Assembly (NCBI GenBank): GCA_944324135.1 | Contig: CALUVE010000009.1 | Coordinates: forward strand, 1-64,000 | Source of the DNA: Candidatus Gastranaerophilales bacterium | GTDB lineage: Bacteria > Cyanobacteriota > Vampirovibrionia > Gastranaerophilales > Gastranaerophilaceae | DNA: 64,000 bases | Reading direction: 5' to 3' | Shown here: positions 1 to 64,000 of the stretch, one piece after another | How positions within the stretch are numbered: the first letter of the stretch is position 1 | How the letters are laid out: each line of letters starts with the position of its first letter | Notes under the pieces: generated by a model | Seen by the model: only the letters and a program-made list of their open reading frames with translations | What the model was told of the DNA's origin: nothing | Database searches by the model: none | Position numbers and translations under genes: made by a program

Positions 1-74
1 ATCTGATCGCATACTTTGTCGGGGTGTCCTTCCGTTACTGATTCGGAAGTGAATAAAAAGTTTCTTGGTGTCAT
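1..74 (-). CDS. metK: S-adenosylmethionine synthetase, N-terminal fragment (runs off the left edge)
   Basis: Only the first 24 codons are visible. The enzyme makes S-adenosylmethionine from methionine and ATP in the cytosol. The N-terminus reads MTPRNFLFTSESVTEGHPDK, the hallmark opening of MetK, in which the histidine of the GHPDK motif takes part in catalysis. The ATG (complement of 72-74) has a strong Shine-Dalgarno AAGGAG at 81-90 on the minus strand, which fixes the start. It has its own promoter candidate and a structured leader. The rest of the gene lies outside the window. Confidence 0.93.
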   Translation of the reverse strand, partial: MTPRNFLFTSESVTEGHPDKVCDQ

Positions 75-102
75 TTTTCAAATTCTCCTTAATTGTTTTA
101 CC

Positions 103-131
103 GCCGGTAAGTTTTTTAATTCCAACCCGGC
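103..131 (-). promoter_or_regulatory. Stem-loop in the metK 5' leader
   Basis: A hairpin sits between the predicted metK transcription start (about 141) and the Shine-Dalgarno. GCCGG pairs with CCGGC, and after a three-base bulge GTT pairs with AAC. The GC-rich stem stands out in an AT-rich leader of about 66 nt. Many metK genes are controlled by SAM-sensing leaders, but I cannot match this one to SAM-I, SAM-II or SMK consensus elements, so a regulatory role is only inferred. Confidence 0.4.
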
Positions 132-147
132 CACTCCATTAAGCAAC

Positions 148-176
148 AGTGTACCTCTAAAAATTTTTAAAATCAA
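148..176 (-). promoter_or_regulatory. Candidate sigma-70 promoter of metK
   Basis: On the minus strand a TTGATT -35 box (171-176) and a TACACT -10 box (148-153) are separated by exactly 17 bases. The implied start of transcription is near 141, leaving a leader of about 66 nt before the metK ATG. The box lies just beyond the stop codon of the small ORF at 195-353. Confidence 0.5.
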
Positions 177-194
177 ATTTTGTATTAATATATG

Positions 195-353
195 TTAACC
201 TGAAATGTAAGACAAACTAACAACCAGAACACTCTCTTTGACTTCGACTACCGCCCATCTCAAAACATTATACCCAAGATTTTTTAATTCTTGTTCAATA
301 TTATCTTTGGCGTTAATTGGAATATTAACTGTTGTAGATTGAATTGTTGTCAT
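195..353 (-). CDS. 52-residue hypothetical protein translationally coupled to glmS
   Basis: A small ORF of 52 codons that starts inside the glmS stop codon (TAATG overlap), an arrangement that normally signals translational coupling. It ends with TAA at 195-197. The product begins MTTIQSTTVNIPI, is mostly soluble in composition, has no signal peptide, and resembles no family I recognise. Its middle (IEQELKNLGYNVLRWAVVEV) could form a helix followed by a beta strand. It is transcribed with glmS and would be missed by a length cutoff of 60 residues. No function is proposed. Confidence 0.6.
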   Translation of the reverse strand: MTTIQSTTVNIPINAKDNIEQELKNLGYNVLRWAVVEVKESVLVVSLSYISG

Positions 354-2197
354 TATTCCACCGTTACGGATTTTGCAAGGTTGCGCGGCTGGTCAACGTC
401 TTTGCCTAAGAATTCAGCTATATAGTATGCTAAAAGCTGAAGCGGTACAATCGCAATTATAGGTGAGAGCATATCCTGAACATCCGGAACACGGATTATA
501 AAATCAAACAGGTCGTTTAATTTTTCATCTTCTGAATTTGTGAGAGCAATCATTCTGGCATTCCGTGCTTTTGCTTCTTCACTGTTTGAAAGAAGTTTTT
601 CATATACACAGCCTTTCATCAGGATAGACAGAACAGGCATTGTTTCATCCAGCATTGCTATAGGACCGTGTTTTAGCTCGCCTGCCGGATAACCTGTCGC
701 ATTTATGTAGCTGATTTCTTTGAGTTTTAATGCACCCTCAAGCGCTGTCGGGTAATTTATGCCGCGTGCTATGTAGATAAAATCTTTTGTGCATGAATAA
801 TTTCTTGCGCATTTTTGGATTTCTTCTTTGTGGGATAAAATTTGCTCAATCTTTTGCGGCAAAATCATCAAATCAGTTTTTAAAGAAAGCAAAAGATATT
901 CATTTGCACTTTCTTTAATTTCAGCAAGATAAATAGCTAAAAGATAGAATGAAACAAGCTGTGCAATGTAGGATTTGGTTGCAGCAACAGAAACTTCTAT
1001 CCCGGCGTTAACAGGTACAAGACTGTCAGCTTCGCGTGCCATAGCAGAATCAGGTCTGTTTGTTATTATCAAAACGTGTGACCCTTTGGCTTTTGCCTGT
1101 TTGATTGCCGTTAGAGTATCAGCTGTTTCGCCGGATTGTGAAACCCCTATGACAAGTGTGTGTTCATCTGTAACTGTTCTTCTGTAGATATATTCACTTG
1201 AGGCCTCAACATCAACGGCAATTCCGCATAAAGATTCCAGAAGATACTTTCCTATCATTGCCGCGTGTAGTGATGTTCCGCAGGCTATAATCTGAATTCT
1301 GTTCAGCTTTTTCAGGTGTTCTTTAGTCAGTTTAACTTCGTTCAGGATAACGTTATCCTGCGGGGTGTGGAGTTTGCCTGTCAGGATGTTTCTTATAACA
1401 TCAGGCTGTTCGTGGATTTCTTTAAGCATAAAGTGTTTGTAACCCATTTTGCTGAGTGCAATCGGCTCCCACGGAAGCATTTCTATTTTTTTATCAACAG
1501 GGCTGCCTTCACCGTTAGTTATTGTGTAAGAGTCTTTTGTTAATGTTGCGATTTCCCCGTCTTCAAGATAAATAGCTTTTTTAGTATGTTTGATAATTGC
1601 CGGAACATCTGAGGCAAAGAAATTTTCCCCCTCTCCTACACCGATTAAAAGCGGTGCGTTTAATTTTGTCCCGACAAGTTTATGTTTTTCGTCTTTGTGC
1701 ATCACGCAGAGGGCATAAGCACCTTTCAAATCTTTTGTTGCAAGTCGTACGGCTTCTGTTAAATCTTTAGTTTGAGAGTATTTTTGAGCAACAAGGTGGG
1801 CGACAACTTCTGTGTCTGTTTGTGTTTTGAATACGCACCCTTTTGAGGTCAAAAGTTCACGTAGTTCTTTATAATTTTCTATGATGCCGTTATGGACTAC
1901 AACTAGTCGTCCGCAGTTGCAGGAGTGCGGGTGTGCGTTCAAAAGAGTTGGGGCTCCATGGGTTGCCCAGCGGATATGGCCTATCCCCATTATGGCTTTT
2001 CTGGTTTCATCAGTGTGATGTTTAAGTTCTTCTCTGAGGTTGCAGAGTTTGCCGACAGCTTTATAAACATCAAGTTTGTCCGGTGTTTGTAATGCAACAC
2101 CTGCTGAATCATATCCCCTGTATTCAAGCTGTTCCAATCCGTCAAGAAGAATATCAACAACTGATTGTTCACCTACATATCCAACTATTCCGCACAT
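353..2197 (-). CDS. glmS: Glutamine--fructose-6-phosphate aminotransferase (isomerizing)
   Basis: Makes glucosamine-6-phosphate from fructose-6-phosphate and glutamine, the first step towards UDP-GlcNAc for peptidoglycan and LPS. At 614 residues it has the usual length. MCGIVGYVG gives the N-terminal Cys2 nucleophile of the glutaminase domain (about residues 2-220). Two SIS sugar isomerase domains follow, with the IIACGTSLHAA and GVSQSGETADT signatures, and the C-terminus ends with the typical DQPRNLAKSVTVE. AAGGGAG lies about 11 bases before the ATG. No glmS ribozyme is visible upstream; instead the leader carries palindromic repeats. The stop overlaps the start of the 52-residue ORF. Confidence 0.97.
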   Translation of the reverse strand: MCGIVGYVGEQSVVDILLDGLEQLEYRGYDSAGVALQTPDKLDVYKAVGKLCNLREELKHHTDETRKAIMGIGHIRWATHGAPTLLNAHPHSCNCGRLVVVHNGIIENYKELRELLTSKGCVFKTQTDTEVVAHLVAQKYSQTKDLTEAVRLATKDLKGAYALCVMHKDEKHKLVGTKLNAPLLIGVGEGENFFASDVPAIIKHTKKAIYLEDGEIATLTKDSYTITNGEGSPVDKKIEMLPWEPIALSKMGYKHFMLKEIHEQPDVIRNILTGKLHTPQDNVILNEVKLTKEHLKKLNRIQIIACGTSLHAAMIGKYLLESLCGIAVDVEASSEYIYRRTVTDEHTLVIGVSQSGETADTLTAIKQAKAKGSHVLIITNRPDSAMAREADSLVPVNAGIEVSVAATKSYIAQLVSFYLLAIYLAEIKESANEYLLLSLKTDLMILPQKIEQILSHKEEIQKCARNYSCTKDFIYIARGINYPTALEGALKLKEISYINATGYPAGELKHGPIAMLDETMPVLSILMKGCVYEKLLSNSEEAKARNARMIALTNSEDEKLNDLFDFIIRVPDVQDMLSPIIAIVPLQLLAYYIAEFLGKDVDQPRNLAKSVTVE

Positions 2198-2222
2198 ATT
2201 ATGTTTTGCTCCCTTATTTAAT

Positions 2223-2246
2223 GTCGGATTTGTGAATCCGACCTAC
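2223..2246. repeat. REP-like palindrome 1 with CTAC tail
   Basis: GTCGGATT and AATCCGAC form an 8-bp stem around TGTG, followed by CTAC. Read on the other strand it is GTAG plus a palindrome, the organisation of REP elements mobilised by RAYT (IS200-like Y1) transposases. It lies immediately upstream of the glmS Shine-Dalgarno. Confidence 0.65.
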
Positions 2247-2284
2247 AGTATCAGCTGCGCAACGCGCTATTTTTTATTTTTTCG

Positions 2285-2307
2285 CCGGGTTCGTAAACCC
2301 AACCTGC
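2285..2307. repeat. REP-like palindrome 2 with CTGC tail
   Basis: GGGTT and AACCC form a short stem around CGTA, followed two bases later by CCTGC. The design (stem, then CCTAC/CCTGC) matches palindromes 1 and 4, although the stem sequence differs. It lies in the predicted glmS leader. Confidence 0.5.
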
Positions 2308-2310
2308 ATT

Positions 2311-2334
2311 GTCAGGGCTCAATTTATCCCTGAC
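2311..2334. repeat. Palindrome 3 (GTCAGGG...CCCTGAC)
   Basis: A 7-bp perfect stem with a 10-base loop. It starts with the same GTCAGG as palindromes 4 and 5 but lacks the CTAC tail. It begins a few bases from the predicted glmS transcription start. Confidence 0.5.
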
Positions 2335-2342
2335 ATATGTCA

Positions 2343-2351
2343 ATTATATCA
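2343..2351 (-). promoter_or_regulatory. Extended -10 promoter candidate for glmS
   Basis: On the minus strand TGATATAAT is a perfect extended -10 (TGn plus TATAAT). Transcription would start near 2336, giving a leader of about 139 nt that contains palindromes 3, 2 and 1. No good -35 box is visible, as is common with extended -10 promoters. Confidence 0.5.
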
Positions 2352-2405
2352 TTGAAAAATTCAAAATAAAATATCCTTATAAAAGTTTTACATTTTTGGA
2401 TTTTT

Positions 2406-2426
2406 GTCAGGCAGTGTCTGACCTAC
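2406..2426. repeat. REP-like palindrome 4 with CTAC tail
   Basis: The core GTCAGGCAGTGTCTGAC is an 8-bp hairpin (one G-T pair), followed by CTAC. The core differs from that of palindrome 5 by a single base, so these two are copies of one element. Confidence 0.65.
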
Positions 2427-2446
2427 ATAAACTTTTTTTGTAGACG

Positions 2447-2479
2447 GCACAAGAGTCAGGCAGTGCCTGACTCTTGTGC
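2447..2479. repeat. 33-base near-perfect palindrome 5
   Basis: Two 16-base arms (GCACAAGAGTCAGGCA and its complement) flank a single central base. The inner 17 bases repeat the core of palindrome 4. It lies 36 bases after the clpB stop. It lacks a U-tract in the clpB direction, so it does not look like a standard intrinsic terminator, though it could block 3' exonucleases. Confidence 0.65.
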
Positions 2480-2515
2480 AATGGACTTATAGCCCTAACG
2501 ATTTAAAGACGCTTA

Positions 2516-5128
2516 TTATGATTGCTCTCTGTCTTTGATGAATTTGATTTCATCGTTGTCGACATCAATAATAACTTTGTCGCCTTTCATGAATTTTTGA
2601 GAAAGTATAAGTTTAGACAGCGGGTTTTCTACCATTTGTCTGATTACACGTTTCAGCGGTCTTGCACCGTATACCGGATTAAATCCGCGGGTCGCAAGAA
2701 ATTCCTTGGCTTCTTCTGTTATTTCAAAGTCGAGCTCCTGATCTTTCAGTAATCTTCTCAGATAATCCATCTGGATATCTACAATTGCTGATAACTGTTG
2801 CAGGGTAAGAGCTTTGAAGAAGATTGTTTCGTCAATTCTGTTTAAGAATTCAGGTTTGAATCTGCTTCTCAATACAGCCATAACTTTTTCTTTTGTATCA
2901 TCAAACTCTTTTTGTGTTACAAGTTTGTTCAGAGAATCTTCAAGAATGATGTCGCTTCCTATGTTGCTTGTCATAATGATGAGTGTGTTTTTGAAATCAA
3001 CTGTTCTGCCTTTAGAATCGGTCAAACGTCCGTCATCGAAAATTTGAAGCATTATGTTGAATACATCAGGGTGTGCTTTTTCGATTTCATCAAACAGTAC
3101 GACTGAATAAGGTTTTCTTCTGACTGCTTCTGTCAATTGACCGCCTTCATCGTAACCGACGTATCCCGGAGGCGCTCCAACCAGTCTTGCAACATTGTGT
3201 TTTTCCATATATTCAGACATATCTATACGGATTAGAGCATCTTCGTCGTTGAACATAAATTCCGCTAATGATTTTGCTAGTTCCGTTTTACCAACACCTG
3301 TAGGGCCTAAGAACAAGAATGTACCAATCGGACGTTTCGGGTCTTTCAAGCCTGAACGGGCACGGCGGATGGCATCGGATACTGTTTCAACAGCTTCATC
3401 CTGTCCTATCAGTCGTTTGTGGAGAATTTCTTCCATATTGATGAGTTTTTGTTTTTCGCTTTCTACAAGTTTTGATACCGGTATGCCAGTCCATTTGCTT
3501 ACAACATTTGCGATATCTTCATCATCAATTTCTTCTTTCAGAAGTTTATTTTCTGAGCGGTCGCGGTTCTGGCATTCTTTCAATTGTTTTTCCAATTGCA
3601 TAAGTTTACCGTACTTGAGTTCTGCAGCAGTTTGCAAATCAGTGTTGCGTTCAGCTTCTTCAATTTGTTTTTTTACCTTGTCAATTTCGTCCTTGATGGC
3701 GGCCTCACCTGTGATAGAAGCTTTTTCTTTTTCCCACTGGCATTTCATTGCGGAAATTTTTTCTTCCAAAGTCGCAATATGTTTTGAAATATCTTCAACT
3801 TTGGCTTTTGCCTCATCGCTGGTTTCTTTTTTGAGCGCTTCACGTTCTATTTCAAGCTGAATTTTTTGTCTCATCATTGCATCTATTTCTTCCGGCATTG
3901 AATCAATTTCAATACGCAGTGAAGATGCGGCTTCATCAATCAGGTCGATTGCTTTATCAGGTAGAAATCTGTCCGTGATATATCTGTCGGAAAGTTTTAC
4001 TGCCTGAATTAGGGCACTATCAAGTATTCTTACTCCGTGGTGAACTTCGTATTTTTCTTTCAAGCCTCTTAAGATACTTATTGTATCTTCAATGCTCGGC
4101 TCGTTAACCAGCACCGGTTGGAAACGTCTTTCAAGTGCGGGGTCTTTTTCTATGTATTTTCTGTATTCATTTATGGTTGTAGCGCCTATTGTTCTCAAAA
4201 CCCCTCTTGCCAGCATTGGTTTTAAGAGGTTCCCCGCATCCATAGAACCCTCAGTTGCTCCTGCGCCTACTACTGTGTGAAGTTCATCAATAAACATTAC
4301 AATTTCACCGTTTGAATCTTCAACTTCTTTCAATACGGCTTTCAATCGTTCTTCAAATTCACCTCTGAATTTAGCCCCTGCTACCAGTGCGCCCAAATCA
4401 AGAGAGATAAGTTTTACGTCTTTTAGGCTTTCCGGAACATCACCGCGGACTATACGCTGTGCAAGCCCTTCTACTATTGCGGTTTTACCTACACCGGGTT
4501 CGCCTATCAGTACCGGATTGTTCTTTGTACGTCTGTTAAGTACTTGAATTATTCTTCTGACTTCTTCATCTCTTCCGATTACCGGGTCTAATTTACCTTT
4601 TCTCGCAAGTGCTGTCAGGTCTGTTGAATATTTTTCAAGTGCTTTCATATTTTCTTCTGCATTTTTATTATCCACTTTTTTATTACCTCTTATTTTTTTC
4701 ATTGCGTTTAGTACAGTATTTGTGTTTACCTTGAAGTCTGATAAAATTTTCTGTATATTTGAGCCCTCAAGTTTGGTCATCGCAAGTAAAATATCTGCAA
4801 TATCTATGTATTCGTCTTTTAGTTCATTTGCCTGTTCGTCAGCTAAATCAAGCAATTGTGCTGTCTGGTTTGACAAAAACAGCTGCTGCCCGTTCACGAC
4901 ACCTGATATCACAGGGAAAGATTTTGCTGAATTTACAACTCTGTCTATAAATCCCTGATTCAGAAGTTTGAGTTCCGTCAGGTAGTCTTTTATTATGCCG
5001 CTGTCTTTAATCATTGCAAGCATAATGTGTTCCGGCTGCATTTCCGTATTTTTATATGAATTGGTAATTGCATTTGCCGATGACAAAATCTCCTGAGAGT
5101 AATTTGTGAATCTGTTCAAATCAACCAT
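2516..5128 (-). CDS. clpB: ATP-dependent disaggregase ClpB
   Basis: A Hsp100 chaperone that, with DnaK, pulls polypeptides out of aggregates through a hexameric ring. At 870 residues it has full length. It has an N-terminal Clp_N double repeat (about 1-145), AAA+ domain 1 with Walker A GEPGVGKT near residue 209, a charged coiled-coil middle domain (about 405-520) that distinguishes ClpB from ClpA/C, and AAA+ domain 2 with GPTGVGKT and the [11 protein letters not shown] Walker B. The start [10 protein letters not shown] is preceded by AAAGGAG. A 14-bp AT-rich inverted repeat abuts the ribosome-binding site and may control it. Confidence 0.97.
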
Positions 5129-5141
5129 ATAATCAACTCCT

Positions 5142-5176
5142 TTAAAATAATAATAATCTCTATATTATTATTTTAA
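5142..5176 (-). promoter_or_regulatory. 14-bp perfect AT-rich inverted repeat in front of the clpB ribosome-binding site
   Basis: TTAAAATAATAATA and its exact complement flank a 7-base loop. In the clpB mRNA the 3' arm runs straight into AGGAG. The position suits either a repressor operator or a heat-labile RNA hairpin that occludes the ribosome-binding site. It does not match the CIRCE consensus (TTAGCACTC-N9-GAGTGCTAA). Confidence 0.55.
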
Positions 5177-5268
5177 TTTATTTTTCTAAAAAATCTATAA
5201 AATTAATGTTTATTTAATTTTTTTGAAAAATATAATTTCCCAGAACGTCTTTTTACCAAATCCCCCCC

Positions 5269-5306
5269 AAAAAAAACAAAAAGGATCTGCATACGCGCAG
5301 ACCCTT
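5269..5306 (-). terminator. Intrinsic terminator after the flagellar operon
   Basis: On the minus strand AAGGGTCTGC pairs over 10 bp (one G-T) with GCAGATCCTT around the loop GCGTAT, and is followed by a T-rich tract interrupted once by G. It separates the fliJ-fliK-hook/rod operon from clpB. Nothing else is visible between 5177 and 5268 except AT-rich promoter-like sequence. Confidence 0.85.
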
Positions 5307-5352
5307 GCGTAAAATGGAGTTTAATCTTTTTAAAATATCTGTTGTATAATTC

Positions 5353-6189
5353 CTAGTTCCCTACCAGCCTCAAAGCTTCTTCAAGCAGTTCTTTGTTGGA
5401 GGAAATAAGTTTGTTGGTTATTTCCATTTGAAGTTTAGCCATCTGATAGTATGAAATATTTCCTTTGAAATCTGCGTTTGACAGTTCCAGTAGTCCTGAA
5501 CGGATTTCACCAGTACCGAGAACCGGTTTGCCGGATTCTTCTGTTTCGATAAAGTATCCCTCTTTTATTTCAAAGAGTGCTGCAGCGTTGTGGAAGTTTC
5601 TAGTCGTAATTCTATAGAGCGGAACTACTCTTTTGCCGCCATCTGCTTTACCGTAAATGGTACCGTCAGTTTTGATTTCGTAATCGTCATATTTACCGAG
5701 ATACTTGCCGTTGTTTGGGTCAATCCACATTTTAATATTTGTTGTCGGGATATCAAGTGAACCGCCTTTCAGTGCTGTTTGTTGGTACAAATCTGCACTT
5801 ATAGGTTTTGTACCCTGCATTATTTCGCCTTTGTCATTGAGGATGTAACCCTGTACGGTGTTTCCGTTTTTGGCTTTGTAGACACCGTCTTTGTCAAAAG
5901 TGAATTCTCCTAATCTTGTGTAGACACTTTTGCCCTCTGGAGTTTTTGTCAGGAAAAATCCTTTTCCCTCAAGAAACAGGTTGTCGTTTGATGTACCTGG
6001 AGTTGATTTTCCCTGTCCCAGTTTTTTGTCATAGTCGTCAGCAACAGCACCGCCTAAAAAGGTTTTAAAGTTTACCTGTTTTTCTCTAAAACCAGGGGTG
6101 TAGACGTTTGTCATGTTGTAGGCTATGACATCCATCCAGTTCTGGGTTGCTTTCTGGGTATTAAGTGCCGTGATAAATGAATCATTCAT
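5353..6189 (-). CDS. Flagellar hook/basal-body rod protein (FlgE/FlgF/FlgG family)
   Basis: A structural subunit of the flagellar rod or hook, exported by the flagellar type III system. About 278 residues, nearer FlgF/FlgG (about 260) than FlgE (about 400). The N-terminus has the family helix with a TPGFREKQVNFKTF stretch, the middle has NLFLEGKGFFLTKTPEG, and the C-terminus ends with the helix typical of Flg_bbr_C (LLELSNADFKGNISYYQMA). I prefer the internal ATG starting MNDSFITAL because AAGGAG lies just upstream and the N-terminus then fits the family; this start overlaps the fliK stop (ATGAATGA). A longer reading would add 15 basic residues. Which family member it is cannot be settled from sequence alone. 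Confidence 0.85.
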   Translation of the reverse strand: MNDSFITALNTQKATQNWMDVIAYNMTNVYTPGFREKQVNFKTFLGGAVADDYDKKLGQGKSTPGTSNDNLFLEGKGFFLTKTPEGKSVYTRLGEFTFDKDGVYKAKNGNTVQGYILNDKGEIMQGTKPISADLYQQTALKGGSLDIPTTNIKMWIDPNNGKYLGKYDDYEIKTDGTIYGKADGGKRVVPLYRITTRNFHNAAALFEIKEGYFIETEESGKPVLGTGEIRSGLLELSNADFKGNISYYQMAKLQMEITNKLISSNKELLEEALRLVGN

Positions 6190-7051
6190 GGCTGCTCTCC
6201 TTATCTTTACGCTTGTTTTCCTGTTCTTGTTCACGTCTTGAGCGGCTGTAACTCAGGTCACTATAGGATAATTCCTGCTCGTCAAAACGTTGTCTGAGTG
6301 TTGAGATGTTCATTTTCAAATATTCCTCCACTGCTTTATCCCCCGGAATAAAGTTAGCGGCTATACTTCCGTCTCTGTTTATTTTTATAATGACAGAAAT
6401 ATCTTTGTCAAAATTTATTCTGAACGGCTGATTAGTTTTCAATCCCTCGTGGAGGGCGTTCATCAAAGTGGCAGAAACATTGGCTGTTTTCTGTGCCTGC
6501 TGTGAATTGTTTTCTGCCAGATTTTGGATTTCTGCTGCGACACTTTTCATAGACATATCAGTATTCTGCGCAAGGTTTGAAAAAAACAGCGCGTCATTCA
6601 TATCCATATTTATATTTGTGTAGTCTACCTGTGCTGTTAAGGTTCTGGATAATTCGTCAATGTTCGCAATATTTAATCTTTGATACTGGTTTTGGAACAG
6701 CTGATTATTTTTGCCATTGTTAATCATAGCCTGAATATTCTGCGCAAGAAGCTCTTCGCTGTTGAGCAATTCATTCTGTGATACTTCGCCTTTCAGGGTT
6801 TGAGAATCATTATTCTTGTCATCTTTTTTGTCTTTTGTCTCTTCCTGCTTGGATGTTTTATCATCTTTTGCGGTTTGTTCGGTTTTGTTTTCAGTTTCCG
6901 GAGAATTTTCCATCTCTTCGGTTTTTGAGGCATTTTTTAATTCTTCATCAAAAGATGCGGAATTGCTCTTTGAAGATGAAGATGTTTTAGATTGCGACGA
7001 GGTGCTTCCTGTTCCTGATACGGCGGTTGATGATGCACTGCTTATATTCAT
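6182..7051 (-). CDS. fliK: Flagellar hook-length control protein FliK
   Basis: Secreted molecular ruler that measures hook length and switches export specificity. At 289 residues it is on the short side. The first 90 residues are Ser/Thr/Lys/Glu-rich and probably disordered, typical of the ruler segment. The C-terminal part (about 195-265) resembles the Flg_hook domain: FRINFDKDISVIIKINRDG followed by VEEYLKMNISTLRQRF. The last 25 residues are highly charged. It follows fliJ by 2 bases and overlaps the next flagellar gene. Placement between fliJ and a hook/rod gene supports the call. Confidence 0.82.
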   Translation of the reverse strand: MNISSASSTAVSGTGSTSSQSKTSSSSKSNSASFDEELKNASKTEEMENSPETENKTEQTAKDDKTSKQEETKDKKDDKNNDSQTLKGEVSQNELLNSEELLAQNIQAMINNGKNNQLFQNQYQRLNIANIDELSRTLTAQVDYTNINMDMNDALFFSNLAQNTDMSMKSVAAEIQNLAENNSQQAQKTANVSATLMNALHEGLKTNQPFRINFDKDISVIIKINRDGSIAANFIPGDKAVEEYLKMNISTLRQRFDEQELSYSDLSYSRSRREQEQENKRKDKESSHE

Positions 7052-7053
7052 TT

Positions 7054-7545
7054 TTAGCTATTACCCTCCAATTCTTCCAGTTGTTTCAACAATTCTTTTG
7101 CTTCTTCTTCCTGTCTTTCCTGTGATTGCGCAAAGAATCTTGTTACACCCAGTTCGGAATATTTTTTTAGTTCTGCAGCTTTTTCTTCTGCTATGTATGC
7201 TTCTCTGTTTTTTTCTTTGTGTTTTTCCAGAACTTTTACTGCTTGTTCCAGCTTGACCAGTTTTTGTTTTTCTTCATCCAGTTTCCGCTGTGCTTCAATT
7301 CTGATTTCTTCTAGCTGCTTTGCCTTTTCATACAGATATATAAGATATTTGTCGTAAGTCTCATACATCATAGGGTCTGCTTTTCTCATATTGGTTTTTG
7401 TATCTTGAATTTCCTGATTATTTTTTCTGATGTTTTCTTCCGCAATAAACACTGCCTGCTGTGCTTTTTGCACAACCATTAATTGTTCTTCTTTTTTACG
7501 GATTCTAAATTCAAGTACTTTTTGTAACCTGTATCGAAAAGGCAT
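7054..7545 (-). CDS. fliJ: Flagellar export protein FliJ
   Basis: Soluble part of the flagellar type III export apparatus; it connects the FliI ATPase ring to FlhA and recycles export chaperones. At 163 residues it is slightly longer than the usual 140-150. MPFRYRLQKVLEFRIRKKEEQ is the classic FliJ opening, and almost the whole protein is predicted coiled coil (Glu/Lys/Gln-rich heptads). It is the first gene of a three-gene operon; fliI, its usual upstream neighbour, is absent. No clear ribosome-binding site precedes the ATG, so the start rests on family similarity. Confidence 0.85.
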   Translation of the reverse strand: MPFRYRLQKVLEFRIRKKEEQLMVVQKAQQAVFIAEENIRKNNQEIQDTKTNMRKADPMMYETYDKYLIYLYEKAKQLEEIRIEAQRKLDEEKQKLVKLEQAVKVLEKHKEKNREAYIAEEKAAELKKYSELGVTRFFAQSQERQEEEAKELLKQLEELEGNS

Positions 7546-7648
7546 TTGTCTAGACTACACTTTCTTAAACTTATTATTGCTGTTTTAAGTTCAGTGGCAA
7601 ACATCTAAACGTATGATATTCATTTAATTATTTTTTATCAAAAGTCAA

Positions 7649-8293
7649 CTAATCCAGAATTGTGACACCTGTGCTCCCTCCGGTGCGTGTATTATGGTAG
7701 CCGTAGCCTCTGTTGCTTGTGAATCCTCTTGAGTAACCGCTTGAGGAGTCTGTAAAGTCATCTTGATACCAGTCCTCAAAAACAGGATTTACAGGCGGAG
7801 TCATGCCGGTGGGTGTCCCTCCGAGCATGAAGTTCCCTAGTGAGTTAAGAGCACCTCGCAGCCCTCCGCCGCTTTGTATAATAGGGGTTGAGTATCCGTA
7901 TTGCGGGTTGTTATATGTTGTATAGGGTACCGTTCTTGTATAGACATTGGGCGGACACTGGTGAATATTGTTCCTGTATCCCCTGTAGCCTGCTCTTAAA
8001 TTGTCAAATCGTCTGTTAATGTCGCCTGTTTGGTTCATCCCGAACATTTCTCTTTCCAGTCTGGAAACACGTTCTGCCTGCGAGTCGTTTTTAAAGCTTC
8101 TGCCGAACAGGTTTTTCTCCATTCTTGAAAGCTCTCTCATGCCGGCTTTGTTTTCAAATTTTGATACCTGTCTTACTCCGTTATACGGGCGGCTGGTCAC
8201 TCTGTGGTGGTATCCGGCGGCAAAAACACTCGGAGTGTTCATTATAAGCGTAATAGTAAGCAGTAATCTTGTTATTGTAATTAAATTAAACAT
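7649..8293 (-). CDS. Secreted protein with LE-x-x-x-FG repeats, unknown function
   Basis: About 214 residues. A signal peptide is clear (MFNLITITRLLLTITLIMN to SVFA). Two copies of a short motif follow at about residues 54-88: LSRMEKNLFGRSFKND and VSRLEREMFGMN. The rest is rich in Gly, Tyr, Asn and Thr, with many short aromatic stretches. The same motif recurs in the protein at 19844-20770, so both belong to one family. I chose the internal ATG (position 8293) because GAGGAA lies 8 bases upstream; a TTG five codons earlier is the alternative. The role is unknown, probably in the cell envelope. Confidence 0.75.
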   Translation of the reverse strand: MFNLITITRLLLTITLIMNTPSVFAAGYHHRVTSRPYNGVRQVSKFENKAGMRELSRMEKNLFGRSFKNDSQAERVSRLEREMFGMNQTGDINRRFDNLRAGYRGYRNNIHQCPPNVYTRTVPYTTYNNPQYGYSTPIIQSGGGLRGALNSLGNFMLGGTPTGMTPPVNPVFEDWYQDDFTDSSSGYSRGFTSNRGYGYHNTRTGGSTGVTILD

Positions 8294-8413
8294 TTTTTTA
8301 TTCCTCAACTTTTATTCTTTCAATATTTTGGTGTAAGGTATTTGCTTTTGCATTCCTCTATCAGGCAATTGCGTGCGGGTATTCTTAACATTTTGCCAGC
8401 CGGTGCGGGGGTG

Positions 8414-8422
8414 TGATAGAAT
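8414..8422 (+). promoter_or_regulatory. Extended -10 (TGATAGAAT) giving a leaderless GH38 mRNA
   Basis: The -10 box ends 6 bases before the ATG at 8429 and no Shine-Dalgarno is present, so transcription would begin at the start codon. It is one of about ten starts in this window with this geometry. Confidence 0.5.
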
Positions 8423-8428
8423 TTATTT

Positions 8429-10438
8429 ATGAAAAAGAAAGTTATCGCATACGTTCATTCACACTGGGATAGAGAATGGTATAGAGAATTTGAAGTGTTT
8501 CGATTGAGGCTTATCAGGGTTTTTGATAATGTTCTTGAAATGCTGGAAAATGGTTCGCTGCCCTCTTTCTATTTTGACGGACAGGTTGTAGCTCTTTTAG
8601 ACTATTTGAAAATTCGTCCGGAAAAAGAGGATTTGGTCAGAAGATTTATTTCTGAAAAAAAACTTTTTATCGGACCTTTTTATTGTCTTGTGGATGAATT
8701 TTTAACAGATAGAAAAGTGTTTGAAAAAAATCTTGAGATAGGGATGAAGATATCAAAAGATTTCGGGTGCCGTGATTTTATCGGATATCTGGCAGACACT
8801 TTCGGGCATAGCGGCAATGTGTGCAAGGCGTTTAAAAAATTCGGGATTGATAAGTGTATGGTATGGCGCGGATGCGGAGATTTGCCGTCAGAATTTGTTT
8901 TTAACGGAGTGAATACGATTAATCTCAGGCGCGGTTACTTTATGGATATTTTTTCTGCTCCTGTTGATGTTCAGGCAAAGGCTGATTTTTTAAAGAAAAA
9001 TTTAGATATGATTGCTGAGAAATCTTCCGATGTAAGTCTTCTGCCGGTGGGTGCGGATCATCTCGGGGTTGAAAAAAATCTGCAGGAGCAAATCGCTCAG
9101 GTGAACAATCTGTTGACGGATTATGAAATTATCCTGTCATCTCCGTTTGAATATTTTGATGCGGTTAAAGATAATTTCAAAGTCGAATTCAATGGTGAAT
9201 TGAGAGATAATTCTAAAACATTTATTCTGCCCGGATGCTATTCTGCCCGCGTAAATTTAAAGCAGTATAACATCAGAGCGTCTTTTCTGCTTGATGCCGC
9301 GGATAAGGTGCAAAAATATTTCGGGGGTAAATATAGTGGAATTATAGATTATGCTTACAGAATGCTCCTTAAAAATCAGGCTCATGACGGTATTTGCGGC
9401 TGCTCTACTGATTTGGTGCATAGAGAAAATATTACACGTTATGAAAAAGTTATCCAAATTGCCAAAACTGTACTGAAAGAAATTCAGTTTGAAAATTCAA
9501 TGACCTCTTTTGATTTTGTGAATAAGACCGCGGAAATTCTTGGCTGTAATCTTCCTGTAGCGGAATTTGAAAGCCTCCGTAAAGATGATGGTGAACAGGT
9601 CGTTGCAATTCGTAACGGATTTGATGATACAATTCTATATGATACGCAGCGCATCCCGGTAACTGAGGATTATACGGAAATATACAGACTTTTGAAGCCA
9701 AATGGAAATATTCAAAATGATGTAAAATTTGACCTGCATTTGAAAGACAATAAACTATTTATTTCAGAAAATATATCGATTGATTTTGTGAGATTTATTG
9801 ATAACGGCGATACGTATAACACAGGCCCTGTCAAAGATGACAACGGCGAAACTGCTGTTATGGAAAATTTGTCTTTTACCGGCGGAATTTGTCGTGATGA
9901 GTGGACTCTCAAAACAAGCTTTTTTGTAGTGAAAATTTTTCACAACAAGGGTGAAGAATTCTTGCGCTTTGAAATCAGGTGGAATAATAAATTGAAAAAT
10001 CACCTCTGGCAGGTAAGATTTAATTTGCCTGCTCCTGTTGAAAAAACACTCTCAGAAGATATGGATGAACTTATCGGACGCACCTTTAATCCGGCATACA
10101 AAATCCGTGAGCATTTGCCGGAAAAAAGAGGGCTAGAAGCTAAGACAAATACTGCACCAATGCAGCGTTTTGTCAGTGCTCAAGGGGTGTCTGTTATGAC
10201 TAAAGGTTTAACAGAATATGAAGTCAGTGAAAATTCTCTTAGTATCACTCTGCTGAGAAGTGTCGGTGTAATTTCCAGCCCGCAGAATTCCTCCCGTTCA
10301 ACACCTGCAGGCCCGCCGTTGGAAGTTCCAGATGCACAGTTGATTCAAGATGTATCTGCAGAATTCGCAGCAGGATTTTTCACCCCGTCTGATTATAAAA
10401 AATATGTTATTCAATATTTTCTGAATGAGATTTTATAA
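8429..10438 (+). CDS. Glycoside hydrolase family 38 alpha-mannosidase-like protein
   Basis: Cleaves alpha-linked mannose by a retaining mechanism with a bound zinc ion. The N-terminal catalytic barrel shows HSHWDREWY (zinc ligands His10 or His12 and Asp14), LADTFGHSG with the likely nucleophile Asp123, and AHDGICGCSTD near residue 318, all GH38 hallmarks. At 669 residues it is shorter than most bacterial GH38 enzymes (about 800-1000), mainly in the C-terminal beta domains. There is no signal peptide, so it would act in the cytosol on imported glycans. It stands alone and ends convergently with the stress protein gene, overlapping it by 32 bases. Confidence 0.88.
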   Translation: MKKKVIAYVHSHWDREWYREFEVFRLRLIRVFDNVLEMLENGSLPSFYFDGQVVALLDYLKIRPEKEDLVRRFISEKKLFIGPFYCLVDEFLTDRKVFEKNLEIGMKISKDFGCRDFIGYLADTFGHSGNVCKAFKKFGIDKCMVWRGCGDLPSEFVFNGVNTINLRRGYFMDIFSAPVDVQAKADFLKKNLDMIAEKSSDVSLLPVGADHLGVEKNLQEQIAQVNNLLTDYEIILSSPFEYFDAVKDNFKVEFNGELRDNSKTFILPGCYSARVNLKQYNIRASFLLDAADKVQKYFGGKYSGIIDYAYRMLLKNQAHDGICGCSTDLVHRENITRYEKVIQIAKTVLKEIQFENSMTSFDFVNKTAEILGCNLPVAEFESLRKDDGEQVVAIRNGFDDTILYDTQRIPVTEDYTEIYRLLKPNGNIQNDVKFDLHLKDNKLFISENISIDFVRFIDNGDTYNTGPVKDDNGETAVMENLSFTGGICRDEWTLKTSFFVVKIFHNKGEEFLRFEIRWNNKLKNHLWQVRFNLPAPVEKTLSEDMDELIGRTFNPAYKIREHLPEKRGLEAKTNTAPMQRFVSAQGVSVMTKGLTEYEVSENSLSITLLRSVGVISSPQNSSRSTPAGPPLEVPDAQLIQDVSAEFAAGFFTPSDYKKYVIQYFLNEIL

Positions 10439-11279
10439 TCAGTACGTCTGCTGTGGTATTTTCAAGTATTCTTTCGTTTACGGAATTTCTTAAAAATGTG
10501 TGCTTTGCTTTTAATCTGCCGCCAAGTACTATGAGGTCTATGTGTTCTTTGGACGCATAATCTATAATAGCGTGTGCAGGCTGCCCTGTTAGCACACTTT
10601 TTCCTGCAACTTTCAAATTTTTATCTGTGATTAGAGTTTCTGCTGTATTTAATATTTTTAGTGCAAATATTTTTTGTCTTTTTTGAATTTCCAGAAGCCA
10701 GTTTGTGTCTAAGCTCCCCTCTAGAAATAATAGCTCGGGATCTTCATTTACCGTGCATAGGTGTATTTCTTTATTCTCCAAATTGAAATTTTCTAGAACT
10801 TTTTTAATTGCAAAAGCTGTCTGCTCGCTGCCATCCGTTGTGAATAAAATTTTTTCGGCTTGGTTACTGTTTTTTGTAACATAACCGGATATTTCTGTGT
10901 TTGTTATTATTTCTCTGGAAACCGACCCGAGCCAACGCTGAATCCCTTTTTTGCCATGCGAACCCATCAGTACAAGGTCATATTCTACGGTGTCCAGTTG
11001 TTCTAAGATGCTGTCTACCGCACTGCCGCAAACCCTGTAGCTTTCATTCAGCTTAAGACCTAATTCGTTTACTTTCTGTTTAGCATTTTCTAAGATTGTG
11101 CATGCTATATTGGTACATGAGTTTGTGAAGCCGCTTTCTTCTATATAAACTTCATCCGGCAAAAAGCTCCAATCTATTACGCAAATTATATCCACCTCTC
11201 CAGAGCCATGCCACTTGGCAAAATTTTCCAATGCATTAAAACTTATTTTTGAGCCGTCTGTGCAGAATAAAACTTTCAT
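10407..11279 (-). CDS. Tandem universal stress protein (two UspA domains)
   Basis: A 290-residue cytosolic protein made of two UspA folds (about 1-135 and 145-285). Domain 1 opens with MKVLFCTDGS and has LVLMGSHGKKGIQRWLGSVS; domain 2 opens with KILFTTDGSEQ and has DLIVLGGRLKAKHTFLRNSV. The G-x2-G-x9-G-S/N ATP-binding pattern is reasonable in domain 1 and weaker in domain 2, as is common in tandem forms. AAAGGAG precedes the ATG. Usp proteins act in stress survival. Its target is unknown. Confidence 0.9.
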   Translation of the reverse strand: MKVLFCTDGSKISFNALENFAKWHGSGEVDIICVIDWSFLPDEVYIEESGFTNSCTNIACTILENAKQKVNELGLKLNESYRVCGSAVDSILEQLDTVEYDLVLMGSHGKKGIQRWLGSVSREIITNTEISGYVTKNSNQAEKILFTTDGSEQTAFAIKKVLENFNLENKEIHLCTVNEDPELLFLEGSLDTNWLLEIQKRQKIFALKILNTAETLITDKNLKVAGKSVLTGQPAHAIIDYASKEHIDLIVLGGRLKAKHTFLRNSVNERILENTTADVLIIKSHSENIE

Positions 11280-11406
11280 AATATTTTCTCCTTTTTATCT
11301 ATCTATAACTTATGTTAAGAGAAATTACATTGTCTGGTATTCTATATTTTTTTCTGCTATGATATTTGTGAGGTAATTATCTTTTATAATAAGGTTAAAA
11401 GTAGTC

Positions 11407-12015
11407 ATGCCGGCTTCTCAGAAGATTAATTTAAGGGAATATAAAGATTTAGTAGAAACTATCGCAAAGGTTGAGTACCAGAAGTTTTCGGTCTCTCATC
11501 TTGTTGAATTGCCTGAACTCATCAATATTGGCAATCATACTCTATATATTTTGTTTAAAAATAACTCGCCGGATAAATTTAACAATACATATCTTTCAAC
11601 TGCTATAAAGTGGGCTATAAGAAACGAAGTAAGACGCCGCTACAAGTGGTATAGTCTGAAAAATAAAAAACAACAATTGGGAGAAGAACAGGAAGATAAT
11701 CTGCGGGTTGAAGTTTATAAAACAATTCTGTCAATTGATGAGATGCAGGATGCGGAGGTGCCTACACAAATAAAGGCAGAAGAACGCACTCCGGAAGAGT
11801 CAATTGAATTTTTGGAATTGAAACATGAAATTCTGCTTGCTATGAAAAAATTACCTCAAAGAGAACGTGAACTTATTGAATATAAGTTCTTTAAAGAAAA
11901 AAAATTAAGGGAAATTTCTGAGGAATTTAATATTTCGCAGTCTCGAATTTCCCGTATTATTCAGTCAGGACTGGATAAAATCAAAAAAGAACTGAAAAAG
12001 CAGGGGATTATATAA
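11407..12015 (+). CDS. Sigma-70 family RNA polymerase sigma factor (alternative, FliA/SigB-like)
   Basis: A 202-residue alternative sigma factor. The first half looks like region 2 ([12 protein letters not shown] and [20 protein letters not shown], the latter being the core-binding and -10 recognition part). The last 60 residues form region 4 with the helix-turn-helix [18 protein letters not shown]. Region 3 seems reduced or absent, and an acidic linker fills that place. Resemblance to FliA-type factors and the flagellar genes 4 kb away suggest, but do not prove, a motility or envelope regulon. It is followed after 2 bases by gcvPB, so the two are likely cotranscribed. Confidence 0.85.
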
Positions 12016-12017
12016 GG

Positions 12018-13439
12018 ATGAAAACAATTTTTGAAAAAAGTAATAACGTTGACGGTATTACGTTGACTGATATGCCTTGTAATATTGATTTTCTTGACAG
12101 TTCAATTTTGCGTTCGGAAAAAGTCGGACTGCCGCAGCTCGGCGAGCTTGAAGTCCTCCGTCATTACAAAGAATTGTCAGATAAAAATTTCTGCATAGAA
12201 AAAGGCTTTTACCCGCTGGGGTCTTGTACTATGAAATATAATCCCAAAGTTAATGAACTGCTTGCCTCATTGGACGGGTTTGCAAATCTTCACCCGTTTT
12301 CCACAGATGAAGATTCTCAGGGTGCTCTGGAATTGATGTATAAATTACAGGAGGCTTTGAAAGTTCTGACAGGGATGGATGGAGTTACTCTTCAGCCGGC
12401 GGCCGGTGCTCATGGTGAACTTACCGGCATGATGATTATAAAAGCTTATTTCGAATCTATCGGTGAAAACAGAAAAAAAGTTATCATCCCTGATTCCGCG
12501 CATGGCACCAACCCTGCAAGTGCAAAAATTTGTGATTTTGATATAGTACAGATTGCCTCTAATGAAAAAGGACAGGTTGATATAGAGGCTTTAAAAGCTG
12601 TTCTTGATAAAGATGTTGCTGCTATTATGCTCACCAACCCGAATACTCTCGGTATTTATGAAGAAAATGTTCTCGAAATTTCTAAATTAATGCATGATAA
12701 CGGTTCACTTCTTTATTATGACGGTGCAAACTTTAATGCAATTATGGGGTACACAAATCCGAAACTTATGGGATTTGACGTTGTGCATTTGAATCTTCAT
12801 AAAACTTTTGCAACTCCGCACGGCGGCGGCGGCCCGGGTGCCGGTCCTGTTTGTGTTGTTGAAAAATTGAAAGATTTTCTTCCGTCTCCGGTCATCGGTT
12901 ATGACGGCGACAGATATTTCCGAAATTATGATATAAAAAATTCTATCGGCGCTGTTAAAGGTTTTTACGGAAATTTTGGCGTCCTTGTCAAAGCTTATGC
13001 GTATATCCTTATGATGGGGAAAAATCTTAAAGAAGCTAGTGAAAATGCTGTCTTGAATGCTAATTACCTCAAAGAAAAACTGAAAAAAGCATACGATTTG
13101 CCTTATGATGTACCTTGTATGCACGAGTTTGTACTCTCCGGCGACAGACAAAAACAATTCGGAGTTTCAACTTTGAATATTGCGAAAAGTCTTATGGATG
13201 AAAATACGCATCCGCCGACAGTTTATTTTCCGCTTATTGTTCACGAGGCTATCATGATTGAGCCGACTGAATCCGAAACCAGACAAAAACTTGATGAGTT
13301 TGTGGATGTTATGCTGAAAATTGCTAAAGAAGCTGAAACCAATCCTGAAAAATTGATTTCAGCCCCTCATACAACACCGGTAAAACGTGTTGATGAAACT
13401 CAGGCTGCAAGACATCCGGATTTGAAATTTACTGAATAG
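12018..13439 (+). CDS. gcvPB: Glycine dehydrogenase (decarboxylating), beta subunit
   Basis: The C-terminal half of the split P-protein of the glycine cleavage system. It binds PLP and decarboxylates glycine, passing the methylamine group to GcvH. At 473 residues it has normal length. The PLP lysine lies in [19 protein letters not shown] near residue 262, and [13 protein letters not shown] near residue 65 is another family signature. The alpha subunit (gcvPA), gcvT and gcvH are not in this window, so the set is dispersed. AAGG sits almost against the ATG, and translation may depend on the sigma factor gene 2 bases upstream. Confidence 0.95.
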
Positions 13440-13458
13440 AAAAAGAAAGATAATAAAA

Positions 13459-14598
13459 ATGACAGAACCAAAAAAGAAAATTAAAGTAGCATTTCCTCAT
13501 ATGGGAATTATATATATAGCCTGGGCTGCGGCGCTCAGAAAAGTTGGCTGTGAAGCTTTTATCCCGCCATATACAAGCAAAAAAACTCTCTCTCTCGGAA
13601 CAAAATATTCTCCGGAGGCTATTTGTCTCCCTTATAAACTTATATTAGGCAATTTTATAGAAGCAATCGAGGGCGGGGCTGATTATGTTGCAATGATTTC
13701 ATCTCCTGGCTGCTGCAGGTTGGGTGAATACGGCAATTGTATTAAAAATGCTCTCGATGATATGGGGTATCATGCAAATTATATTGAGCTGACTCTGTAT
13801 GACGGAATTAAAGGTATGTACGATTTTCTCAAGAAAATCAGCGGAAAAAACGATCCTGTTCTGTTTCTGAGAGCTATCCTTATTGCTATTAGAAAAGTAT
13901 TTATTTGTGACGAATTGGAAAGAAAGCTTGCCTATTATAGTGCCCGAGAAGTCCGTCAGGGGGAGGCTGAAAAACATTTTCTCAAAGCTTTGAAAATGAT
14001 TGATGAAGCAAACACAACTAAAAAACTTTTAAAAGCTCAAAAGCAGGCTATTGCAGAAATTGCAAAAACAGAAATAGATCCGAAACGTGAAATTTTACAT
14101 GTTGATATAACAGGCGAGATTTATCTTGTATGTGACAGTTTTTCTAACCAGAATCTTGCTAAAGAACTTGCGAAGATGGGTGTAGAAACAAGAAAAAGCC
14201 TTACGGTAAGCGGCTTTTTAAAGGATGCTATCATACCAAAAATCTTCAGAAAAGGGGAAACACACCTGCAAAGAGCTTTCAGATTGGCTAAGCCATATCT
14301 CAGCCGTGATATTGGCGGGGATGCTCTAGAGTGTGTTTCAGATGTAGCTTATGCCAATGAAAGAGGTATTGACGGCATTATACACATAAGTCCGTTCACC
14401 TGTATGCCTGAAATTATGTCACAGAATATATTCCCAGCAATGCGTGAAAATTGTGATATTCCGATTTTGCCGTTGATTATGGATGAGCAGACCGGAAAAG
14501 CAGGTTATTTGACGAGATTAGAGGCTTTTGTTGACCTGATGCGCAGACGTAAGCGCAAAAATCAGCTCAGCCAAAAACAGGCTGAAACTGTTAAGTAA
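13459..14598 (+). CDS. CoA-substrate-specific dehydratase activase-related protein (DUF2229 type)
   Basis: 379 residues. It resembles the DUF2229 half of large 2-hydroxyacyl-CoA dehydratase activase proteins, which relates to the HgdB/FldB subunit fold. It opens with KIKVAFPHMGIIYIAWAAAL and has SPEAICLPYKLILGNFIEAI and SSPGCCRLGEYGNC, the last with three cysteines that could ligate a [4Fe-4S] cluster. A further ISPFTCMPEIM motif near residue 312 is also typical. The ASKHA ATPase half (HgdC-like) is not visible here. The substrate is unknown. It follows gcvPB by 19 bases, so the two probably share a transcript. Confidence 0.8.
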   Translation: MTEPKKKIKVAFPHMGIIYIAWAAALRKVGCEAFIPPYTSKKTLSLGTKYSPEAICLPYKLILGNFIEAIEGGADYVAMISSPGCCRLGEYGNCIKNALDDMGYHANYIELTLYDGIKGMYDFLKKISGKNDPVLFLRAILIAIRKVFICDELERKLAYYSAREVRQGEAEKHFLKALKMIDEANTTKKLLKAQKQAIAEIAKTEIDPKREILHVDITGEIYLVCDSFSNQNLAKELAKMGVETRKSLTVSGFLKDAIIPKIFRKGETHLQRAFRLAKPYLSRDIGGDALECVSDVAYANERGIDGIIHISPFTCMPEIMSQNIFPAMRENCDIPILPLIMDEQTGKAGYLTRLEAFVDLMRRRKRKNQLSQKQAETVK

Positions 14599-14629
14599 TT
14601 CAGAGGTTAAATTTTTAATGCTAATGAGG

Positions 14630-14635
14630 TATAAC
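14630..14635 (+). promoter_or_regulatory. -10 box (TATAAC) six bases before the ATG at 14642
   Basis: TATAAC matches five of six consensus bases and ends 6 bases before the start codon. A GAGG further up lies too far away (about 12 bases) to be an ideal ribosome-binding site. The gene may therefore be read both from the upstream operon and from a leaderless transcript. Confidence 0.35.
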
Positions 14636-14641
14636 TAAATT

Positions 14642-15478
14642 ATGATAAAATTATTCAAAGATTCTTTCGGAATTTCTTATTATAATATTATACTCGCGAC
14701 TCCGCTTGTTTTATTTATGGTGCTTGTGAGTTTGTATCTTGGTTTTTCCAGAAGCACTGTAGATACACTTCCGGAGATGGTATTATTTATGTTTACTCTG
14801 TGGGTTATGTTCGGAGCTTTTTTGGCTGCGTGGTTTTTTATGGTCAAAAAAGCTGTTGAAAATTCCAAGTCTGTATATATTCTTGATGAGGATCAGGCAA
14901 AAGCTTCATTTAATTTGATGCGGGAAATACCGGCGGGTATTGGTTGTTATTTTCTTTCTTTTCTGGGATTTCTGGTATTGTTCGTCACAATTCTTGTGTT
15001 GTGGGGCGCTGCAGTTTATAATGCCGGACAATCTTTTATAGGCAGTATTAATCTCGATGCAGCACAGATGAAAGCTCCTATTTCTTCTATTCAGGAACTT
15101 GGCGTTTTTATTGACGGTCTTTCTCCGGAGCAGCTTTTGAAATTGAGCCAGTGGAGCTTTTTGATTTTTGTCTCAAATGCTCTGTTCTCATTTGTTTTTA
15201 TGCTCTGGGCTCCGGAAATTTTGTTTTCAGATAAAAATCCTCTGACAGCTCTTTTTAAGTCTGTTAAAAAAGTTTTTGTGAAATTTTTTAAATCTCTTAA
15301 ATTATTTATATATATAGCATTTTTGAATTTTGTACTGTCATTTTTGAATACTTTTGCGATACTTAATCCTATTGCGTATTTTCTGATGATGATACTTTAT
15401 TTTTATTTTATAGTGTATCTGGTTGTGTTAGTATTCTTATATTATGAACGCGAATTTTGCAAAGACGGGCAAGAATAA
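14642..15478 (+). CDS. Multi-spanning membrane protein, unknown function
   Basis: 278 residues with about five or six predicted transmembrane segments, for example LVLFMVLVSLYLGF, LFMFTLWVMFGAFLAAWFF, LSFLGFLVLFVTILVLWGAA, FLIFVSNALFSFVFMLW and two at the C-terminus. No catalytic motif is visible. The layout recalls small integral membrane proteins of the DUF4013/DUF975 kind, but I cannot assign it. Its end overlaps the start of miaA by 35 bases. Confidence 0.75.
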   Translation: MIKLFKDSFGISYYNIILATPLVLFMVLVSLYLGFSRSTVDTLPEMVLFMFTLWVMFGAFLAAWFFMVKKAVENSKSVYILDEDQAKASFNLMREIPAGIGCYFLSFLGFLVLFVTILVLWGAAVYNAGQSFIGSINLDAAQMKAPISSIQELGVFIDGLSPEQLLKLSQWSFLIFVSNALFSFVFMLWAPEILFSDKNPLTALFKSVKKVFVKFFKSLKLFIYIAFLNFVLSFLNTFAILNPIAYFLMMILYFYFIVYLVVLVFLYYEREFCKDGQE

Positions 15479-16331
15479 AGTAATTGCCGTTGTCGGGCCT
15501 ACAGCATCAGGAAAAACTGCTTTTGCTATAGAACTGGCAAAAAAAATTGACGGCGAAATTGTATCGGCGGATTCCAGACTTGTATACAAAGGGCTGGACA
15601 TTGGAACTGCCAAACCATCAATTGAAGAACGTGAGGGGATACCTCATCATATGATTGATATAGTAGAACCTGAGATTGAATATTCGGCAGGATTGTACGT
15701 TGATGCTGCGCGAAAGTGTATATATGATATACTTTCCAGAGGTAAAACTCCAATCATTGCTGGAGGTACAGGATTGTATTTCAGAATTCTTCTGGAAGCT
15801 TACAGCCTGCCGCAGGCTGCACCGGATTATGAATTGCGTTCCGAACTCCGGGAATTGGATTGCGATACATTACATTCAATGCTTTATGAACTTGACCGTG
15901 AGGCTTGCGAAAAAATTTATGCAAATGATAAGAAAAAATTAATCCGTTATATTGAAATTATTAAAACAACAGGTAAAAAAATCAGTGAGGCTTGCGGAGT
16001 ATCTGAACCCGAATTCGATGTTGAATGGCTCGGGTGCAACTTCCCGCGTGATATACTTTATGATCGTATTAATAACCGTGTGGATATGATGATTGAAAAC
16101 GGACTTATTGAAGAAACTAAGCGTCTTTTACAAAAACATGGCAGAATTAATAATCTTTTGTATACAATCGGGTATCAGGAAATTATTTCGTATTTGGATG
16201 GGATCTCCACACTTGATGATGCTGTTGCTTTGTTAAAACAGAATACAAGACGGTATGCAAAAAGACAGTTAACCTGGTTTAGAAAAAACGAGAATATTAA
16301 GTGGAATCATTATCCTGAACGTTTGTCTTAA
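15444..16331 (+). CDS. miaA: tRNA dimethylallyltransferase
   Basis: Transfers a dimethylallyl group to N6 of A37 in tRNAs that read UNN codons, which stabilises codon pairing. At 295 residues it is close to the usual 300-310. The P-loop GPTASGKT lies near residue 20, followed by the substrate-binding IVSADSRLVYKGLDIGTAKP and, near the C-terminus, IGYQEIISYL and QNTRRYAKRQLTWFRK, which contact the tRNA. The ATG lies inside the preceding membrane protein gene, which indicates coupled translation. Confidence 0.96.
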   Translation: MNANFAKTGKNKVIAVVGPTASGKTAFAIELAKKIDGEIVSADSRLVYKGLDIGTAKPSIEEREGIPHHMIDIVEPEIEYSAGLYVDAARKCIYDILSRGKTPIIAGGTGLYFRILLEAYSLPQAAPDYELRSELRELDCDTLHSMLYELDREACEKIYANDKKKLIRYIEIIKTTGKKISEACGVSEPEFDVEWLGCNFPRDILYDRINNRVDMMIENGLIEETKRLLQKHGRINNLLYTIGYQEIISYLDGISTLDDAVALLKQNTRRYAKRQLTWFRKNENIKWNHYPERLS

Positions 16332-16355
16332 CAAGTGTCAAAATTTATGGTAATA

Positions 16356-16361
16356 TATAAT
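16356..16361 (+). promoter_or_regulatory. -10 box (TATAAT) of the AsmA-like gene
   Basis: A perfect TATAAT lies 22 bases before the chosen ATG, with an AGAGG ribosome-binding site in between. No convincing -35 box is seen. Confidence 0.45.
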
Positions 16362-16383
16362 CAAGTAATAGAGGATGTGTGTA

Positions 16384-19300
16384 ATGGATATAAATAAAAA
16401 AGCTTTTATTAAAAAAGTTTCAATAATTCTTAGTTCAATATTAGGTTGTTTATATTTGATATTTTTGATTTTGCCTTTCGGGGTTAATCCATTTATCAAC
16501 AAGTATTGCTCAACAATTTCGTCTCTTGCCAAAGATGTTGCAGGACTTGATGTAGCATTAAAAAATATCGGTATAGTGACGACTCCAAAGCTTACTGCAG
16601 GTGTCAAAGCCGGTTATATTAATGTGAAATTCCCGTCAGGCGAAGAGCTGGTTTCTGCAAAAAATGCAAAAGTAAAAGTTTCGCTTTTACCTTTGATTAT
16701 AAAAAGGATTGAACTTGATGTTATATCAGCTGACAGTTTAGCTTTATCTTTCGGGGTTGATAATTCAGGTAAATTCCAGCTAGAAGATTATATTTCAGAT
16801 TTATCAGCGCAAACCGGAAGTTCTGACACGCCTGCTGTAACACAAAATCCTCTTGGCGGCTTTATTCTTTCAAATCATCTGCCGGATATTAGAGTTGAAG
16901 ACTATCAGATAAAAATTATTAATTCTGAAAATTCAAAAGAATCGCTTATTGACGGTAAAGATTTTGTTATCAAAGACTTTATATTGAATAAAAAAGTTAA
17001 AGTCAGTACAAACGGCGAGATGCGTTTTCTTGATAGAAAGCAGATTACTTATGATGTAAAAATATTTAATAAAATCATGCCTGATATTGATTTGAACGAT
17101 ATGTTGTTTAATTCAGTGCCGGAATCCGGAGTGGCTTCTGCGCCTGCTGTACAGGCAGATGTTCCTGTATCAGTTAATATGAATATTCTTACTATTTTAG
17201 ACGGTTTATCTAAAATACATTTGTCCGGCGCTCTTGTTACTGATTTAAAAATTTCGGGCAAACCTGATAATGTTATTTTGAACGGGATATTTAATGTAAG
17301 CGATTTCACTTTTGCCTCCGGACGTAATATGCTCCCTAAAGGGCATTTGTATATGACTTTTAAAAATAAAGATATTACCTTAGATTCTGAATTGTTCACC
17401 GGCAGTGAAGAAAAAACTTCTCTATCCGGTATAATTAATCATGGCAGAAAACCGCTTTTGGATTTGAATTGCAAATCAAACTTAAACTTTGCTCATCTGC
17501 TTTCTCTTGTGAACCATTTGATGAAATCTTTCGGAATAGAAGAGTATGATGAGCTTGCTGCGGCAGGAACTTTGAATGCTGATTTCAGGCTTAAATCTGA
17601 TTTAAAAACAGTCCTTTCTGACGGGTATTTGTCTATTCCGGAAGCGGATAATGCTTATTTAAAATTTAAACCGTATAATGTCTCAATTGAGAATATATTT
17701 GCAGATGTGGATTTTTCAAATAATATGTTGAATTTGAAAAATGCAGGGTTCAGTGTTGCAGATAATCCTTTGAAGATTTACGGTACTGTAAAAAATGATT
17801 CCTCTGTTGATTTACACCTTTTGACATCGGATATTATGTTCAAATCCCTTGTTGCTCTTGCAGGGCAGGCTGATTTGTTGAAAGATAATGATTTCAAAAA
17901 CGGTACTGTTTCTATTGATGCATCTCTGGGCGGTAAACTTAATAAGCTGCTCCCTGTAGTAGATGTCAATTTGAATAATTTGATGGTAAAAAATATTCCG
18001 TCAGCAACATCGGTTGAACTTCCTAAAGTTAATCTTTCTCTTCTGTCTGACGGCAATTCTTTTGAGGGGCTGTTAAATATTGTCGGCTTGCGTGTAGTCA
18101 ATCCTATGGCTGTTTTGAGCATGAGCGATTCTAAAATTGAAATTGATGAAGATAACATCAGTATTTTGACTACTTATCTTTTGTTGAATGATTCTTCATT
18201 CAATTTTTCCGGCACTATTACGGATTATATGACTGATAAACTTGCTATGAATATAACAGGCAGCGGAAATATACTTGCAACTGATATTCAAAAATTCTTC
18301 CCTCAAGATTTGAGAAAGAGTATGCCTGCTGTCGGCAGTCTTCCGCTTTCGCTTGTAGTTGTCGGTAATTCTAAAGTTCAGGATATCAATCTCAAGCTTA
18401 CTGCTGATACTCAAAATTACATTTCAATTCTTGATGTTGACGCGTTGAAAAATAAAAAAACTATCATTAATTCTCTTATGAGAATATCAGATGACAGTTT
18501 GAAGTTTCTTGAAACAGGGGTCTTTGCCGACAGCTTAAGCAACCCTGTCCTCTCACTTTCCGGTAATATAAATCATCTTTCTTCTTCTCAAAAATTGAAT
18601 TTGAATTTGCTCCTGCCTAAGATGATAACATCAAATATTCCCGGATTTATAAATTCAACTTTATCTGCAAAAGGGGATATCTTTATTTCCGGTACACCGG
18701 TTTCACCGGTATTGAAAGGTGATGTTATTATACCTTTGATAAAAATTCCTGACATTGATTTTACTGCTGAAAATCTTGTCGCAGATGTCAATGGACCTTT
18801 GTTATGCGGGTATGCAACTTTGAAAAAATTCCAGTCCGGCGGAATTGTTGCAGAAAATCTTGCGGCTGATTTCGGTTTGAAAAATTATGATATTTTTTAT
18901 TTAAAAAATATTACAGGAGATGCTTTTGGAGGTACCATTTCTGGTTCGCTGGCTTATGGTTTATCCACCGCTAAAACAGCTTTGAACTTATCAGGCAAGA
19001 CGCTTGATGCTGAGAAGGCTATTCAGGGAGCTGCCGGTATCAAAAATGCTCTCAGCGGCAAGCTGGATTTCAACGCTCAATTGGGGCTTCGAGCATTAGA
19101 CTTTGAAGAAATGATGAAATCTTTAACCGGTAGTCTTACTTTTGATGTGTCAAACGGTACATTTGGAAATATAGGACGCTTTGATACATTTATAGGTGCT
19201 CCGAATATTAATTCAAACAAAATCCTTTCCGGTGCTGTTTCTTCTGTTTCCAAAAACGAAACTTTGCGCAAAACTGCTGATTTTGCTTTGATTAACGGAA

Positions 19301-19836
19301 ATATGGCTTTTGATGACGGTTGGGCGGATATTTCTTCTATAAAGGTCAGCGGGCCTTATACTTCGTATTATGTTTCTGGTCGGTATAATCTTTTGAACGG
19401 AACTACAAATGTCATTATTCTCGGCAGACTTGCTTCAGATGTAGTGACGCTTCTCGGCCCGCTCGGGGAACTTTCTGTTGATAAACTTACCGAAAATCTT
19501 CCGAAATTCGGGTTGTTAACCTCCTCTATTATCAAGGCTATGACAACTAATCCGGATACCGAAAATGTAGCGCTCATTCCAGATTTAACAACCGATAATG
19601 CCGGAGCAAAAGAATTTAAGGTGGAATTTAACGGCGGTGTCGACAGTCCGTCTGCTGTTAAATCTTTCAAATGGCTTGCACAGGGCGACACATCTGATAT
19701 TAAAATCATTGATGTAAAACAGACTGCTGTTGATGTCAAAAATCAATTGAACGAAACAAAAGATGCTATTATGGATGACATGAAAAATCAGATTGACTCT
19801 GCTAAGGATAGTCTTAGAAAGCTGTTTAGTTTTTAA
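16384..19836 (+). CDS. AsmA-family envelope protein
   Basis: About 1150 residues. One transmembrane helix near the N-terminus (LGCLYLIFLILPFGV) anchors a very long periplasmic part built of repeating beta-strand stretches with periodic Gly/Asn/Asp, as in AsmA/TamB/YhdP proteins. That family forms bridge-like grooves that carry phospholipids between inner and outer membrane. The C-terminal 250 residues include LTGSLTFDVSNGTFGNIG and a stretch on unity of layers typical of the AsmA C-terminal region (SGRYNLLNGTTNVIILGRL). I chose the second ATG because AGAGG is then 8 bases upstream; the ATG three codons earlier leaves no spacing. It ends 7 bases from the convergent gene. Confidence 0.82.
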   Translation: MDINKKAFIKKVSIILSSILGCLYLIFLILPFGVNPFINKYCSTISSLAKDVAGLDVALKNIGIVTTPKLTAGVKAGYINVKFPSGEELVSAKNAKVKVSLLPLIIKRIELDVISADSLALSFGVDNSGKFQLEDYISDLSAQTGSSDTPAVTQNPLGGFILSNHLPDIRVEDYQIKIINSENSKESLIDGKDFVIKDFILNKKVKVSTNGEMRFLDRKQITYDVKIFNKIMPDIDLNDMLFNSVPESGVASAPAVQADVPVSVNMNILTILDGLSKIHLSGALVTDLKISGKPDNVILNGIFNVSDFTFASGRNMLPKGHLYMTFKNKDITLDSELFTGSEEKTSLSGIINHGRKPLLDLNCKSNLNFAHLLSLVNHLMKSFGIEEYDELAAAGTLNADFRLKSDLKTVLSDGYLSIPEADNAYLKFKPYNVSIENIFADVDFSNNMLNLKNAGFSVADNPLKIYGTVKNDSSVDLHLLTSDIMFKSLVALAGQADLLKDNDFKNGTVSIDASLGGKLNKLLPVVDVNLNNLMVKNIPSATSVELPKVNLSLLSDGNSFEGLLNIVGLRVVNPMAVLSMSDSKIEIDEDNISILTTYLLLNDSSFNFSGTITDYMTDKLAMNITGSGNILATDIQKFFPQDLRKSMPAVGSLPLSLVVVGNSKVQDINLKLTADTQNYISILDVDALKNKKTIINSLMRISDDSLKFLETGVFADSLSNPVLSLSGNINHLSSSQKLNLNLLLPKMITSNIPGFINSTLSAKGDIFISGTPVSPVLKGDVIIPLIKIPDIDFTAENLVADVNGPLLCGYATLKKFQSGGIVAENLAADFGLKNYDIFYLKNITGDAFGGTISGSLAYGLSTAKTALNLSGKTLDAEKAIQGAAGIKNALSGKLDFNAQLGLRALDFEEMMKSLTGSLTFDVSNGTFGNIGRFDTFIGAPNINSNKILSGAVSSVSKNETLRKTADFALINGNMAFDDGWADISSIKVSGPYTSYYVSGRYNLLNGTTNVIILGRLASDVVTLLGPLGELSVDKLTENLPKFGLLTSSIIKAMTTNPDTENVALIPDLTTDNAGAKEFKVEFNGGVDSPSAVKSFKWLAQGDTSDIKIIDVKQTAVDVKNQLNETKDAIMDDMKNQIDSAKDSLRKLFSF

Positions 19837-19843
19837 GTCAATT

Positions 19844-20770
19844 TTACAGTATGCAAGCAAGAACCATTAGCAGAATTGTGCCGATTTGCATTGCTGTTGC
19901 CATATTCTGAGAGAATCTGTTTGAATCGTATCTGGTCGCTGTTTTTTGTGCTTTATAAGCGCTGGATAGACGGTTCAAGCGCTCTTCCTGTTCATCGCTG
20001 TCAAAAATTGTTCCGAACATCTGAGATTCAAGCCGTGATAGTCTTGTATCCGTACTGTCGTTCGGGTAAGAACGGTTTAATACAGCATTTTCCATTGCAG
20101 ATAGATTCATTTTGCGGCTTTTGTTCGCAAACGGGAAAGTGTGATTTCTCGCATTGTAATCTTCGTAGCTGAACTCTGATGGCGGATTGTACTCTGATAA
20201 TTTATAATCCTCATCCAGATGTACAACATCTTCATCATAATATTCATTTGATGATTGTGCTATTGCGTTATCCATCAGGGATTTAGGTTTAATTTCCGCT
20301 TTCAGCCTGTCAACACGTGTGCTCAGGTCGTCATTGTAGGTTTTTCCGAAAGTCTTTTCTTCAAGGGCAGCGAGTCTGTCTTTTAGTTTTTTATCCCGAA
20401 ATTCCTGCTTAAATACGTGCTGTTCAAGTTCGTTCACCGCCGGATAATTTATGTTGGCACCTGTATCTGCAAGTTCTTCTGTAAATTCTTCACTTTCCGC
20501 AAAGGTGTCTTCTACCGGAGAAATTTCCTGTCCGAGCAGATTTGCGGCGAGGTCTTTTTCCAGTTTCGCAAGCCGCTGGGCATTCGTACCTGTTTTTTTC
20601 TCGCCGTATACTGTTTCTTCTATACGGGAAAGCCGCTCTGTGTCGTTTTGTGATTCGTATTGAAATCCGTATAACGCATCCTCTATCTTATTCAGGATGC
20701 TGTTTTGTGCATATACACAGTTTATATTCAAGCTAAGTATCAGTGATGAAATTATAATTATTTTCTTCAT
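19844..20770 (-). CDS. Secreted or membrane-anchored protein with LE-x-x-x-FG repeats
   Basis: 308 residues with an N-terminal signal peptide (IISSLILSLNINCVYAQ) and a hydrophobic C-terminal tail (AMQIGTILLMVLACIL) that could anchor it. At least four copies of a repeat unit are present: LSRIEETVYGEKKTG with LAKLEKDL, LAALEEKTFGKTYNDD with VDRLKAEI, MENAVLNRSYPND with LSRLESQMFGTIFD, and LNRL near the end. The unit alternates a short helix (R-L-x-x-L-E) with an (F/Y)G turn. It is the same family as the protein at 7649-8293. AAGGAG precedes the ATG. Function unknown. Confidence 0.78.
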   Translation of the reverse strand: MKKIIIISSLILSLNINCVYAQNSILNKIEDALYGFQYESQNDTERLSRIEETVYGEKKTGTNAQRLAKLEKDLAANLLGQEISPVEDTFAESEEFTEELADTGANINYPAVNELEQHVFKQEFRDKKLKDRLAALEEKTFGKTYNDDLSTRVDRLKAEIKPKSLMDNAIAQSSNEYYDEDVVHLDEDYKLSEYNPPSEFSYEDYNARNHTFPFANKSRKMNLSAMENAVLNRSYPNDSTDTRLSRLESQMFGTIFDSDEQEERLNRLSSAYKAQKTATRYDSNRFSQNMATAMQIGTILLMVLACIL

Positions 20771-20906
20771 AACAACTCCTTAGCTTTAGGATAAATGTGA
20801 ACGTTACCAAAAACTATTCTACGGAATTGTTATTTAATTTTATTTGAATTTAGCCGGAAATTTGTAAGACTTTCTGCTTATAGTTTATTTTTTCTAGTGC
20901 AAAAGT

Positions 20907-22118
20907 CTAACTGCGAACGACTGCTTTTAGATTTTTTAATGCTTCAAGCTCTTCCTGGAACGGTGAAAGATTGCGTAATTTTTCGATTATGCCAGGCAAG
21001 ACTTCGCACACATAGTCGATTTCTTCTTCTTTGGTGTATTTGCTCAGAGAAAATCTTATGCTTCCGTGTATTGATGTGAACGGAACATTCATAGCTCGCA
21101 AAACATGGCTTGGTTCAAGCGAACCTGAGGTACAGGCGCTTCCGGAACTTGCGCAGATTCCTAAATCACTCAGGTGAAGAAGAATTAATTCACCTTCTAT
21201 GTATTCAAAACCTATATTGGTTGTGTTTGGCACTCTGTTGGAGATACCTGTATTGAGTCGTGCGTTGAAGATGTTTTTCAAAATGCCGGCTTCAAGTTTA
21301 TCTCTTAATCGTTTTACTTCTGTCATTTCGTATTTAAGATTATCCTGAGCCTCCATTGCAGCCTGTCCGAGAGCTACAATATAAGGTACGTTTTCTGTGC
21401 CGGCACGTTTCCCTCTTTCCTGATGTCCGCCGACAATCAGCGGGGTAATCATAGTTTTAGAATTTACATACAATGCACCAACACCTTTTGGAGCGTGAAA
21501 TTTGTGTCCGGAAATCCCAAGCATATCAATCCCGAGAGCCTGTACGTCAATCGGAATTTTTCCTGCAGCCTGTACGGCATCTACAAAGAATTTTGTTTCT
21601 TTATTTTTGGATTTTATGATTTCAGAAATCTTTTCAATCGGATAAATCACGCCGGTTTCATTGTTTGCAAACATGACAGAAACAAGGGCTGTGTCGTAAT
21701 CTATTGCAGCTTCAAGCTGCTCAAGGTTTAGTTCTCCTTTTGAATTTACATCAATATAGTCAACGTTATAACCTTGTTTTTCCAGTGTGTTATAAAGATT
21801 AAGTACACACGGGTGCTCAACTTTTGTTGTTATGATATGGCGTTTGTTTTTGTTTACTTCAAGTACCCCTTTTATCGCAGTATTTGCGCTTTCTGAACCG
21901 CAGGAGGTAAAAATTATTTCTTTTTCATTTGCCGCATTCAGGAAATCTTTTATCTGTCCGCGGGCTTCCTTTACTGCGTGGTTTGCTTTTTTAGCAAATT
22001 CATAAATACTTGACGGATTACCGTATTCTTCCTGAAAATATGGCATCATGGTTTCCAGTACTTTGTCATCAACTTTAGTTGTGGCATTGTTATCAAGATA
22101 TATTAATTTTTTATCCAT
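20907..22118 (-). CDS. nifS: Cysteine desulfurase (NifS/IscS family)
   Basis: PLP enzyme that takes sulfur from cysteine and passes it as a persulfide to the NifU scaffold. At 403 residues it has normal length. It starts with MDKKLIYLDNNATTKVDD, has the PLP lysine in SGHKFHAPKG near residue 205, and the catalytic cysteine loop in SSGSACTSGSLEPSHVL near residue 327, the class I loop layout. Its ATG overlaps the nifU stop (TAATG), so the two are coupled. In a genome without visible nitrogenase genes this pair most likely serves general Fe-S cluster assembly, as in several anaerobes. Confidence 0.94.
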   Translation of the reverse strand: MDKKLIYLDNNATTKVDDKVLETMMPYFQEEYGNPSSIYEFAKKANHAVKEARGQIKDFLNAANEKEIIFTSCGSESANTAIKGVLEVNKNKRHIITTKVEHPCVLNLYNTLEKQGYNVDYIDVNSKGELNLEQLEAAIDYDTALVSVMFANNETGVIYPIEKISEIIKSKNKETKFFVDAVQAAGKIPIDVQALGIDMLGISGHKFHAPKGVGALYVNSKTMITPLIVGGHQERGKRAGTENVPYIVALGQAAMEAQDNLKYEMTEVKRLRDKLEAGILKNIFNARLNTGISNRVPNTTNIGFEYIEGELILLHLSDLGICASSGSACTSGSLEPSHVLRAMNVPFTSIHGSIRFSLSKYTKEEEIDYVCEVLPGIIEKLRNLSPFQEELEALKNLKAVVRS

Positions 22119-22954
22119 TATTCCACCTCTACGACTTCAATATTTTTATCAACTGTATCTTTCAGGGTAGTTTCAACGAAAGATTTCAGGGTGTGAACTG
22201 AATTTTTGCAGCCAGAGCATTTGCCGCGGAGTTTCACCATAACTTTGTTGCCATCAACGTCAATAAGTGTTATATCTCCGCCGTCTTTCTGCAGCTCCGG
22301 AGAAATTGTTTTTTCGATTATGTTGTTAATTCTTATTATTTTTTGAGCAGCAGTCAATTGAACAGGCTTTTCTTCTTTGTGATAGTAGGTATCAATTATA
22401 TCTTGAATCAGAGCTTTGCATTTTCCGCATGCGCCGCCGGCTTTTGTGTAATTCGTGACTTCTTCTACGGTTTTAAGTCCGTTTTGTTTGATAGCATCCC
22501 AGATAAGATTTTCTGTTACATTGAAGCAGGTGCATACGATTTTTTCTCTGACAGCTTCTTCTCTCAAATCGTCTAAATCAACCATATCATCGTGTCCGTA
22601 ATTTTTCAGAGCATCTTCAAGTGCTTCATACCCCATAACTGAACAGTGCATTTTTTCAGGTGGCAGACCGCCTAATTTGTCTGCTATATCTTTGTTTGTA
22701 ATCTTTTTAACTTCGTCAATTGTTTTGCCGATAATCATTTCTGTCAGCATACTGGAGCTTGCAACAGCAGAGCCGCATCCGAAAGTTTGAAATTTAGCAT
22801 CTGTTACTATACCGTCTTTAATTTTTAAATATATTTTCAGCTGGTCACCGCAAGAAAGCGAGCCGGCAATCCCTATTGCATCTGCATCATCAATTTTGCC
22901 GACATTTCTGGGGTTTCTGTAGTGATCCATTACTGTTTCGGAGTAATCCCACAT
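22118..22954 (-). CDS. nifU: Fe-S cluster scaffold protein NifU (three-domain)
   Basis: 278 residues with the complete NifU layout. The N-terminal IscU-like scaffold (about 1-125) shows YRNPRNVGKI, SLSCGDQLK and KFQTFGCGSAVASSS. A central BFD-like [2Fe-2S] domain follows with CTCFNVTENLIWDA and GGACGKCKALI. The C-terminal Nfu domain carries GKCSGCKNS, the CxxC cluster site. Full three-domain NifU is known from nitrogen fixers but also from epsilonproteobacteria, cyanobacterial relatives and some anaerobes, where it is the housekeeping scaffold. AGAGG precedes the ATG. Confidence 0.95.
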   Translation of the reverse strand: MWDYSETVMDHYRNPRNVGKIDDADAIGIAGSLSCGDQLKIYLKIKDGIVTDAKFQTFGCGSAVASSSMLTEMIIGKTIDEVKKITNKDIADKLGGLPPEKMHCSVMGYEALEDALKNYGHDDMVDLDDLREEAVREKIVCTCFNVTENLIWDAIKQNGLKTVEEVTNYTKAGGACGKCKALIQDIIDTYYHKEEKPVQLTAAQKIIRINNIIEKTISPELQKDGGDITLIDVDGNKVMVKLRGKCSGCKNSVHTLKSFVETTLKDTVDKNIEVVEVE

Positions 22955-23058
22955 ATTTCTTTTTCCTCTTATTATCTAACCATACTTACATTTTAACTCA
23001 AAAATTTTTCTCTCCTATGTTTATTAATTTATTTTTAATCTTTTTGCTGTTCAAATTA

Positions 23059-23085
23059 AAAAGGCTGATATTACATCAGCCTTTT
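23059..23085. terminator. Intrinsic terminator (11-bp stem), usable in both directions
   Basis: AAAAGGCTGAT and ATCAGCCTTTT flank a 5-base loop. On the minus strand it ends the transcript of the glycine-zipper protein gene before nifU. T-rich sequence follows on both strands. Confidence 0.85.
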
Positions 23086-23145
23086 GTTTTACATTCCAAA
23101 TATACACACACTATTCACACATAATATATACACACACAATTTTAA

Positions 23146-24003
23146 TTATTTATATTTTTTAGAACCTACTTCGGCTGCGTAAACTGAGCCTGCTATCGCA
23201 CCGATAATACTACCGACTATTGCAAGCGGTTTGGCTTTTTTGCATAAACTTCCGATAATTCCGCCGCCTATTGCACCGAATACACCTCCCGGTATTGTAC
23301 CGCCTAATGCGTGTCCTGCTATTTTCTTATCTCTTTGTGCACGACCTATAGGCTGACCTGTAATTTGTGATACGTTGTATTCTGCAGATGTATCGTCAAC
23401 CCCTATACCGCCTGATGTGCTTTGCAAAAATGCCTGTTCAAATGCACCTTTTGCATGGTTTCTAATATCTTCTGTCAATGATACATCATAAGCCTGTTCG
23501 TAAATTGTTCTCGCACGTGCTGCAACCTGTTCATCTGTGCCGCCGTACATTGCTTTTACCGCATTTTTAAAGTCATTATATGCACCGAGGATTTGATCCT
23601 GGTTGTTTGTCTGTACTTTTTCACGCAAATCTGTCATTGCTAATTTGACATCTTCATACGGTGCGTTATATTGCAATTCTGCGTTTCTTTGACGTTCGTT
23701 ATTTTTAATCTGGTTATTTGTGAATGCCTGATTGTATTCATTCATCATATCCCAGTATGACTGGTAATTGCCGCCCATACCGCCAAACATCGGAAATGCT
23801 CCAAAACCTCCCATAAAGCTCGGCATTCCCATAAAGCCGAATGAGTCAAATCCCATATCGCCTCCGAAGCTAAAACCAGGCATATTATATGGTACATCCA
23901 TGTGCCATATTGATTCATCCATGCTGATGCTCGGCGCTTTTCCCTGTTGTGCAAAAGGATTGTAAGATTCCCTTGAGACTCCTGTTACAGCATCTACGGT
24001 CAT
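23146..24003 (-). CDS. Hypothetical protein with Gly/Phe/Met-rich N-terminus and C-terminal glycine zipper
   Basis: 285 residues without a signal peptide. Residues about 40-85 are made almost entirely of Gly, Phe, Met, Pro and Ser (FSFGGDMGFDSFGFMGMPS and similar), a low-complexity region. The middle (about 90-215) is helical and charged. The last 60 residues contain GGTIPGGVFGAIGGGIIG and AIVGSIIGAIAGSVYAAEVG, glycine-zipper helices that could insert in a membrane. GGAGG precedes the ATG. I do not recognise the family; the design suggests a membrane-interacting or self-assembling protein. Confidence 0.7.
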   Translation of the reverse strand: MTVDAVTGVSRESYNPFAQQGKAPSISMDESIWHMDVPYNMPGFSFGGDMGFDSFGFMGMPSFMGGFGAFPMFGGMGGNYQSYWDMMNEYNQAFTNNQIKNNERQRNAELQYNAPYEDVKLAMTDLREKVQTNNQDQILGAYNDFKNAVKAMYGGTDEQVAARARTIYEQAYDVSLTEDIRNHAKGAFEQAFLQSTSGGIGVDDTSAEYNVSQITGQPIGRAQRDKKIAGHALGGTIPGGVFGAIGGGIIGSLCKKAKPLAIVGSIIGAIAGSVYAAEVGSKKYK

Positions 24004-24189
24004 AACCTAACCTCCAAAATTGATTTTCTACCTACCTTACTTATATAAAAACTTTTTTTTGCGGCAAATTGCTTCTTAATATAAATTTTGTTAATATTTC
24101 TTAATAAAATCACGGTTAATTTATCGCAATATACTTGCCTGATAGGCTTTGGACAGGTATGATGTTATTATATAGTTTGAGGTTTTGCT

Positions 24190-25260
24190 TTGCGTAAAAT
24201 TATTTCAATAATTTCATTTATTCTTATTGTGGCATTTGTTTGCTGCGCAGTTTTTGTCTTTCCTGATTGGACAAACAGGCAGATAGACAAAGTTAGAGGC
24301 ATGTATTGCGTTTATAAAGGCGACAAGGCTCTTCGTAAAGCTAAAGTTCAAAAAGCTATTGATTTGTATAATAAAGGTCTGAAACTTTATCCGGAACACT
24401 ATGGCGCATGGTATAATCTCGGCAATATTTACGTTTTGTATGAAGATTATTTTTCTGCTGTCGATGCGTATGAAAAGGCTATTGAATATAATTCAAAGTA
24501 TGTTATGGCCCGAATGAATTACGGCATTGTATCTGCGGAAAAACTCGGTGATTTTGACGGCGCAATTGCGCAGTATAAAGAAATTATAGGCATAAAACGT
24601 TGGCTTTTATATATCCCGTTTATTTACAGCAACAAGCTGTCAACCAAAGTAAACCGCGGCCGCGCCTGGTATAATATGGGGATTGCATACAGACAAAAAT
24701 CAATTTATCTCGCGGATGATAATTTAGCCCAGCAGAAAAAATATCTGGAGCAGGCAATAGATGCTTACAAGCATGCTGTTAAAATTTTGAAAAAGGATTA
24801 TGATGCTCGCTATAATCTGGCGCTTGCTCAGCATTTGTACGGGGATTACACTAATGCGGGTTTGAATTATTGCAGGGCTATTGAACTTGCTCCTATGAAT
24901 TATGAAGCTCATTACAACCTTGCTATTCTTTTAAGACACCTGCGCTATTATAAAGAATCTCTCGCGGAAATGCAAAAGGCTACAAGTCTTATTACAACAG
25001 GCGATGGTATATCAAACCGTCAGCGTTATATTTTTGATGTTATGAATGATGTTACAAGAACAATTCTTGCAAATACCGACGGCAAACGCTATATTGAAGA
25101 GCTTGACAGAGAAAATGAAGAAAGTCTTCCGGTGACTTACGTTAACGGTAAGATTGTTGCAACGGATGCACTAGACAAAGCTATTTTGAAAAATTTCCGT
25201 ACCTGCGGTTCTAAAAAGATTTTTCTTGAAGAAATTGAGGATATGAAAGATTTAAAATAA
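24190..25260 (+). CDS. TPR-repeat protein with N-terminal membrane anchor
   Basis: 356 residues. A transmembrane helix lies at about residues 3-25 (IISIISFILIVAFVCCAVFVF). It is followed by at least five tetratricopeptide units, such as AIDLYNKGLKLYPEHYGAW, AVDAYEKAIEYNSKYVMA and NYCRAIELAPMNYEAHYNL. TPR arrays make protein-protein contacts; the partner is unknown. The start is TTG: GAGG lies 7 bases upstream and no ATG fits the hydrophobic start better. It ends 4 bases from the convergent permease gene. Confidence 0.85.
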   Translation: MRKIISIISFILIVAFVCCAVFVFPDWTNRQIDKVRGMYCVYKGDKALRKAKVQKAIDLYNKGLKLYPEHYGAWYNLGNIYVLYEDYFSAVDAYEKAIEYNSKYVMARMNYGIVSAEKLGDFDGAIAQYKEIIGIKRWLLYIPFIYSNKLSTKVNRGRAWYNMGIAYRQKSIYLADDNLAQQKKYLEQAIDAYKHAVKILKKDYDARYNLALAQHLYGDYTNAGLNYCRAIELAPMNYEAHYNLAILLRHLRYYKESLAEMQKATSLITTGDGISNRQRYIFDVMNDVTRTILANTDGKRYIEELDRENEESLPVTYVNGKIVATDALDKAILKNFRTCGSKKIFLEEIEDMKDLK

Positions 25261-25264
25261 GTAG

Positions 25265-26110
25265 TTATCCTTTTACGGCACCCTCGTTTTCACCAGAGAT
25301 AAAGTATCTCTGCAGTGCAAGAAAGAAAATAATTATCGGGATTGTTGCAAGAATTGAGCCGGCTGCGATAAATCTCCAGTTGGAACTGAACATCCCCTGC
25401 AGATTGTTTATACCTACCGGCAGCGTGTACATGGCTTCTTTTGTTAAAACTATGCTTGGCCATAAAAATTCGCCCCATGAACCTATAAATGTAAATATTG
25501 CAAGAACTGCAAGCGACGGTTTTACCATTGGCAGAAGTATTTTAAAAAAGAGTTGGAGTACATTGCATCCGTCGACTATCGCGGCTTCTTCCATTTCTCT
25601 CGGTATTCCTAAAAATGCCTGACGCATTAGAAATATCCCGAAAGCATTCACTGCAAACGGCATAATAAGCCCCATAAATCCAGCAAAATTATTCACACTG
25701 TCCATCATGTGGAGTTTAATTGTTATCAAATATACAGGAAGCATTATTGCCTGGAATGGAATCATAATAGTTGCCAGTACTGCGAAAAATACTATTTTCT
25801 TTCCCTTAAATTCCATTCTTGCTAAAGGATATCCGGCAAGTGCCGACAATAGCAAGTTTAAAATGACAGTTCCGCCTGCAACAATCATACTGTTAATAAA
25901 ATAGGCGATAAAATCAACCCGTTTCCATACACCTGTATAATTTGCCCACGTGAAATCTGTCGGAATAAGCTGCGGCGGGTATGCAAAAATATTTTCAGCA
26001 TTACCTTTCAGCGAGGTTGAAATAAGCCAGATGAACGGAAATATTGATAAAAGCGAGGTGATTATCAATATAAAGTGTATGGAGAATTTTTTTATAATGT
26101 TTTTTATCAT
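25265..26110 (-). CDS. ABC sugar transporter permease (MalG family)
   Basis: 281 residues, six predicted transmembrane helices. It shows the EAA loop that docks on the ATPase (EEAAIVDGCNVLQLFFKILL). The first segment follows MIKNIIKKFSIHFILIITS. It overlaps the upstream permease gene by 4 bases (ATGA), so the two are one operon and form a heterodimer in the inner membrane, importing a sugar or glycerol-phosphate-type substrate. Neither the substrate-binding protein nor an ATPase gene lies next to it. The substrate cannot be deduced. Confidence 0.92.
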   Translation of the reverse strand: MIKNIIKKFSIHFILIITSLLSIFPFIWLISTSLKGNAENIFAYPPQLIPTDFTWANYTGVWKRVDFIAYFINSMIVAGGTVILNLLLSALAGYPLARMEFKGKKIVFFAVLATIMIPFQAIMLPVYLITIKLHMMDSVNNFAGFMGLIMPFAVNAFGIFLMRQAFLGIPREMEEAAIVDGCNVLQLFFKILLPMVKPSLAVLAIFTFIGSWGEFLWPSIVLTKEAMYTLPVGINNLQGMFSSNWRFIAAGSILATIPIIIFFLALQRYFISGENEGAVKG

Positions 26111-26979
26111 ATCTGATACTTATTCCTTTCAAAACAGAAAATATTAATCAGTGAAAATACCATAACAATTCCCAGCAGAACAACTGCCATTGCAGAGGCA
26201 AAACCTAAATCAAGGTTTTCAAATGCTCTTTCGTAAATATAATAAACAATGGTTTTGCTGGCATTTAAAGGTCCGCCTTTAGTCATAACATAAATTTCAG
26301 CAAAAACTTTCATTGCAGAAATTGAACTGATTGTTGTGACAAGAGCAATAGTCGGCATTATGTGCGGAATTGTGACAGTAAGATGTTTTGTAATAAAATT
26401 TGCACCATCTATATCGCACGCCTCGTATAGTTCTTTCGGTACGCTCATCAGGGCAGCAAGGTAGATTATCATATAATAACCTATGCCTTTCCATATAGTT
26501 ACAAAGATTACCGAATACAATGCAAAATCAGGGTCTGTGAGCCAGCCTATGCTGTTTAATCCAAGACTTGCCACAAGGTAATTTAATATTCCCTGATCTG
26601 CATAAAGCCACTTGAATGCTATTGCGGCTACAACTATTGATACAATAACAGGCAGGTAAATTAATATTTTATACAAATTGGCAAATTTTATCTTTTGGTT
26701 AATCAATATTGCAAGTACAAGCGGAACTGTTGCAAGTACTGGTACGGCAACTACAAGGTATATAAAAGTATTCCACATAACCTTGTAAAATACGGGATTT
26801 TTAAATAATGCGATATAATTCTGTAAACCAACCATTTCAGGGGAGTATATGCTGTTTGAGTAGTCCTGAAAACTTAGCAAAATTGTTTGAAAGAACGGGA
26901 TGAAAAAGAATATTAATAAAACAATTCCCGCAGGCAGTAAAAACAAATATGGTGTTAGCTTCCCGTAATATTTAAACAT
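26107..26979 (-). CDS. ABC sugar transporter permease (MalF/UgpA family)
   Basis: 290 residues, six predicted transmembrane helices. The EAA loop reads YEACDIDGANFITKHLTVTI and is followed by P-x2-MPTIALV. It is the partner of the MalG-type permease downstream. The gene starts 16 bases after dnaE and is read in the same direction. A GATAAT box with TGG in front lies 6 bases before the ATG, so it may also be transcribed on its own without a leader; GGGAT at the same place could alternatively serve as a poor ribosome-binding site. Confidence 0.92.
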   Translation of the reverse strand: MFKYYGKLTPYLFLLPAGIVLLIFFFIPFFQTILLSFQDYSNSIYSPEMVGLQNYIALFKNPVFYKVMWNTFIYLVVAVPVLATVPLVLAILINQKIKFANLYKILIYLPVIVSIVVAAIAFKWLYADQGILNYLVASLGLNSIGWLTDPDFALYSVIFVTIWKGIGYYMIIYLAALMSVPKELYEACDIDGANFITKHLTVTIPHIMPTIALVTTISSISAMKVFAEIYVMTKGGPLNASKTIVYYIYERAFENLDLGFASAMAVVLLGIVMVFSLINIFCFERNKYQI

Positions 26980-26985
26980 AAATTA

Positions 26986-26994
26986 ATTATCCCA
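26986..26994 (-). promoter_or_regulatory. Extended -10 candidate (TGGGATAAT) for the permease pair
   Basis: GATAAT (five of six consensus) with TGG in front ends 6 bases before the ATG at 26979. It lies in the 16-base gap after dnaE. Confidence 0.35.
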
Positions 26995-26995
26995 T

Positions 26996-29900
26996 TTAAT
27001 TTATATTGCTGTCAAGAGATTTAACGGTGATTTCAAGTCTGTCCGCAAATTGTCTTTTTAATTTATTCACAAGGTCATTTGTTGAATTAACCCACAGAAT
27101 TGAAGAACACAGAATTTTGACAGGCCCTGTCGGGTCATCCATTTTTATCATAACAGGGTCAGAGCCTTTGGAAGAACAGAGCATTTCTTTTAATAGAACA
27201 AGTTCTTCATATTTGAATTCGTCCTTAAGCTCAATGGTGAAGATGTTAGAATTGTCTACAGTCTTTACATTTTCTACAATAATTCCGGGGGCTTCTTCTT
27301 CAGAACGTCTGTTCACTCTCCCTGATACAATTACACGTTGTTCAGTCTGGAGCATATCGCCAAACTCTGCAATTTTGCCGTTAAAGCAGATTGTATCAAT
27401 TTTGCCGGTGAGGTCTTCTATTGTAGAGAACCTTATGAATTTTGTCGGGTCTTTTTTGGTCGGAATTTGTTTCACAGCTGTTACCAGACCGCAGATTGTT
27501 ACGTATTTGTCATTAGGGGTTTCTGATATTTCTGAAATTTTATGTGTCATCAAAAACGGCAGCTTGTCTCTTATGGTTGAGAGCGGATGGCTGGTTACGT
27601 AAAAGCCCAGAAATTCTTTTTCAAACAACTGTATCTGCCGCTGATCGTATTCTTCATCGCTTCCTGCAAGCTGGAATTGAGAGCCTGCAAAATCTGCATT
27701 GTCCTGCAAGCCCGCAAACAGGCTGACCTGTCCCAGTTCTTTTTCTTTAGCTTCTTTTGCTGCGGTTGCTATTATATATTCCAGATTGTCAAGCAGTTGT
27801 TTGCGGCTTTTTTCTATATTAGAGAAAGCGCCTGCCTTGATTAATCCCTCAAGTACACGCTTGTTGCTGCATTTGATATCGAGACGAGTGCAGTAGTCAT
27901 AAATGGATTTATATTCACCGTGTTCTTCGCGTTCTTTTATTATGGCATCAATTACACCTTCTCCCACCTGTTTTATTGCGGATAGCCCGAAACGAATATC
28001 GTTTCCGTCAGGTGTGAATTCTGAATATGATTTGTTGATATCAGGCGCCATTACTTTGATGCCGTTTTTCTGAGCTTCTTCTATGTAAAGCTGTGTCTTT
28101 TCCTGATCGCCCGCAACACTTGATAACAGGCAGGCGAGATATTCAACTTTGTAGTGGCATTTGAGATATGCTGTCTGATATGCTACAAAAGCGTATGCCG
28201 CTGAGTGTGACCGGTTAAAACAGTAAGATGCAAATTTTTCTATCTGTTCAAACAGGGCTTCTGCGTCTTTTGCCGCCATCCCGTGACGACCTGCTCCCTC
28301 TACGAATTTACCCTTTTGCTGTGCCATTTCGTCGAGCTTTTTCTTACCCATCATACGGCGAACCATATCGGCTTGTCCGAGAGTATAATCAGCAAGCACC
28401 TGAAAAACCTGCATAATTTGTTCTTGATATACGATTGTTCCGTAGGTGTCTTTTAATACTGGTTCCAAACTCGGGTGAGCATATTTAATTTCCTGCCGCC
28501 CGTGTTTACGCTCAACAAAGTCTTTGACCATTCCGGATTCAAGAGGACCTGGGCGGAAGAGTGCAACAAGTGCGCCCAAGTCTTCAAATACGTCAGGCTG
28601 TAAATCTTTAACGAGTCGTTTCATCCCTGCAGATTCGAGCTGGAATACACCGTCAGTATCCCCTGCGATTAGCATATCATAGGTCGGCTTGTCATCAAGC
28701 GGAATTTTATTGATATCAAACTCTATACCTCGGCGTTTTTTTATGAGTTTCATTGTCTTGGTAATCATTGTAAGGTTACGCAGACCAAGAAAGTCCATTT
28801 TTAAAAGTCCGAGTTTTTCCAAATCCGCCATAGGGTATTCTGTAACGATGATACCATCTTTTGACGGTTGAACCGGCACAATTTCATTTAGAGGCTTGTG
28901 CGCGATGATTACGCCAGCAGCGTGTGTTCCGGTATTATTTTTGATTCCCTCAATGGCTTTTGCCATATCAACGAGTTTTTTGACTTCAGGATCTTCATCA
29001 TAAAGTTTTTTAAGCTCCATTCCCTCTTGCAGCGCATCATCAATATGCGTTTTAGGCTCATTCGGTATGAGTGACGCCAGCTGATTGCTTTTTGCATACG
29101 GAATATCAAAAACACGTGCTACCCCTTTCATTGCTGCTTTAGCTGCGTATGTTCCGAAAGTTATAATCTGGCAGACTTTATCTTCTCCGTATTTTTTAGC
29201 TACGTAATCTATAACTTCTCCGCGGCGTTCAATGCAAAAGTCAATATCGACATCAGGCATGCTGTATCGTTCAGGGTTTAGAAATCTTTCAAACAATAGA
29301 TTGTGCTTAATCGGGTCAAGTTCTGTTATGCCCAGCGCATACGCAACAACAGAGCCGGCTGCAGAACCTCTGCCGGGACCGACCGGAATGTCGTGTGTTT
29401 TGGCAAAGTGTACAAAGTCCCAGGTAATCAAAAAGTATGCGGAAAATCCCATCTGCTCAATGATGCCGAGTTCGTATTTAACACGGTCTTCAATCTCCTG
29501 TGGCACATCTCCGTATCTTTCTTTAAGTCCCTGATGAACAACGTAATTCAGGTAAGTTTCAGCGGTGTGTCCTGCAGGAACTTCATAGTGCGGCAAGGGT
29601 GATTTGCCCATTTCAAGTATAAGATGACATTTTTCTGCAACTTCGACTGTGTTTTTAATACATTCGTCAAACATTGCGCTGTCCATCCACTTGAATGAAT
29701 CTCTGAGTTCTAATGGAGTCTTTACGTAAAACTCATTGTTTGGAAAATGAAATCTGTTTGTATCGCTTTTGAGTGCGTTTGTCTGCAGGCAAAGAAGTGT
29801 ATCGTGCCAATCTGCATCTTCTCGTTTTAAATAGTGCGAGTCATTTGTGATGACCATTTTTATTCCGAGTTCCTGCGCAATTTTTATTAAGTCAGGATTT

Positions 29901-30454
29901 GTCCGCTTTTGTTCATCAAGCCCGTGGTCTTGTAGTTCAATATAGTAGTCATCGCCGAACAAATCTTGATATTTTTTTGCAGTGGCTTTTGCGGCTTCGT
30001 AATCATTTTTTAAAAGATTTTGGAGAACTTCCCCACCGAGGCAGGCGGAACAGCAGATTAAGCCTTGTGAGTATTTTTGCAGCAGGTCAAAATTTATACG
30101 CGGCTTGTAATACATACCCTCGCAGTGCGCTATTGAAACAAGTTTTACAAGGTTCATATAGCCGTCTTTGTCTTTTGCAAGAAGTACAAGGTGATAAAGC
30201 GGGTTGTCGTGAGGATTTTTCTCGTGGATGTCCCCGTCGTGGAGATAAAATTCGCAGCCGATGATTGATTTAATCCCTGTTTCTTTCGCTGTCCTGTAAA
30301 ATTCAATAGCAGAGTACATAACACCGTGGTCAGTAATTGCTACTGCCGGCATGTTGTTTTCTTTTGCAAATTCACATAGTTGTTTTACCTTAATCGCCCC
30401 GTCCAGCAAAGAATATTCACTGTGTAAGTGTAAAGGTACGTATTGTGTACTCAT
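26996..30454 (-). CDS. dnaE: DNA polymerase III subunit alpha
   Basis: The replicative polymerase of the chromosome. At 1152 residues it has the normal length. It begins with a PHP domain (HLHSEYSLLDGAIK and later AITDHGVMY), then the class C polymerase palm with the catalytic PDVDIDF triplet near residue 400 and GPGRGSAAGS, followed by fingers, a helix-hairpin-helix part and an OB fold (CGLVTAVKQIPTKKDPTKF). It is the DnaE1 type, since it has a long C-terminal region. A second alpha subunit (PolC) is not seen here. The start has no ribosome-binding site and a -10 box 6 bases upstream, so the mRNA may be leaderless. Confidence 0.97.
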   Translation of the reverse strand: MSTQYVPLHLHSEYSLLDGAIKVKQLCEFAKENNMPAVAITDHGVMYSAIEFYRTAKETGIKSIIGCEFYLHDGDIHEKNPHDNPLYHLVLLAKDKDGYMNLVKLVSIAHCEGMYYKPRINFDLLQKYSQGLICCSACLGGEVLQNLLKNDYEAAKATAKKYQDLFGDDYYIELQDHGLDEQKRTNPDLIKIAQELGIKMVITNDSHYLKREDADWHDTLLCLQTNALKSDTNRFHFPNNEFYVKTPLELRDSFKWMDSAMFDECIKNTVEVAEKCHLILEMGKSPLPHYEVPAGHTAETYLNYVVHQGLKERYGDVPQEIEDRVKYELGIIEQMGFSAYFLITWDFVHFAKTHDIPVGPGRGSAAGSVVAYALGITELDPIKHNLLFERFLNPERYSMPDVDIDFCIERRGEVIDYVAKKYGEDKVCQIITFGTYAAKAAMKGVARVFDIPYAKSNQLASLIPNEPKTHIDDALQEGMELKKLYDEDPEVKKLVDMAKAIEGIKNNTGTHAAGVIIAHKPLNEIVPVQPSKDGIIVTEYPMADLEKLGLLKMDFLGLRNLTMITKTMKLIKKRRGIEFDINKIPLDDKPTYDMLIAGDTDGVFQLESAGMKRLVKDLQPDVFEDLGALVALFRPGPLESGMVKDFVERKHGRQEIKYAHPSLEPVLKDTYGTIVYQEQIMQVFQVLADYTLGQADMVRRMMGKKKLDEMAQQKGKFVEGAGRHGMAAKDAEALFEQIEKFASYCFNRSHSAAYAFVAYQTAYLKCHYKVEYLACLLSSVAGDQEKTQLYIEEAQKNGIKVMAPDINKSYSEFTPDGNDIRFGLSAIKQVGEGVIDAIIKEREEHGEYKSIYDYCTRLDIKCSNKRVLEGLIKAGAFSNIEKSRKQLLDNLEYIIATAAKEAKEKELGQVSLFAGLQDNADFAGSQFQLAGSDEEYDQRQIQLFEKEFLGFYVTSHPLSTIRDKLPFLMTHKISEISETPNDKYVTICGLVTAVKQIPTKKDPTKFIRFSTIEDLTGKIDTICFNGKIAEFGDMLQTEQRVIVSGRVNRRSEEEAPGIIVENVKTVDNSNIFTIELKDEFKYEELVLLKEMLCSSKGSDPVMIKMDDPTGPVKILCSSILWVNSTNDLVNKLKRQFADRLEITVKSLDSNIN

Positions 30455-30460
30455 AAACTC

Positions 30461-30469
30461 ATGGTATCA
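30461..30469 (-). promoter_or_regulatory. Extended -10 candidate (TGATACCAT) for dnaE
   Basis: The box ends 6 bases before the dnaE ATG, and no Shine-Dalgarno is present. It has the same geometry as the other proposed leaderless starts. Confidence 0.4.
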
Positions 30470-30513
30470 CATACAATTTCAAAAAACTTTTAATGTAAAC
30501 GAAAATTAATTTA

Positions 30514-31077
30514 TTAATTGGTTTCTCGGAGGATACTGAACTTGCAGCCGCAGTAATGCTGTCTGTACAAGTTTAGTTCTTTGGAAATTCTGTTTGTTTT
30601 TAAAAATCCGTCTTTTTTCTTGAAGTCAATTCCCAGATATTCAACAGGGGTATTTTCACAAAGTTTTACTCCTGTTGCTGTAATTTTATTAAAGTTTTTG
30701 TGCGGACTTATTACCAGAGATGTTGTTATTGTATCTATTCCTAGTTCCTTGGCTTTTTTAATAGTTTTTTTAAGCCTTAATTCAAAACATTTATCGCAGC
30801 GTTTCCCACGTTCGGGTTCATTTTCAAACCCTTTGGCGATTGTGTAGAATTCTTCTGGTGTGTATTCTTCTTCAATAAGTTCAACACCAAAATGGCTGCA
30901 TAGAGTCCTTTCAGCTTCTAATCTTTTTTGATATTCAGCCTCGGGATAAATATTCGGGTTGTAAAAATAAACTACCGGTTCATATCCGGCTTCCCGTAAG
31001 TTTTCTATCGGATAGCCGGAGCAAATCGCACAGCACGCGTGCAGAAGTATTTTTTTGTTATTTTCTTTTTGCTCCAT
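30514..31077 (-). CDS. queH: Epoxyqueuosine reductase QueH
   Basis: Reduces epoxyqueuosine to queuosine at the wobble base of tRNAs with GUN anticodons; it is the non-cobalamin alternative to QueG and was formerly DUF208. 187 residues. Cysteine motifs HACCAICSG near the N-terminus, RCDKCFELRLKK in the middle and YCGCKFS at the end match the Fe-S and metal sites of the family. The ATG lies within the last codons of the VKOR gene (20-base overlap), so translation is coupled. A GGAG-like stretch overlaps the ATG. Confidence 0.92.
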   Translation of the reverse strand: MEQKENNKKILLHACCAICSGYPIENLREAGYEPVVYFYNPNIYPEAEYQKRLEAERTLCSHFGVELIEEEYTPEEFYTIAKGFENEPERGKRCDKCFELRLKKTIKKAKELGIDTITTSLVISPHKNFNKITATGVKLCENTPVEYLGIDFKKKDGFLKTNRISKELNLYRQHYCGCKFSILRETN

Positions 31078-32260
31078 GTTTAATCAGTATTTCTTTTAAA
31101 TCATCGTATGATTTTAGCCCGACAACAACCTCATCTTCTATTTTCATAGAAGGTGTTGCATCTATTTTTTGAGCGTAAGCGCTATCAATACTAGCTTTTA
31201 TGTCTGCATCCGTTTTTGAGCTTTCGGCAGTTTTCTTGAGTGTTTCAAAATCAAGTCCGAGTTCATCAGATATAGCTTTGAATTCTTCTTCATTTTGAGG
31301 CTTTCTTTCAAATAAGATAGAGTTCATATCCCAGAATTTGCCCTGCTCTGAGGCTGCTGCCGCATATTTTGCCATTGTACAGGAGCCGTTATGGAACGGA
31401 CGCAGCAGATGTTTGTTGCATTCCATATCAAGCGGAAGATCGTGGTGGATAATTTCTATCCCTTTCAGCTCTTTTGCAAGTTTGTGTATCATTATATTGT
31501 AGCCGGAGCATATAGGACACATATAGTCTGTATAAATGTGTACTTTTATCGGCGCATCTTTTTCCCCAAGAATGTTTCCTGATACTGCATATTTATTATG
31601 TTTTGTTGCAAAAAATTCTTTGAATTGTTTTTGTCGTTTTACCTGTGGTGCAAAAGTATAAGTTGTGCCTGACCAATACAAGAACCCGCCCGCTAAAAGC
31701 ATTACGCAAATAAATGCAATCAGATATGCCTTATTTTTTACGGCATCAAAGAAATCTCTCACGCAGGTCTTGAATGCTCCGACCCAGCCGCCGTTTTTGA
31801 AGTCTGTCGCGGTTAAACTTATTAGTAAATTCAAAATATATGTAAATGCGCACAGCACACAGATTTTCTTTATCTCAAACAAACTTACAAACAGCAGGCT
31901 GATAGAGATAAGAAATGCAATCAACCCGAGCATGGATATGTAGCTCAATGGATTTTTGAAAACTTCAAGAAATTTAAGTAGTTTGAAGTCTTTGAGTTTT
32001 GGTGAAAGCAGCATTAAGAAAATGAATGAGTACAGAAATAATCCCCAGTAAGCAAGCGGAACCCCGAAAAACTGAGATTCTGTGGTTTTTGCTACTCCGT
32101 CACAGTCAATAAAATCATTCACCGAACAAAAACTTGCAAGTGCATAAGGGTTAAAATTGGCATTGTAGTATATTATTGCAAGTTTGATTGTTGTCACAAA
32201 TGCGATTAGTGTAAGTATTGCAATCGTAATTTTTCTTGCTGTCTCTTTTGAAATGTTCAT
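31058..32260 (-). CDS. VKOR-DsbA fusion: disulfide bond oxidoreductase
   Basis: 400 residues. The first 190 residues form a vitamin K epoxide reductase domain with about five helices, the paired loop cysteines in CSVNDFIDCDGVA, a conserved GVPLAYWGL, and the active CVLC in KKICVLCAF. After a fifth or sixth helix (AFICVMLLAGGFLYW), the periplasmic part is a DsbA-like thioredoxin domain with CPIC in TDYMCPICSGYN and a cis-Pro loop in DATPSMKIE. It oxidises cysteines in exported proteins and hands electrons to quinone in one polypeptide. Such fusions are typical of cyanobacteria and some anaerobes. GGGAA precedes the ATG. Confidence 0.93.
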   Translation of the reverse strand: MNISKETARKITIAILTLIAFVTTIKLAIIYYNANFNPYALASFCSVNDFIDCDGVAKTTESQFFGVPLAYWGLFLYSFIFLMLLSPKLKDFKLLKFLEVFKNPLSYISMLGLIAFLISISLLFVSLFEIKKICVLCAFTYILNLLISLTATDFKNGGWVGAFKTCVRDFFDAVKNKAYLIAFICVMLLAGGFLYWSGTTYTFAPQVKRQKQFKEFFATKHNKYAVSGNILGEKDAPIKVHIYTDYMCPICSGYNIMIHKLAKELKGIEIIHHDLPLDMECNKHLLRPFHNGSCTMAKYAAAASEQGKFWDMNSILFERKPQNEEEFKAISDELGLDFETLKKTAESSKTDADIKASIDSAYAQKIDATPSMKIEDEVVVGLKSYDDLKEILIKHGAKRK

Positions 32261-32426
32261 AATTCCCGTAATTCCATATCTCTAAATACTATCCGATATA
32301 ATTATTTTACAATTTTGTGTTTTATAAATCAATAGCAGAAAGTAGGTAAAATTTTTCAAAAATTTATTGCAAAGTTTAATATAATGTTTTAAAATATTAT
32401 TTGCTAGATATTGTTGAGAGACAGTT

Positions 32427-33149
32427 GTGAAAAGGAATTTGTTAGAAATATTTTCGGATAAAATATTGTCCTTGCCTTTGTGGTTGAGGCAGGTTGTATA
32501 TTCCTCTCTTTCTGAAGATTTATCTCTGATATCATCTTTGTCTGATAAAACTGATGTTTATGCTCTTTATTCTCCTGTTTTGACTTATGAGGGAAGAGTT
32601 GAACTATCAGACAAAAAATGCGGTTGGGATAGCAATATATATAATTTTTTGCATTACTGTGAAGATAATTTTTCTCTTGCCGGAATTGCTCTGAATTCCT
32701 ATTTTTCTATGGAAGAAGTTTGTAAATTTTTTATATTTTGTCTGGAACAGGGGTATGTTGAGATGCCTGTTTCCCGTAAAATTTATGCGATTCTTTCTTT
32801 TCTGTCAGGAAAAATCAGGCTGGGGGAATATTTTGTAGAATGCGGTTTAATTAATCAGGAGCAATTGGATAGGGTGCTTTCTGTAATGAAAGATTCTAAT
32901 ATGCCCTCCGGTGCTGCTCTCCTGCAGCAAAAATATGTTTCAGAAAATGATTTAAAGTATATTCTGGCATTGAAAACTGAAGCGCAGACACGTTTTGTGC
33001 TTGATTGTTCTCAGATTCCTAATATTATCTCTGCAGTTTCTTATTCCAGAGAAGAAAAGGATGAATTGAGCCGTCTGCGTGATGAAAATAAGAAGTTGAA
33101 GTTAAAATTAGAAAGGCTTTTAAGTTTGGTGAAAAATTATGAAGAATAA
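32427..33149 (+). CDS. Hypothetical protein, possible MshEN-like domain plus C-terminal coiled coil
   Basis: 240 residues, starting with GTG (MKRNLLEIFSDKILSLPLW). Residues about 130-185 (IRLGEYFVECGLINQEQLD and PSGAALLQQKYVSENDLKYI) resemble the N-terminal domain of type II secretion/pilus ATPases (MshEN, a cyclic-di-GMP binder in some), but the ATPase itself is absent. The last 40 residues form a coiled coil (LSRLRDENKKLKLKLERLL). It may be a regulator that binds a partner through this coil. No good Shine-Dalgarno is visible; GAGAG lies at a fair distance. The gene overlaps the asparaginase by 11 bases. Confidence 0.65.
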   Translation: MKRNLLEIFSDKILSLPLWLRQVVYSSLSEDLSLISSLSDKTDVYALYSPVLTYEGRVELSDKKCGWDSNIYNFLHYCEDNFSLAGIALNSYFSMEEVCKFFIFCLEQGYVEMPVSRKIYAILSFLSGKIRLGEYFVECGLINQEQLDRVLSVMKDSNMPSGAALLQQKYVSENDLKYILALKTEAQTRFVLDCSQIPNIISAVSYSREEKDELSRLRDENKKLKLKLERLLSLVKNYEE

Positions 33150-34089
33150 TGATCCTCAATTATTAGTTGAATATTTAAGAGATGGGCTTGCGGAAGAAGA
33201 ACATTTCGGGTTTGTTGTCCTTGCTAATAAAGACAGAGCATTTGATTTTACAGGTGACGACAAAAAATATCCGTTCTTTCTCCGTTCTTGCGGAAAACCT
33301 TTGCAAGCTGCGCTCCTCATTGATTACGGCATGGATATCAGATACAATATGTCAGAAGAAGAAATTGCTCTTTGCTGTGGTTCTCATGCCGGTGAAGAGG
33401 TTCATGTAAAACTTGCCAAAAGCCTGCTTGAAAAAATCGGACTTGATGAAAGCTATTTGAGATGCGGACTTTTAAAACCGCTGTCAAAGACTGAGCAGAT
33501 GAAACTTGTCATGGAAAATAAAACAGAATCTGTTTTGCAGAACAACTGTTCCGGTAAACATATTATGATGCTTGGTTTGTGTAAGATGAATGATTGGGAT
33601 TTAGATACGTACGATAAGCCCGACCATCCTTTGCAAATTGCTATCAAGAAAAAAATTACAGAATTGTGTCAGCTTAAAAAAGAATATCCGATGACAAAAG
33701 ACGGCTGCGGGGTTCCTATTATGTCAATGCCTCTTGAAAATATGCTGCAGGGATATTTGAATTTGTTCTGCAATCCTCGTTATGAAAAGATTAAGAATGC
33801 GTTTCTTAATCATCCTTATATAATAGGCGGGGAAGACAGAACCGATACAAAAATTATTGATTTAACAGACGGTATTGTCGCAAAAGTCGGCGCAGGCGGA
33901 CTTTGTATCGTGGTTAATACAAAAGAAGAACAGGCTTTTGTTGTTAAAATATCAGATTGTAATATGAAAGCCAGAGAGCTTGTCGCTTTGCAGTCTATAA
34001 ATAATCTTCACTGGGGGCAGATTGAAATCCCGAAATTTATCAAAACATCCCACGGTGATGTTGTAGGCGAAATCAAAATTTACGCTTAA
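33139..34089 (+). CDS. L-asparaginase II-type protein (Asparaginase_II family)
   Basis: 316 residues. Hydrolyses asparagine to aspartate and ammonia in the cytosol; this family is unrelated to the classical AnsA/AnsB fold and is known from Rhizobium and many actinobacteria. Motifs seen are FLRSCGKPLQAALLID, ALCCGSHAGEEVH, NNCSGKHIMMLGLC, KDGCGVPIMSMPL and KVGAGGLCIVV. The SCGKP and CSGKH stretches are the family's active-site signatures. It overlaps the preceding gene by 11 bases, so they form an operon that ends at a clear terminator. Confidence 0.9.
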   Translation: MKNNDPQLLVEYLRDGLAEEEHFGFVVLANKDRAFDFTGDDKKYPFFLRSCGKPLQAALLIDYGMDIRYNMSEEEIALCCGSHAGEEVHVKLAKSLLEKIGLDESYLRCGLLKPLSKTEQMKLVMENKTESVLQNNCSGKHIMMLGLCKMNDWDLDTYDKPDHPLQIAIKKKITELCQLKKEYPMTKDGCGVPIMSMPLENMLQGYLNLFCNPRYEKIKNAFLNHPYIIGGEDRTDTKIIDLTDGIVAKVGAGGLCIVVNTKEEQAFVVKISDCNMKARELVALQSINNLHWGQIEIPKFIKTSHGDVVGEIKIYA

Positions 34090-34110
34090 TTAGATTTGTT
34101 AATTGTAAAT

Positions 34111-34146
34111 AAAAACTATCAGGTAATTTCCCTGATAGTTTTTTAT
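34111..34146. terminator. Intrinsic terminator between convergent genes
   Basis: AAACTATCAGG and CCTGATAGTTT form an 11-bp stem with a 7-base loop, followed by T6 on the plus strand and T5 on the minus strand. It serves the asparaginase operon and the convergent gene at 34170. Confidence 0.9.
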
Positions 34147-34169
34147 TTATATATAGTATTGAGAAAACG

Positions 34170-36452
34170 CTATCCTCTAATCATTTGTGCAAGTATGCTG
34201 GATTCCTGTATTGGAGCTCCTGTCATATTGATATTAGAATTTGTTTTTGGTTCTACCTTATAACTTTCAATAGGTCGTTTACCGGTTAATCTTCTCATAA
34301 ATGTGTAGTAATCTTTGACAAAACCGGTTGCTTCATTTTGAGCCTTTTCTTCAGCTATTAATTCATCGCGTGTGTGTTTACCAACAGGAATACCTACTGA
34401 TTTTCTGTTCAACCATTCACTGATAGTTGTATTTGTCAGAGTTACCCAGCTTGCGCCGAGGAGTGATTTGTGGTATTGCTTGCTGAATGTACTGTTAAAC
34501 AGGTCAATCAATAGAGCTTGATAGAATAATCTTGAGGTTTCTTGTACAGCACGTTCTTTGAACTTGGTTTCAGCACCTTCAACGTTGTTACCATTTGATT
34601 TCAACATTACCATATTGTAGTTATCTGTCATCAAGAACCACAATGTAGCAGCTGTACCTGCGGCTTTTGCCAGATTTGAAAGCTCAGCGTTTGAAAGATG
34701 TGACATAGAATCCGCATTAAATGCTTTGAGTCTGTTGTCTTTTACAAATTCTTTGAACTTAACCGGGTCAAAATCATCTCTCAAAGCTTTAGGTCCTATG
34801 TTTTCTACACTCTTTTGAAGTGCGGCAATATTGCCTTTTATTAATCTTTGAGTTAATTCTTCAGGTGTTTCAGTTTTGACAGGTTTAACTGCTTTGTTAC
34901 CGGAAATTGCTTTTTTGATTCCGTTTACAGCCAGTTCAGTCATTCTGTATGGAAGTGTTACCGCATCCATTGCAAATTTAATAGGTGCTTTTACAAATTT
35001 GATAAGCGGAGCATAGTTTTTATCTTTTGGTCCGAGATTAATGTAGTTTCCGTCAGCACTGATTGCAGGTTTTGAGAAAATTTCATATTCATCGGCAATA
35101 TCATTGAAGCCGTTTTCGCGGAGAACTTGTACTATCTTATCAAATTTTTCTTTAGGATATTGATAATTTTCAATTTTAGTTAATTTATCGTAAGCAGCAC
35201 TTTTCTTGCCTATGATAAAGTCCATAGTATCATCTATAGGCTTGAATAATTTTTTAACAGCGCTGTGGTCGCCGAATTTGCCTCTGATAAATTTAATTCC
35301 GTAGCCTGCTGCTATGATTAAGCCGGAGGCTTTCATTAGTATATCAAATGAGAGCAGCGGTTTTTGAACTTTTTCTTTTTCTTCTGATTTAGGTTCAGCC
35401 TTGAATGAGGCATCCGGTTTGATTTCAGCTTCCGGCGCGTGATTGCGTTCATTTTCCGCACGTGCTTCTTCCGGAGTCAGGCGTTTGATGTGTTTGCCGT
35501 TTGTGATACGTGATACACCCTCTGTTAATACTGTTGTGATTGCTGTAATCAGCATTACACCCCAGGTAGAATTGTTTACATATTTAGAAAGTGCACCGAA
35601 TGTAATGAGCTGCAAGTATGCATTCCAGCCGACACGGCTAACTTCTTGTTTAAATCTTGATTTCTGTTCATCTTTAGCCGCAGCAGGATCGTCATCCATT
35701 AATCTGGACAGGTTGTATGCGTCGTTTGCCAGGAATATTGCCGGCGGCATACCTGAAACAATACGTGTCAAAGCTCTTTCATGTTTTGTATCGTAATTCC
35801 CGAGGTTCGGGTCAAATGATTTCATACCCTGCTGGAATATGATGGAAGACTGCTCTTGCAGTCCTTTTGACTCGAGTTTTTTAATGTTATCAAATTCAAA
35901 AATACCTCTGAGAGCGTTGACTTTTGCATCAGTTTTTGCCTGCTGTCTTATGTCTTTAAAGAATTTTTTGTTGTATAAGTTGTTTGCAAAATTTTGAATC
36001 GGTTTGATTTTGCGCATAAGAGAAACAGTGCCGTTTAAAAGTTCGCCAGGCAAACGCAGCGGGTAGGTTAAATCATTCCAGATGCGTTGTGCTATACCTT
36101 TTTCTCTTATGGTTATTAATTCTTTGCCTGTTACTTTGTCTTTTGAAAATTTGACCATACCGTGAGCGAATTTTGAATTTCGGATGCTTTCCATAAATTC
36201 TTCGCCCATATCTGATATTCTATATTTTTTTACCAGCTCAAAATATTTTTCCATTGAATATGTTTTTGCCGGTTTATACCAAAAAGAGAGACCTTTAAAA
36301 GATAAATTCTCGGAATTTGTTTTTAAAGGTCTCTCTTTATTAAAATTTTCTGTTGAGCTCATCGGATGAGAAAGGGGAATGCGTTTCACCGGTATCTTGG
36401 TGCTCTGCATTTGTTTAAGTCTGGCAGGTTGCTGCAGTCTTTCATTCAACAT
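34170..36452 (-). CDS. Large hypothetical protein with an internal duplication
   Basis: 760 residues; I do not recognise a family. It contains two related segments. One (about residues 235-345) has IFLANDAYNLSRLMDDDP, VGWNAYLQLITFGALS, TTVLTEGVSRITNGKHIKRL and TPEEARAENE. The second (about 610-720) has LWFLMTDNYNMVMLKSNG, ETSRLFYQALLIDLFN, TNTTISEWLNRKSVGIP and TRDELIAEEKAQNE. Several hydrophobic segments suggest membrane association, including SGLIIAAGYGIKFI and AAGTAATLWFLM. A long charged linker (residues about 340-370) separates the halves. GGAGG precedes the ATG. Its start region carries an unusual 56-base hairpin in the coding strand. Confidence 0.65.
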   Translation of the reverse strand: MLNERLQQPARLKQMQSTKIPVKRIPLSHPMSSTENFNKERPLKTNSENLSFKGLSFWYKPAKTYSMEKYFELVKKYRISDMGEEFMESIRNSKFAHGMVKFSKDKVTGKELITIREKGIAQRIWNDLTYPLRLPGELLNGTVSLMRKIKPIQNFANNLYNKKFFKDIRQQAKTDAKVNALRGIFEFDNIKKLESKGLQEQSSIIFQQGMKSFDPNLGNYDTKHERALTRIVSGMPPAIFLANDAYNLSRLMDDDPAAAKDEQKSRFKQEVSRVGWNAYLQLITFGALSKYVNNSTWGVMLITAITTVLTEGVSRITNGKHIKRLTPEEARAENERNHAPEAEIKPDASFKAEPKSEEKEKVQKPLLSFDILMKASGLIIAAGYGIKFIRGKFGDHSAVKKLFKPIDDTMDFIIGKKSAAYDKLTKIENYQYPKEKFDKIVQVLRENGFNDIADEYEIFSKPAISADGNYINLGPKDKNYAPLIKFVKAPIKFAMDAVTLPYRMTELAVNGIKKAISGNKAVKPVKTETPEELTQRLIKGNIAALQKSVENIGPKALRDDFDPVKFKEFVKDNRLKAFNADSMSHLSNAELSNLAKAAGTAATLWFLMTDNYNMVMLKSNGNNVEGAETKFKERAVQETSRLFYQALLIDLFNSTFSKQYHKSLLGASWVTLTNTTISEWLNRKSVGIPVGKHTRDELIAEEKAQNEATGFVKDYYTFMRRLTGKRPIESYKVEPKTNSNINMTGAPIQESSILAQMIRG
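36283..36338 (-). repeat. 56-base hairpin inside the start of the 760-residue protein gene
   Basis: Perfect 18-base arms (AAAGAGAGACCTTTAAAA and its complement) enclose a smaller perfect stem AAATTC-CGA-GAATTT. In the mRNA it lies about 40 codons after the start, followed by a U-run. It encodes ERPLKTN and LSFKGLSF. Confidence 0.75.
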
Positions 36453-36543
36453 TTTGAATCTTCCTCCTTTGCATGATTTTCACTCAAAGTAAAAAATTTG
36501 GCAAGAGTCTTTACATAAAATTTTAACATGACTTAACAATTGT

Positions 36544-37344
36544 CTAAATAGCTGCTATTATTGATGATAACAGCTCTTTAAATTTTGATTTTGATTGATT
36601 TGTCACATCTATAACCTCTTCGTGTGAAAGGCTGCTGTCTCCAATTCCGCTTGCCGCGTTTGATATGCAGCTGATACCAAGAACCTCCATTTTGCAATAA
36701 TTTGCAACAATAGCCTCAGGAACTGTTGACATACCAACGGCGTCAGCACCTAAGACTCTTGCCATACGAATTTCTGCGGGAGTTTCGTAACTTGGACCGC
36801 TGTTTGCCAGGTATACTCCTTTTTGTAATTTTATACCTAATTTCTCTGCGCATTTTTCTGCAAGAGCTATAAGTTTTTTCTTATATACTTCGCTCATATC
36901 CGGAAATCTTTCGCCCAGAGTCTCATCATTTGCGCCTAACAGCGGATTTGTTCCCATATTATTTATATGGTCGGTTATCAACATCAAATCTGACGGTGCA
37001 AAGTTTTCATTAACGGCGCCTGCTGCGTTTGTCAGGATAAGAGTATTTACACCAAGTTTTTTCATCACTTTTACGGGATAAGTTATCTCCTGCATAGTGT
37101 GTCCCTCGTAAAAGTGGTTTCTTCCCTGCATCATAACAACTCGCTTGCCGTTTATGACTGCAAAAACCAGTCTGCCTTTGTGACCTTTTACAGTTGATTT
37201 GATAAAGTTAGGAATTTCACTGTATGAAATAGCTATATCACAGTGCTCATCCGCAAATTCACCCAGTCCTGAACCTAAAATTATGCCTATTTCCGGTGCA
37301 AAATTTTTCGTTTTTTCGTTTATGTAATCGACAGTATTTTTCAT
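36544..37344 (-). CDS. punA: Purine nucleoside phosphorylase (inosine/guanosine type)
   Basis: Phosphorolysis of inosine and guanosine to free base and ribose-1-phosphate in purine salvage. About 266 residues from the chosen start. IGIILGSGLGEF is the phosphate-binding signature, MMQGRNHFYEGHT and LILTNAAGAVN belong to the PNP/MTAP type II group, and the base-specificity loop is GMSTVPEAI. I take MKNTVDYINEK as the start because GGGAG lies 9 bases upstream; the 10-codon extension upstream reads through a terminator hairpin. The gene symbol may also be written deoD-like or pnp; the trimeric family is the point that is certain. Confidence 0.9.
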   Translation of the reverse strand: MKNTVDYINEKTKNFAPEIGIILGSGLGEFADEHCDIAISYSEIPNFIKSTVKGHKGRLVFAVINGKRVVMMQGRNHFYEGHTMQEITYPVKVMKKLGVNTLILTNAAGAVNENFAPSDLMLITDHINNMGTNPLLGANDETLGERFPDMSEVYKKKLIALAEKCAEKLGIKLQKGVYLANSGPSYETPAEIRMARVLGADAVGMSTVPEAIVANYCKMEVLGISCISNAASGIGDSSLSHEEVIDVTNQSKSKFKELLSSIIAAI

Positions 37345-37359
37345 ATTAACTCCCCCCCA

Positions 37360-37397
37360 GACACAAAAACACAAGAGACCAGTCGGGCTCTTGTGTT
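37360..37397 (-). terminator. Intrinsic terminator after the omega-like gene
   Basis: AACACAAGAG and CTCTTGTGTT form a 10-bp stem with a 10-base loop, followed on the minus strand by TTTGTG. It separates the omega-like gene at 37411 from the nucleoside phosphorylase gene. Confidence 0.75.
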
Positions 37398-37410
37398 GAT
37401 AAATTTATAA

Positions 37411-37650
37411 TTAACCGACTAATCTGTTGTCGTCAGCTTCGGATGCTTTAACCATAATGGCGTGTTCTACCGGATTTTCTTTTTTATATCCGTTTTCAAA
37501 ATTTTCTTCAAAACCGTATTCATCACGTGCTTTTTTAGCCTGTGTTTCATCAACTAATTTTTTTGCAAGTTCTGCTATTTCGTAAACAAGCTGATATCTG
37601 TTTTCGGTATTTTCGTTCAAATCCCACGCTACTTTAATTATTTGATCCAT
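37411..37650 (-). CDS. rpoZ: Probable RNA polymerase omega subunit (RpoZ)
   Basis: 79 residues, small and acidic. MDQIIKVAWDLNENTENRYQ followed by LVYEIAELAKKL resembles the N-terminal helix-turn-helix of omega (NRYxLVxxxAxRAxxL), and ENPVEHAIMVKASEADD matches the conserved second segment (xPVxxAIxE...). Omega helps fold the beta' subunit. Similarity is moderate, closer to short cyanobacterial and chloroplast-type omega. GAGG lies 7 bases upstream of the ATG. It is a single gene with its own terminator. Confidence 0.6.
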   Translation of the reverse strand: MDQIIKVAWDLNENTENRYQLVYEIAELAKKLVDETQAKKARDEYGFEENFENGYKKENPVEHAIMVKASEADDNRLVG

Positions 37651-37741
37651 ATTATAAACCTCTTTCTTGCATTAAATTTGATATTATAATAATATAATAT
37701 AAAAAATTTTTTATCAAGTAGCAAAAATTGGTTATTCCATG

Positions 37742-37747
37742 TATAAT
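37742..37747 (+). promoter_or_regulatory. Perfect -10 box seven bases before the MCE gene ATG
   Basis: TATAAT ends 7 bases before the ATG at 37755, so a leaderless transcript is likely. A GAGG in the spacer is too close (3 bases) to act as a normal ribosome-binding site. Confidence 0.5.
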
Positions 37748-37754
37748 GAGGCAT

Positions 37755-38387
37755 ATGAATAGTTCAAAAGAAAATATTCGTTTATATCACTGGATTGAAT
37801 TTTTAGTATGGTTTCTTATTTTATGTATTATTGTTATCGCTTTTAGATACAGCAGTTACAAGCACAACAAGCAGCTTGCTACTTATCAGATTTTTTTGCA
37901 GGATGTTGACGGTTTGATTGTCGGTTCTCCTGTTAAATATATGGGTGTGCAGGTCGGTCATATTCAAAAAATCAAGATTTTAACAAATGATGTTTATGTC
38001 AAATTTGTTATTACGGATAAAGATTTAAAACTGCCGCAGGGTGCTATTGCGAATGTTGAATTCAGCGGAATGGGCGGTTCAAAGTCTCTGGAAATCTATC
38101 CGCCTACACCTGAAAGCAAAAGCAGCAAAAGGCTTATAGCGGTAAAAGATACAAATAGGTTGAGTACTACTGTTGTCCGTTTGGATGATATGTTTGATAA
38201 AATCGGTGCTATTGCTGTCAAGTTATCAACCTTTGCTAATGACGCCGGAGTGCTTTCAACTTCTGCAGAGCAGATTGATATCAAAAAAATTCAGGATAAT
38301 TTGAATGTATTTGACGAAAAGCTGGAAGAATATAATAATGATAGACAACACTTTAAAGATAAAATGAAGGAGTTAAAAGATGAATAG
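37755..38387 (+). CDS. MCE/MlaD-family lipid transport protein
   Basis: About 210 residues. One transmembrane helix (EFLVWFLILCIIVIAF) anchors a periplasmic MCE domain (ATYQIFLQDVDGLIVGSPV and GVQVGHIQKI). Such proteins form a hexameric ring that passes phospholipids between membranes, together with an MlaE permease and MlaF ATPase, which are not in this window. The C-terminal 60 residues are charged and helical. I start at MNSSKEN, the ATG 7 bases after a perfect -10 box; two earlier in-frame start codons add nine residues. It overlaps upp by 8 bases. Confidence 0.85.
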   Translation: MNSSKENIRLYHWIEFLVWFLILCIIVIAFRYSSYKHNKQLATYQIFLQDVDGLIVGSPVKYMGVQVGHIQKIKILTNDVYVKFVITDKDLKLPQGAIANVEFSGMGGSKSLEIYPPTPESKSSKRLIAVKDTNRLSTTVVRLDDMFDKIGAIAVKLSTFANDAGVLSTSAEQIDIKKIQDNLNVFDEKLEEYNNDRQHFKDKMKELKDE

Positions 38388-39030
38388 TGAAAAAGTAAGA
38401 ATTATTTCGAATCCTGTTGTTCTTCTTAATTTGTGCACTATGCGCGATGCAAAAACTGATTCCCAGGGGGTTCGTATTGCAACCAGAAAAATAACCAGAT
38501 GCCTTTTGTATGAGGCAACAAGAAATTTACCGCTTGTCGAAAAAGAAATTACGACTCCTGTTGCTACGTTTAAAGCAAAGACTGTTGATCCGGACATTAA
38601 CTTAATTATCTCTCCGATATTAAGAGCCGGATTAATTTTTACGGATGAAGCTATTGATATTCTTCCGCAGGCTTGTATCAGACATATCGGAATGTACAGA
38701 GACGAAAAAACACTTAAGCCTATCTGGTACTATAACAAAGTTCCGATGGAAGCTCCTAATCCTGAAAAATTCTATATCTATATAACTGACCCTATGCTTG
38801 CTACCGGAAATTCGCTTCTTGAGGCTATAAAACTCTATGCAGATAAAGGTATTCCTATTGATAATATCAAAGTTATTTGTATTATCGCGGCTCCTGAGGG
38901 GATTGAGAATATTCAAAAACACTACCCTGATGTTGAAATTATTACTGCAGCAGTAGATGAAGGATTAAACGAAAAAGGTTATATTATCCCTGGTATGGGC
39001 GATGCCGGTGATAGAATCTTCAATACTTAG
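38380..39030 (+). CDS. upp: Uracil phosphoribosyltransferase
   Basis: Salvages uracil with PRPP to make UMP in the cytosol. At 216 residues it is a little longer than the usual 208-210. It shows SPILRAGLIFTDEA, the PRPP-binding DPMLATGNSLLEAI and, at the C-terminus, GYIIPGMGDAGDRIFNT, all of the family. GGAG lies 8 bases upstream of the ATG. It overlaps the MCE gene by 8 bases, so the two are cotranscribed. Confidence 0.95.
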   Translation: MNSEKVRIISNPVVLLNLCTMRDAKTDSQGVRIATRKITRCLLYEATRNLPLVEKEITTPVATFKAKTVDPDINLIISPILRAGLIFTDEAIDILPQACIRHIGMYRDEKTLKPIWYYNKVPMEAPNPEKFYIYITDPMLATGNSLLEAIKLYADKGIPIDNIKVICIIAAPEGIENIQKHYPDVEIITAAVDEGLNEKGYIIPGMGDAGDRIFNT

Positions 39031-39060
39031 ATATTAAAATTGTAAAATTTCTTTAACATG

Positions 39061-39110
39061 TAACGGTATTTTTTAAAGTTAAAATTAAAAAATACCGTTA
39101 TTGTTTTTGT
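39061..39110 (+). terminator. Intrinsic terminator after upp
   Basis: Perfect 16-base arms (TAACGGTATTTTTTAA and complement) with an 8-base loop, followed by TTGTTTTTGTG on the plus strand. Confidence 0.88.
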
Positions 39111-39135
39111 GTAGAAGATTCGGAGTCAAAAGGTT

Positions 39136-41586
39136 ATGAGAATCGAAAAAAACGGTAAATCCACTGCAAAAGTTGAACAGAAATCCAAGCAAAACGACAA
39201 TGCAGAAGTTCCTGTATATACTGTAAAACCGGGTGATACTATTACAAAACTCGTCAAAATGTTTAATTTTAAAAACGAGCAGGAGTGTAGAGCGTATTTT
39301 GGGATGAGCGGCAATTCCGTATTGAAAGCCGGTCAGAAATTACAGGTGCCAACGACACCGCTTGAGACGACTTTTACTGCTATTGCCAAGAAATACAATA
39401 TTCCTGTTGCTGATTTAAAGGCTCTTAATCCTCAAATCCAAAATTTTGATGTCCTCAAGAAAAATGCTCCGATTATTACACCTGTGAGACCGTTTGCATC
39501 AAAAGAGGGTTCTGCTCCTGCACAACAGCCACAAACTCCGGCTAAAAAACAAGCCAAACCTGCTGTGGACACCCAACGGGTTAATAAGCCTGACAGTTCA
39601 GTTTCTGCTGCAGCTGATGCTGAAACACCACAGCCAGAAACTGAAATGCAACCGGAGGAGATTGCAAAAGCGCTTAAAAAATCGGCAAATAAGTGGGGGG
39701 CGGTAAGTAAAAAAGCTTTCAAAACTCCGTTTGCCCAAATTGATAAAGATAATGTAATCCAGGTTATCACATCTTATGATTCAATTTCAAAGAATGAATC
39801 ACTTGTAGAAATGATTTGTGATGAAATTACCAACTCAAAAACTACACGTAAGGAGGCTATCACAAAACTTTTTAATACATTATGCGAAAAGGTTGGTCCG
39901 ACCATTGCAAACGATGAGATTAAAAAACAATTCTTTGATGAACTTGAAGATGAATTTGATTCGCTTTTCTGGATTTCAACAAAGAAAATGGACAAAATTA
40001 TAAACCAGATGATTACTGCTTACAAACAGCCAAAACACCAGACGGCTGATCCTGCGGGGGAAACTTCCGGTATTGATAAATACGGTTTTCCGGTATCAAC
40101 TAATAAAACAAAAGTTCATCTCCGTAACGGTAAGACAATGACAATACAGGAGCTCAGAAACGGTGCGCACGCTACGGCAGGTCAAACCGGCGCTTCGGTT
40201 TCACGTCCTGAGCCTGTTATTGATGCTGACGGACATATTGTTGCAAATGTAAAAGAATTTGAACCTACGTTTGACGGAAAGCTGAGTGGCCGTACAATTA
40301 TCGTTAACGCCGGACATGGCGGATATAATCCTAAAAACGGTATATTTGATATAGGCACTTACGCTGACGACGCAAACGGAAAACTTATTGAAGAGTGGTA
40401 TAAAAATAAAAATTTTGTTGATGAAATCATCCCTGCACTGCAGGCACAGGGTGCAAAAGTTGTATATATGAACGGTTCTGCGGCTTGTATTATGAATGCA
40501 AAACGCGAGTATAAGGATGCGGATTTGTTTATTAGTATCCACTGTGATTCTAGTGCTAATGAATCTGCAAACGGTCAGACTATTTTGTACAAGGGCAGCA
40601 GCGATGCCGGTAAAAGGCTTGCATCTGTTGTGGAAAATAATCTTGAGCAGCATGATTGGATTAGTGCGGAAGCTTGTAAAACAAAAGCAGATGACAGAGG
40701 TCTCGGTGTGTTGAATGCAGTTCCTAATATGCCGTCTATACTTATAGAAACCGGTTTTCAATCCAACCCAAAGGATCTTGCAAATATTGATTCTTCAACC
40801 TACAGACAGGGTTTTGCAAAACATTTGACTGATGCAGTTATTGAATATTTCAAGCCGGCGTCTGATGAGCTTTCAGAAGTTACAGAGGATCAGCGCGGTG
40901 AGATTTCTGAAATAGGCTCGCTTGATGATGTTGCTGAACATCTGGGGGTAAGTGAAGATTTTATTTTAAAATTAAAACGAGTTGAAGATGACGGCGAACT
41001 TGGTGATGATGAATTCCACAATGTCAGATATCGCGATAAAGCCGGCAATCTTACAATAGGAATTGGTCATTTGTGGCGAAAAGGCGATCCGACTGAGCTA
41101 TCAGATGCGGAAGTCTGTCAGCTGCTTGCAAGTGATTTATTGAAAGCAGAAAACAGCCTGAAGAAATTAATAGGCAAAGATAATTACAGAAAATTACCTC
41201 AAAGTTTGAAAGAGGCTCTTCTTGATATGACATTTAACAAAGGTATCGGGATTATCAAAAAGGCTGACGGTATGGTTTGGGCGTTGAAAAACGAACGCTA
41301 TGAGGGTGCTATTTGCCGTATGACTGATAACCGTTCTGTTGCGACTAAAAAAGAGATGAGCGGACTCAGCAAACGGAGACTTTTTGATATGGCTCTTGCT
41401 GCTGAAATGTATGACGGTAATCCGCCTGAGTCTGTTATAAGAACAGCTCAGCAAGTTTATAACAGAGGTATCGAGCTTTTGAAAGCTGAGTGCAGAGAAA
41501 AAGGCTTGAACTTCGAAAATCAGCTTGTCGGTTATAATAATGATGTCAAAAACTACTGGGGCAGCAAAATTAAACTCCAAAAATAG
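39136..41586 (+). CDS. LysM / N-acetylmuramoyl-L-alanine amidase / GH24 lysozyme multidomain peptidoglycan hydrolase
   Basis: 816 residues. A LysM domain at about 27-72 (VYTVKPGDTITKLVK), a second weaker LysM at about 78-115, a Pro/Ala-rich linker, and a helical segment of unknown type at about 180-300. An Amidase_3 domain (about 383-575) follows with the zinc motif VNAGHGG, then FISIHCDSSAN and the catalytic ETGFQSN. The C-terminal 200 residues form a T4-lysozyme-like GH24 domain with Glu in LKRVEDDGE and RDKAGNLTIGIGH. It would cut both the stem peptide bond and the glycan strand. There is no signal peptide or TM segment, so its export route is unclear. AAAAGG precedes the ATG. Confidence 0.88.
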   Translation: MRIEKNGKSTAKVEQKSKQNDNAEVPVYTVKPGDTITKLVKMFNFKNEQECRAYFGMSGNSVLKAGQKLQVPTTPLETTFTAIAKKYNIPVADLKALNPQIQNFDVLKKNAPIITPVRPFASKEGSAPAQQPQTPAKKQAKPAVDTQRVNKPDSSVSAAADAETPQPETEMQPEEIAKALKKSANKWGAVSKKAFKTPFAQIDKDNVIQVITSYDSISKNESLVEMICDEITNSKTTRKEAITKLFNTLCEKVGPTIANDEIKKQFFDELEDEFDSLFWISTKKMDKIINQMITAYKQPKHQTADPAGETSGIDKYGFPVSTNKTKVHLRNGKTMTIQELRNGAHATAGQTGASVSRPEPVIDADGHIVANVKEFEPTFDGKLSGRTIIVNAGHGGYNPKNGIFDIGTYADDANGKLIEEWYKNKNFVDEIIPALQAQGAKVVYMNGSAACIMNAKREYKDADLFISIHCDSSANESANGQTILYKGSSDAGKRLASVVENNLEQHDWISAEACKTKADDRGLGVLNAVPNMPSILIETGFQSNPKDLANIDSSTYRQGFAKHLTDAVIEYFKPASDELSEVTEDQRGEISEIGSLDDVAEHLGVSEDFILKLKRVEDDGELGDDEFHNVRYRDKAGNLTIGIGHLWRKGDPTELSDAEVCQLLASDLLKAENSLKKLIGKDNYRKLPQSLKEALLDMTFNKGIGIIKKADGMVWALKNERYEGAICRMTDNRSVATKKEMSGLSKRRLFDMALAAEMYDGNPPESVIRTAQQVYNRGIELLKAECREKGLNFENQLVGYNNDVKNYWGSKIKLQK

Positions 41587-41589
41587 TAT

Positions 41590-42531
41590 TTATTGATTTT
41601 GTTTGTAGTTAGCAAGAGTATTATTTATTAAATCTTTCATTTTTGCTTTGAATGATTTCGGAGATATGACTTCGCAATCAAAGCCGTATCTCATTAATCT
41701 TTTTAATAGCTCCCTATGATCTTCATTTTTGTTTACTATTACAAGATGCCCTTTTTCGTCAAGACCTTTGGAGGTTTCTCCTTCTTTAAGTTTATAGGTT
41801 TTGGCAAGTCTGGATTTTAGTTTGTAAACTACTGTCATACTCAAACAGGTGTTGCCGGATTTTGTCGGAAATTGTTCTATCCGCTTGATTTCGTTTAGCG
41901 GAATGTCGTGGATTTCATTTGTAGCTGTGTTGAATACAGAAAAACATATTTTGCTTTTATGGTATTTTACTTCCTGAGGTATCGCGATAATTGTTTCTTC
42001 TTCATTTTTAGTGTTTACGTAATGAATTTTTAGTTTGAATTTTTCAGTGCAATAATTTTCGCACTCCTCAATTAGTTTTTCGTATTCCGAAAAATAGAAT
42101 TTAAAGTGCATTATACTATCTTTGTCTGAAGAGTTTGTCTGAAGCTGTGATTTCATGTTATCAGGTATCATAGCTTCAATTTTTTTTAGCAGCTGAAGAA
42201 AATTTTTCTTGTTCTTCCCGTTTGGAAAAACTTCCATAAAATCTGAAAGCAGATTAACCGCTTCAATATCACCTGCAGACATCTCTAGACTCAGGGGCGG
42301 ATTCAGCAGATAAAATTTTTTGTTGTGTTTTTTTATTTTCAGTCCGAAAATCTTAAGTGTGTTAAGGTATTTATTTAGAATGACTGTTGGGTTATTTTTG
42401 CCCTCTTTGCCTGTTGAAAACAGTTCTATTACTTTGTCATAATCAGCGCAGTCCTCTGTCATCATCTTTATAAGCTGAAACATCTTAATGCATGAATCAT
42501 TATATTTTTCTGGAAGTTTTTTATCAGTCAT
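41590..42531 (-). CDS. WYL-domain transcriptional regulator 1
   Basis: 313 residues. N-terminal winged helix-turn-helix (about 15-75) and a C-terminal WYL domain, which binds nucleic acid or nucleotide ligands. The WYL part starts near LKIHYVNTKNEEET and includes EIHDIPLNEIKRIEQFPTK. Its ATG overlaps the end of the neighbour gene by 8 bases. It is a paralogue of the next gene, similar in length and layout. It ends 3 bases from the convergent hydrolase gene. Confidence 0.78.
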   Translation of the reverse strand: MTDKKLPEKYNDSCIKMFQLIKMMTEDCADYDKVIELFSTGKEGKNNPTVILNKYLNTLKIFGLKIKKHNKKFYLLNPPLSLEMSAGDIEAVNLLSDFMEVFPNGKNKKNFLQLLKKIEAMIPDNMKSQLQTNSSDKDSIMHFKFYFSEYEKLIEECENYCTEKFKLKIHYVNTKNEEETIIAIPQEVKYHKSKICFSVFNTATNEIHDIPLNEIKRIEQFPTKSGNTCLSMTVVYKLKSRLAKTYKLKEGETSKGLDEKGHLVIVNKNEDHRELLKRLMRYGFDCEVISPKSFKAKMKDLINNTLANYKQNQ

Positions 42532-43462
42532 TTTTATAAACCTCCTGCATTTGTTTCAGTGTTGCGATAATTTCATCTTTATAGTTTTGCGGTGATATGA
42601 CTTCGCAGCTGTCTCCGTAGGATAAAATCCTTTGCGTTATGAAGAATTTGTTTGAGTTTTTTATTTTTATGGTTGTGTAGGTTTCGTCACTTGAAACTAT
42701 TTCTTCATTTTCTTGAAGCGATATTTCATTTTTGTTTAAATTCGTTCTGTAGAAAACTTCTATCTCCTCTGGAGTTTCGAGATGTTCTTTTATTTCAGTT
42801 GCTACTATTTCTATAATTCTTGAGACAAGATAGCTGCTGTATTTGTTATATTCGTAACTCGTACCGTAGAGGTATAGTTTAGAGTTCGTAAATTCCAGTT
42901 TGTCGGCTTTTACTTCAATGTTTTTTATGCTGGAGTTTGGTGAATTATATTTTATGATTATTGAATGTTTTCGTTTGCAGGCGTTGAGTAGTTCTTCAAG
43001 CAGCTTTTTGTCGATGTTATTTAGAAGTGAAATTTCTTCCAGCGTCTGTGTATATTTTTCGTTTTTTACCAGTGATGCCAGTTTAAAAAAGAATTTTTCA
43101 AGGTACATCAAGTCTTCGACACTGATATTTTTTGAGATTGATTTATAAACTTTTGCTATGCTGTTTATCTGGTCGTCTGTAATTCTAATTTCAAAAGGAT
43201 TGTTCATCAGAACATATTTGGCGCCTTGTGATTTTTTTGTCCGTTCTATTTTGCAGCCGATTCTCTCAAGAGAATTTATGTAAACTCTCAAGGTGTCAAT
43301 AGATATTTTTTCATGCAGATACGGATGGTTAAAAAAATGTTCGTTGATTTCTTCATAGCTTTTCGGGGATTCTGCAAGCAAAGAAAAAAGCAATAGTGCC
43401 TTAAATCCGGTGAAAGACATTAGATTGTATGTCACAGTCTTTGTTTTGAGAAATTCTTTCAT
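42524..43462 (-). CDS. WYL-domain transcriptional regulator 2
   Basis: 312 residues, upstream of its paralogue in one operon (8-base overlap). N-terminal winged helix-turn-helix (YEEINEHFFNHP and DTLRVYINSLERIGCKI) and a C-terminal WYL domain (SIIIKYNSPNSSIKNIEVKA, YLVSRIIEIVATEIKEHL). Tandem WYL regulators that act as a heterodimer are known from PafBC (DNA-damage response) in actinobacteria; whether this pair does likewise is inference. GAGGG lies about 12 bases before the ATG. A palindromic site lies 59 bases upstream. Confidence 0.8.
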   Translation of the reverse strand: MKEFLKTKTVTYNLMSFTGFKALLLFSLLAESPKSYEEINEHFFNHPYLHEKISIDTLRVYINSLERIGCKIERTKKSQGAKYVLMNNPFEIRITDDQINSIAKVYKSISKNISVEDLMYLEKFFFKLASLVKNEKYTQTLEEISLLNNIDKKLLEELLNACKRKHSIIIKYNSPNSSIKNIEVKADKLEFTNSKLYLYGTSYEYNKYSSYLVSRIIEIVATEIKEHLETPEEIEVFYRTNLNKNEISLQENEEIVSSDETYTTIKIKNSNKFFITQRILSYGDSCEVISPQNYKDEIIATLKQMQEVYKND

Positions 43463-43520
43463 GTTTATTAAGTCCCTCTTTTTATATTACTATAAATTTT
43501 GTATTTGTGAGTAATTGTTA

Positions 43521-43533
43521 AGTGAAATTCACT
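43521..43533. promoter_or_regulatory. Candidate operator dyad upstream of the WYL operon
   Basis: AGTGAAATTCACT is a 6-bp perfect dyad with a single central base. It lies upstream of a likely promoter for the WYL gene. It may be an autoregulatory binding site. No match is known to me. Confidence 0.35.
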
Positions 43534-43715
43534 GTTTCCAAAACTTTCCGCAGCATGCTTTTTTGCTCCGTTTAAAAAAAATATTGTCAACAAAAACACA
43601 GAGAAATTTTACGTAATTTCATTAAAAAAACTTCATTAAGATTTAAGAACTTGAATTTTTTACGATTAAACTGCGGGGCATGGTCAATTGTAAAATTTAT
43701 TTAATTTTTTTTTAC

Positions 43716-43744
43716 TTGTCAAACATTTAACTTAGTTTTACATT
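43716..43744 (+). promoter_or_regulatory. Candidate sigma-70 promoter of the ncRNA
   Basis: TTGTCA (-35) and TACATT (-10) separated by exactly 17 bases. Transcription would start near 43752. Confidence 0.55.
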
Positions 43745-43751
43745 AATATCA

Positions 43752-44062
43752 TAAGGAAAAACAAAGGATAGTTTGAATCCGGTTCCTTAAAAAGGTTAAG
43801 CTAAAAAAAAGAATGGCTGCCGGAAAATACGTTACTATATTGAAAATTGGACAGAAGAAAAAGAGGTGATGGCTTAAAAGGTCCGTGTTCGGAGAGGAAG
43901 ATTAAGAAAAACAGATTAAAAACGGTTACAACTGCATGAGGTGTGAGTAGATTAGGGATATTTTTTATTGGGAGATTAAGAAGATTAAATCTTTGGTTTT
44001 GGGATTAAAACAAGACAGTTGATAACTTAGTTAAAAGCCTTGCCTATCGGCAGGCTTTTTTG
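43752..44062 (+). ncRNA. Candidate non-coding RNA of about 310 nt, not recognised
   Basis: The 612-base stretch between the WYL genes and anmK has no plausible protein gene but has a 17-base-spaced promoter and an intrinsic terminator on the plus strand. The implied RNA is purine-rich and contains nine GGA and six GATTA motifs, the latter concentrated in its second half. It lacks the conserved GAGGAAAGUCC core of RNase P RNA, the tmRNA tRNA-like ends, and the SRP RNA tetraloop region. It could be a trans-acting regulator or a long leader with a terminator in front of anmK. Nothing else is visible from 43463 to 43715 beyond AT-rich DNA and the dyad at 43521. Confidence 0.5.
44033..44061 (+). 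terminator. Intrinsic terminator of the candidate ncRNA
   Basis: AAAAGCC and GGCTTTT pair, with a bulged T, followed by TGCC/GGCA and the loop TATC. T6 follows the stem. It overlaps the -10 region of anmK. Confidence 0.85.
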
Positions 44063-44068
44063 TATCAT
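44063..44068 (+). promoter_or_regulatory. -10 candidate (TATCAT) six bases before the anmK ATG
   Basis: The box lies right after the terminator U-run. No ribosome-binding site precedes the ATG. Confidence 0.4.
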
Positions 44069-44074
44069 AGGCGT

Positions 44075-45211
44075 ATGAACGGTGAATTGGAATCAAAAAA
44101 AATTATCGGGTTAATGTCAGGTACTTCCTGTGACAGTATAGATGCAGCATTGTGCATTGTACATCCTGATTTAAGGACTGAAATTATTCAGGGTATCAAT
44201 TATAAGTATCCTGAACATATCAGAGCTAAACTTTTCCAAATTTTCAGGGGCGAAGCCTCTGTCAAGGATTTGTGCCAGATGAATTTTGCAGTTGGAAAAT
44301 GTTTTGCTGATGCATGTAATATTTTAATATCAGAGCATGGCAAACCTGATTTTATATCCAGCCACGGGCAGACCGTCTATCATTTCCCCTTTGACGAGAT
44401 GCTTGATAATGTTTCTCTCAAAAGTACTTTTCAAATAGGAGAAAGCTCTGTTATATCAAAAGAAACCGGATGCGATGTTATTTCAAATTTTCGTGAGGGA
44501 GATATAGCAGCTGGCGGCGAGGGGGCGCCTCTGGTTTGTTTTGCAGATGAAAAATGGTTTAAGACAACAGACAGAACTATTGCTGTGCAAAATATTGGCG
44601 GTATATCCAATGTCACAGTACTTGGAAAAAACTTTGACACTTTCGGGTTTGATACAGGACTTGGAAATATTATGATTGATTACTGCATGAATAAATTTTT
44701 CTCAAAGCCCTATGACAAAGACGGTGAAGTTGCAAAATCCGGATGTATCTGTGAAAGCTGGCTTGATTGTCTTATGCAAGACGAATATTATTTCAAAGCT
44801 CCTCCTAAAACTACAGGCAGAGAATATTTTTCACCACGGTATATAGAAAATGCACTCAAGTTTGCTCCTGAAAACAAAGCAGATGTTATCGCAACGGTTA
44901 CTGCGCTTACTGCAAAGACTATAGCGGCTGCTTACGAAAGATTTATTGCTCCTGTTGCCGAAGTTGAGGAAGTGATTGTTGGAGGCGGCGGAGCTTACAA
45001 CCCTGCACTAATGAATTTTTTAAAGTCTTATCTTCCAAATCATGTTTTGCTTAAAACTCACGAAGATTACGGTATCTCCAATAACTTTAAAGAAGCGATG
45101 GCTTTTGCACTTCTTGGATATTGTACATATTATCATATTCCTAATAATCTCCCCTGCTGTACCGGTGCACAAAAACGCGTTGTTATGGGGAAAATTACCT
45201 CACTTTATTAA
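44075..45211 (+). CDS. anmK: 1,6-anhydro-N-acetylmuramic acid kinase
   Basis: Opens and phosphorylates anhydro-MurNAc, a peptidoglycan recycling step, to MurNAc-6-phosphate. 378 residues. IIGLMSGTSCDSIDAAL is the ATP-binding start, FISSHGQTVYHFP the sugar-binding motif with the catalytic Asp region in IAVQNIGGISNVT, and IVGGGGAYNP the C-terminal glycine motif. I use MNGELESKK as the start; a TTG five codons earlier is an alternative, but it lies in the terminator. It stands next to the lysozyme-amidase neighbourhood, but its own operon partner is not evident. Confidence 0.95.
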   Translation: MNGELESKKIIGLMSGTSCDSIDAALCIVHPDLRTEIIQGINYKYPEHIRAKLFQIFRGEASVKDLCQMNFAVGKCFADACNILISEHGKPDFISSHGQTVYHFPFDEMLDNVSLKSTFQIGESSVISKETGCDVISNFREGDIAAGGEGAPLVCFADEKWFKTTDRTIAVQNIGGISNVTVLGKNFDTFGFDTGLGNIMIDYCMNKFFSKPYDKDGEVAKSGCICESWLDCLMQDEYYFKAPPKTTGREYFSPRYIENALKFAPENKADVIATVTALTAKTIAAAYERFIAPVAEVEEVIVGGGGAYNPALMNFLKSYLPNHVLLKTHEDYGISNNFKEAMAFALLGYCTYYHIPNNLPCCTGAQKRVVMGKITSLY

Positions 45212-45303
45212 GTTTTATTAATTACTTTTGTTTTTTTAGCAATTAATATTATTTACAAATTTTATCCCTATCGTAAAATCAAAAAATAAAGGAGTAAAAT
45301 TAT

Positions 45304-45624
45304 ATGATTAAACCAACTATTGCAAGTGAATTTATTATGGATGGACAAATGCTTGCTAAAAATACAATTAAAAAAATGCAAAAATCTGTTTCCAGTGAAA
45401 AAATGTTTCCTGATGGAGTTTCTGAAAGCTTCATTCCGCAAGGTAAATTTATGTTATCAAGTCCTCAATTTCTTCAAGATTTGAATAATGCTAAACGTAA
45501 ATATATGGATATGTCAGCTCTTGATTCTTTCAATCAGACTATAAATCCGGCTACTACTAAAAAATCTGGTGCGATTGTCGGTGAAAAATTAGATATTGTC
45601 AGTGATCAACATTTCTGGGGCTAA
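45304..45624 (+). CDS. Small hypothetical protein with C-terminal VGEKLDIV motif (paralogue A)
   Basis: 106 residues, soluble, no signal peptide. Ends in SGAIVGEKLDIVSDQHFWG, which matches the end of the next gene's product. In front lies a helix-like segment (LDSFNQTINPATT) that also resembles the neighbour's EAFNHESVDK. AAAGGAG lies 9 bases before the ATG, which gives strong expression potential. I do not recognise the family. Confidence 0.7.
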   Translation: MIKPTIASEFIMDGQMLAKNTIKKMQKSVSSEKMFPDGVSESFIPQGKFMLSSPQFLQDLNNAKRKYMDMSALDSFNQTINPATTKKSGAIVGEKLDIVSDQHFWG

Positions 45625-45642
45625 TATTTAAGATTTTTTATA

Positions 45643-45700
45643 AAAAATAGCTAATCCTTTAGGATAATTTTTCTAAAAAAGAGTTTGCTATTTTTTTTGT
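45643..45700 (+). terminator. Intrinsic terminator after paralogue A
   Basis: AAAAAATAGC and GCTATTTTTT form an outer stem, with an inner ATCCT/AGGAT stem in between, followed by a T-rich tract. The two small genes are thus separately transcribed. Confidence 0.75.
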
Positions 45701-45814
45701 TTGTGTTATTATATAGTCCCAATTCATATTAATATTTGTAAAATAATTTTGTTTTCTGACAAAAAATTTTTTTCACAAGTGTTAAGATGATTGTCAAAAT
45801 AAAGGAGAAATAAA

Positions 45815-46090
45815 ATGACAATGATTCAAAAAATTCAACCGGAAATTACAAAAGCAGTAAAAAATGCATACGAATATCTTGGTCCTGATCACGTTTTCAC
45901 TGCAAAAGAAATCAAAGAAGCATCTGAATTAGCTAAAAATGTCGCCGGCAAACGTGAAGTTGTAAAAACAGCTGAATACTTTAGCCCGCGTGCTATTATC
46001 GACAAAGTAGAAGCTTTCAACCATGAATCTGTTGACAAAGCAGTAGTAGGTCAAAAATTAGACATCGTTGAAGGACATATGTTTGGTTAA
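45815..46090 (+). CDS. Small hypothetical protein with C-terminal VGQKLDIV motif (paralogue B)
   Basis: 91 residues, soluble, no signal peptide, mostly helical (EITKAVKNAYEYLG, ASELAKNVAGK). Ends in KAVVGQKLDIVEGHMFG, the counterpart of paralogue A's end; upstream parts are only weakly similar. AAAGGAG lies 8 bases before the ATG. The codon use is like strongly expressed genes (many AAA and GAA). It overlaps the convergent nnrD by 4 bases. Confidence 0.7.
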   Translation: MTMIQKIQPEITKAVKNAYEYLGPDHVFTAKEIKEASELAKNVAGKREVVKTAEYFSPRAIIDKVEAFNHESVDKAVVGQKLDIVEGHMFG

Positions 46091-46893
46091 TCTTTAATCA
46101 AACTTTTAAATGCATAAGGAATGTACCTGATCTGGTCGGACGCCAAAACTCCGTACTCGGTCAGGTCATTTTTTGCAATATCTCCTGTGAGTCCGTGGAG
46201 ATAAACTCCGAGCGAGGCTGCCTCAAATGGTGGCATTTTTTGAGCAAGAAGTCCTGAGATTATTCCGCACAAAACATCTCCGCTGCCTGATTTTGCTAGT
46301 GCACTGTTTCCTGTTGAGTTGTGATAAATTCTGTTATCAAGCCCGCAAACAATTGTTCTGTGTGATTTCAATACCGTTACACAATTGTATTTTTTAGTAA
46401 TTTCTCTGGCGCTGTATTCCATATCATCAAGGACTTTTTCAAGCGTTGTATGTAAAAGTCTTGAAGCCTCTTTAGGATGTGGTGTGAGAATTGTTTTTTC
46501 AGGTAATTTTATCCCGTCAAGTTTTGATAAAATATTCAACCCGTCAGCATCGATCACTGTCGGGATTTTGGAAAGCCCAATGGCTTTTTGGAATAATTCA
46601 ATTGCCTCCGGTGACGTTGAAAGTCCGCATCCGATTGCTAAAACGTCGGCTGTTTTTATGACATTTTCAAGTTCTTCAGCGGGTGCAAAAATAATTTCAG
46701 GAGCAAGCCGCGCAACGGCTCTTAAAACTATATCTTCGCTCAAGAGCTGAACATATCCGCAGCCGCTACGAAGTGCCGCAATTGAGGATAAAAATGCAGC
46801 CCCTGACATATATTTTGAACCGGCAATATTCAAAACTTTGCCATAAGTTCCCTTATTTGATTCTGCAATCCTTGGCGGCAGTTTAAAGTCCAT
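46087..46893 (-). CDS. nnrD: ADP-dependent NAD(P)H-hydrate dehydratase
   Basis: Repairs hydrated NADH and NADPH, using ADP. 268 residues, ribokinase-like fold without the epimerase (NnrE) domain that is often fused to it. It shows NKGTYGKVLNIAGSKYMSGA, LAIGCGLSTS, TILTPHPKEASRLL and TGNSALAKSGSGDVLCGII, whose GSGDVL carries the catalytic Asp. Its start overlaps trmL by 11 bases. Confidence 0.93.
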   Translation of the reverse strand: MDFKLPPRIAESNKGTYGKVLNIAGSKYMSGAAFLSSIAALRSGCGYVQLLSEDIVLRAVARLAPEIIFAPAEELENVIKTADVLAIGCGLSTSPEAIELFQKAIGLSKIPTVIDADGLNILSKLDGIKLPEKTILTPHPKEASRLLHTTLEKVLDDMEYSAREITKKYNCVTVLKSHRTIVCGLDNRIYHNSTGNSALAKSGSGDVLCGIISGLLAQKMPPFEAASLGVYLHGLTGDIAKNDLTEYGVLASDQIRYIPYAFKSLIKD

Positions 46894-47332
46894 TTTGTCT
46901 TATAACCTCATAAGCAACTATTGCTACTGAATTAGAAAGATTTAGACTTCTCTGTCCTTCTTTCATCGGAATGGTAAGTGCTGTATCCCGTGTGACGTAT
47001 TCTTCCGGCAGACCTCTTGTCTCAGGTCCAAATACCAGAAAATCACCCTCTTGAAATTTTATATCTGTGTATTTTCGTTTTGTTTTAGTTGTCAGATAGT
47101 AAAATTTAGCATCTTTGTGAGCCTCCAGCAATTCTTCCATTGTAGCAATTTTATGGAGGTCAACGCTATCCCAGTAGTCTAATCCTGCACGTTTGGTGTA
47201 TTTACTGGAGAGCGAAAAACCGAGTTTACCCACAAGATATAAACTTGCTCCGGTGCAGGCGCAGAGTCTTGCAATATTTCCTGTATTTTGCGGAATTTCA
47301 GGTTCATATAGGACTATATTAAGCTTTGCCAT
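46883..47332 (-). CDS. trmL: tRNA (cytidine/uridine-34-2'-O)-methyltransferase
   Basis: SpoU/TrmH-type SAM-dependent knot enzyme that methylates the wobble 2'-OH of tRNA-Leu. 149 residues from the chosen start. MAKLNIVLYEPEIPQNTGNI, LVFGPETRGLP and MKEGQRSLNLSNSVAIVAYE are the three classic motifs. I use MAKLN rather than an ATG 13 codons earlier because the shorter form matches the family; the start lies inside the end of the pgsA gene. Confidence 0.93.
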   Translation of the reverse strand: MAKLNIVLYEPEIPQNTGNIARLCACTGASLYLVGKLGFSLSSKYTKRAGLDYWDSVDLHKIATMEELLEAHKDAKFYYLTTKTKRKYTDIKFQEGDFLVFGPETRGLPEEYVTRDTALTIPMKEGQRSLNLSNSVAIVAYEVIRQNGL

Positions 47333-47933
47333 TTTTTGCATTCTCAAATAATTTGCCGCTTTCAAGTACAACAGGAATACCTCTGACTACGCAGAAGATA
47401 ATTGCAATCCATGCAAATACTTGAGCTACTGTATTTACAGTTTCGTAATGTTCAAAAATTTCTATTCCAGGTGTGTTTGCGGCAATTAGCAGAATAAATG
47501 CAGCTACTTTTGCAACAGCGTAACTGATTCTTGTGATTTTTGAAGAACATATTAGCTGCCCCCATTTGCTGCTTTGCATACTTTTTGCCCCAAATGCCGT
47601 GTAACCTTGAGACAGTGCAACACTTCTTAAACTGTCTGTTACAAAGGCTCTTGTAATGCAGATGAGAGGGAATAATATATTAATCCATCCGAGTACTGCA
47701 AAAACAATCCAGTATGAAGCCTCAACAATTCTGTCTCCCATAATATCAAGTACAGAGCCGAGGTCAGAGGACTCGTTGAATTTTCTTGCAATATATCCGT
47801 CCAATCCGTCAAGTGCGAACGCTATTGCAGTGAGCAGCAGTGCCAGCCCGTAGCCGAGTGTTGTTTTCCAGAATAGTAAGTAGATTGCCAGAAACGCAAC
47901 AAAAATTCTGAATATTGAAATAAAATTCGCCAT
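47319..47933 (-). CDS. pgsA: CDP-diacylglycerol--glycerol-3-phosphate 3-phosphatidyltransferase
   Basis: Inner-membrane enzyme of phosphatidylglycerol synthesis. 204 residues with about four to six helices. The CDP-alcohol transferase motif DG-x2-AR-x8-G-x3-D-x3-D is complete (DGLDGYIARKFNESSDLGSV, then LDIMGDRI). PgsA is the most likely member because it is essential and of this size; another CDP-alcohol transferase is not excluded. GAGGTGATATT precedes the ATG. Confidence 0.82.
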   Translation of the reverse strand: MANFISIFRIFVAFLAIYLLFWKTTLGYGLALLLTAIAFALDGLDGYIARKFNESSDLGSVLDIMGDRIVEASYWIVFAVLGWINILFPLICITRAFVTDSLRSVALSQGYTAFGAKSMQSSKWGQLICSSKITRISYAVAKVAAFILLIAANTPGIEIFEHYETVNTVAQVFAWIAIIFCVVRGIPVVLESGKLFENAKNGKA

Positions 47934-47957
47934 AATATCACCTCTTCATCTAACAAA

Positions 47958-48956
47958 TTATTTTTTTAATCTGGATAGCGCAAAGTTAACTTCATCAAGA
48001 TTTTTAACTCTGTCGCCAAGCATAATTTTTTCAGCTTCTTCTAAGATATGTGTTACCATAAAGCCGTTATCACCGTCAGAACGAGCTTTTTTACCTGTTT
48101 CGCAGCAGCTTATAAAGTGCTGGCATTCAAGTTTCAGAGGTTCGATTTCAAGGTAATCCAGCTTAATATTCTGTGTATTATCTTTTACAAAATTATCAAA
48201 AATAACAAGTTTGTTTTCAGCTACTGTATCATCCAAAATTGCTGTGGCTTTAGTTCCTCTGACAAGCAGCGTTACGTGCTTTTTAGGGGTAATCCAGCTG
48301 TCTGAAATATGTCCGATAACTCCGTCCTCAAATAATATACCAAGGTGAGTTATGTCCATAATGTCATTGCGTTCTGATGAACATCCGATTGCTGAAATTA
48401 TTCTGACAGGTTCTTTTCCTGTTACATAACTTATCATTGAAACATCATGCGGTGCTAAATCCCACATTACGCTTCTGTCATTTTTAAAGTAGTTTACGTT
48501 CAGTCTGTCGCTTTGTGCATATACTATATCACCCAGCGCACCCTCTTCAATAAGCATTTTCAAACGATTTACAGCCGGATGATAAAGTAAAAGGTGCCCT
48601 ACCATCAGGACAAGCCCTTTGCTGTCTGCCAGTTCTTTCAATGCTTTTGCTTCGTTGGCAACTGTTGAAATAGGTTTTTCTACATAAACGTGTTTGCCTG
48701 ATTCAAGCATTGCTTTTACCATTTTAAAGTGGGTGTGGCTTGGAGTTACTACGGCAACAGCGGTAATCTCTTTGCTGTTAATTATATCGTTGTAGTCTTT
48801 TGTTACTTTTACATTTTTATATTGTTCGGTAACTTTTTTCAAATTTTCTTCATCAATATCGCAAACAGTATCTAATACATTCAGGTTGTAAAAATTACGG
48901 ACAATATTTCTGCCCCATACTCCGCAACCTATTACAGCTATTCTTTGGTGATTCAT
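47958..48956 (-). CDS. Gfo/Idh/MocA-family oxidoreductase
   Basis: 332 residues, NAD(P)-dependent sugar dehydrogenase of the glucose-fructose oxidoreductase fold. IAVIGCGVWGRNIVRN is the dinucleotide site and YVEKPISTVA the conserved EKP motif that holds the catalytic lysine. It resembles WbpB/WlbA-type enzymes that act on UDP-sugars, but the substrate is unknown. AAAGGGAT precedes the ATG. A family 2 glycosyltransferase follows upstream on the same strand with a separate promoter. Confidence 0.9.
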   Translation of the reverse strand: MNHQRIAVIGCGVWGRNIVRNFYNLNVLDTVCDIDEENLKKVTEQYKNVKVTKDYNDIINSKEITAVAVVTPSHTHFKMVKAMLESGKHVYVEKPISTVANEAKALKELADSKGLVLMVGHLLLYHPAVNRLKMLIEEGALGDIVYAQSDRLNVNYFKNDRSVMWDLAPHDVSMISYVTGKEPVRIISAIGCSSERNDIMDITHLGILFEDGVIGHISDSWITPKKHVTLLVRGTKATAILDDTVAENKLVIFDNFVKDNTQNIKLDYLEIEPLKLECQHFISCCETGKKARSDGDNGFMVTHILEEAEKIMLGDRVKNLDEVNFALSRLKK

Positions 48957-49046
48957 ATTTATCCCTTTATCAAATGTAATTTTCTAATAATTATTATATT
49001 ACGCGCAAAATTTGAGTTGCAAATATTTACATAACTTTTAACATTA

Positions 49047-49937
49047 TCATTGCTGCGGCATCTGTTTTTGAGCCTGTTGATCAGCTTGCATTTGCATTGC
49101 TTGTACTCTTAATCTGTGCATCTGCTCGCATTTTTGATAGAAAATTTGTGCGTCTTCAGGCACAAATCTTGTCGCCAGTTTTTCCAGCAATCCTCTCGGA
49201 AACAGTGATTCTGATACCATTTTATTCAGGGTTTGCTCGTTGAGCGGGTACAGATTTCTGTAGTTTTTGAAGTAAAGCAGTTTTGTCTCTTCTTCTACTT
49301 TTTTCGGATTTTCGTAACTTTTGTCGCTCAATTTGTATGTAACATAATTTGTATCAAAAAATATGCCTTTATATTTTTTCAGCATAATTTTTATAATCAT
49401 ATCAAATTCAGCCATGATTTTATATTTTTCATCAAAGTAATTTTCTTTTTCCAGCATGGATTTTCTAAAAAACATTGCCTGTCTTGCACACGGCATTACC
49501 TGAAAACAATTAAACATAGATGGCACGAAAAGGAACGTGAATCCTTCCGGATGTCTGCAGTATGCAGGAGCAAATGTGAAATCCGCGTTTTCTGTCTCAA
49601 GAATGTTTACGATATCATATATTGCAGTAATATCGTGTATAAAATCATCACAGCTCAGAAATGTTACGTATTTTCCTTTAGCTCTCATTATCCCTTTATT
49701 CAGTGCATTATATTTACCTGTATCTTTTTCGGAATAGAAATTGAGATAATCTTTGTTTTTCAAATCTTTTAACAGCTCAATCGTATCATCCGTAGAGCCG
49801 CCGTCAATTACGAGAAATTCTATATTAGGATATGTTTGCAGCTCAAGGAGTGATAGCAGCAGATTAAAATCGTCTATTTTGCCATTTTCTACTAAATTTT
49901 TAACCGGTGTAATGACCGATACTATTGGTTCATCCAT
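49047..49937 (-). CDS. Family 2 glycosyltransferase
   Basis: 296 residues. The GT-A fold is clear: SVITPVKNLVENGK, IEFLVIDGGSTDDTIELL and FLSCDDFIH (DxD-like metal site). The C-terminal 35 residues are Gln/Met-rich (QMHRLRVQAMQMQADQQ). It would add a sugar to a surface polysaccharide or lipid acceptor. GGAG lies 8 bases before the ATG, with an extended -10 (TGCTATAAT) about 20 bases further on. Confidence 0.88.
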   Translation of the reverse strand: MDEPIVSVITPVKNLVENGKIDDFNLLLSLLELQTYPNIEFLVIDGGSTDDTIELLKDLKNKDYLNFYSEKDTGKYNALNKGIMRAKGKYVTFLSCDDFIHDITAIYDIVNILETENADFTFAPAYCRHPEGFTFLFVPSMFNCFQVMPCARQAMFFRKSMLEKENYFDEKYKIMAEFDMIIKIMLKKYKGIFFDTNYVTYKLSDKSYENPKKVEEETKLLYFKNYRNLYPLNEQTLNKMVSESLFPRGLLEKLATRFVPEDAQIFYQKCEQMHRLRVQAMQMQADQQAQKQMPQQ

Positions 49938-49957
49938 AACATCTCCGTTTTTTCAAA

Positions 49958-49966
49958 ATTATAGCA
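49958..49966 (-). promoter_or_regulatory. Extended -10 promoter candidate for the glycosyltransferase
   Basis: TGCTATAAT matches the extended -10 exactly. It lies just beyond the dacB stop and ends 20 bases before the ATG, leaving room for a short leader with a GGAG ribosome-binding site. Confidence 0.5.
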
Positions 49967-49968
49967 TA

Positions 49969-51321
49969 TTAGTAATTATTATACAATGCTCTCAAAATGT
50001 ATTCTTCAAGCATTTTTTTATCTGAAGCCTTTGATTTTGGGTCATTTATCATAATGTTAAATGCGTAAGTCTTGCCTGATTTTGCTGTCAGATATCCTGT
50101 AATTGCGCTGATATCAGCAAGCGTACCTGTTTTAGCTCTCAGGTTGTCTTTAAAATAGAGCATTCTGTTAGCAAGTGTGCCCTCGTTTGCAGTCGGAAGG
50201 GATTTTTTGTATTCTGCAAAATCCTTTTGGGCTGCTGTTTTAACGAGGAATCCCGTCATAAAGTCCGATGTCATAAGGTTGTTTTTGGAAACCCCGCTGC
50301 CGTCCACAATTTTTATGTCAGCAGTGTCGAGTCCGTTGTTTTTGCAATAGTCGTTGAACATCCTGAGCGCATTTTCTATAGAACCGGTTGAACCTGTATA
50401 TTTGCCGCCGGCAAGTTTAAAGACAGTCTCGGCAACCATATTATTGCTGTTTTTTAAAACTGCAGTTTGCGCTTGTGATATCGGATGTTTGATTTCTTCT
50501 ATTGTAGTTATATCTCTTGTAGGAACTCTGCGTTGGGCGATAGCATCGTAGTAGTCAATTTTTTCATTTCTCAGGGCATTTTCAAGTCTCAGTCCAAAGT
50601 ATCTTTTAGGATAATTTACCGGAATTTTTTTTGTCACCTGTGTTTTTACAGTACCCTCTACTGTAATAATATCCGGTGAAATATAATTTTTTCTGGAAAG
50701 TTTTATTTTATTTTCGCTGCCTGTTGTTGCGTAATTCATAAACGTTGTAGGGTAAAAGACTTTCATAGTTATTTGCGCCGGTTCGTTCGGCATAGTCGGC
50801 GTAATTACAACATCAAGCAAGTTTGAATCTATGTTGTAGGAACTGAACTTCGGCATAAGAGGGTTCAAATCGTCATCCCATTGCCAGCCCTCTCCCCATT
50901 CATTGGTGTCAATAATCATATCATCTATATATATTGCCTTGGGTTCAATAATATTTTTTAGTCTTGCAGTTTCAAAGAGTTTGTCGAGATCCTTTGCTGT
51001 CAGATACGGGTCAGCTCCGAGCTTTAAATATAATTCGTTATTCAAGCCTTTATACAGTCCTGTTTTAAATTCGTAGTTATTCCCGAGAGTATTTAATGCC
51101 GCCGTAAAAGTTGCCAGTTTGAGAGTAGATGCCGGCGGAGTCGGAGTTTTTGAATTAAGTTCATAAACTGTAGCACCGGTTGAAATATCTTTTATTGAAA
51201 TTGATATTGCGCTTTTATTTATTCCGGAATCCGCAATAGCCTTATTGATTGAATCGGCAAATGCCTGACCGGAAAATATTGTCATCATCAAAAGTAATAC
51301 TGAAATAATTATTTTACGCAT
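49969..51321 (-). CDS. dacB: D-alanyl-D-alanine carboxypeptidase/endopeptidase (PBP4 type)
   Basis: Penicillin-binding protein that trims and cuts peptide crosslinks in the periplasm. 450 residues with a signal peptide (IIISVLLLMMTIFSGQAFA). The three active-site motifs are SxxK in PASTLKLA near residue 64, SNN in LKNSNNMVAE near 301, and KTG in LRAKTGTL near 398. It overlaps the upstream amidohydrolase gene by 13 bases, so they form one operon. Confidence 0.93.
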   Translation of the reverse strand: MRKIIISVLLLMMTIFSGQAFADSINKAIADSGINKSAISISIKDISTGATVYELNSKTPTPPASTLKLATFTAALNTLGNNYEFKTGLYKGLNNELYLKLGADPYLTAKDLDKLFETARLKNIIEPKAIYIDDMIIDTNEWGEGWQWDDDLNPLMPKFSSYNIDSNLLDVVITPTMPNEPAQITMKVFYPTTFMNYATTGSENKIKLSRKNYISPDIITVEGTVKTQVTKKIPVNYPKRYFGLRLENALRNEKIDYYDAIAQRRVPTRDITTIEEIKHPISQAQTAVLKNSNNMVAETVFKLAGGKYTGSTGSIENALRMFNDYCKNNGLDTADIKIVDGSGVSKNNLMTSDFMTGFLVKTAAQKDFAEYKKSLPTANEGTLANRMLYFKDNLRAKTGTLADISAITGYLTAKSGKTYAFNIMINDPKSKASDKKMLEEYILRALYNNY

Positions 51322-52145
51322 AAGCTTTTTACCTCGTATTTTTCTTTTATATCATTTAAAATTGTGCATTTGGCTCTGAATTCATACATTTCTTGCAGGT
51401 CTAATATTCCTGTCATTAAGCCCTCTTTCTGGTCTTTAATCTCAGAGATAATATTCCCATTATAGTCGATTATTCTTGAGTGTCCAATGTTAAATTCACC
51501 GTTTTCAATAGGGCCGGATTGGGTGAGTGCAATCATATACGTCTGGTTTTCAATAGCTCTGGAGCGCGTCATCATCTCCCAAGGCACAGGTTTTGACAAC
51601 CCCCATGCTGCCATATTTACAAGAATATCAGCTCCGGCTTTTCTGTAGGCTCTGTATATTTCCGGAAATCTTATGTCAAAACATATTGTTAATCCGATAT
51701 TTATTCCGTCTAAATTGACCATAACCGGATTTTTGCCGGCTTTTACGTATTTTCCCTCATCGCAGCCGTAGTAGGAAAACAGATGATTTTTTTCATAAGT
51801 TGCAACAAGGTTGCCTTTTCTGTCAATGACAGGGCAGCTGTTATAGACTCCGTCTGATGCTTTTAGAATTATGCTGCCGCCGAGGATATTCACGTCAAAA
51901 TCTTTTGCGATTTTCTTTAGTAAATTTATAGATTTTGAAGTCTCTATATTTTCAGCGCATTTCAAAAAACTGCCGCACGCCCAGCCGCATGTCCAAACCT
52001 CGGGGAGTATCAGTATATCTGTGTCAGCCGTTAATTCTGAATTAACAATACTGATAACTTTTTCACAATTTTTTTCTATATCCCCAATCGCAGAATTCAT
52101 TTGAAGAGCTGCAATTTTTATTTTTTGTTTTTCAACTTCTTCCAT
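51309..52145 (-). CDS. Carbon-nitrogen hydrolase (nitrilase superfamily, omega-amidase-like)
   Basis: 278 residues. The Glu-Lys-Cys triad is visible: Glu in LILPEVWTCGW, Lys in TYEKNHLFSYYG and Cys in GLTICFDIRFPE. This pattern and length match omega-amidases (alpha-ketoglutaramate/ succinamate) of the Nit2/YafV type. It lies between an acyltransferase and dacB in one operon, with overlaps at both ends. Substrate unknown. Confidence 0.85.
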   Translation of the reverse strand: MEEVEKQKIKIAALQMNSAIGDIEKNCEKVISIVNSELTADTDILILPEVWTCGWACGSFLKCAENIETSKSINLLKKIAKDFDVNILGGSIILKASDGVYNSCPVIDRKGNLVATYEKNHLFSYYGCDEGKYVKAGKNPVMVNLDGINIGLTICFDIRFPEIYRAYRKAGADILVNMAAWGLSKPVPWEMMTRSRAIENQTYMIALTQSGPIENGEFNIGHSRIIDYNGNIISEIKDQKEGLMTGILDLQEMYEFRAKCTILNDIKEKYEVKSLCVK

Positions 52146-52810
52146 AGTTTATTTTTCTTTGCCTCATTGTAGACTTCAGGAATACGGCTCTCTAATTCAA
52201 TTAATGATGACTTGATTTTTTGTTTTAATTCTTTATCGTATTCCGGATCGTCTCTCGACGGGTCAACATAAATAGGCTCGCCGTAAAGATTTACTATTTT
52301 GCAATCTCCGACAGGTGTGCTCATTCTGTCCCAGCTTGGAAGTTTTACAAAATTGAATTGCGGGCAATACCATACGACAGGCACTATAGGGGCATTCGTA
52401 AGTTTTGCAATTTTTATTATCCCGTTTTTAACCTCTCTTAAAGGCCCTCTTGGACCGTCTACCATAATAGCTCCGCATTCTCCGGCTTTTAAACGCTCTA
52501 CCATTTGCATCGTTCCGCTTACACAGCCTTTTCTGTTAGAAGAGCCGCGGACTGTTTTAAAGCCCATGTTCTCGACAACGGTTGCGATAATTTTGCCGTC
52601 ATCAGAATTGCTTATCATAATGTTCAGGTTCCCTTTATCACGGATTCCGTATACTGCAAACTGATGCATGTGCCACATAGCGTAAAGGCAGGGTTTTAAT
52701 TCCTTATTATTAATCTCAACGATATGCGTAAAAAATTCTTGGAGATGCATTATTCTCCAGGCTATTTCTGTTAGCCATTTTAAATTTTCTTTGTTCGACA
52801 GTCTTACCAT
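52118..52810 (-). CDS. DUF374-family lysophospholipid acyltransferase-like protein
   Basis: About 230 residues. The segment CLYAMWHMHQFAVYG carries a W-H-x-x-x pattern of the acyltransferase, GAIMVDGPRGPLREVKNG is the second conserved motif, and PIVPVVWYCP follows. DUF374 proteins are thought to transfer acyl chains to lipid A or a similar lipid. I chose the internal ATG (MVRLSNKENLKW) because it follows a perfect extended -10 by 7 bases; ten residues of the longer form would read through the promoter. It overlaps the nitrilase gene by 28 bases. Confidence 0.85.
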   Translation of the reverse strand: MVRLSNKENLKWLTEIAWRIMHLQEFFTHIVEINNKELKPCLYAMWHMHQFAVYGIRDKGNLNIMISNSDDGKIIATVVENMGFKTVRGSSNRKGCVSGTMQMVERLKAGECGAIMVDGPRGPLREVKNGIIKIAKLTNAPIVPVVWYCPQFNFVKLPSWDRMSTPVGDCKIVNLYGEPIYVDPSRDDPEYDKELKQKIKSSLIELESRIPEVYNEAKKNKLWKKLKNKK

Positions 52811-52817
52811 AAATTTT

Positions 52818-52826
52818 ATTATACCA
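52818..52826 (-). promoter_or_regulatory. Extended -10 (TGGTATAAT) of a leaderless acyltransferase mRNA
   Basis: The perfect extended -10 ends 7 bases before the ATG at 52810, with no Shine-Dalgarno in between. It decides the start codon of the gene. Confidence 0.6.
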
Positions 52827-52884
52827 TAAATTTTTGTCATGTTGCGCAGGTTATTTTATAACTAATATCATATATCCTGCGTAC

Positions 52885-52912
52885 TTGCACAAATTCTTTT
52901 TTAAGGTATAAT
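52885..52912 (+). promoter_or_regulatory. Candidate sigma-70 promoter of tig
   Basis: TTGCAC and TATAAT with 16 bases between them; a second TATAAT follows at 52928-52933. GGATAAGG precedes the ATG, so the tig mRNA has a normal leader. Confidence 0.55.
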
Positions 52913-52947
52913 TCAATAAGATACATGTATAATTAGAGGATAAGGAA

Positions 52948-54297
52948 ATGAATATTACACTAGAAAACGAAAAAGACAACGTTGTTAAATTAGATATAAC
53001 CATACCGGCAAAAGATGCTGCTGAAGCATATAATAATGCTGTCAGACGTATTTCGCAGTATATCAATGTCGATGGTTTCAGACGTGGCAAAGCTCCGCGT
53101 GCTGTTGTGGAAAGACATGTCGGTATTGACAGAATTAAACAGGAAGCTCTTGAAGCTATTCTTCCGTCAGCACTTGCAAAAGCTATTCAAGATAATAAAC
53201 TCGACATTATTACTCAGCCGTATGTTACTTCTTTCAAGTATGATGTCGGTTCAGATATGAAAGTTGTTGCAAAAGTTGAAACTCGTCCTGAAGTTACAAT
53301 GGGTGACTATAAAGGTCTTACTATCAAGGTTGAAGAAAGTGAAATTCCTGAAAACGGAGTCCAGCATTCTATAGATAATCTTTTGACACAGCATGCAACT
53401 CTTGAGCTTGTTGTTGACAGACCATCAAATAATACTGATATTGTAAATATCGATTTTGAGGGATTTTTAGGTTCTTCCAGCGGCGAAAAAATTCAAGGCG
53501 GTGAAGGTAAAAATTATCAGCTTGATATCGCTCATTCAACATTTATTCCTGGATTTGCGGAACAGCTTGTCGGTAAGAATTTGAATGATGAATTTGAAAT
53601 TAATGTTACATTCCCGGCTGATTACCATGATGAAAAACTTAAAGGTCAGGCTGCTGTTTTCAAAATTAAACTCAATGAAATTAAAGAAAGAAAACTTCCG
53701 GAATTCAACGATGAGTTTGTTCAAAAAGTTTCATCTTTCAAAACTGTTGCTGAGCTAAAGGCTGATATTGAAGCTTTTCTCAAGTCTCAAAAAGAAACAA
53801 GAGACAAGCATGCAGCTGAAAATGAAGTCTTTAAGACTGTTGTAGACTCAGCTAAAGTTAATATTCCGCAGTCAATGGTAGAAAGAGAAGCTGCATCTTT
53901 GAAAGAAGATTATAAACAAAGACTTGCGGCTCAAGGTTTGACCTGGGAAATGGTTACAAAAGCTCAGAATGAATCTGACTTGTTGAAAACAATAAGCGAA
54001 GATGCTCTATTGAGAATAAAAAATTCTCTGGTTATTGATAAAATTGCCAAAGATGAAAATATTAAAATTGAACGCGGTGACATTGAAACTAAAATCAATG
54101 AAATCGGCGCAGCTTACAGAATGACTGCTGCTGATGTTTTGAAACAGTTCGGAAAAAATCCTGAATTTGTAGCTTCTTTGTCTCAACAGGTTCTCAATGA
54201 TAAAGTAAGAGATATTCTTATGGCTAACAACAAAGTTGAATTTGTTCCGGCTAAAAAAGAAAAAAAAGAGAAAAAAGAAAAAGTTGAATCAAAATAA
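52948..54297 (+). CDS. tig: Trigger factor
   Basis: Ribosome-bound chaperone and peptidyl-prolyl isomerase for nascent chains. 449 residues. The ribosome-docking signature GFRRGKAPRAVVERHVG lies near residue 43. The FKBP-like PPIase domain (about 150-235) includes FEGFLGSSSGEKIQGGEG and FIPGFAEQLVG. The C-terminal helical domain ends with a lysine/glutamate-rich tail of over 15 residues. It starts the tig-clpP-clpX-polA gene run; this order of tig, clpP and clpX is typical. Confidence 0.97.
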   Translation: MNITLENEKDNVVKLDITIPAKDAAEAYNNAVRRISQYINVDGFRRGKAPRAVVERHVGIDRIKQEALEAILPSALAKAIQDNKLDIITQPYVTSFKYDVGSDMKVVAKVETRPEVTMGDYKGLTIKVEESEIPENGVQHSIDNLLTQHATLELVVDRPSNNTDIVNIDFEGFLGSSSGEKIQGGEGKNYQLDIAHSTFIPGFAEQLVGKNLNDEFEINVTFPADYHDEKLKGQAAVFKIKLNEIKERKLPEFNDEFVQKVSSFKTVAELKADIEAFLKSQKETRDKHAAENEVFKTVVDSAKVNIPQSMVEREAASLKEDYKQRLAAQGLTWEMVTKAQNESDLLKTISEDALLRIKNSLVIDKIAKDENIKIERGDIETKINEIGAAYRMTAADVLKQFGKNPEFVASLSQQVLNDKVRDILMANNKVEFVPAKKEKKEKKEKVESK

Positions 54298-54336
54298 AAA
54301 GTAGATATAATATATTAAATAAGAAAGGGAATAATC

Positions 54337-54930
54337 ATGAGTTTTGTACCTGTAGTAATTGAACAATCCAGCAGAGGAGAACGTTCATTTGACATTTTTT
54401 CAAGATTGTTGAGAGAAAGAATTATTTTCCTCGGCACAGCTATTGACGATATGGTTGCAAACCTTATTGTTGCTCAATTGCTTTTGCTGGACAGTGAAAA
54501 TCCTGAAAAGGATATCATGCTTTACATCAACAGCCCGGGTGGAAGTGTTACTGCAGGGTTAGCAATCTATGATACAATGCAGCATATTAGAGCAGACGTT
54601 TCAACTATTTGTCTTGGTCAGGCTGCTTCTATGGGTGCATTTCTTCTTTCTTCAGGTGCTAAAGGTAAGAGAATGGCTCTTCCTCATTCAAGAGTTCTTA
54701 TTCACCAGCCTCTCGGCGGTGCTCAGGGTCAGGCTACAGATATTGAAATTCAAGCTGCTGAAATCCTCAGATTAAAGAAAACATTGAATGAAATTTTGGC
54801 ATCAAATACCGGTCAGTCTCTCAAAAAAATCGAAAAAGATACTGACAGAGACTATATTATGACTCCGGCTGAAGCTCTTGAATATGGTATGATTGACAAA
54901 GTTATTTCAAGGGATGTTATTAAAAATTAA
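54337..54930 (+). CDS. clpP: ATP-dependent Clp protease proteolytic subunit
   Basis: Serine peptidase of the Clp complex; it forms a 14-mer chamber. 197 residues. Catalytic Ser in [17 protein letters not shown], His in [18 protein letters not shown] and a later Asp in the DRDYIMTP region. AAAGGGA precedes the ATG. ClpX is 20 bases downstream, and the two act together. Confidence 0.97.
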
Positions 54931-54950
54931 CTTTTGAAAGGTGATAAATA

Positions 54951-56258
54951 ATGCCTAAACATGATGACAGCAGATTAAAATGTTCATTTTGCGGTAAATC
55001 GCAGGATCAGGTTAAAAAATTGATTGCAGGTCCTGAGGTTTATATTTGCGATGAGTGCGTTGAACTTTGTAACGAAATTCTAGATGAAGAATTTTTTGAT
55101 AACAAGGAAAAGGACGGTGATATCGAAACTCCGGAAACCGCAGAAAAACCTATTCCTAAACCGCACGAAATCAAAGCATATCTTGATGAATATATTGTAG
55201 GTCAGGACGACGCAAAAAAAGTCCTTGCTGTTGCTGTTTACAACCATTATAAACGTCTTAAACACAACAAATCAGCTGATTTAAAGAATAATGTCGAAAT
55301 TCAAAAATCAAATATTCTTTTAGTTGGACCTACCGGTAGCGGTAAAACTTTGCTTGCTCAAACACTGGCAAAGATGCTTGACGTTCCGTTTGCTGTCGCT
55401 GACGCTACAACTTTGACAGAAGCAGGTTATGTCGGTGATGATGTTGAAAATATTCTTCTCCGTCTCTACCAGAATGCCGAGTTTGATTCTGCAAAGGCTG
55501 AACGCGGTATAATTTATATTGATGAAATTGACAAAATAGCGCGTAAATCTGAAAATACTTCAATTACAAGAGATGTTTCAGGTGAAGGTGTTCAGCAGGC
55601 TCTGTTAAAAATGATTGAAGGGACGGTTGCTCACGTTCCGCCTCAAGGTGGCAGAAAACACCCTCATCAAGAGTTTATTGAAATTGATACAAGCAACATT
55701 TTGTTTATTGTCGGCGGCGCTTTTGTCGGATTGGAAAAAATTATTGAGCACCGTACCGCTGATGGTTCTTCTGTCGGTTTTGGCGCAAAACCTCCGATGT
55801 CTCAGGCTGAAAAAGAGGCTAATGCCGTCAGAATGCTTAAAAAACTTCAGCCTGAAGATTTGTTAAAATTCGGTTTGATTCCTGAATTTATCGGTCGTAT
55901 TCCGACTTATGCTGTTCTTGACCAGTTGAATGAAAAAACTCTTAAGATGATTTTAACTGAGCCTAAAAATGCGGTTCTCAAACAGTATAAATGCCTCCTT
56001 GATATGGATGGTGTTGAGTTGGAATTTGAGCCTGATGCAGTTGATTTGATTGCTCAAGAGGCTATGAAGCGCAAGACAGGTGCCCGTGCTCTCCGTGCAA
56101 TTGTTGAAGAAATTATGCTTGATGTTATGTACGATGTTCCGTCAAAAGGTGATATCCAAAAGTTTGTTGTTACTGCTGATATGGTTAAAAACCGTAAAAA
56201 TGCAGAACTTATCAAACTTCCGACAAAACTTGAGTCTGAAAAAGAAATTAGTGCATAG
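54951..56258 (+). CDS. clpX: ATP-dependent Clp protease ATPase subunit ClpX
   Basis: Unfoldase that recognises substrates and feeds them to ClpP. 435 residues. The N-terminal zinc finger is [10 protein letters not shown] ... CDECVELC, Walker A is GPTGSGKT near residue 126, and the Walker [12 protein letters not shown] and sensor [11 protein letters not shown] follow. GAAAGGTG precedes the ATG. It is followed after 25 bases by polA. Confidence 0.98.
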
Positions 56259-56283
56259 CAAGCTGTACTTCACGGGAGTATAA

Positions 56284-59145
56284 ATGGGAAATAGCAAAAC
56301 ACTTATCTTAATAGATGGTCATGCTCTGGCTTTCAGACAGTATTTTGCTCTTGAGCGTACTAATATGAAAACTACTGACGGCACTCCGACCTGGGCTGTT
56401 TATGGTTTCTTTAAGGCTATTTTCGATTTGTTGAAAAATCCTGACATTCAGCCGGATGCAATTGCTGTTACTTTTGATGTGAGCCATCATACATTCAGAA
56501 CTGAAAAATATTCTGAGTACAAGGCAAATCGTGAAGCAATGCCGGATCCTATGCGTGTTCAAATGGATTTAATTTCAGAGGGGTTGAGTGCATTCAATAT
56601 TCCTGTATATCAAAAAGCCGGATTTGAGGCTGATGATGTCATCGGCACAATTTCAAAGAAAGCCTGCGAGCTCGGCCACAAGTGCTTGATTCTTACGGGT
56701 GATCAGGATGCTTTTCAATTAATTGATAGGGATGGCTGCGTTAAAGTCATTATTCCGTCCAAGGGTGAACTAAAAGAATATGATTGGCAGGCTGTATATG
56801 ACAAATTAGGTGTTTATCCAAATCAGGTTATTGATTATAAAGGGCTGCAGGGAGATAGTTCTGATAATATTCCGGGCATCAAAGGTATCGGGGAAAAAAC
56901 AGCACAGAAACTTCTTGCGCGTTACGGAACACTTGATAATGTGATTGCCGAGCGCGAAAATATTCCTGAAAAAGCAGTGAGAGAAAAGATTTGTGCAGGT
57001 GTTGAACAGGCAAAGTTAAGTCAGTTTTTAGCTACTATCATTAGAGATGTTGATATTGAATTTGATTTTGATGAGGCAAAAATTAATCTTCCTGAACTTG
57101 CTAATGTAACTGAATTTTTGAAAAAAATGCAGTTTTATACTTTTATAAAAAATATAAATGCAATTATGTTTTCTTTTAACAAAAATTTTGTTGATGAAAA
57201 TCAGTCTGTTTCGATAGCAAAAGATGATAATTCTCCTTTGCAGCTGGGCTTTTTTTCTGAAGCTTTGAAAACAGAAATGAACAAGTCTTGCGAACTTAAT
57301 TGTAAAAAATTCTTAATTACCGATTCTGTTGACTTTTCAAAATTGGTTGAAACATTACGCGGGAAAAATGTCATCGGTTTTAAGCTTGAGGCAGAGCTTT
57401 CAAACCCTGTATCTTCAAAATTAATCGGTATATGTATTGGTTTTAATGATAATTTTGATTCAATAGACGGCAAATTGTCCATAAACAAGAATGGTTCTGT
57501 GTCTTATGTTTATTATATACCGTTGAATCACAACGTTGAAAATCAACTATTAGAGAAAGATGTTCTTGGTGAATTAAAACCTATTTTTGAAAATGCCTAT
57601 ATAAAAAAAGTTACCCATGATTATAAAACAGAATGTAATATTCTGAGTAATTGCGGAATTGATTTGCAAGGGGTTGTCTTTGATACAATGCTTTCAAGTT
57701 ATATTAAAAATCCTGCAAGAAATCATTTGATAGAAATTCAGGCTATTGAACATTTAGGGCATGCAATGTGTGAGTTTGCCAAATTTGAACAAAATAAAAA
57801 AAATCGGGTAAAAATTCAAGATGCTATGATGGACAATGTTCTATCCTATGAAGCTGATATTGTTGATTCAATTTTTGCACTTGTTGAATTCTGGCAAAAT
57901 AATCTTGATTCAGACGAATTAAAAATTTTGCAGGATATAGAACTTCCGCTGGCAAAAGTTTTGTCAGATATGGAGCAGGTCGGAGTTTCTGTAGATGTGG
58001 ATTATCTGAAAAAATTGTCCAACTCTCAAGAAACTGTTATCCAAAAACTTGAACAAGAGATTTTTGATATTGCCGGTATGGGATTCAATATCAATTCTCC
58101 GCGTCAGGTAGGAGAGATTCTTTTTGACAAACTCGGAATTAAATCTAAGAAAAAACGTAATAAAAATCAGTATTCCACAAGTGCGGAGATTCTTGAGGAA
58201 CTCGCTCCAGATAATAAAATAGTGCAGTTGATTTTAGACTACAGAAAATACTCAAAATTCCGTTCAAATTACACGGAAGCTCTTCCTCAGCTTATCAGTC
58301 CTGCAGATGACAGAATACACACAACTTACAATCAAACTATTACTGCAACCGGCAGATTATCTTCTTCAAACCCGAATTTGCAGAATATTCCTGTCCGCTC
58401 AGAAGAAGGAAGTAAAATTCGCAGTGCATTTGTTCCTAAAGACAGAAAAAATTCTTTCATCCTTTCTGCGGATTACTCACAAATAGAACTCAGGCTGCTT
58501 GCTCATATATCGGAAGATAAGCACCTTATTGATGCTTTTAATTCGTCTGTTGATGTTCATACTTTGACTGCTTCAAAGGTTTTTGATGTTCCTGTTGAAG
58601 ATGTAACAAAAGAGATGCGTTATAAGGCAAAAGCAGTCAATTTCGGTATTATTTACGGGCAGAGCAAATACGGGCTTGCAAAGAGTATAGGGATATCTAA
58701 TGAGGAGGCGGAAAGTTTTATAGAAAAATATTTTGCAACATACCCGCGAGTTAGAGCCTATATGGAAGCTACTGTCCAAGTGGCGGAAGAAAAAGGTTTT
58801 GTTGAAACTATGTACGGCAGAAAACGCTATCTGGCTGCTGAGTTAAACAGTCCTAATAAAATGATACGAGAATTTGCTAAAAGGGCCGCTATTAACCAGC
58901 CTATGCAGGGTTCTGCTGCTGATTTGATTAAGATAGCTATGATTGAGTTTTCAAAAAAATTAAAAGAAAATAATTTGAAATCTAAATTAATTATGCAGGT
59001 TCATGATGAACTTGTTGTAGAGGTAGAAAAATCTGAACTGGATATAGTCAAGAAACTTGTAAGTGAAGCTATGGAGCTCAATCAGCCTCTCAGAGTGCCG
59101 CTTGTTATTGATATTAATGTGGGGGAAACATGGCAAGAATTGTAA
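56284..59145 (+). CDS. polA: DNA polymerase I
   Basis: 953 residues. A 5'-3' exonuclease domain (about 1-290) with LILIDGHALAFRQYFAL and DYKGLQGDSSDNIPGIKGIG is clear. The 3'-5' exonuclease domain (about 300-530) looks degenerate: the DxE motif reads FKLEAEL, with Lys in place of Asp, and the second Asp is Glu in DYKTECNIL. The polymerase domain is complete: motif A DYSQIELRLLAH, motif B KAVNFGIIYGQSKYGL and motif C VHDELVVE. It probably functions in Okazaki fragment maturation and repair without proofreading, as in several lineages. GGGAG precedes the ATG. Confidence 0.95.
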   Translation: MGNSKTLILIDGHALAFRQYFALERTNMKTTDGTPTWAVYGFFKAIFDLLKNPDIQPDAIAVTFDVSHHTFRTEKYSEYKANREAMPDPMRVQMDLISEGLSAFNIPVYQKAGFEADDVIGTISKKACELGHKCLILTGDQDAFQLIDRDGCVKVIIPSKGELKEYDWQAVYDKLGVYPNQVIDYKGLQGDSSDNIPGIKGIGEKTAQKLLARYGTLDNVIAERENIPEKAVREKICAGVEQAKLSQFLATIIRDVDIEFDFDEAKINLPELANVTEFLKKMQFYTFIKNINAIMFSFNKNFVDENQSVSIAKDDNSPLQLGFFSEALKTEMNKSCELNCKKFLITDSVDFSKLVETLRGKNVIGFKLEAELSNPVSSKLIGICIGFNDNFDSIDGKLSINKNGSVSYVYYIPLNHNVENQLLEKDVLGELKPIFENAYIKKVTHDYKTECNILSNCGIDLQGVVFDTMLSSYIKNPARNHLIEIQAIEHLGHAMCEFAKFEQNKKNRVKIQDAMMDNVLSYEADIVDSIFALVEFWQNNLDSDELKILQDIELPLAKVLSDMEQVGVSVDVDYLKKLSNSQETVIQKLEQEIFDIAGMGFNINSPRQVGEILFDKLGIKSKKKRNKNQYSTSAEILEELAPDNKIVQLILDYRKYSKFRSNYTEALPQLISPADDRIHTTYNQTITATGRLSSSNPNLQNIPVRSEEGSKIRSAFVPKDRKNSFILSADYSQIELRLLAHISEDKHLIDAFNSSVDVHTLTASKVFDVPVEDVTKEMRYKAKAVNFGIIYGQSKYGLAKSIGISNEEAESFIEKYFATYPRVRAYMEATVQVAEEKGFVETMYGRKRYLAAELNSPNKMIREFAKRAAINQPMQGSAADLIKIAMIEFSKKLKENNLKSKLIMQVHDELVVEVEKSELDIVKKLVSEAMELNQPLRVPLVIDINVGETWQEL

Positions 59146-59540
59146 TTATCATATTAAGTTTATTTTTATCAGTTATTCCTGTATCAGCTGAAACTGTTAT
59201 GACAGTTCAGTCTCTGGTTACCCCGCAGAATGTTGATTTTGAATATTGCAATAAAATTTTCAATATGAATTCTGAGCGTTTGTTCTATTTAACTATTGCC
59301 AGCATAAACGCCAATAAGTTTAGAATAGACGAAATACAGACAAAATCAGGATATATTTTGTTCACAGGAGCCAGCAAACAATTTTTAGCAAATATTGCAT
59401 CTCTCGATGACAAACGGGCTATATTAAAGGTTACTCCTGCTGATAATATATACCATTTCCCGCTCGGGGTTGTAGTGAATCTGTTTAAATACATTGAACT
59501 TAATACAGATTTGCAGCCGGTTGAGTTGAAGAAAATTTAA
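59130..59540 (+). CDS. Small secreted hypothetical protein
   Basis: 136 residues. A signal peptide is clear (MARIVIIILSLFLSVIPVSA). The mature part is short, with one beta-rich segment (SGYILFTGASKQFLANIA and AILKVTPADNIYHFP). The gene starts 16 bases before the polA stop, so it is coupled. It ends 4 bases into the convergent tlyA gene. No family is recognised. Confidence 0.7.
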   Translation: MARIVIIILSLFLSVIPVSAETVMTVQSLVTPQNVDFEYCNKIFNMNSERLFYLTIASINANKFRIDEIQTKSGYILFTGASKQFLANIASLDDKRAILKVTPADNIYHFPLGVVVNLFKYIELNTDLQPVELKKI

Positions 59541-60352
59541 TTCAATGTGTTAAAGGCATCTTCCACTATTGCTTTTATATCCGGTTCAGGATAGGTATTA
59601 TTCCCGTCGAATTCAAGCCAGACAAGGTATTCTATGTTTCCGGACGGTCCTTTGATTGAAGAAAATGTCAGACCTTTTACGGAATAACCGAGTGCTGCAG
59701 CGCAGTCGAGAACATTATGAATAACTTCTTCGTGTACTTTTTGGTCTTTGACAACCCCGCCTTTTTCTACCTTTTCTTTCCCTGCTTCAAATTGGGGTTT
59801 AATCAGGCAAATCATCTCATGAAAGTCTGGATTTAACAGCTTTTTTAGATTTTCAAACACTTTTGTGAGTGAGATAAATGACAGGTCGCTCACAAGCAAG
59901 TCTGCAATAGGTTCATTTTCAGTATATATATCATTAAAATCACATATTTTCAGATTTGTACGCTCAATGGTTTTAACTTTTTCTGACGAGCGGATTTTCC
60001 AGTCCAGTTGTCCGTAGCCAACATCAACGGCGTAAACAAATTTTGCCCCGTTCTGCAAAAGACAGTCTGTAAAACCACCTGTTGAAGCTCCAGCATCAAA
60101 GCAAATTCTATCTTTCACTTCGACCGGAAAAGTATCAAGAGCTTTTTTTAGTTTAAATCCACCTCGTGACACATAAGGCATTGATTTAACCTGAATATCA
60201 TATTCCTTGTCAGGAGAAATTTGATAGCCTGATTTTGTTATGTATTCGTCATTGATTTTGACGTGTCCGGCAAGAATTGCAGCAGCAGCTTTACTTTTTG
60301 TTTCAAAGTAGCCTAAATCAGTCAGGTATTTGTCCAGTCGTTCCTTTTTCAT
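59537..60352 (-). CDS. tlyA: TlyA-family rRNA methyltransferase
   Basis: 271 residues. N-terminal S4 RNA-binding domain (RLDKYLTDLGYFETKSKA) and a FtsJ-like SAM-binding domain (DAGASTGGFTDCLLQNGA, VYAVDVGYGQLDWKIR). Members methylate 2'-O ribose in 16S and 23S rRNA (C1409/C1920 in mycobacteria); the hemolysin label in older annotations is historical. The ATG overlaps the tatD stop by 4 bases. Confidence 0.93.
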   Translation of the reverse strand: MKKERLDKYLTDLGYFETKSKAAAAILAGHVKINDEYITKSGYQISPDKEYDIQVKSMPYVSRGGFKLKKALDTFPVEVKDRICFDAGASTGGFTDCLLQNGAKFVYAVDVGYGQLDWKIRSSEKVKTIERTNLKICDFNDIYTENEPIADLLVSDLSFISLTKVFENLKKLLNPDFHEMICLIKPQFEAGKEKVEKGGVVKDQKVHEEVIHNVLDCAAALGYSVKGLTFSSIKGPSGNIEYLVWLEFDGNNTYPEPDIKAIVEDAFNTLN

Positions 60353-61116
60353 ATCCTGTAAATCCTTTCTGCGTTTGCTGATGTAATTTCTGCTACTTCA
60401 TCTGTTGATATCTTTTTTATTGAGGCGATTTCTTTGGCGACAAATTTGACATACGCAGGTTGATTTTCTTTTCCTCTGAATGGTACCGGAGTTAAATACG
60501 GGGCGTCTGTTTCCAGAACTATATGTTCAAGAGGAATTTCTCTTGCAACTTCTTTCATTTTTACTGCATTTTTGAATGTTACAACACCTCCGAGGCCTAA
60601 ATACCAGCCCTCTTTTATACATTCTTTGGCAAATTCTGCACTGCCGGAATAACAGTGCAAAACAACTTCTGAAGCTTTATTGTATTTTTTGAGTATATCG
60701 AAAGTGTCTTTATGTGCTTCTCTGTCGTGTACACAGATAGGAAGATTAAGCCTGTTTGCAAGTTTTATCTGGCGGATAAATACTTCCTGCTGGAGGTCAT
60801 TGAAAGTTTTATCCCAGTAATAATCCAGTCCTATTTCTCCTATTGCTACGATTTTGCGATGTTTAGATGCATTTTCTATATGTGCTTCAACTTCATCGTT
60901 ATAGGATTTAGCTTCGGATGGGTGAACCCCAAGCATACCGTAACAGTTTTCGTATTTTTCCAATAGCGGAAATATTACAGTATCCGAGTCAGGTGTTACT
61001 CCGGGAATTATTATTTTTTTAACATTGTTGTTTTCAGCTAGCTTTATAATTTCATCACCGGATATGTTTTCAAGCATATCAATATGTGAGTGCGTGTCTA
61101 TAAGATAATTTTCCAT
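60349..61116 (-). CDS. tatD: TatD-family metal-dependent DNase
   Basis: 255 residues. Metal ligands in DTHSHIDML, GEIGLDYYWD, CVHDREAHKD and ETDAPYLTPVPFRGK define the TatD family. Members act as 3'-5' exonucleases on DNA, with a role in repair and apoptosis-like degradation. Its start has no ribosome-binding site and follows a perfect extended -10 by 6 bases. It is divergent from gatD, which has the same arrangement. Confidence 0.93.
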   Translation of the reverse strand: MENYLIDTHSHIDMLENISGDEIIKLAENNNVKKIIIPGVTPDSDTVIFPLLEKYENCYGMLGVHPSEAKSYNDEVEAHIENASKHRKIVAIGEIGLDYYWDKTFNDLQQEVFIRQIKLANRLNLPICVHDREAHKDTFDILKKYNKASEVVLHCYSGSAEFAKECIKEGWYLGLGGVVTFKNAVKMKEVAREIPLEHIVLETDAPYLTPVPFRGKENQPAYVKFVAKEIASIKKISTDEVAEITSANAERIYRI

Positions 61117-61122
61117 AAATTT

Positions 61123-61131
61123 ATTATAACA
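61123..61131 (-). promoter_or_regulatory. Extended -10 (TGTTATAAT) of the leaderless tatD mRNA
   Basis: A perfect extended -10 ending 6 bases before the tatD ATG. With the identical box at 61154 it forms a compact divergent promoter pair within 52 bases. Confidence 0.6.
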
Positions 61132-61153
61132 CGTACAAATTTCTTCAAAAATA

Positions 61154-61162
61154 TGTTATAAT
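61154..61162 (+). promoter_or_regulatory. Extended -10 (TGTTATAAT) of the leaderless gatD mRNA
   Basis: A perfect extended -10 ending 6 bases before the ATG at 61169, with no Shine-Dalgarno. Confidence 0.6.
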
Positions 61163-61168
61163 TTATTT

Positions 61169-61906
61169 ATGGAAAAGATGAGCGATTTAAAAATCACGAT
61201 TACGCATTTGTATCCTAAGTTATTAAATTTGTACGGAGATATAGGTAATATTATCACGTTAAAAAAGCGCTGTGAGTGGCGCGACATCGGTGTTGATTTC
61301 CATGAGGTTAATCAGGGAAAAAATATTCCGGAATCCGATATTTATTTTATCGGCGGTGGTCAGGATAAACAACAGATTGATGTTGCGGAGGAATTGAAAC
61401 AGAATAAAGATTTTTTGCTGAAACAACGTGATAATGGCGCTGTATTCTTGGGAATTTGCGGCGGGTATCAGCTTTTTGGACATTATTATCAGCCGCATAA
61501 CGGTGAAAAGCTGGAGGGAATTTCTCTTCTTGATGCCTATACAGTTGCCGGCAAAAAACGTTTTATCGGCAATGTTACAGCAAAAATTGATTATCTAACA
61601 CCTGATACTCTTGTAGGTTTTGAAAACCACAGCGGTCTTACTTATGTGCAGGGAGATACCAAACCGCTTGCCTCTGTTGTTGTCGGAAATGGTAATAACG
61701 GAACCGACAAAACTGAGGGCGCAAGATTTATGAATGTTTTCGGCACATATCTGCACGGCTCATTCCTCCCTAAAAATCCGCACTTTGCAGATTACCTGAT
61801 TGAGCTTGCTCTTGAAAAAAAATACGGCGAACACATTCCTTTATCAAAACTGGATGATGATTTTGAATTGCGTACGCATCTTTCACTTGTTGGAAAGGCA
61901 TATTAA
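61169..61906 (+). CDS. gatD: Lipid II isoglutaminyl synthase glutaminase subunit GatD (CobB/CobQ-like)
   Basis: 245 residues, class I glutamine amidotransferase. LYPKLLNLYGDIGNI is the N-terminal signature, FLGICGGYQLFG carries the nucleophile Cys near residue 95, and GTYLHGSFLPKNP near residue 192 gives the catalytic His. With MurT it amidates D-glutamate of lipid II to isoglutamine. MurT, usually next door, is not in the window. A flippase-like gene follows, 35 bases downstream. Confidence 0.88.
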   Translation: MEKMSDLKITITHLYPKLLNLYGDIGNIITLKKRCEWRDIGVDFHEVNQGKNIPESDIYFIGGGQDKQQIDVAEELKQNKDFLLKQRDNGAVFLGICGGYQLFGHYYQPHNGEKLEGISLLDAYTVAGKKRFIGNVTAKIDYLTPDTLVGFENHSGLTYVQGDTKPLASVVVGNGNNGTDKTEGARFMNVFGTYLHGSFLPKNPHFADYLIELALEKKYGEHIPLSKLDDDFELRTHLSLVGKAY

Positions 61907-61925
61907 CATAAAACTACCGTTTTTG

Positions 61926-61934
61926 TGTTAATAT
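61926..61934 (+). promoter_or_regulatory. Extended -10 (TGTTAATAT) before the flippase-like gene
   Basis: TAATAT with TGT in front ends 7 bases before the ATG at 61942. No ribosome-binding site is present. Confidence 0.5.
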
Positions 61935-61941
61935 ATATACT

Positions 61942-62955
61942 ATGAAGAAGAGAAAGATTTTTGCGTTAGTTGTAAGTTTAGCTTTTCTTGTGTTGATTTT
62001 TTACAAGATTGATTTGTCTGAACTTGTTAATACATTCAAAAATTTTGATTGTAAAAATCTTATTTGGATTGTTTTATTTTATGTCCTGTCACTGTATGTT
62101 CGAGGGGTGAGATGGAAAGCTTTACTTTTAAACGATTCGAAGTATTCTTCACTTGGGCTTGCTGAAATTTTTACAGTCGGCAGTATGCTGAATGTGTTTT
62201 TGCCGGCAAGAGCCGGTGACGTTTACCGTGCGTATTATCTGGGGACAGTTAAAGAAGAGCGTAAAATGAAAGTCCTCGGGTCTATTATTCTGGAACGTAT
62301 TTTTGACGGTATTTGTGTATTTTTAATATTATTGTTTGCTGTACTTATGTATTGCAGACAAAAGTGGATTTTGCAGCTTTCCTACGGCATTGGGGCTCTG
62401 TTTATCGGCGCTCTTCTAGTTTTTTATTTGATTTACAAATTTGATAAAATAGACTGGATTTTTGCTCAAATTTCTAAAATCTTTAAACCTTTACCTGAAA
62501 AATTTGCTCTTCCCTTGTTGAATTTTACAGATAAAGTTCGTAACTATATGAATTCTTTTATGCAGGGATTTCAGGTTTTGGACAGTTTAAAGTACACGTT
62601 GATTTCTCTTGTATCAAGTTTTATAGTCTGGGGATTAGAGGCTTATGTCGCTTATTTAATAGTTGATAGTTTTGATTTAGGTTTGAGATTTGCGGCCGCT
62701 CTTTTTGTAATTAGTTTGACTTCATTTTCAACAATGATACCGTCAACATCAGTATTTTTAGGCCCGTATCAGTATGCGTATATTCTTGCACTCGGTATTT
62801 TTAGTATAGAAAAATCAACTTCGCTTGCTGTTTCTGCTATCCATCAGGCTATATATATGATTATTTTGACGGTTTTAGGCGGGTATTATCTTTTGAAATG
62901 TAATATTTCAATTAAAGATATTGAAAAGGCTGCCGAAGACCAAAACAAAGATTAA
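61942..62955 (+). CDS. Lysylphosphatidylglycerol synthase-like integral membrane flippase domain protein
   Basis: 337 residues with about eight predicted transmembrane helices. VRGVRWKALLLNDSKYSS and MLNVFLPARAGDVYRAYYLG are typical of the LPG_synthase_TM (UPF0104/AglD) family; MIPSTSVFLGPYQYAYILAL is the second conserved segment. No catalytic synthase domain is attached. It may flip or move a lipid. The -10 before the ATG suggests its own leaderless transcript. Confidence 0.88.
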   Translation: MKKRKIFALVVSLAFLVLIFYKIDLSELVNTFKNFDCKNLIWIVLFYVLSLYVRGVRWKALLLNDSKYSSLGLAEIFTVGSMLNVFLPARAGDVYRAYYLGTVKEERKMKVLGSIILERIFDGICVFLILLFAVLMYCRQKWILQLSYGIGALFIGALLVFYLIYKFDKIDWIFAQISKIFKPLPEKFALPLLNFTDKVRNYMNSFMQGFQVLDSLKYTLISLVSSFIVWGLEAYVAYLIVDSFDLGLRFAAALFVISLTSFSTMIPSTSVFLGPYQYAYILALGIFSIEKSTSLAVSAIHQAIYMIILTVLGGYYLLKCNISIKDIEKAAEDQNKD

Positions 62956-62988
62956 AAAGAGACGGTTTTGGATTAACCGCCTCTTTTT
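62954..62988. terminator. Intrinsic terminator between convergent genes
   Basis: AAAGAG-A-CGGTT and AACCG-C-CTCTTT pair with one mismatch around a 7-base loop, followed by T5ATTTA. A-rich sequence before the stem provides a U-tract on the minus strand, so it can serve proS as well. Confidence 0.82.
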
Positions 62989-63005
62989 ATTTATGTGTAT
63001 TTTGT

Positions 63006-64000
63006 TTATTTGATATTTTTAACTATTTCAATCAAGTGTTCAACAGCAGTTTCCGGAGGAACTGTCTCAACTGCATCTGTCGCACGGTTTTTGTATTCAA
63101 CAAGCCCGTCTGTGATGGTTTTGCCAACAGTTATCCTGTAAGGGAATCCTATTAAGTCTGCATCCTTAAATTTTACACCGGCGCGTTCGTCGCGGTCATC
63201 AAGGACAACTTCAACACCGGCTTTTAGTAATTCCTCATACATTTTTTCTGCTGTTTTCATTTGCAATTCATCTTGAATGTTTACCGGTACAATCACAACG
63301 TGATAAGGCGCAATTGATACAGGCCATTTGATACCGTGTTCATCGTGGTGAGCTTCAACTGCAGCCGCTGCAGTTCTTGAGATACCTATGCCATAGCATC
63401 CCATTACGTACGGATGAGCTTTACCGTTTTTGTCAAGGTATACGGCATTCATTGGTTTTGAATATTTTGTACCGAGTTTGAAGATATTACCGACTTCAAT
63501 ACCTTTTGTCACAAAGAGCGGTTTGCCGCATTGCGGACAAAGTTCGCCGGCTTGTACAAGTCTGATGTCTGCGTATTTTACATCTTCCGGCAGATTTAAA
63601 TCAGAGATGTTCGCGCCAACCATGTGTTTATCGGTTTTGTTTATGCCGACTACGAAATTTTTCAGTTCTTTTACGGTTTCATCAGCGATAATTTGAATTC
63701 CTTTCATTCCGTTCGGACCTATAAATCCAGGTACGGCATCAAAACCGTTATTTGCCATAAGTTCAGCAATTTCAGCCGCAGATGCAATTCTTATATCTAT
63801 GCCGCCTGCCGCATTCATTAATTTGGTTTCTTCAACCGCTTTATCAGCACGGATAAGAGCAAGTACAGGCTTTTTGTCCACAATGTAGACAAGAGTTTTC
63901 AAAATCAATGTGTCAGGAATATTTAAGAACTTGCTCAGCTCTTCAATGGAATGAGTATTGGGGGTATCAATTACTTTTGTTTCTTTAAAGTAATCTTTGC
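63006..64000 (-). CDS. proS: Prolyl-tRNA synthetase, C-terminal part (runs off the right edge)
   Basis: Charges tRNA-Pro. About 331 codons are visible; the reading frame stays open to the window edge, and residues before the first internal start codon (KDYFKETKVIDTPNTHSIEE) match the start of the INS editing domain. Then LKTLVYIVDKKPVLALIRAD and AEIAELMANNGFDAVPGFIG (editing), CPQCGKPL, GCYGIGISRT (motif 3), and the anticodon-binding domain with VVLDDRDERAGVKFKDADL near the C-terminus. This is the bacterial-type ProRS with INS domain. The stop lies at 63006. Confidence 0.97.
   Translation of the reverse strand, partial: KDYFKETKVIDTPNTHSIEELSKFLNIPDTLILKTLVYIVDKKPVLALIRADKAVEETKLMNAAGGIDIRIASAAEIAELMANNGFDAVPGFIGPNGMKGIQIIADETVKELKNFVVGINKTDKHMVGANISDLNLPEDVKYADIRLVQAGELCPQCGKPLFVTKGIEVGNIFKLGTKYSKPMNAVYLDKNGKAHPYVMGCYGIGISRTAAAAVEAHHDEHGIKWPVSIAPYHVVIVPVNIQDELQMKTAEKMYEELLKAGVEVVLDDRDERAGVKFKDADLIGFPYRITVGKTITDGLVEYKNRATDAVETVPPETAVEHLIEIVKNIK

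Follow-up and report, generated by a model that had tools for sequence, protein, structure and literature searches.

A predicted order-wide small-RNA gene of Candidatus Gastranaerophilales with a start-site-like core and a possible role at the ribosome

Described RNA classes and the locus

The small RNA SprF1 is antisense to a toxin mRNA. By means of its purine-rich 5' sequence it competes with mRNA for ribosomes (PMC8938821). In cry3A mRNA, the Shine-Dalgarno (SD) element STAB-SD binds 16S rRNA and blocks RNase J1 without directing translation (PMC4113751). Two other classes are relevant here, the GGA-containing CsrB/RsmZ decoys and 6S RNA, a conserved single-copy regulatory RNA found in the same genomes as the RNA studied here. 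Gastranaerophilales, which are related to cyanobacteria, are widespread in the gut; our literature search found no study on small RNAs of their own.

In this study, we propose a small-RNA gene in a 64-kb window (the whole stretch of DNA that was analysed) of a Gastranaerophilales genome. Similar to SprF1-type ribosome-associated RNAs, it would be a small RNA with a purine-rich sequence resembling a ribosome-binding site, for which competition with mRNA at initiation is proposed. It differs from SprF1 by a conserved start codon within this core and by being chromosomal, single copy and order-wide, with docking as a prediction. Like the STAB-SD of the cry3A 5' UTR, it has an SD sequence with complementarity to the 16S 3' end and no necessary role in directing translation; here, however, the RNA is free-standing, its RUG-GC start site is conserved and the element is often far from the 5' end.

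The gene lies in a gene-free gap of 612 bases (43463-44074), directly followed by the anmK ATG at 44075. The first-pass annotation had described a -35 box TTGTCA, a 17-nt spacer, a -10 box TACATT and a terminator in a gap of this size, all of which we recover at the same positions. The elements of the locus are the following:

43631..43656, + strand: distal conserved promoter box (CTTCATTAAGATTTAAGAACTTGAA), a putative activator site at about -105; from alignments of 23 and 71 loci and included in model R1
43675..43695, + strand: proximal conserved promoter box GGGGCATGGTCAATTGTAAAA, then an A/T-rich UP-element-like stretch; from 17-mer matches
43716..43744, + strand: predicted sigma-70 promoter TTGTCA-17-TACATT with an expected start site near 43751; the pattern TTG-16/18-TAnnnT is retained at 129/144 homologous loci
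43751..44062, + strand: predicted RNA gene of about 312 nt from promoter to terminator, its body poorly conserved
43813..43824, + strand: motif RCGGCURCCGGA (here AUGGCUGCCGGA), confined to the clade whose 5' region is long
43849..43884, + strand: possible stem GGAC (43849-43852)/GUCC (43881-43884) with the core in its loop, clade-limited
43863..43873, + strand: universal core GAGGUG-AUGG-C, with the SD sequence GAGGUGAU overlapping an AUG (43869-43871), then an Ala codon
43950..43960, + strand: second motif GAUURGGGAU, from motif search and k-mer enrichment
44033..44061, + strand: predicted intrinsic terminator, with an equivalent in 84/131 loci
44063..44068, + strand: -10 box TATCAT of a putative leaderless anmK promoter, outside the RNA, in 47/79 anmK-linked loci

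Taken by itself, the window says little about an RNA gene. In the AT-rich gap, promoters (6 found, 4.1 expected) and terminators (1 found, 0.8 expected) do not exceed chance, and the whole RNA folds no better than shuffled sequences (z = 0.17). The case for the gene therefore rests on its relatives, and it is through conservation among homologous loci that we take the predicted promoter and terminator to be real. Where the terminator is convincing, the predicted RNA measures 93-345 nt across homologs.

Three readings had been put forward in the first-pass annotation, i.e., a CsrB-like decoy, an unknown sRNA or a long attenuator leader of anmK. The second is supported, since comparison reveals an order-wide single-copy RNA gene without an Rfam match; the other two fall. 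The decoy reading drew on nine GGA triplets, and the counts given for 43751-44062 (nine GGA, six GATTA) are correct. Yet the GGA count does not exceed chance (mononucleotide shuffling predicts 6.98, and 24% of the shuffles reach nine), while GATTA is enriched (0.85 expected, with 0/2000 shuffles reaching six). In addition, a PF02599 search found no csrA in this genome or in the other genomes of its genus (four in all, 98-99% complete), and the RNA has no Csr/Rsm family match by covariance model. A CsrB/RsmY/RsmZ-type sponge for CsrA is thus refuted for this genome, and we consider its probability negligible. In the family as a whole (f1), csrA is patchy: of 36 genomes searched, 24 lack it (including all four of the genus) and 12 have it. 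In the order's other families, most genomes have kept it. The RNA occurs in genomes with or without csrA.

With cmscan at gathering score, no Rfam 15 family matches the window or 16 homologs. Among 8 loci from other families, searched at E values up to 0.5, the only matches are two sub-gathering ones to Plastid-psbA-3 in locus L295, downstream of the core; candidates at such permissive thresholds are chance matches only. 6S RNA (RF00013) is encoded at a separate locus (G000:C2:27288-27470), and the RNA gene of the window has neither the 6S fold nor a match to its model.

Conservation of the promoter and spread across the order

The comparison of intergenic regions among relatives, as suggested earlier, is most informative upstream of the RNA. 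In a search of 59 genomes, the promoter region 43640-43748, within the conserved block 43631-43748, retains 81-89% identity in other genera and is better conserved than the RNA body, which evolves fast, with indels, around its core. An alignment of 71 loci displays the two boxes, CTTCATTAAG-ATTGTAAA and GGGGCATGGTCAATTGTAAAA, followed by TTG-17-TAnnnT. The 17-mer GGCATGGTCAATTGTAA of the proximal box occurs at no more than one mismatch in 185/288 genomes of the family, nearly always once in each; elsewhere in the window's genome the next-best matches have three mismatches, which is chance level. The sequence-only promoter model R1 gives a single strong match (E <= 6e-6) in 90/95 genomes of the family, and all five misses belong to one genus (g22). 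Its application to 22 genomes of other families gave nothing above chance. As far as R1 can see, both promoter boxes thus appear family-specific. A conserved promoter can in this way reveal fast-evolving, unstructured RNAs that covariance models miss.

The 18-mer of this promoter is also carried by four public MAG contigs (L185, L199, L214, L162) that are labelled Clostridiaceae, Clostridiales, Heliobacteriaceae or Verrucomicrobia. These labels look wrong or the bins mixed, with a chance match possible for single cases.

Downstream of the promoter, one short element is nearly universal. Its consensus is GRRGUG-RUGG-C, and the pattern G[AG][AG]GTG[AG]TGG is present in 143/144 loci, versus 4/2880 shuffled bodies and 0/144 antisense sequences. 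Indeed, all 13 loci that were fetched through R1, where the 17-mer is diverged or missing, have the core, including the weak match G130 from genus g22. The single exception, L011, has a well conserved promoter and no recognisable core, either by natural loss of the RNA or as an assembly artefact.

Beyond the family, the core pattern is matched in 11/22 genomes from other families of the order. One of the matches fetched (L300, from G042) is coding and was rejected as an RNA locus. The loci L295-L299 and L301-L305 (families f2 to f7) are intergenic and place the core roughly 12-40 nt past a -10-like box, several with a visible terminator. The convergent gene downstream of L295 (f7), L301 (f2) and L302 (f4) belongs to one family, and in genus g50 of the window's own family (L054, L055) the RNA is followed by this gene too; the common neighbour speaks for orthology of the RNA loci. 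In photosynthetic cyanobacteria the core pattern occurs at about control frequency, and in another family of the same class it was found in 0/5 genomes. The common ancestor of the order thus probably had this RNA. Comparison shows what we predict to be an autonomous single-copy small-RNA gene throughout Candidatus Gastranaerophilales, with its own conserved promoter and mostly a terminator. On this comparative basis we regard the RNA family as real, new and order-wide, its core as strong and unusual, and its function as what we infer from the core.

The start-site-like core and its proposed function

The core has the features of a translation start. Its SD form GAGGUGAU is complementary over 8 contiguous nt to the 3' end of 16S rRNA in the family (...GGAUCACCUCCUUUCU), and the alternative form AAAGGAG over 7; the 16S sequence was taken from a family member (L285, genome G035) because the window's assembly has no exact match to the 3'-end pattern. 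Either form is thus able to pair with the anti-SD, as expected of a ribosome-associated ncRNA. Among the 143 loci the start codon is AUG (132) or GUG (11), with no other change, and codon 2 keeps GC or GU with a free wobble base. The distance from the SD to the start codon is 2 nt, compared to mostly 5-10 nt for the genes in the window.

A translated micro-ORF or dual-function RNA, in which initiation at the AUG would give a di- to oligopeptide or couple translation to transcription of the RNA, is suggested by the combination of SD, RUG and codon-like wobble freedom at codon 2, and at one locus (L101) the frame that starts at the AUG continues into anmK. The reading frame after the core, however, is not conserved (MA*, MAK*, MAKS* or longer unrelated peptides) and varies even within a genus. 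Immediate stops are in excess (codon 3 is TAA or TAG in 34/143 loci) and the 2-nt spacing also counts against translation. With neither frame length nor peptide conserved, we have rejected a protein-coding reading, and we hold the micro-ORF to be very unlikely.

The core could also be an RNA-RNA or sponge element that, by its likeness to the start of an mRNA, would titrate another sRNA or base-pair with CCUC-rich targets, the A/G alternation reflecting G-U pairing. A change from AUG to GUG would indeed be neutral for pairing with U, and the GUG-R-UGG positions are fixed like a seed. Yet the SD variants (GAGG, GGAG, GGGG) all keep complementarity to the anti-SD, while with a single, invariant other partner they would pair less well, and no such partner RNA is known. 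We judge this alternative distinctly unlikely.

Since the sole near-universal part of the RNA resembles a ribosome docking site without a conserved protein, the RNA probably acts on ribosomes and would be neither a CsrA sponge nor a switch that controls anmK. We propose that it is transcribed when its own promoter is switched on and that a 30S subunit or initiation complex would dock at the start-site mimic. With an SD too near the start codon for normal initiation, and with a frame that often stops after a few codons, the RNA would hold or recycle subunits, by which translation initiation would be lowered or tuned in the manner of ribosome-associated RNAs such as SprF1. To this reading, an autonomous 30S-docking regulatory RNA that mimics a start site, we tentatively assign a probability of about 0.4. 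A more far-reaching form of it, in which a perfect-looking, unproductive start site under its own promoter element would serve, once per genome and order-wide, as a dedicated ribosome-titrating RNA (a "6S RNA for the 30S subunit"), seems to us rather unlikely. If the core is indeed a start-site mimic, control of ribosomes by RNA would have a clear candidate in this order-wide single-copy RNA.

Two observations count against docking. First, the core is just average in accessibility relative to the remainder of the RNA, even though shuffled flanks leave it slightly less open (0.463 unpaired, versus 0.508 with its own flanks, p = 0.002). Second, one locus (L011) has the promoter without the core. 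In addition, the core may serve another purpose, for example stabilisation, because the motifs GAUURGGGAU and CGGCURCCGGA are left unexplained by docking. In this main alternative, the SD/start core would only protect the RNA, a docked 30S subunit blocking degradation, and the effectors would lie elsewhere, for example in GAUURGGGAU, and would act by base-pairing on mRNAs. The STAB-SD precedent (PMC4113751), the proximity of the core to the 5' end in other families and in many genera of f1, and the very existence of a second conserved motif are in line with protection. In the clade of the window, however, the core is about 100 nt away from the 5' end and the 5' part would be left unprotected. 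Docking of a 30S subunit alone, moreover, needs no conserved start codon or codon 2, and GAUURGGGAU is not universal: it or a close variant occurs in 99/144 loci (1/144 antisense). We consider protection as the sole role of the core an unlikely explanation.

The 11-mer of the core has two copies in the 1.82-Mb genome, the second inside a prophage-like gene. A region that reads like a prophage portal gene (L284 1498-1511; similar in L286-L293) is common to many genomes; chance or a constraint on the coding sequence would explain the core 14-mer in it. The second core matches in several f1 genomes (eight sampled, L286-L293) read like this portal gene and were rejected as RNA.

Neighbouring genes, further motifs and structure

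The gene anmK serves the recycling of anhydromuropeptides. It lies downstream of the RNA in 74/131 loci, and at two loci (L101, L105) the RNA body is lost and the core is directly followed by anmK, which gives some ground for the earlier idea of an attenuator or leader of this gene. Linkage is not constant, however, as 57/131 loci have no adjacent anmK in the stretches fetched. Other genes follow the RNA instead, by inspection rather than family search a phosphopentomutase, SecD, a LeuC-like gene and RibF. Moreover, anmK appears to have a promoter of its own. The -10-like box about 12 bases before its ATG, counted above, compares to about 6 loci expected from other offsets. Where a terminator exists, the box is placed after it, and at the window locus it directly follows the sRNA terminator. 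This suggests that anmK is transcribed from its own promoter as a leaderless mRNA, the ATG (44075-44077) being at the expected start site. As a general explanation the leader is refuted, and we regard it as extremely unlikely.

Upstream of the RNA, a divergent WYL pair is present in 61/131 loci, and 54 loci have neither anmK nor the WYL pair in the stretch fetched. In the window, this pair (41590-43462) consists of tandem diverged WYL/WCX regulators in a PafB/PafC-like layout that is found order-wide, divergent from the RNA gene. A role as dedicated regulator of the RNA was considered and is not supported, because WYL homologs also occur in families without an R1 match and are often unlinked. 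Further upstream, 39136-41586 encodes an 816-aa protein with LysM, N-acetylmuramoyl-L-alanine amidase (Amidase_3) and phage lysozyme domains, with anmK close by.

In addition to the core, the motif RCGGCURCCGGA is found within four mismatches of its consensus in 56 loci, among 63 whose 5' region measures 40 nt or more. In the clade of the window, the RNA may also contact 16S helix 45 on its 5' strand through ACGGCUACC, which is complementary to this strand over 9 nt (16S position 1485). We treat this pairing only as a lead, because further stretches of the 16S can pair as well if wobble is allowed, and the match is lost in some variants.

The covarying stems that the first-pass annotation suggested to look for are found in part. 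Around the core, the two arms of a stem change together in some loci (GGAC/GUCC, CGGAUG/CAUCCG, AUCGGA/UCCGAU). The stem is limited to some clades, and in the cis versus trans control 8/300 permutations reach the observed mean. With the whole RNA at shuffle level, a conserved secondary structure was rejected. In the genera of L082 and L127, the large bacterial SRP RNA gene is encoded on the same strand as the RNA gene and precedes it by no more than a few hundred bases.
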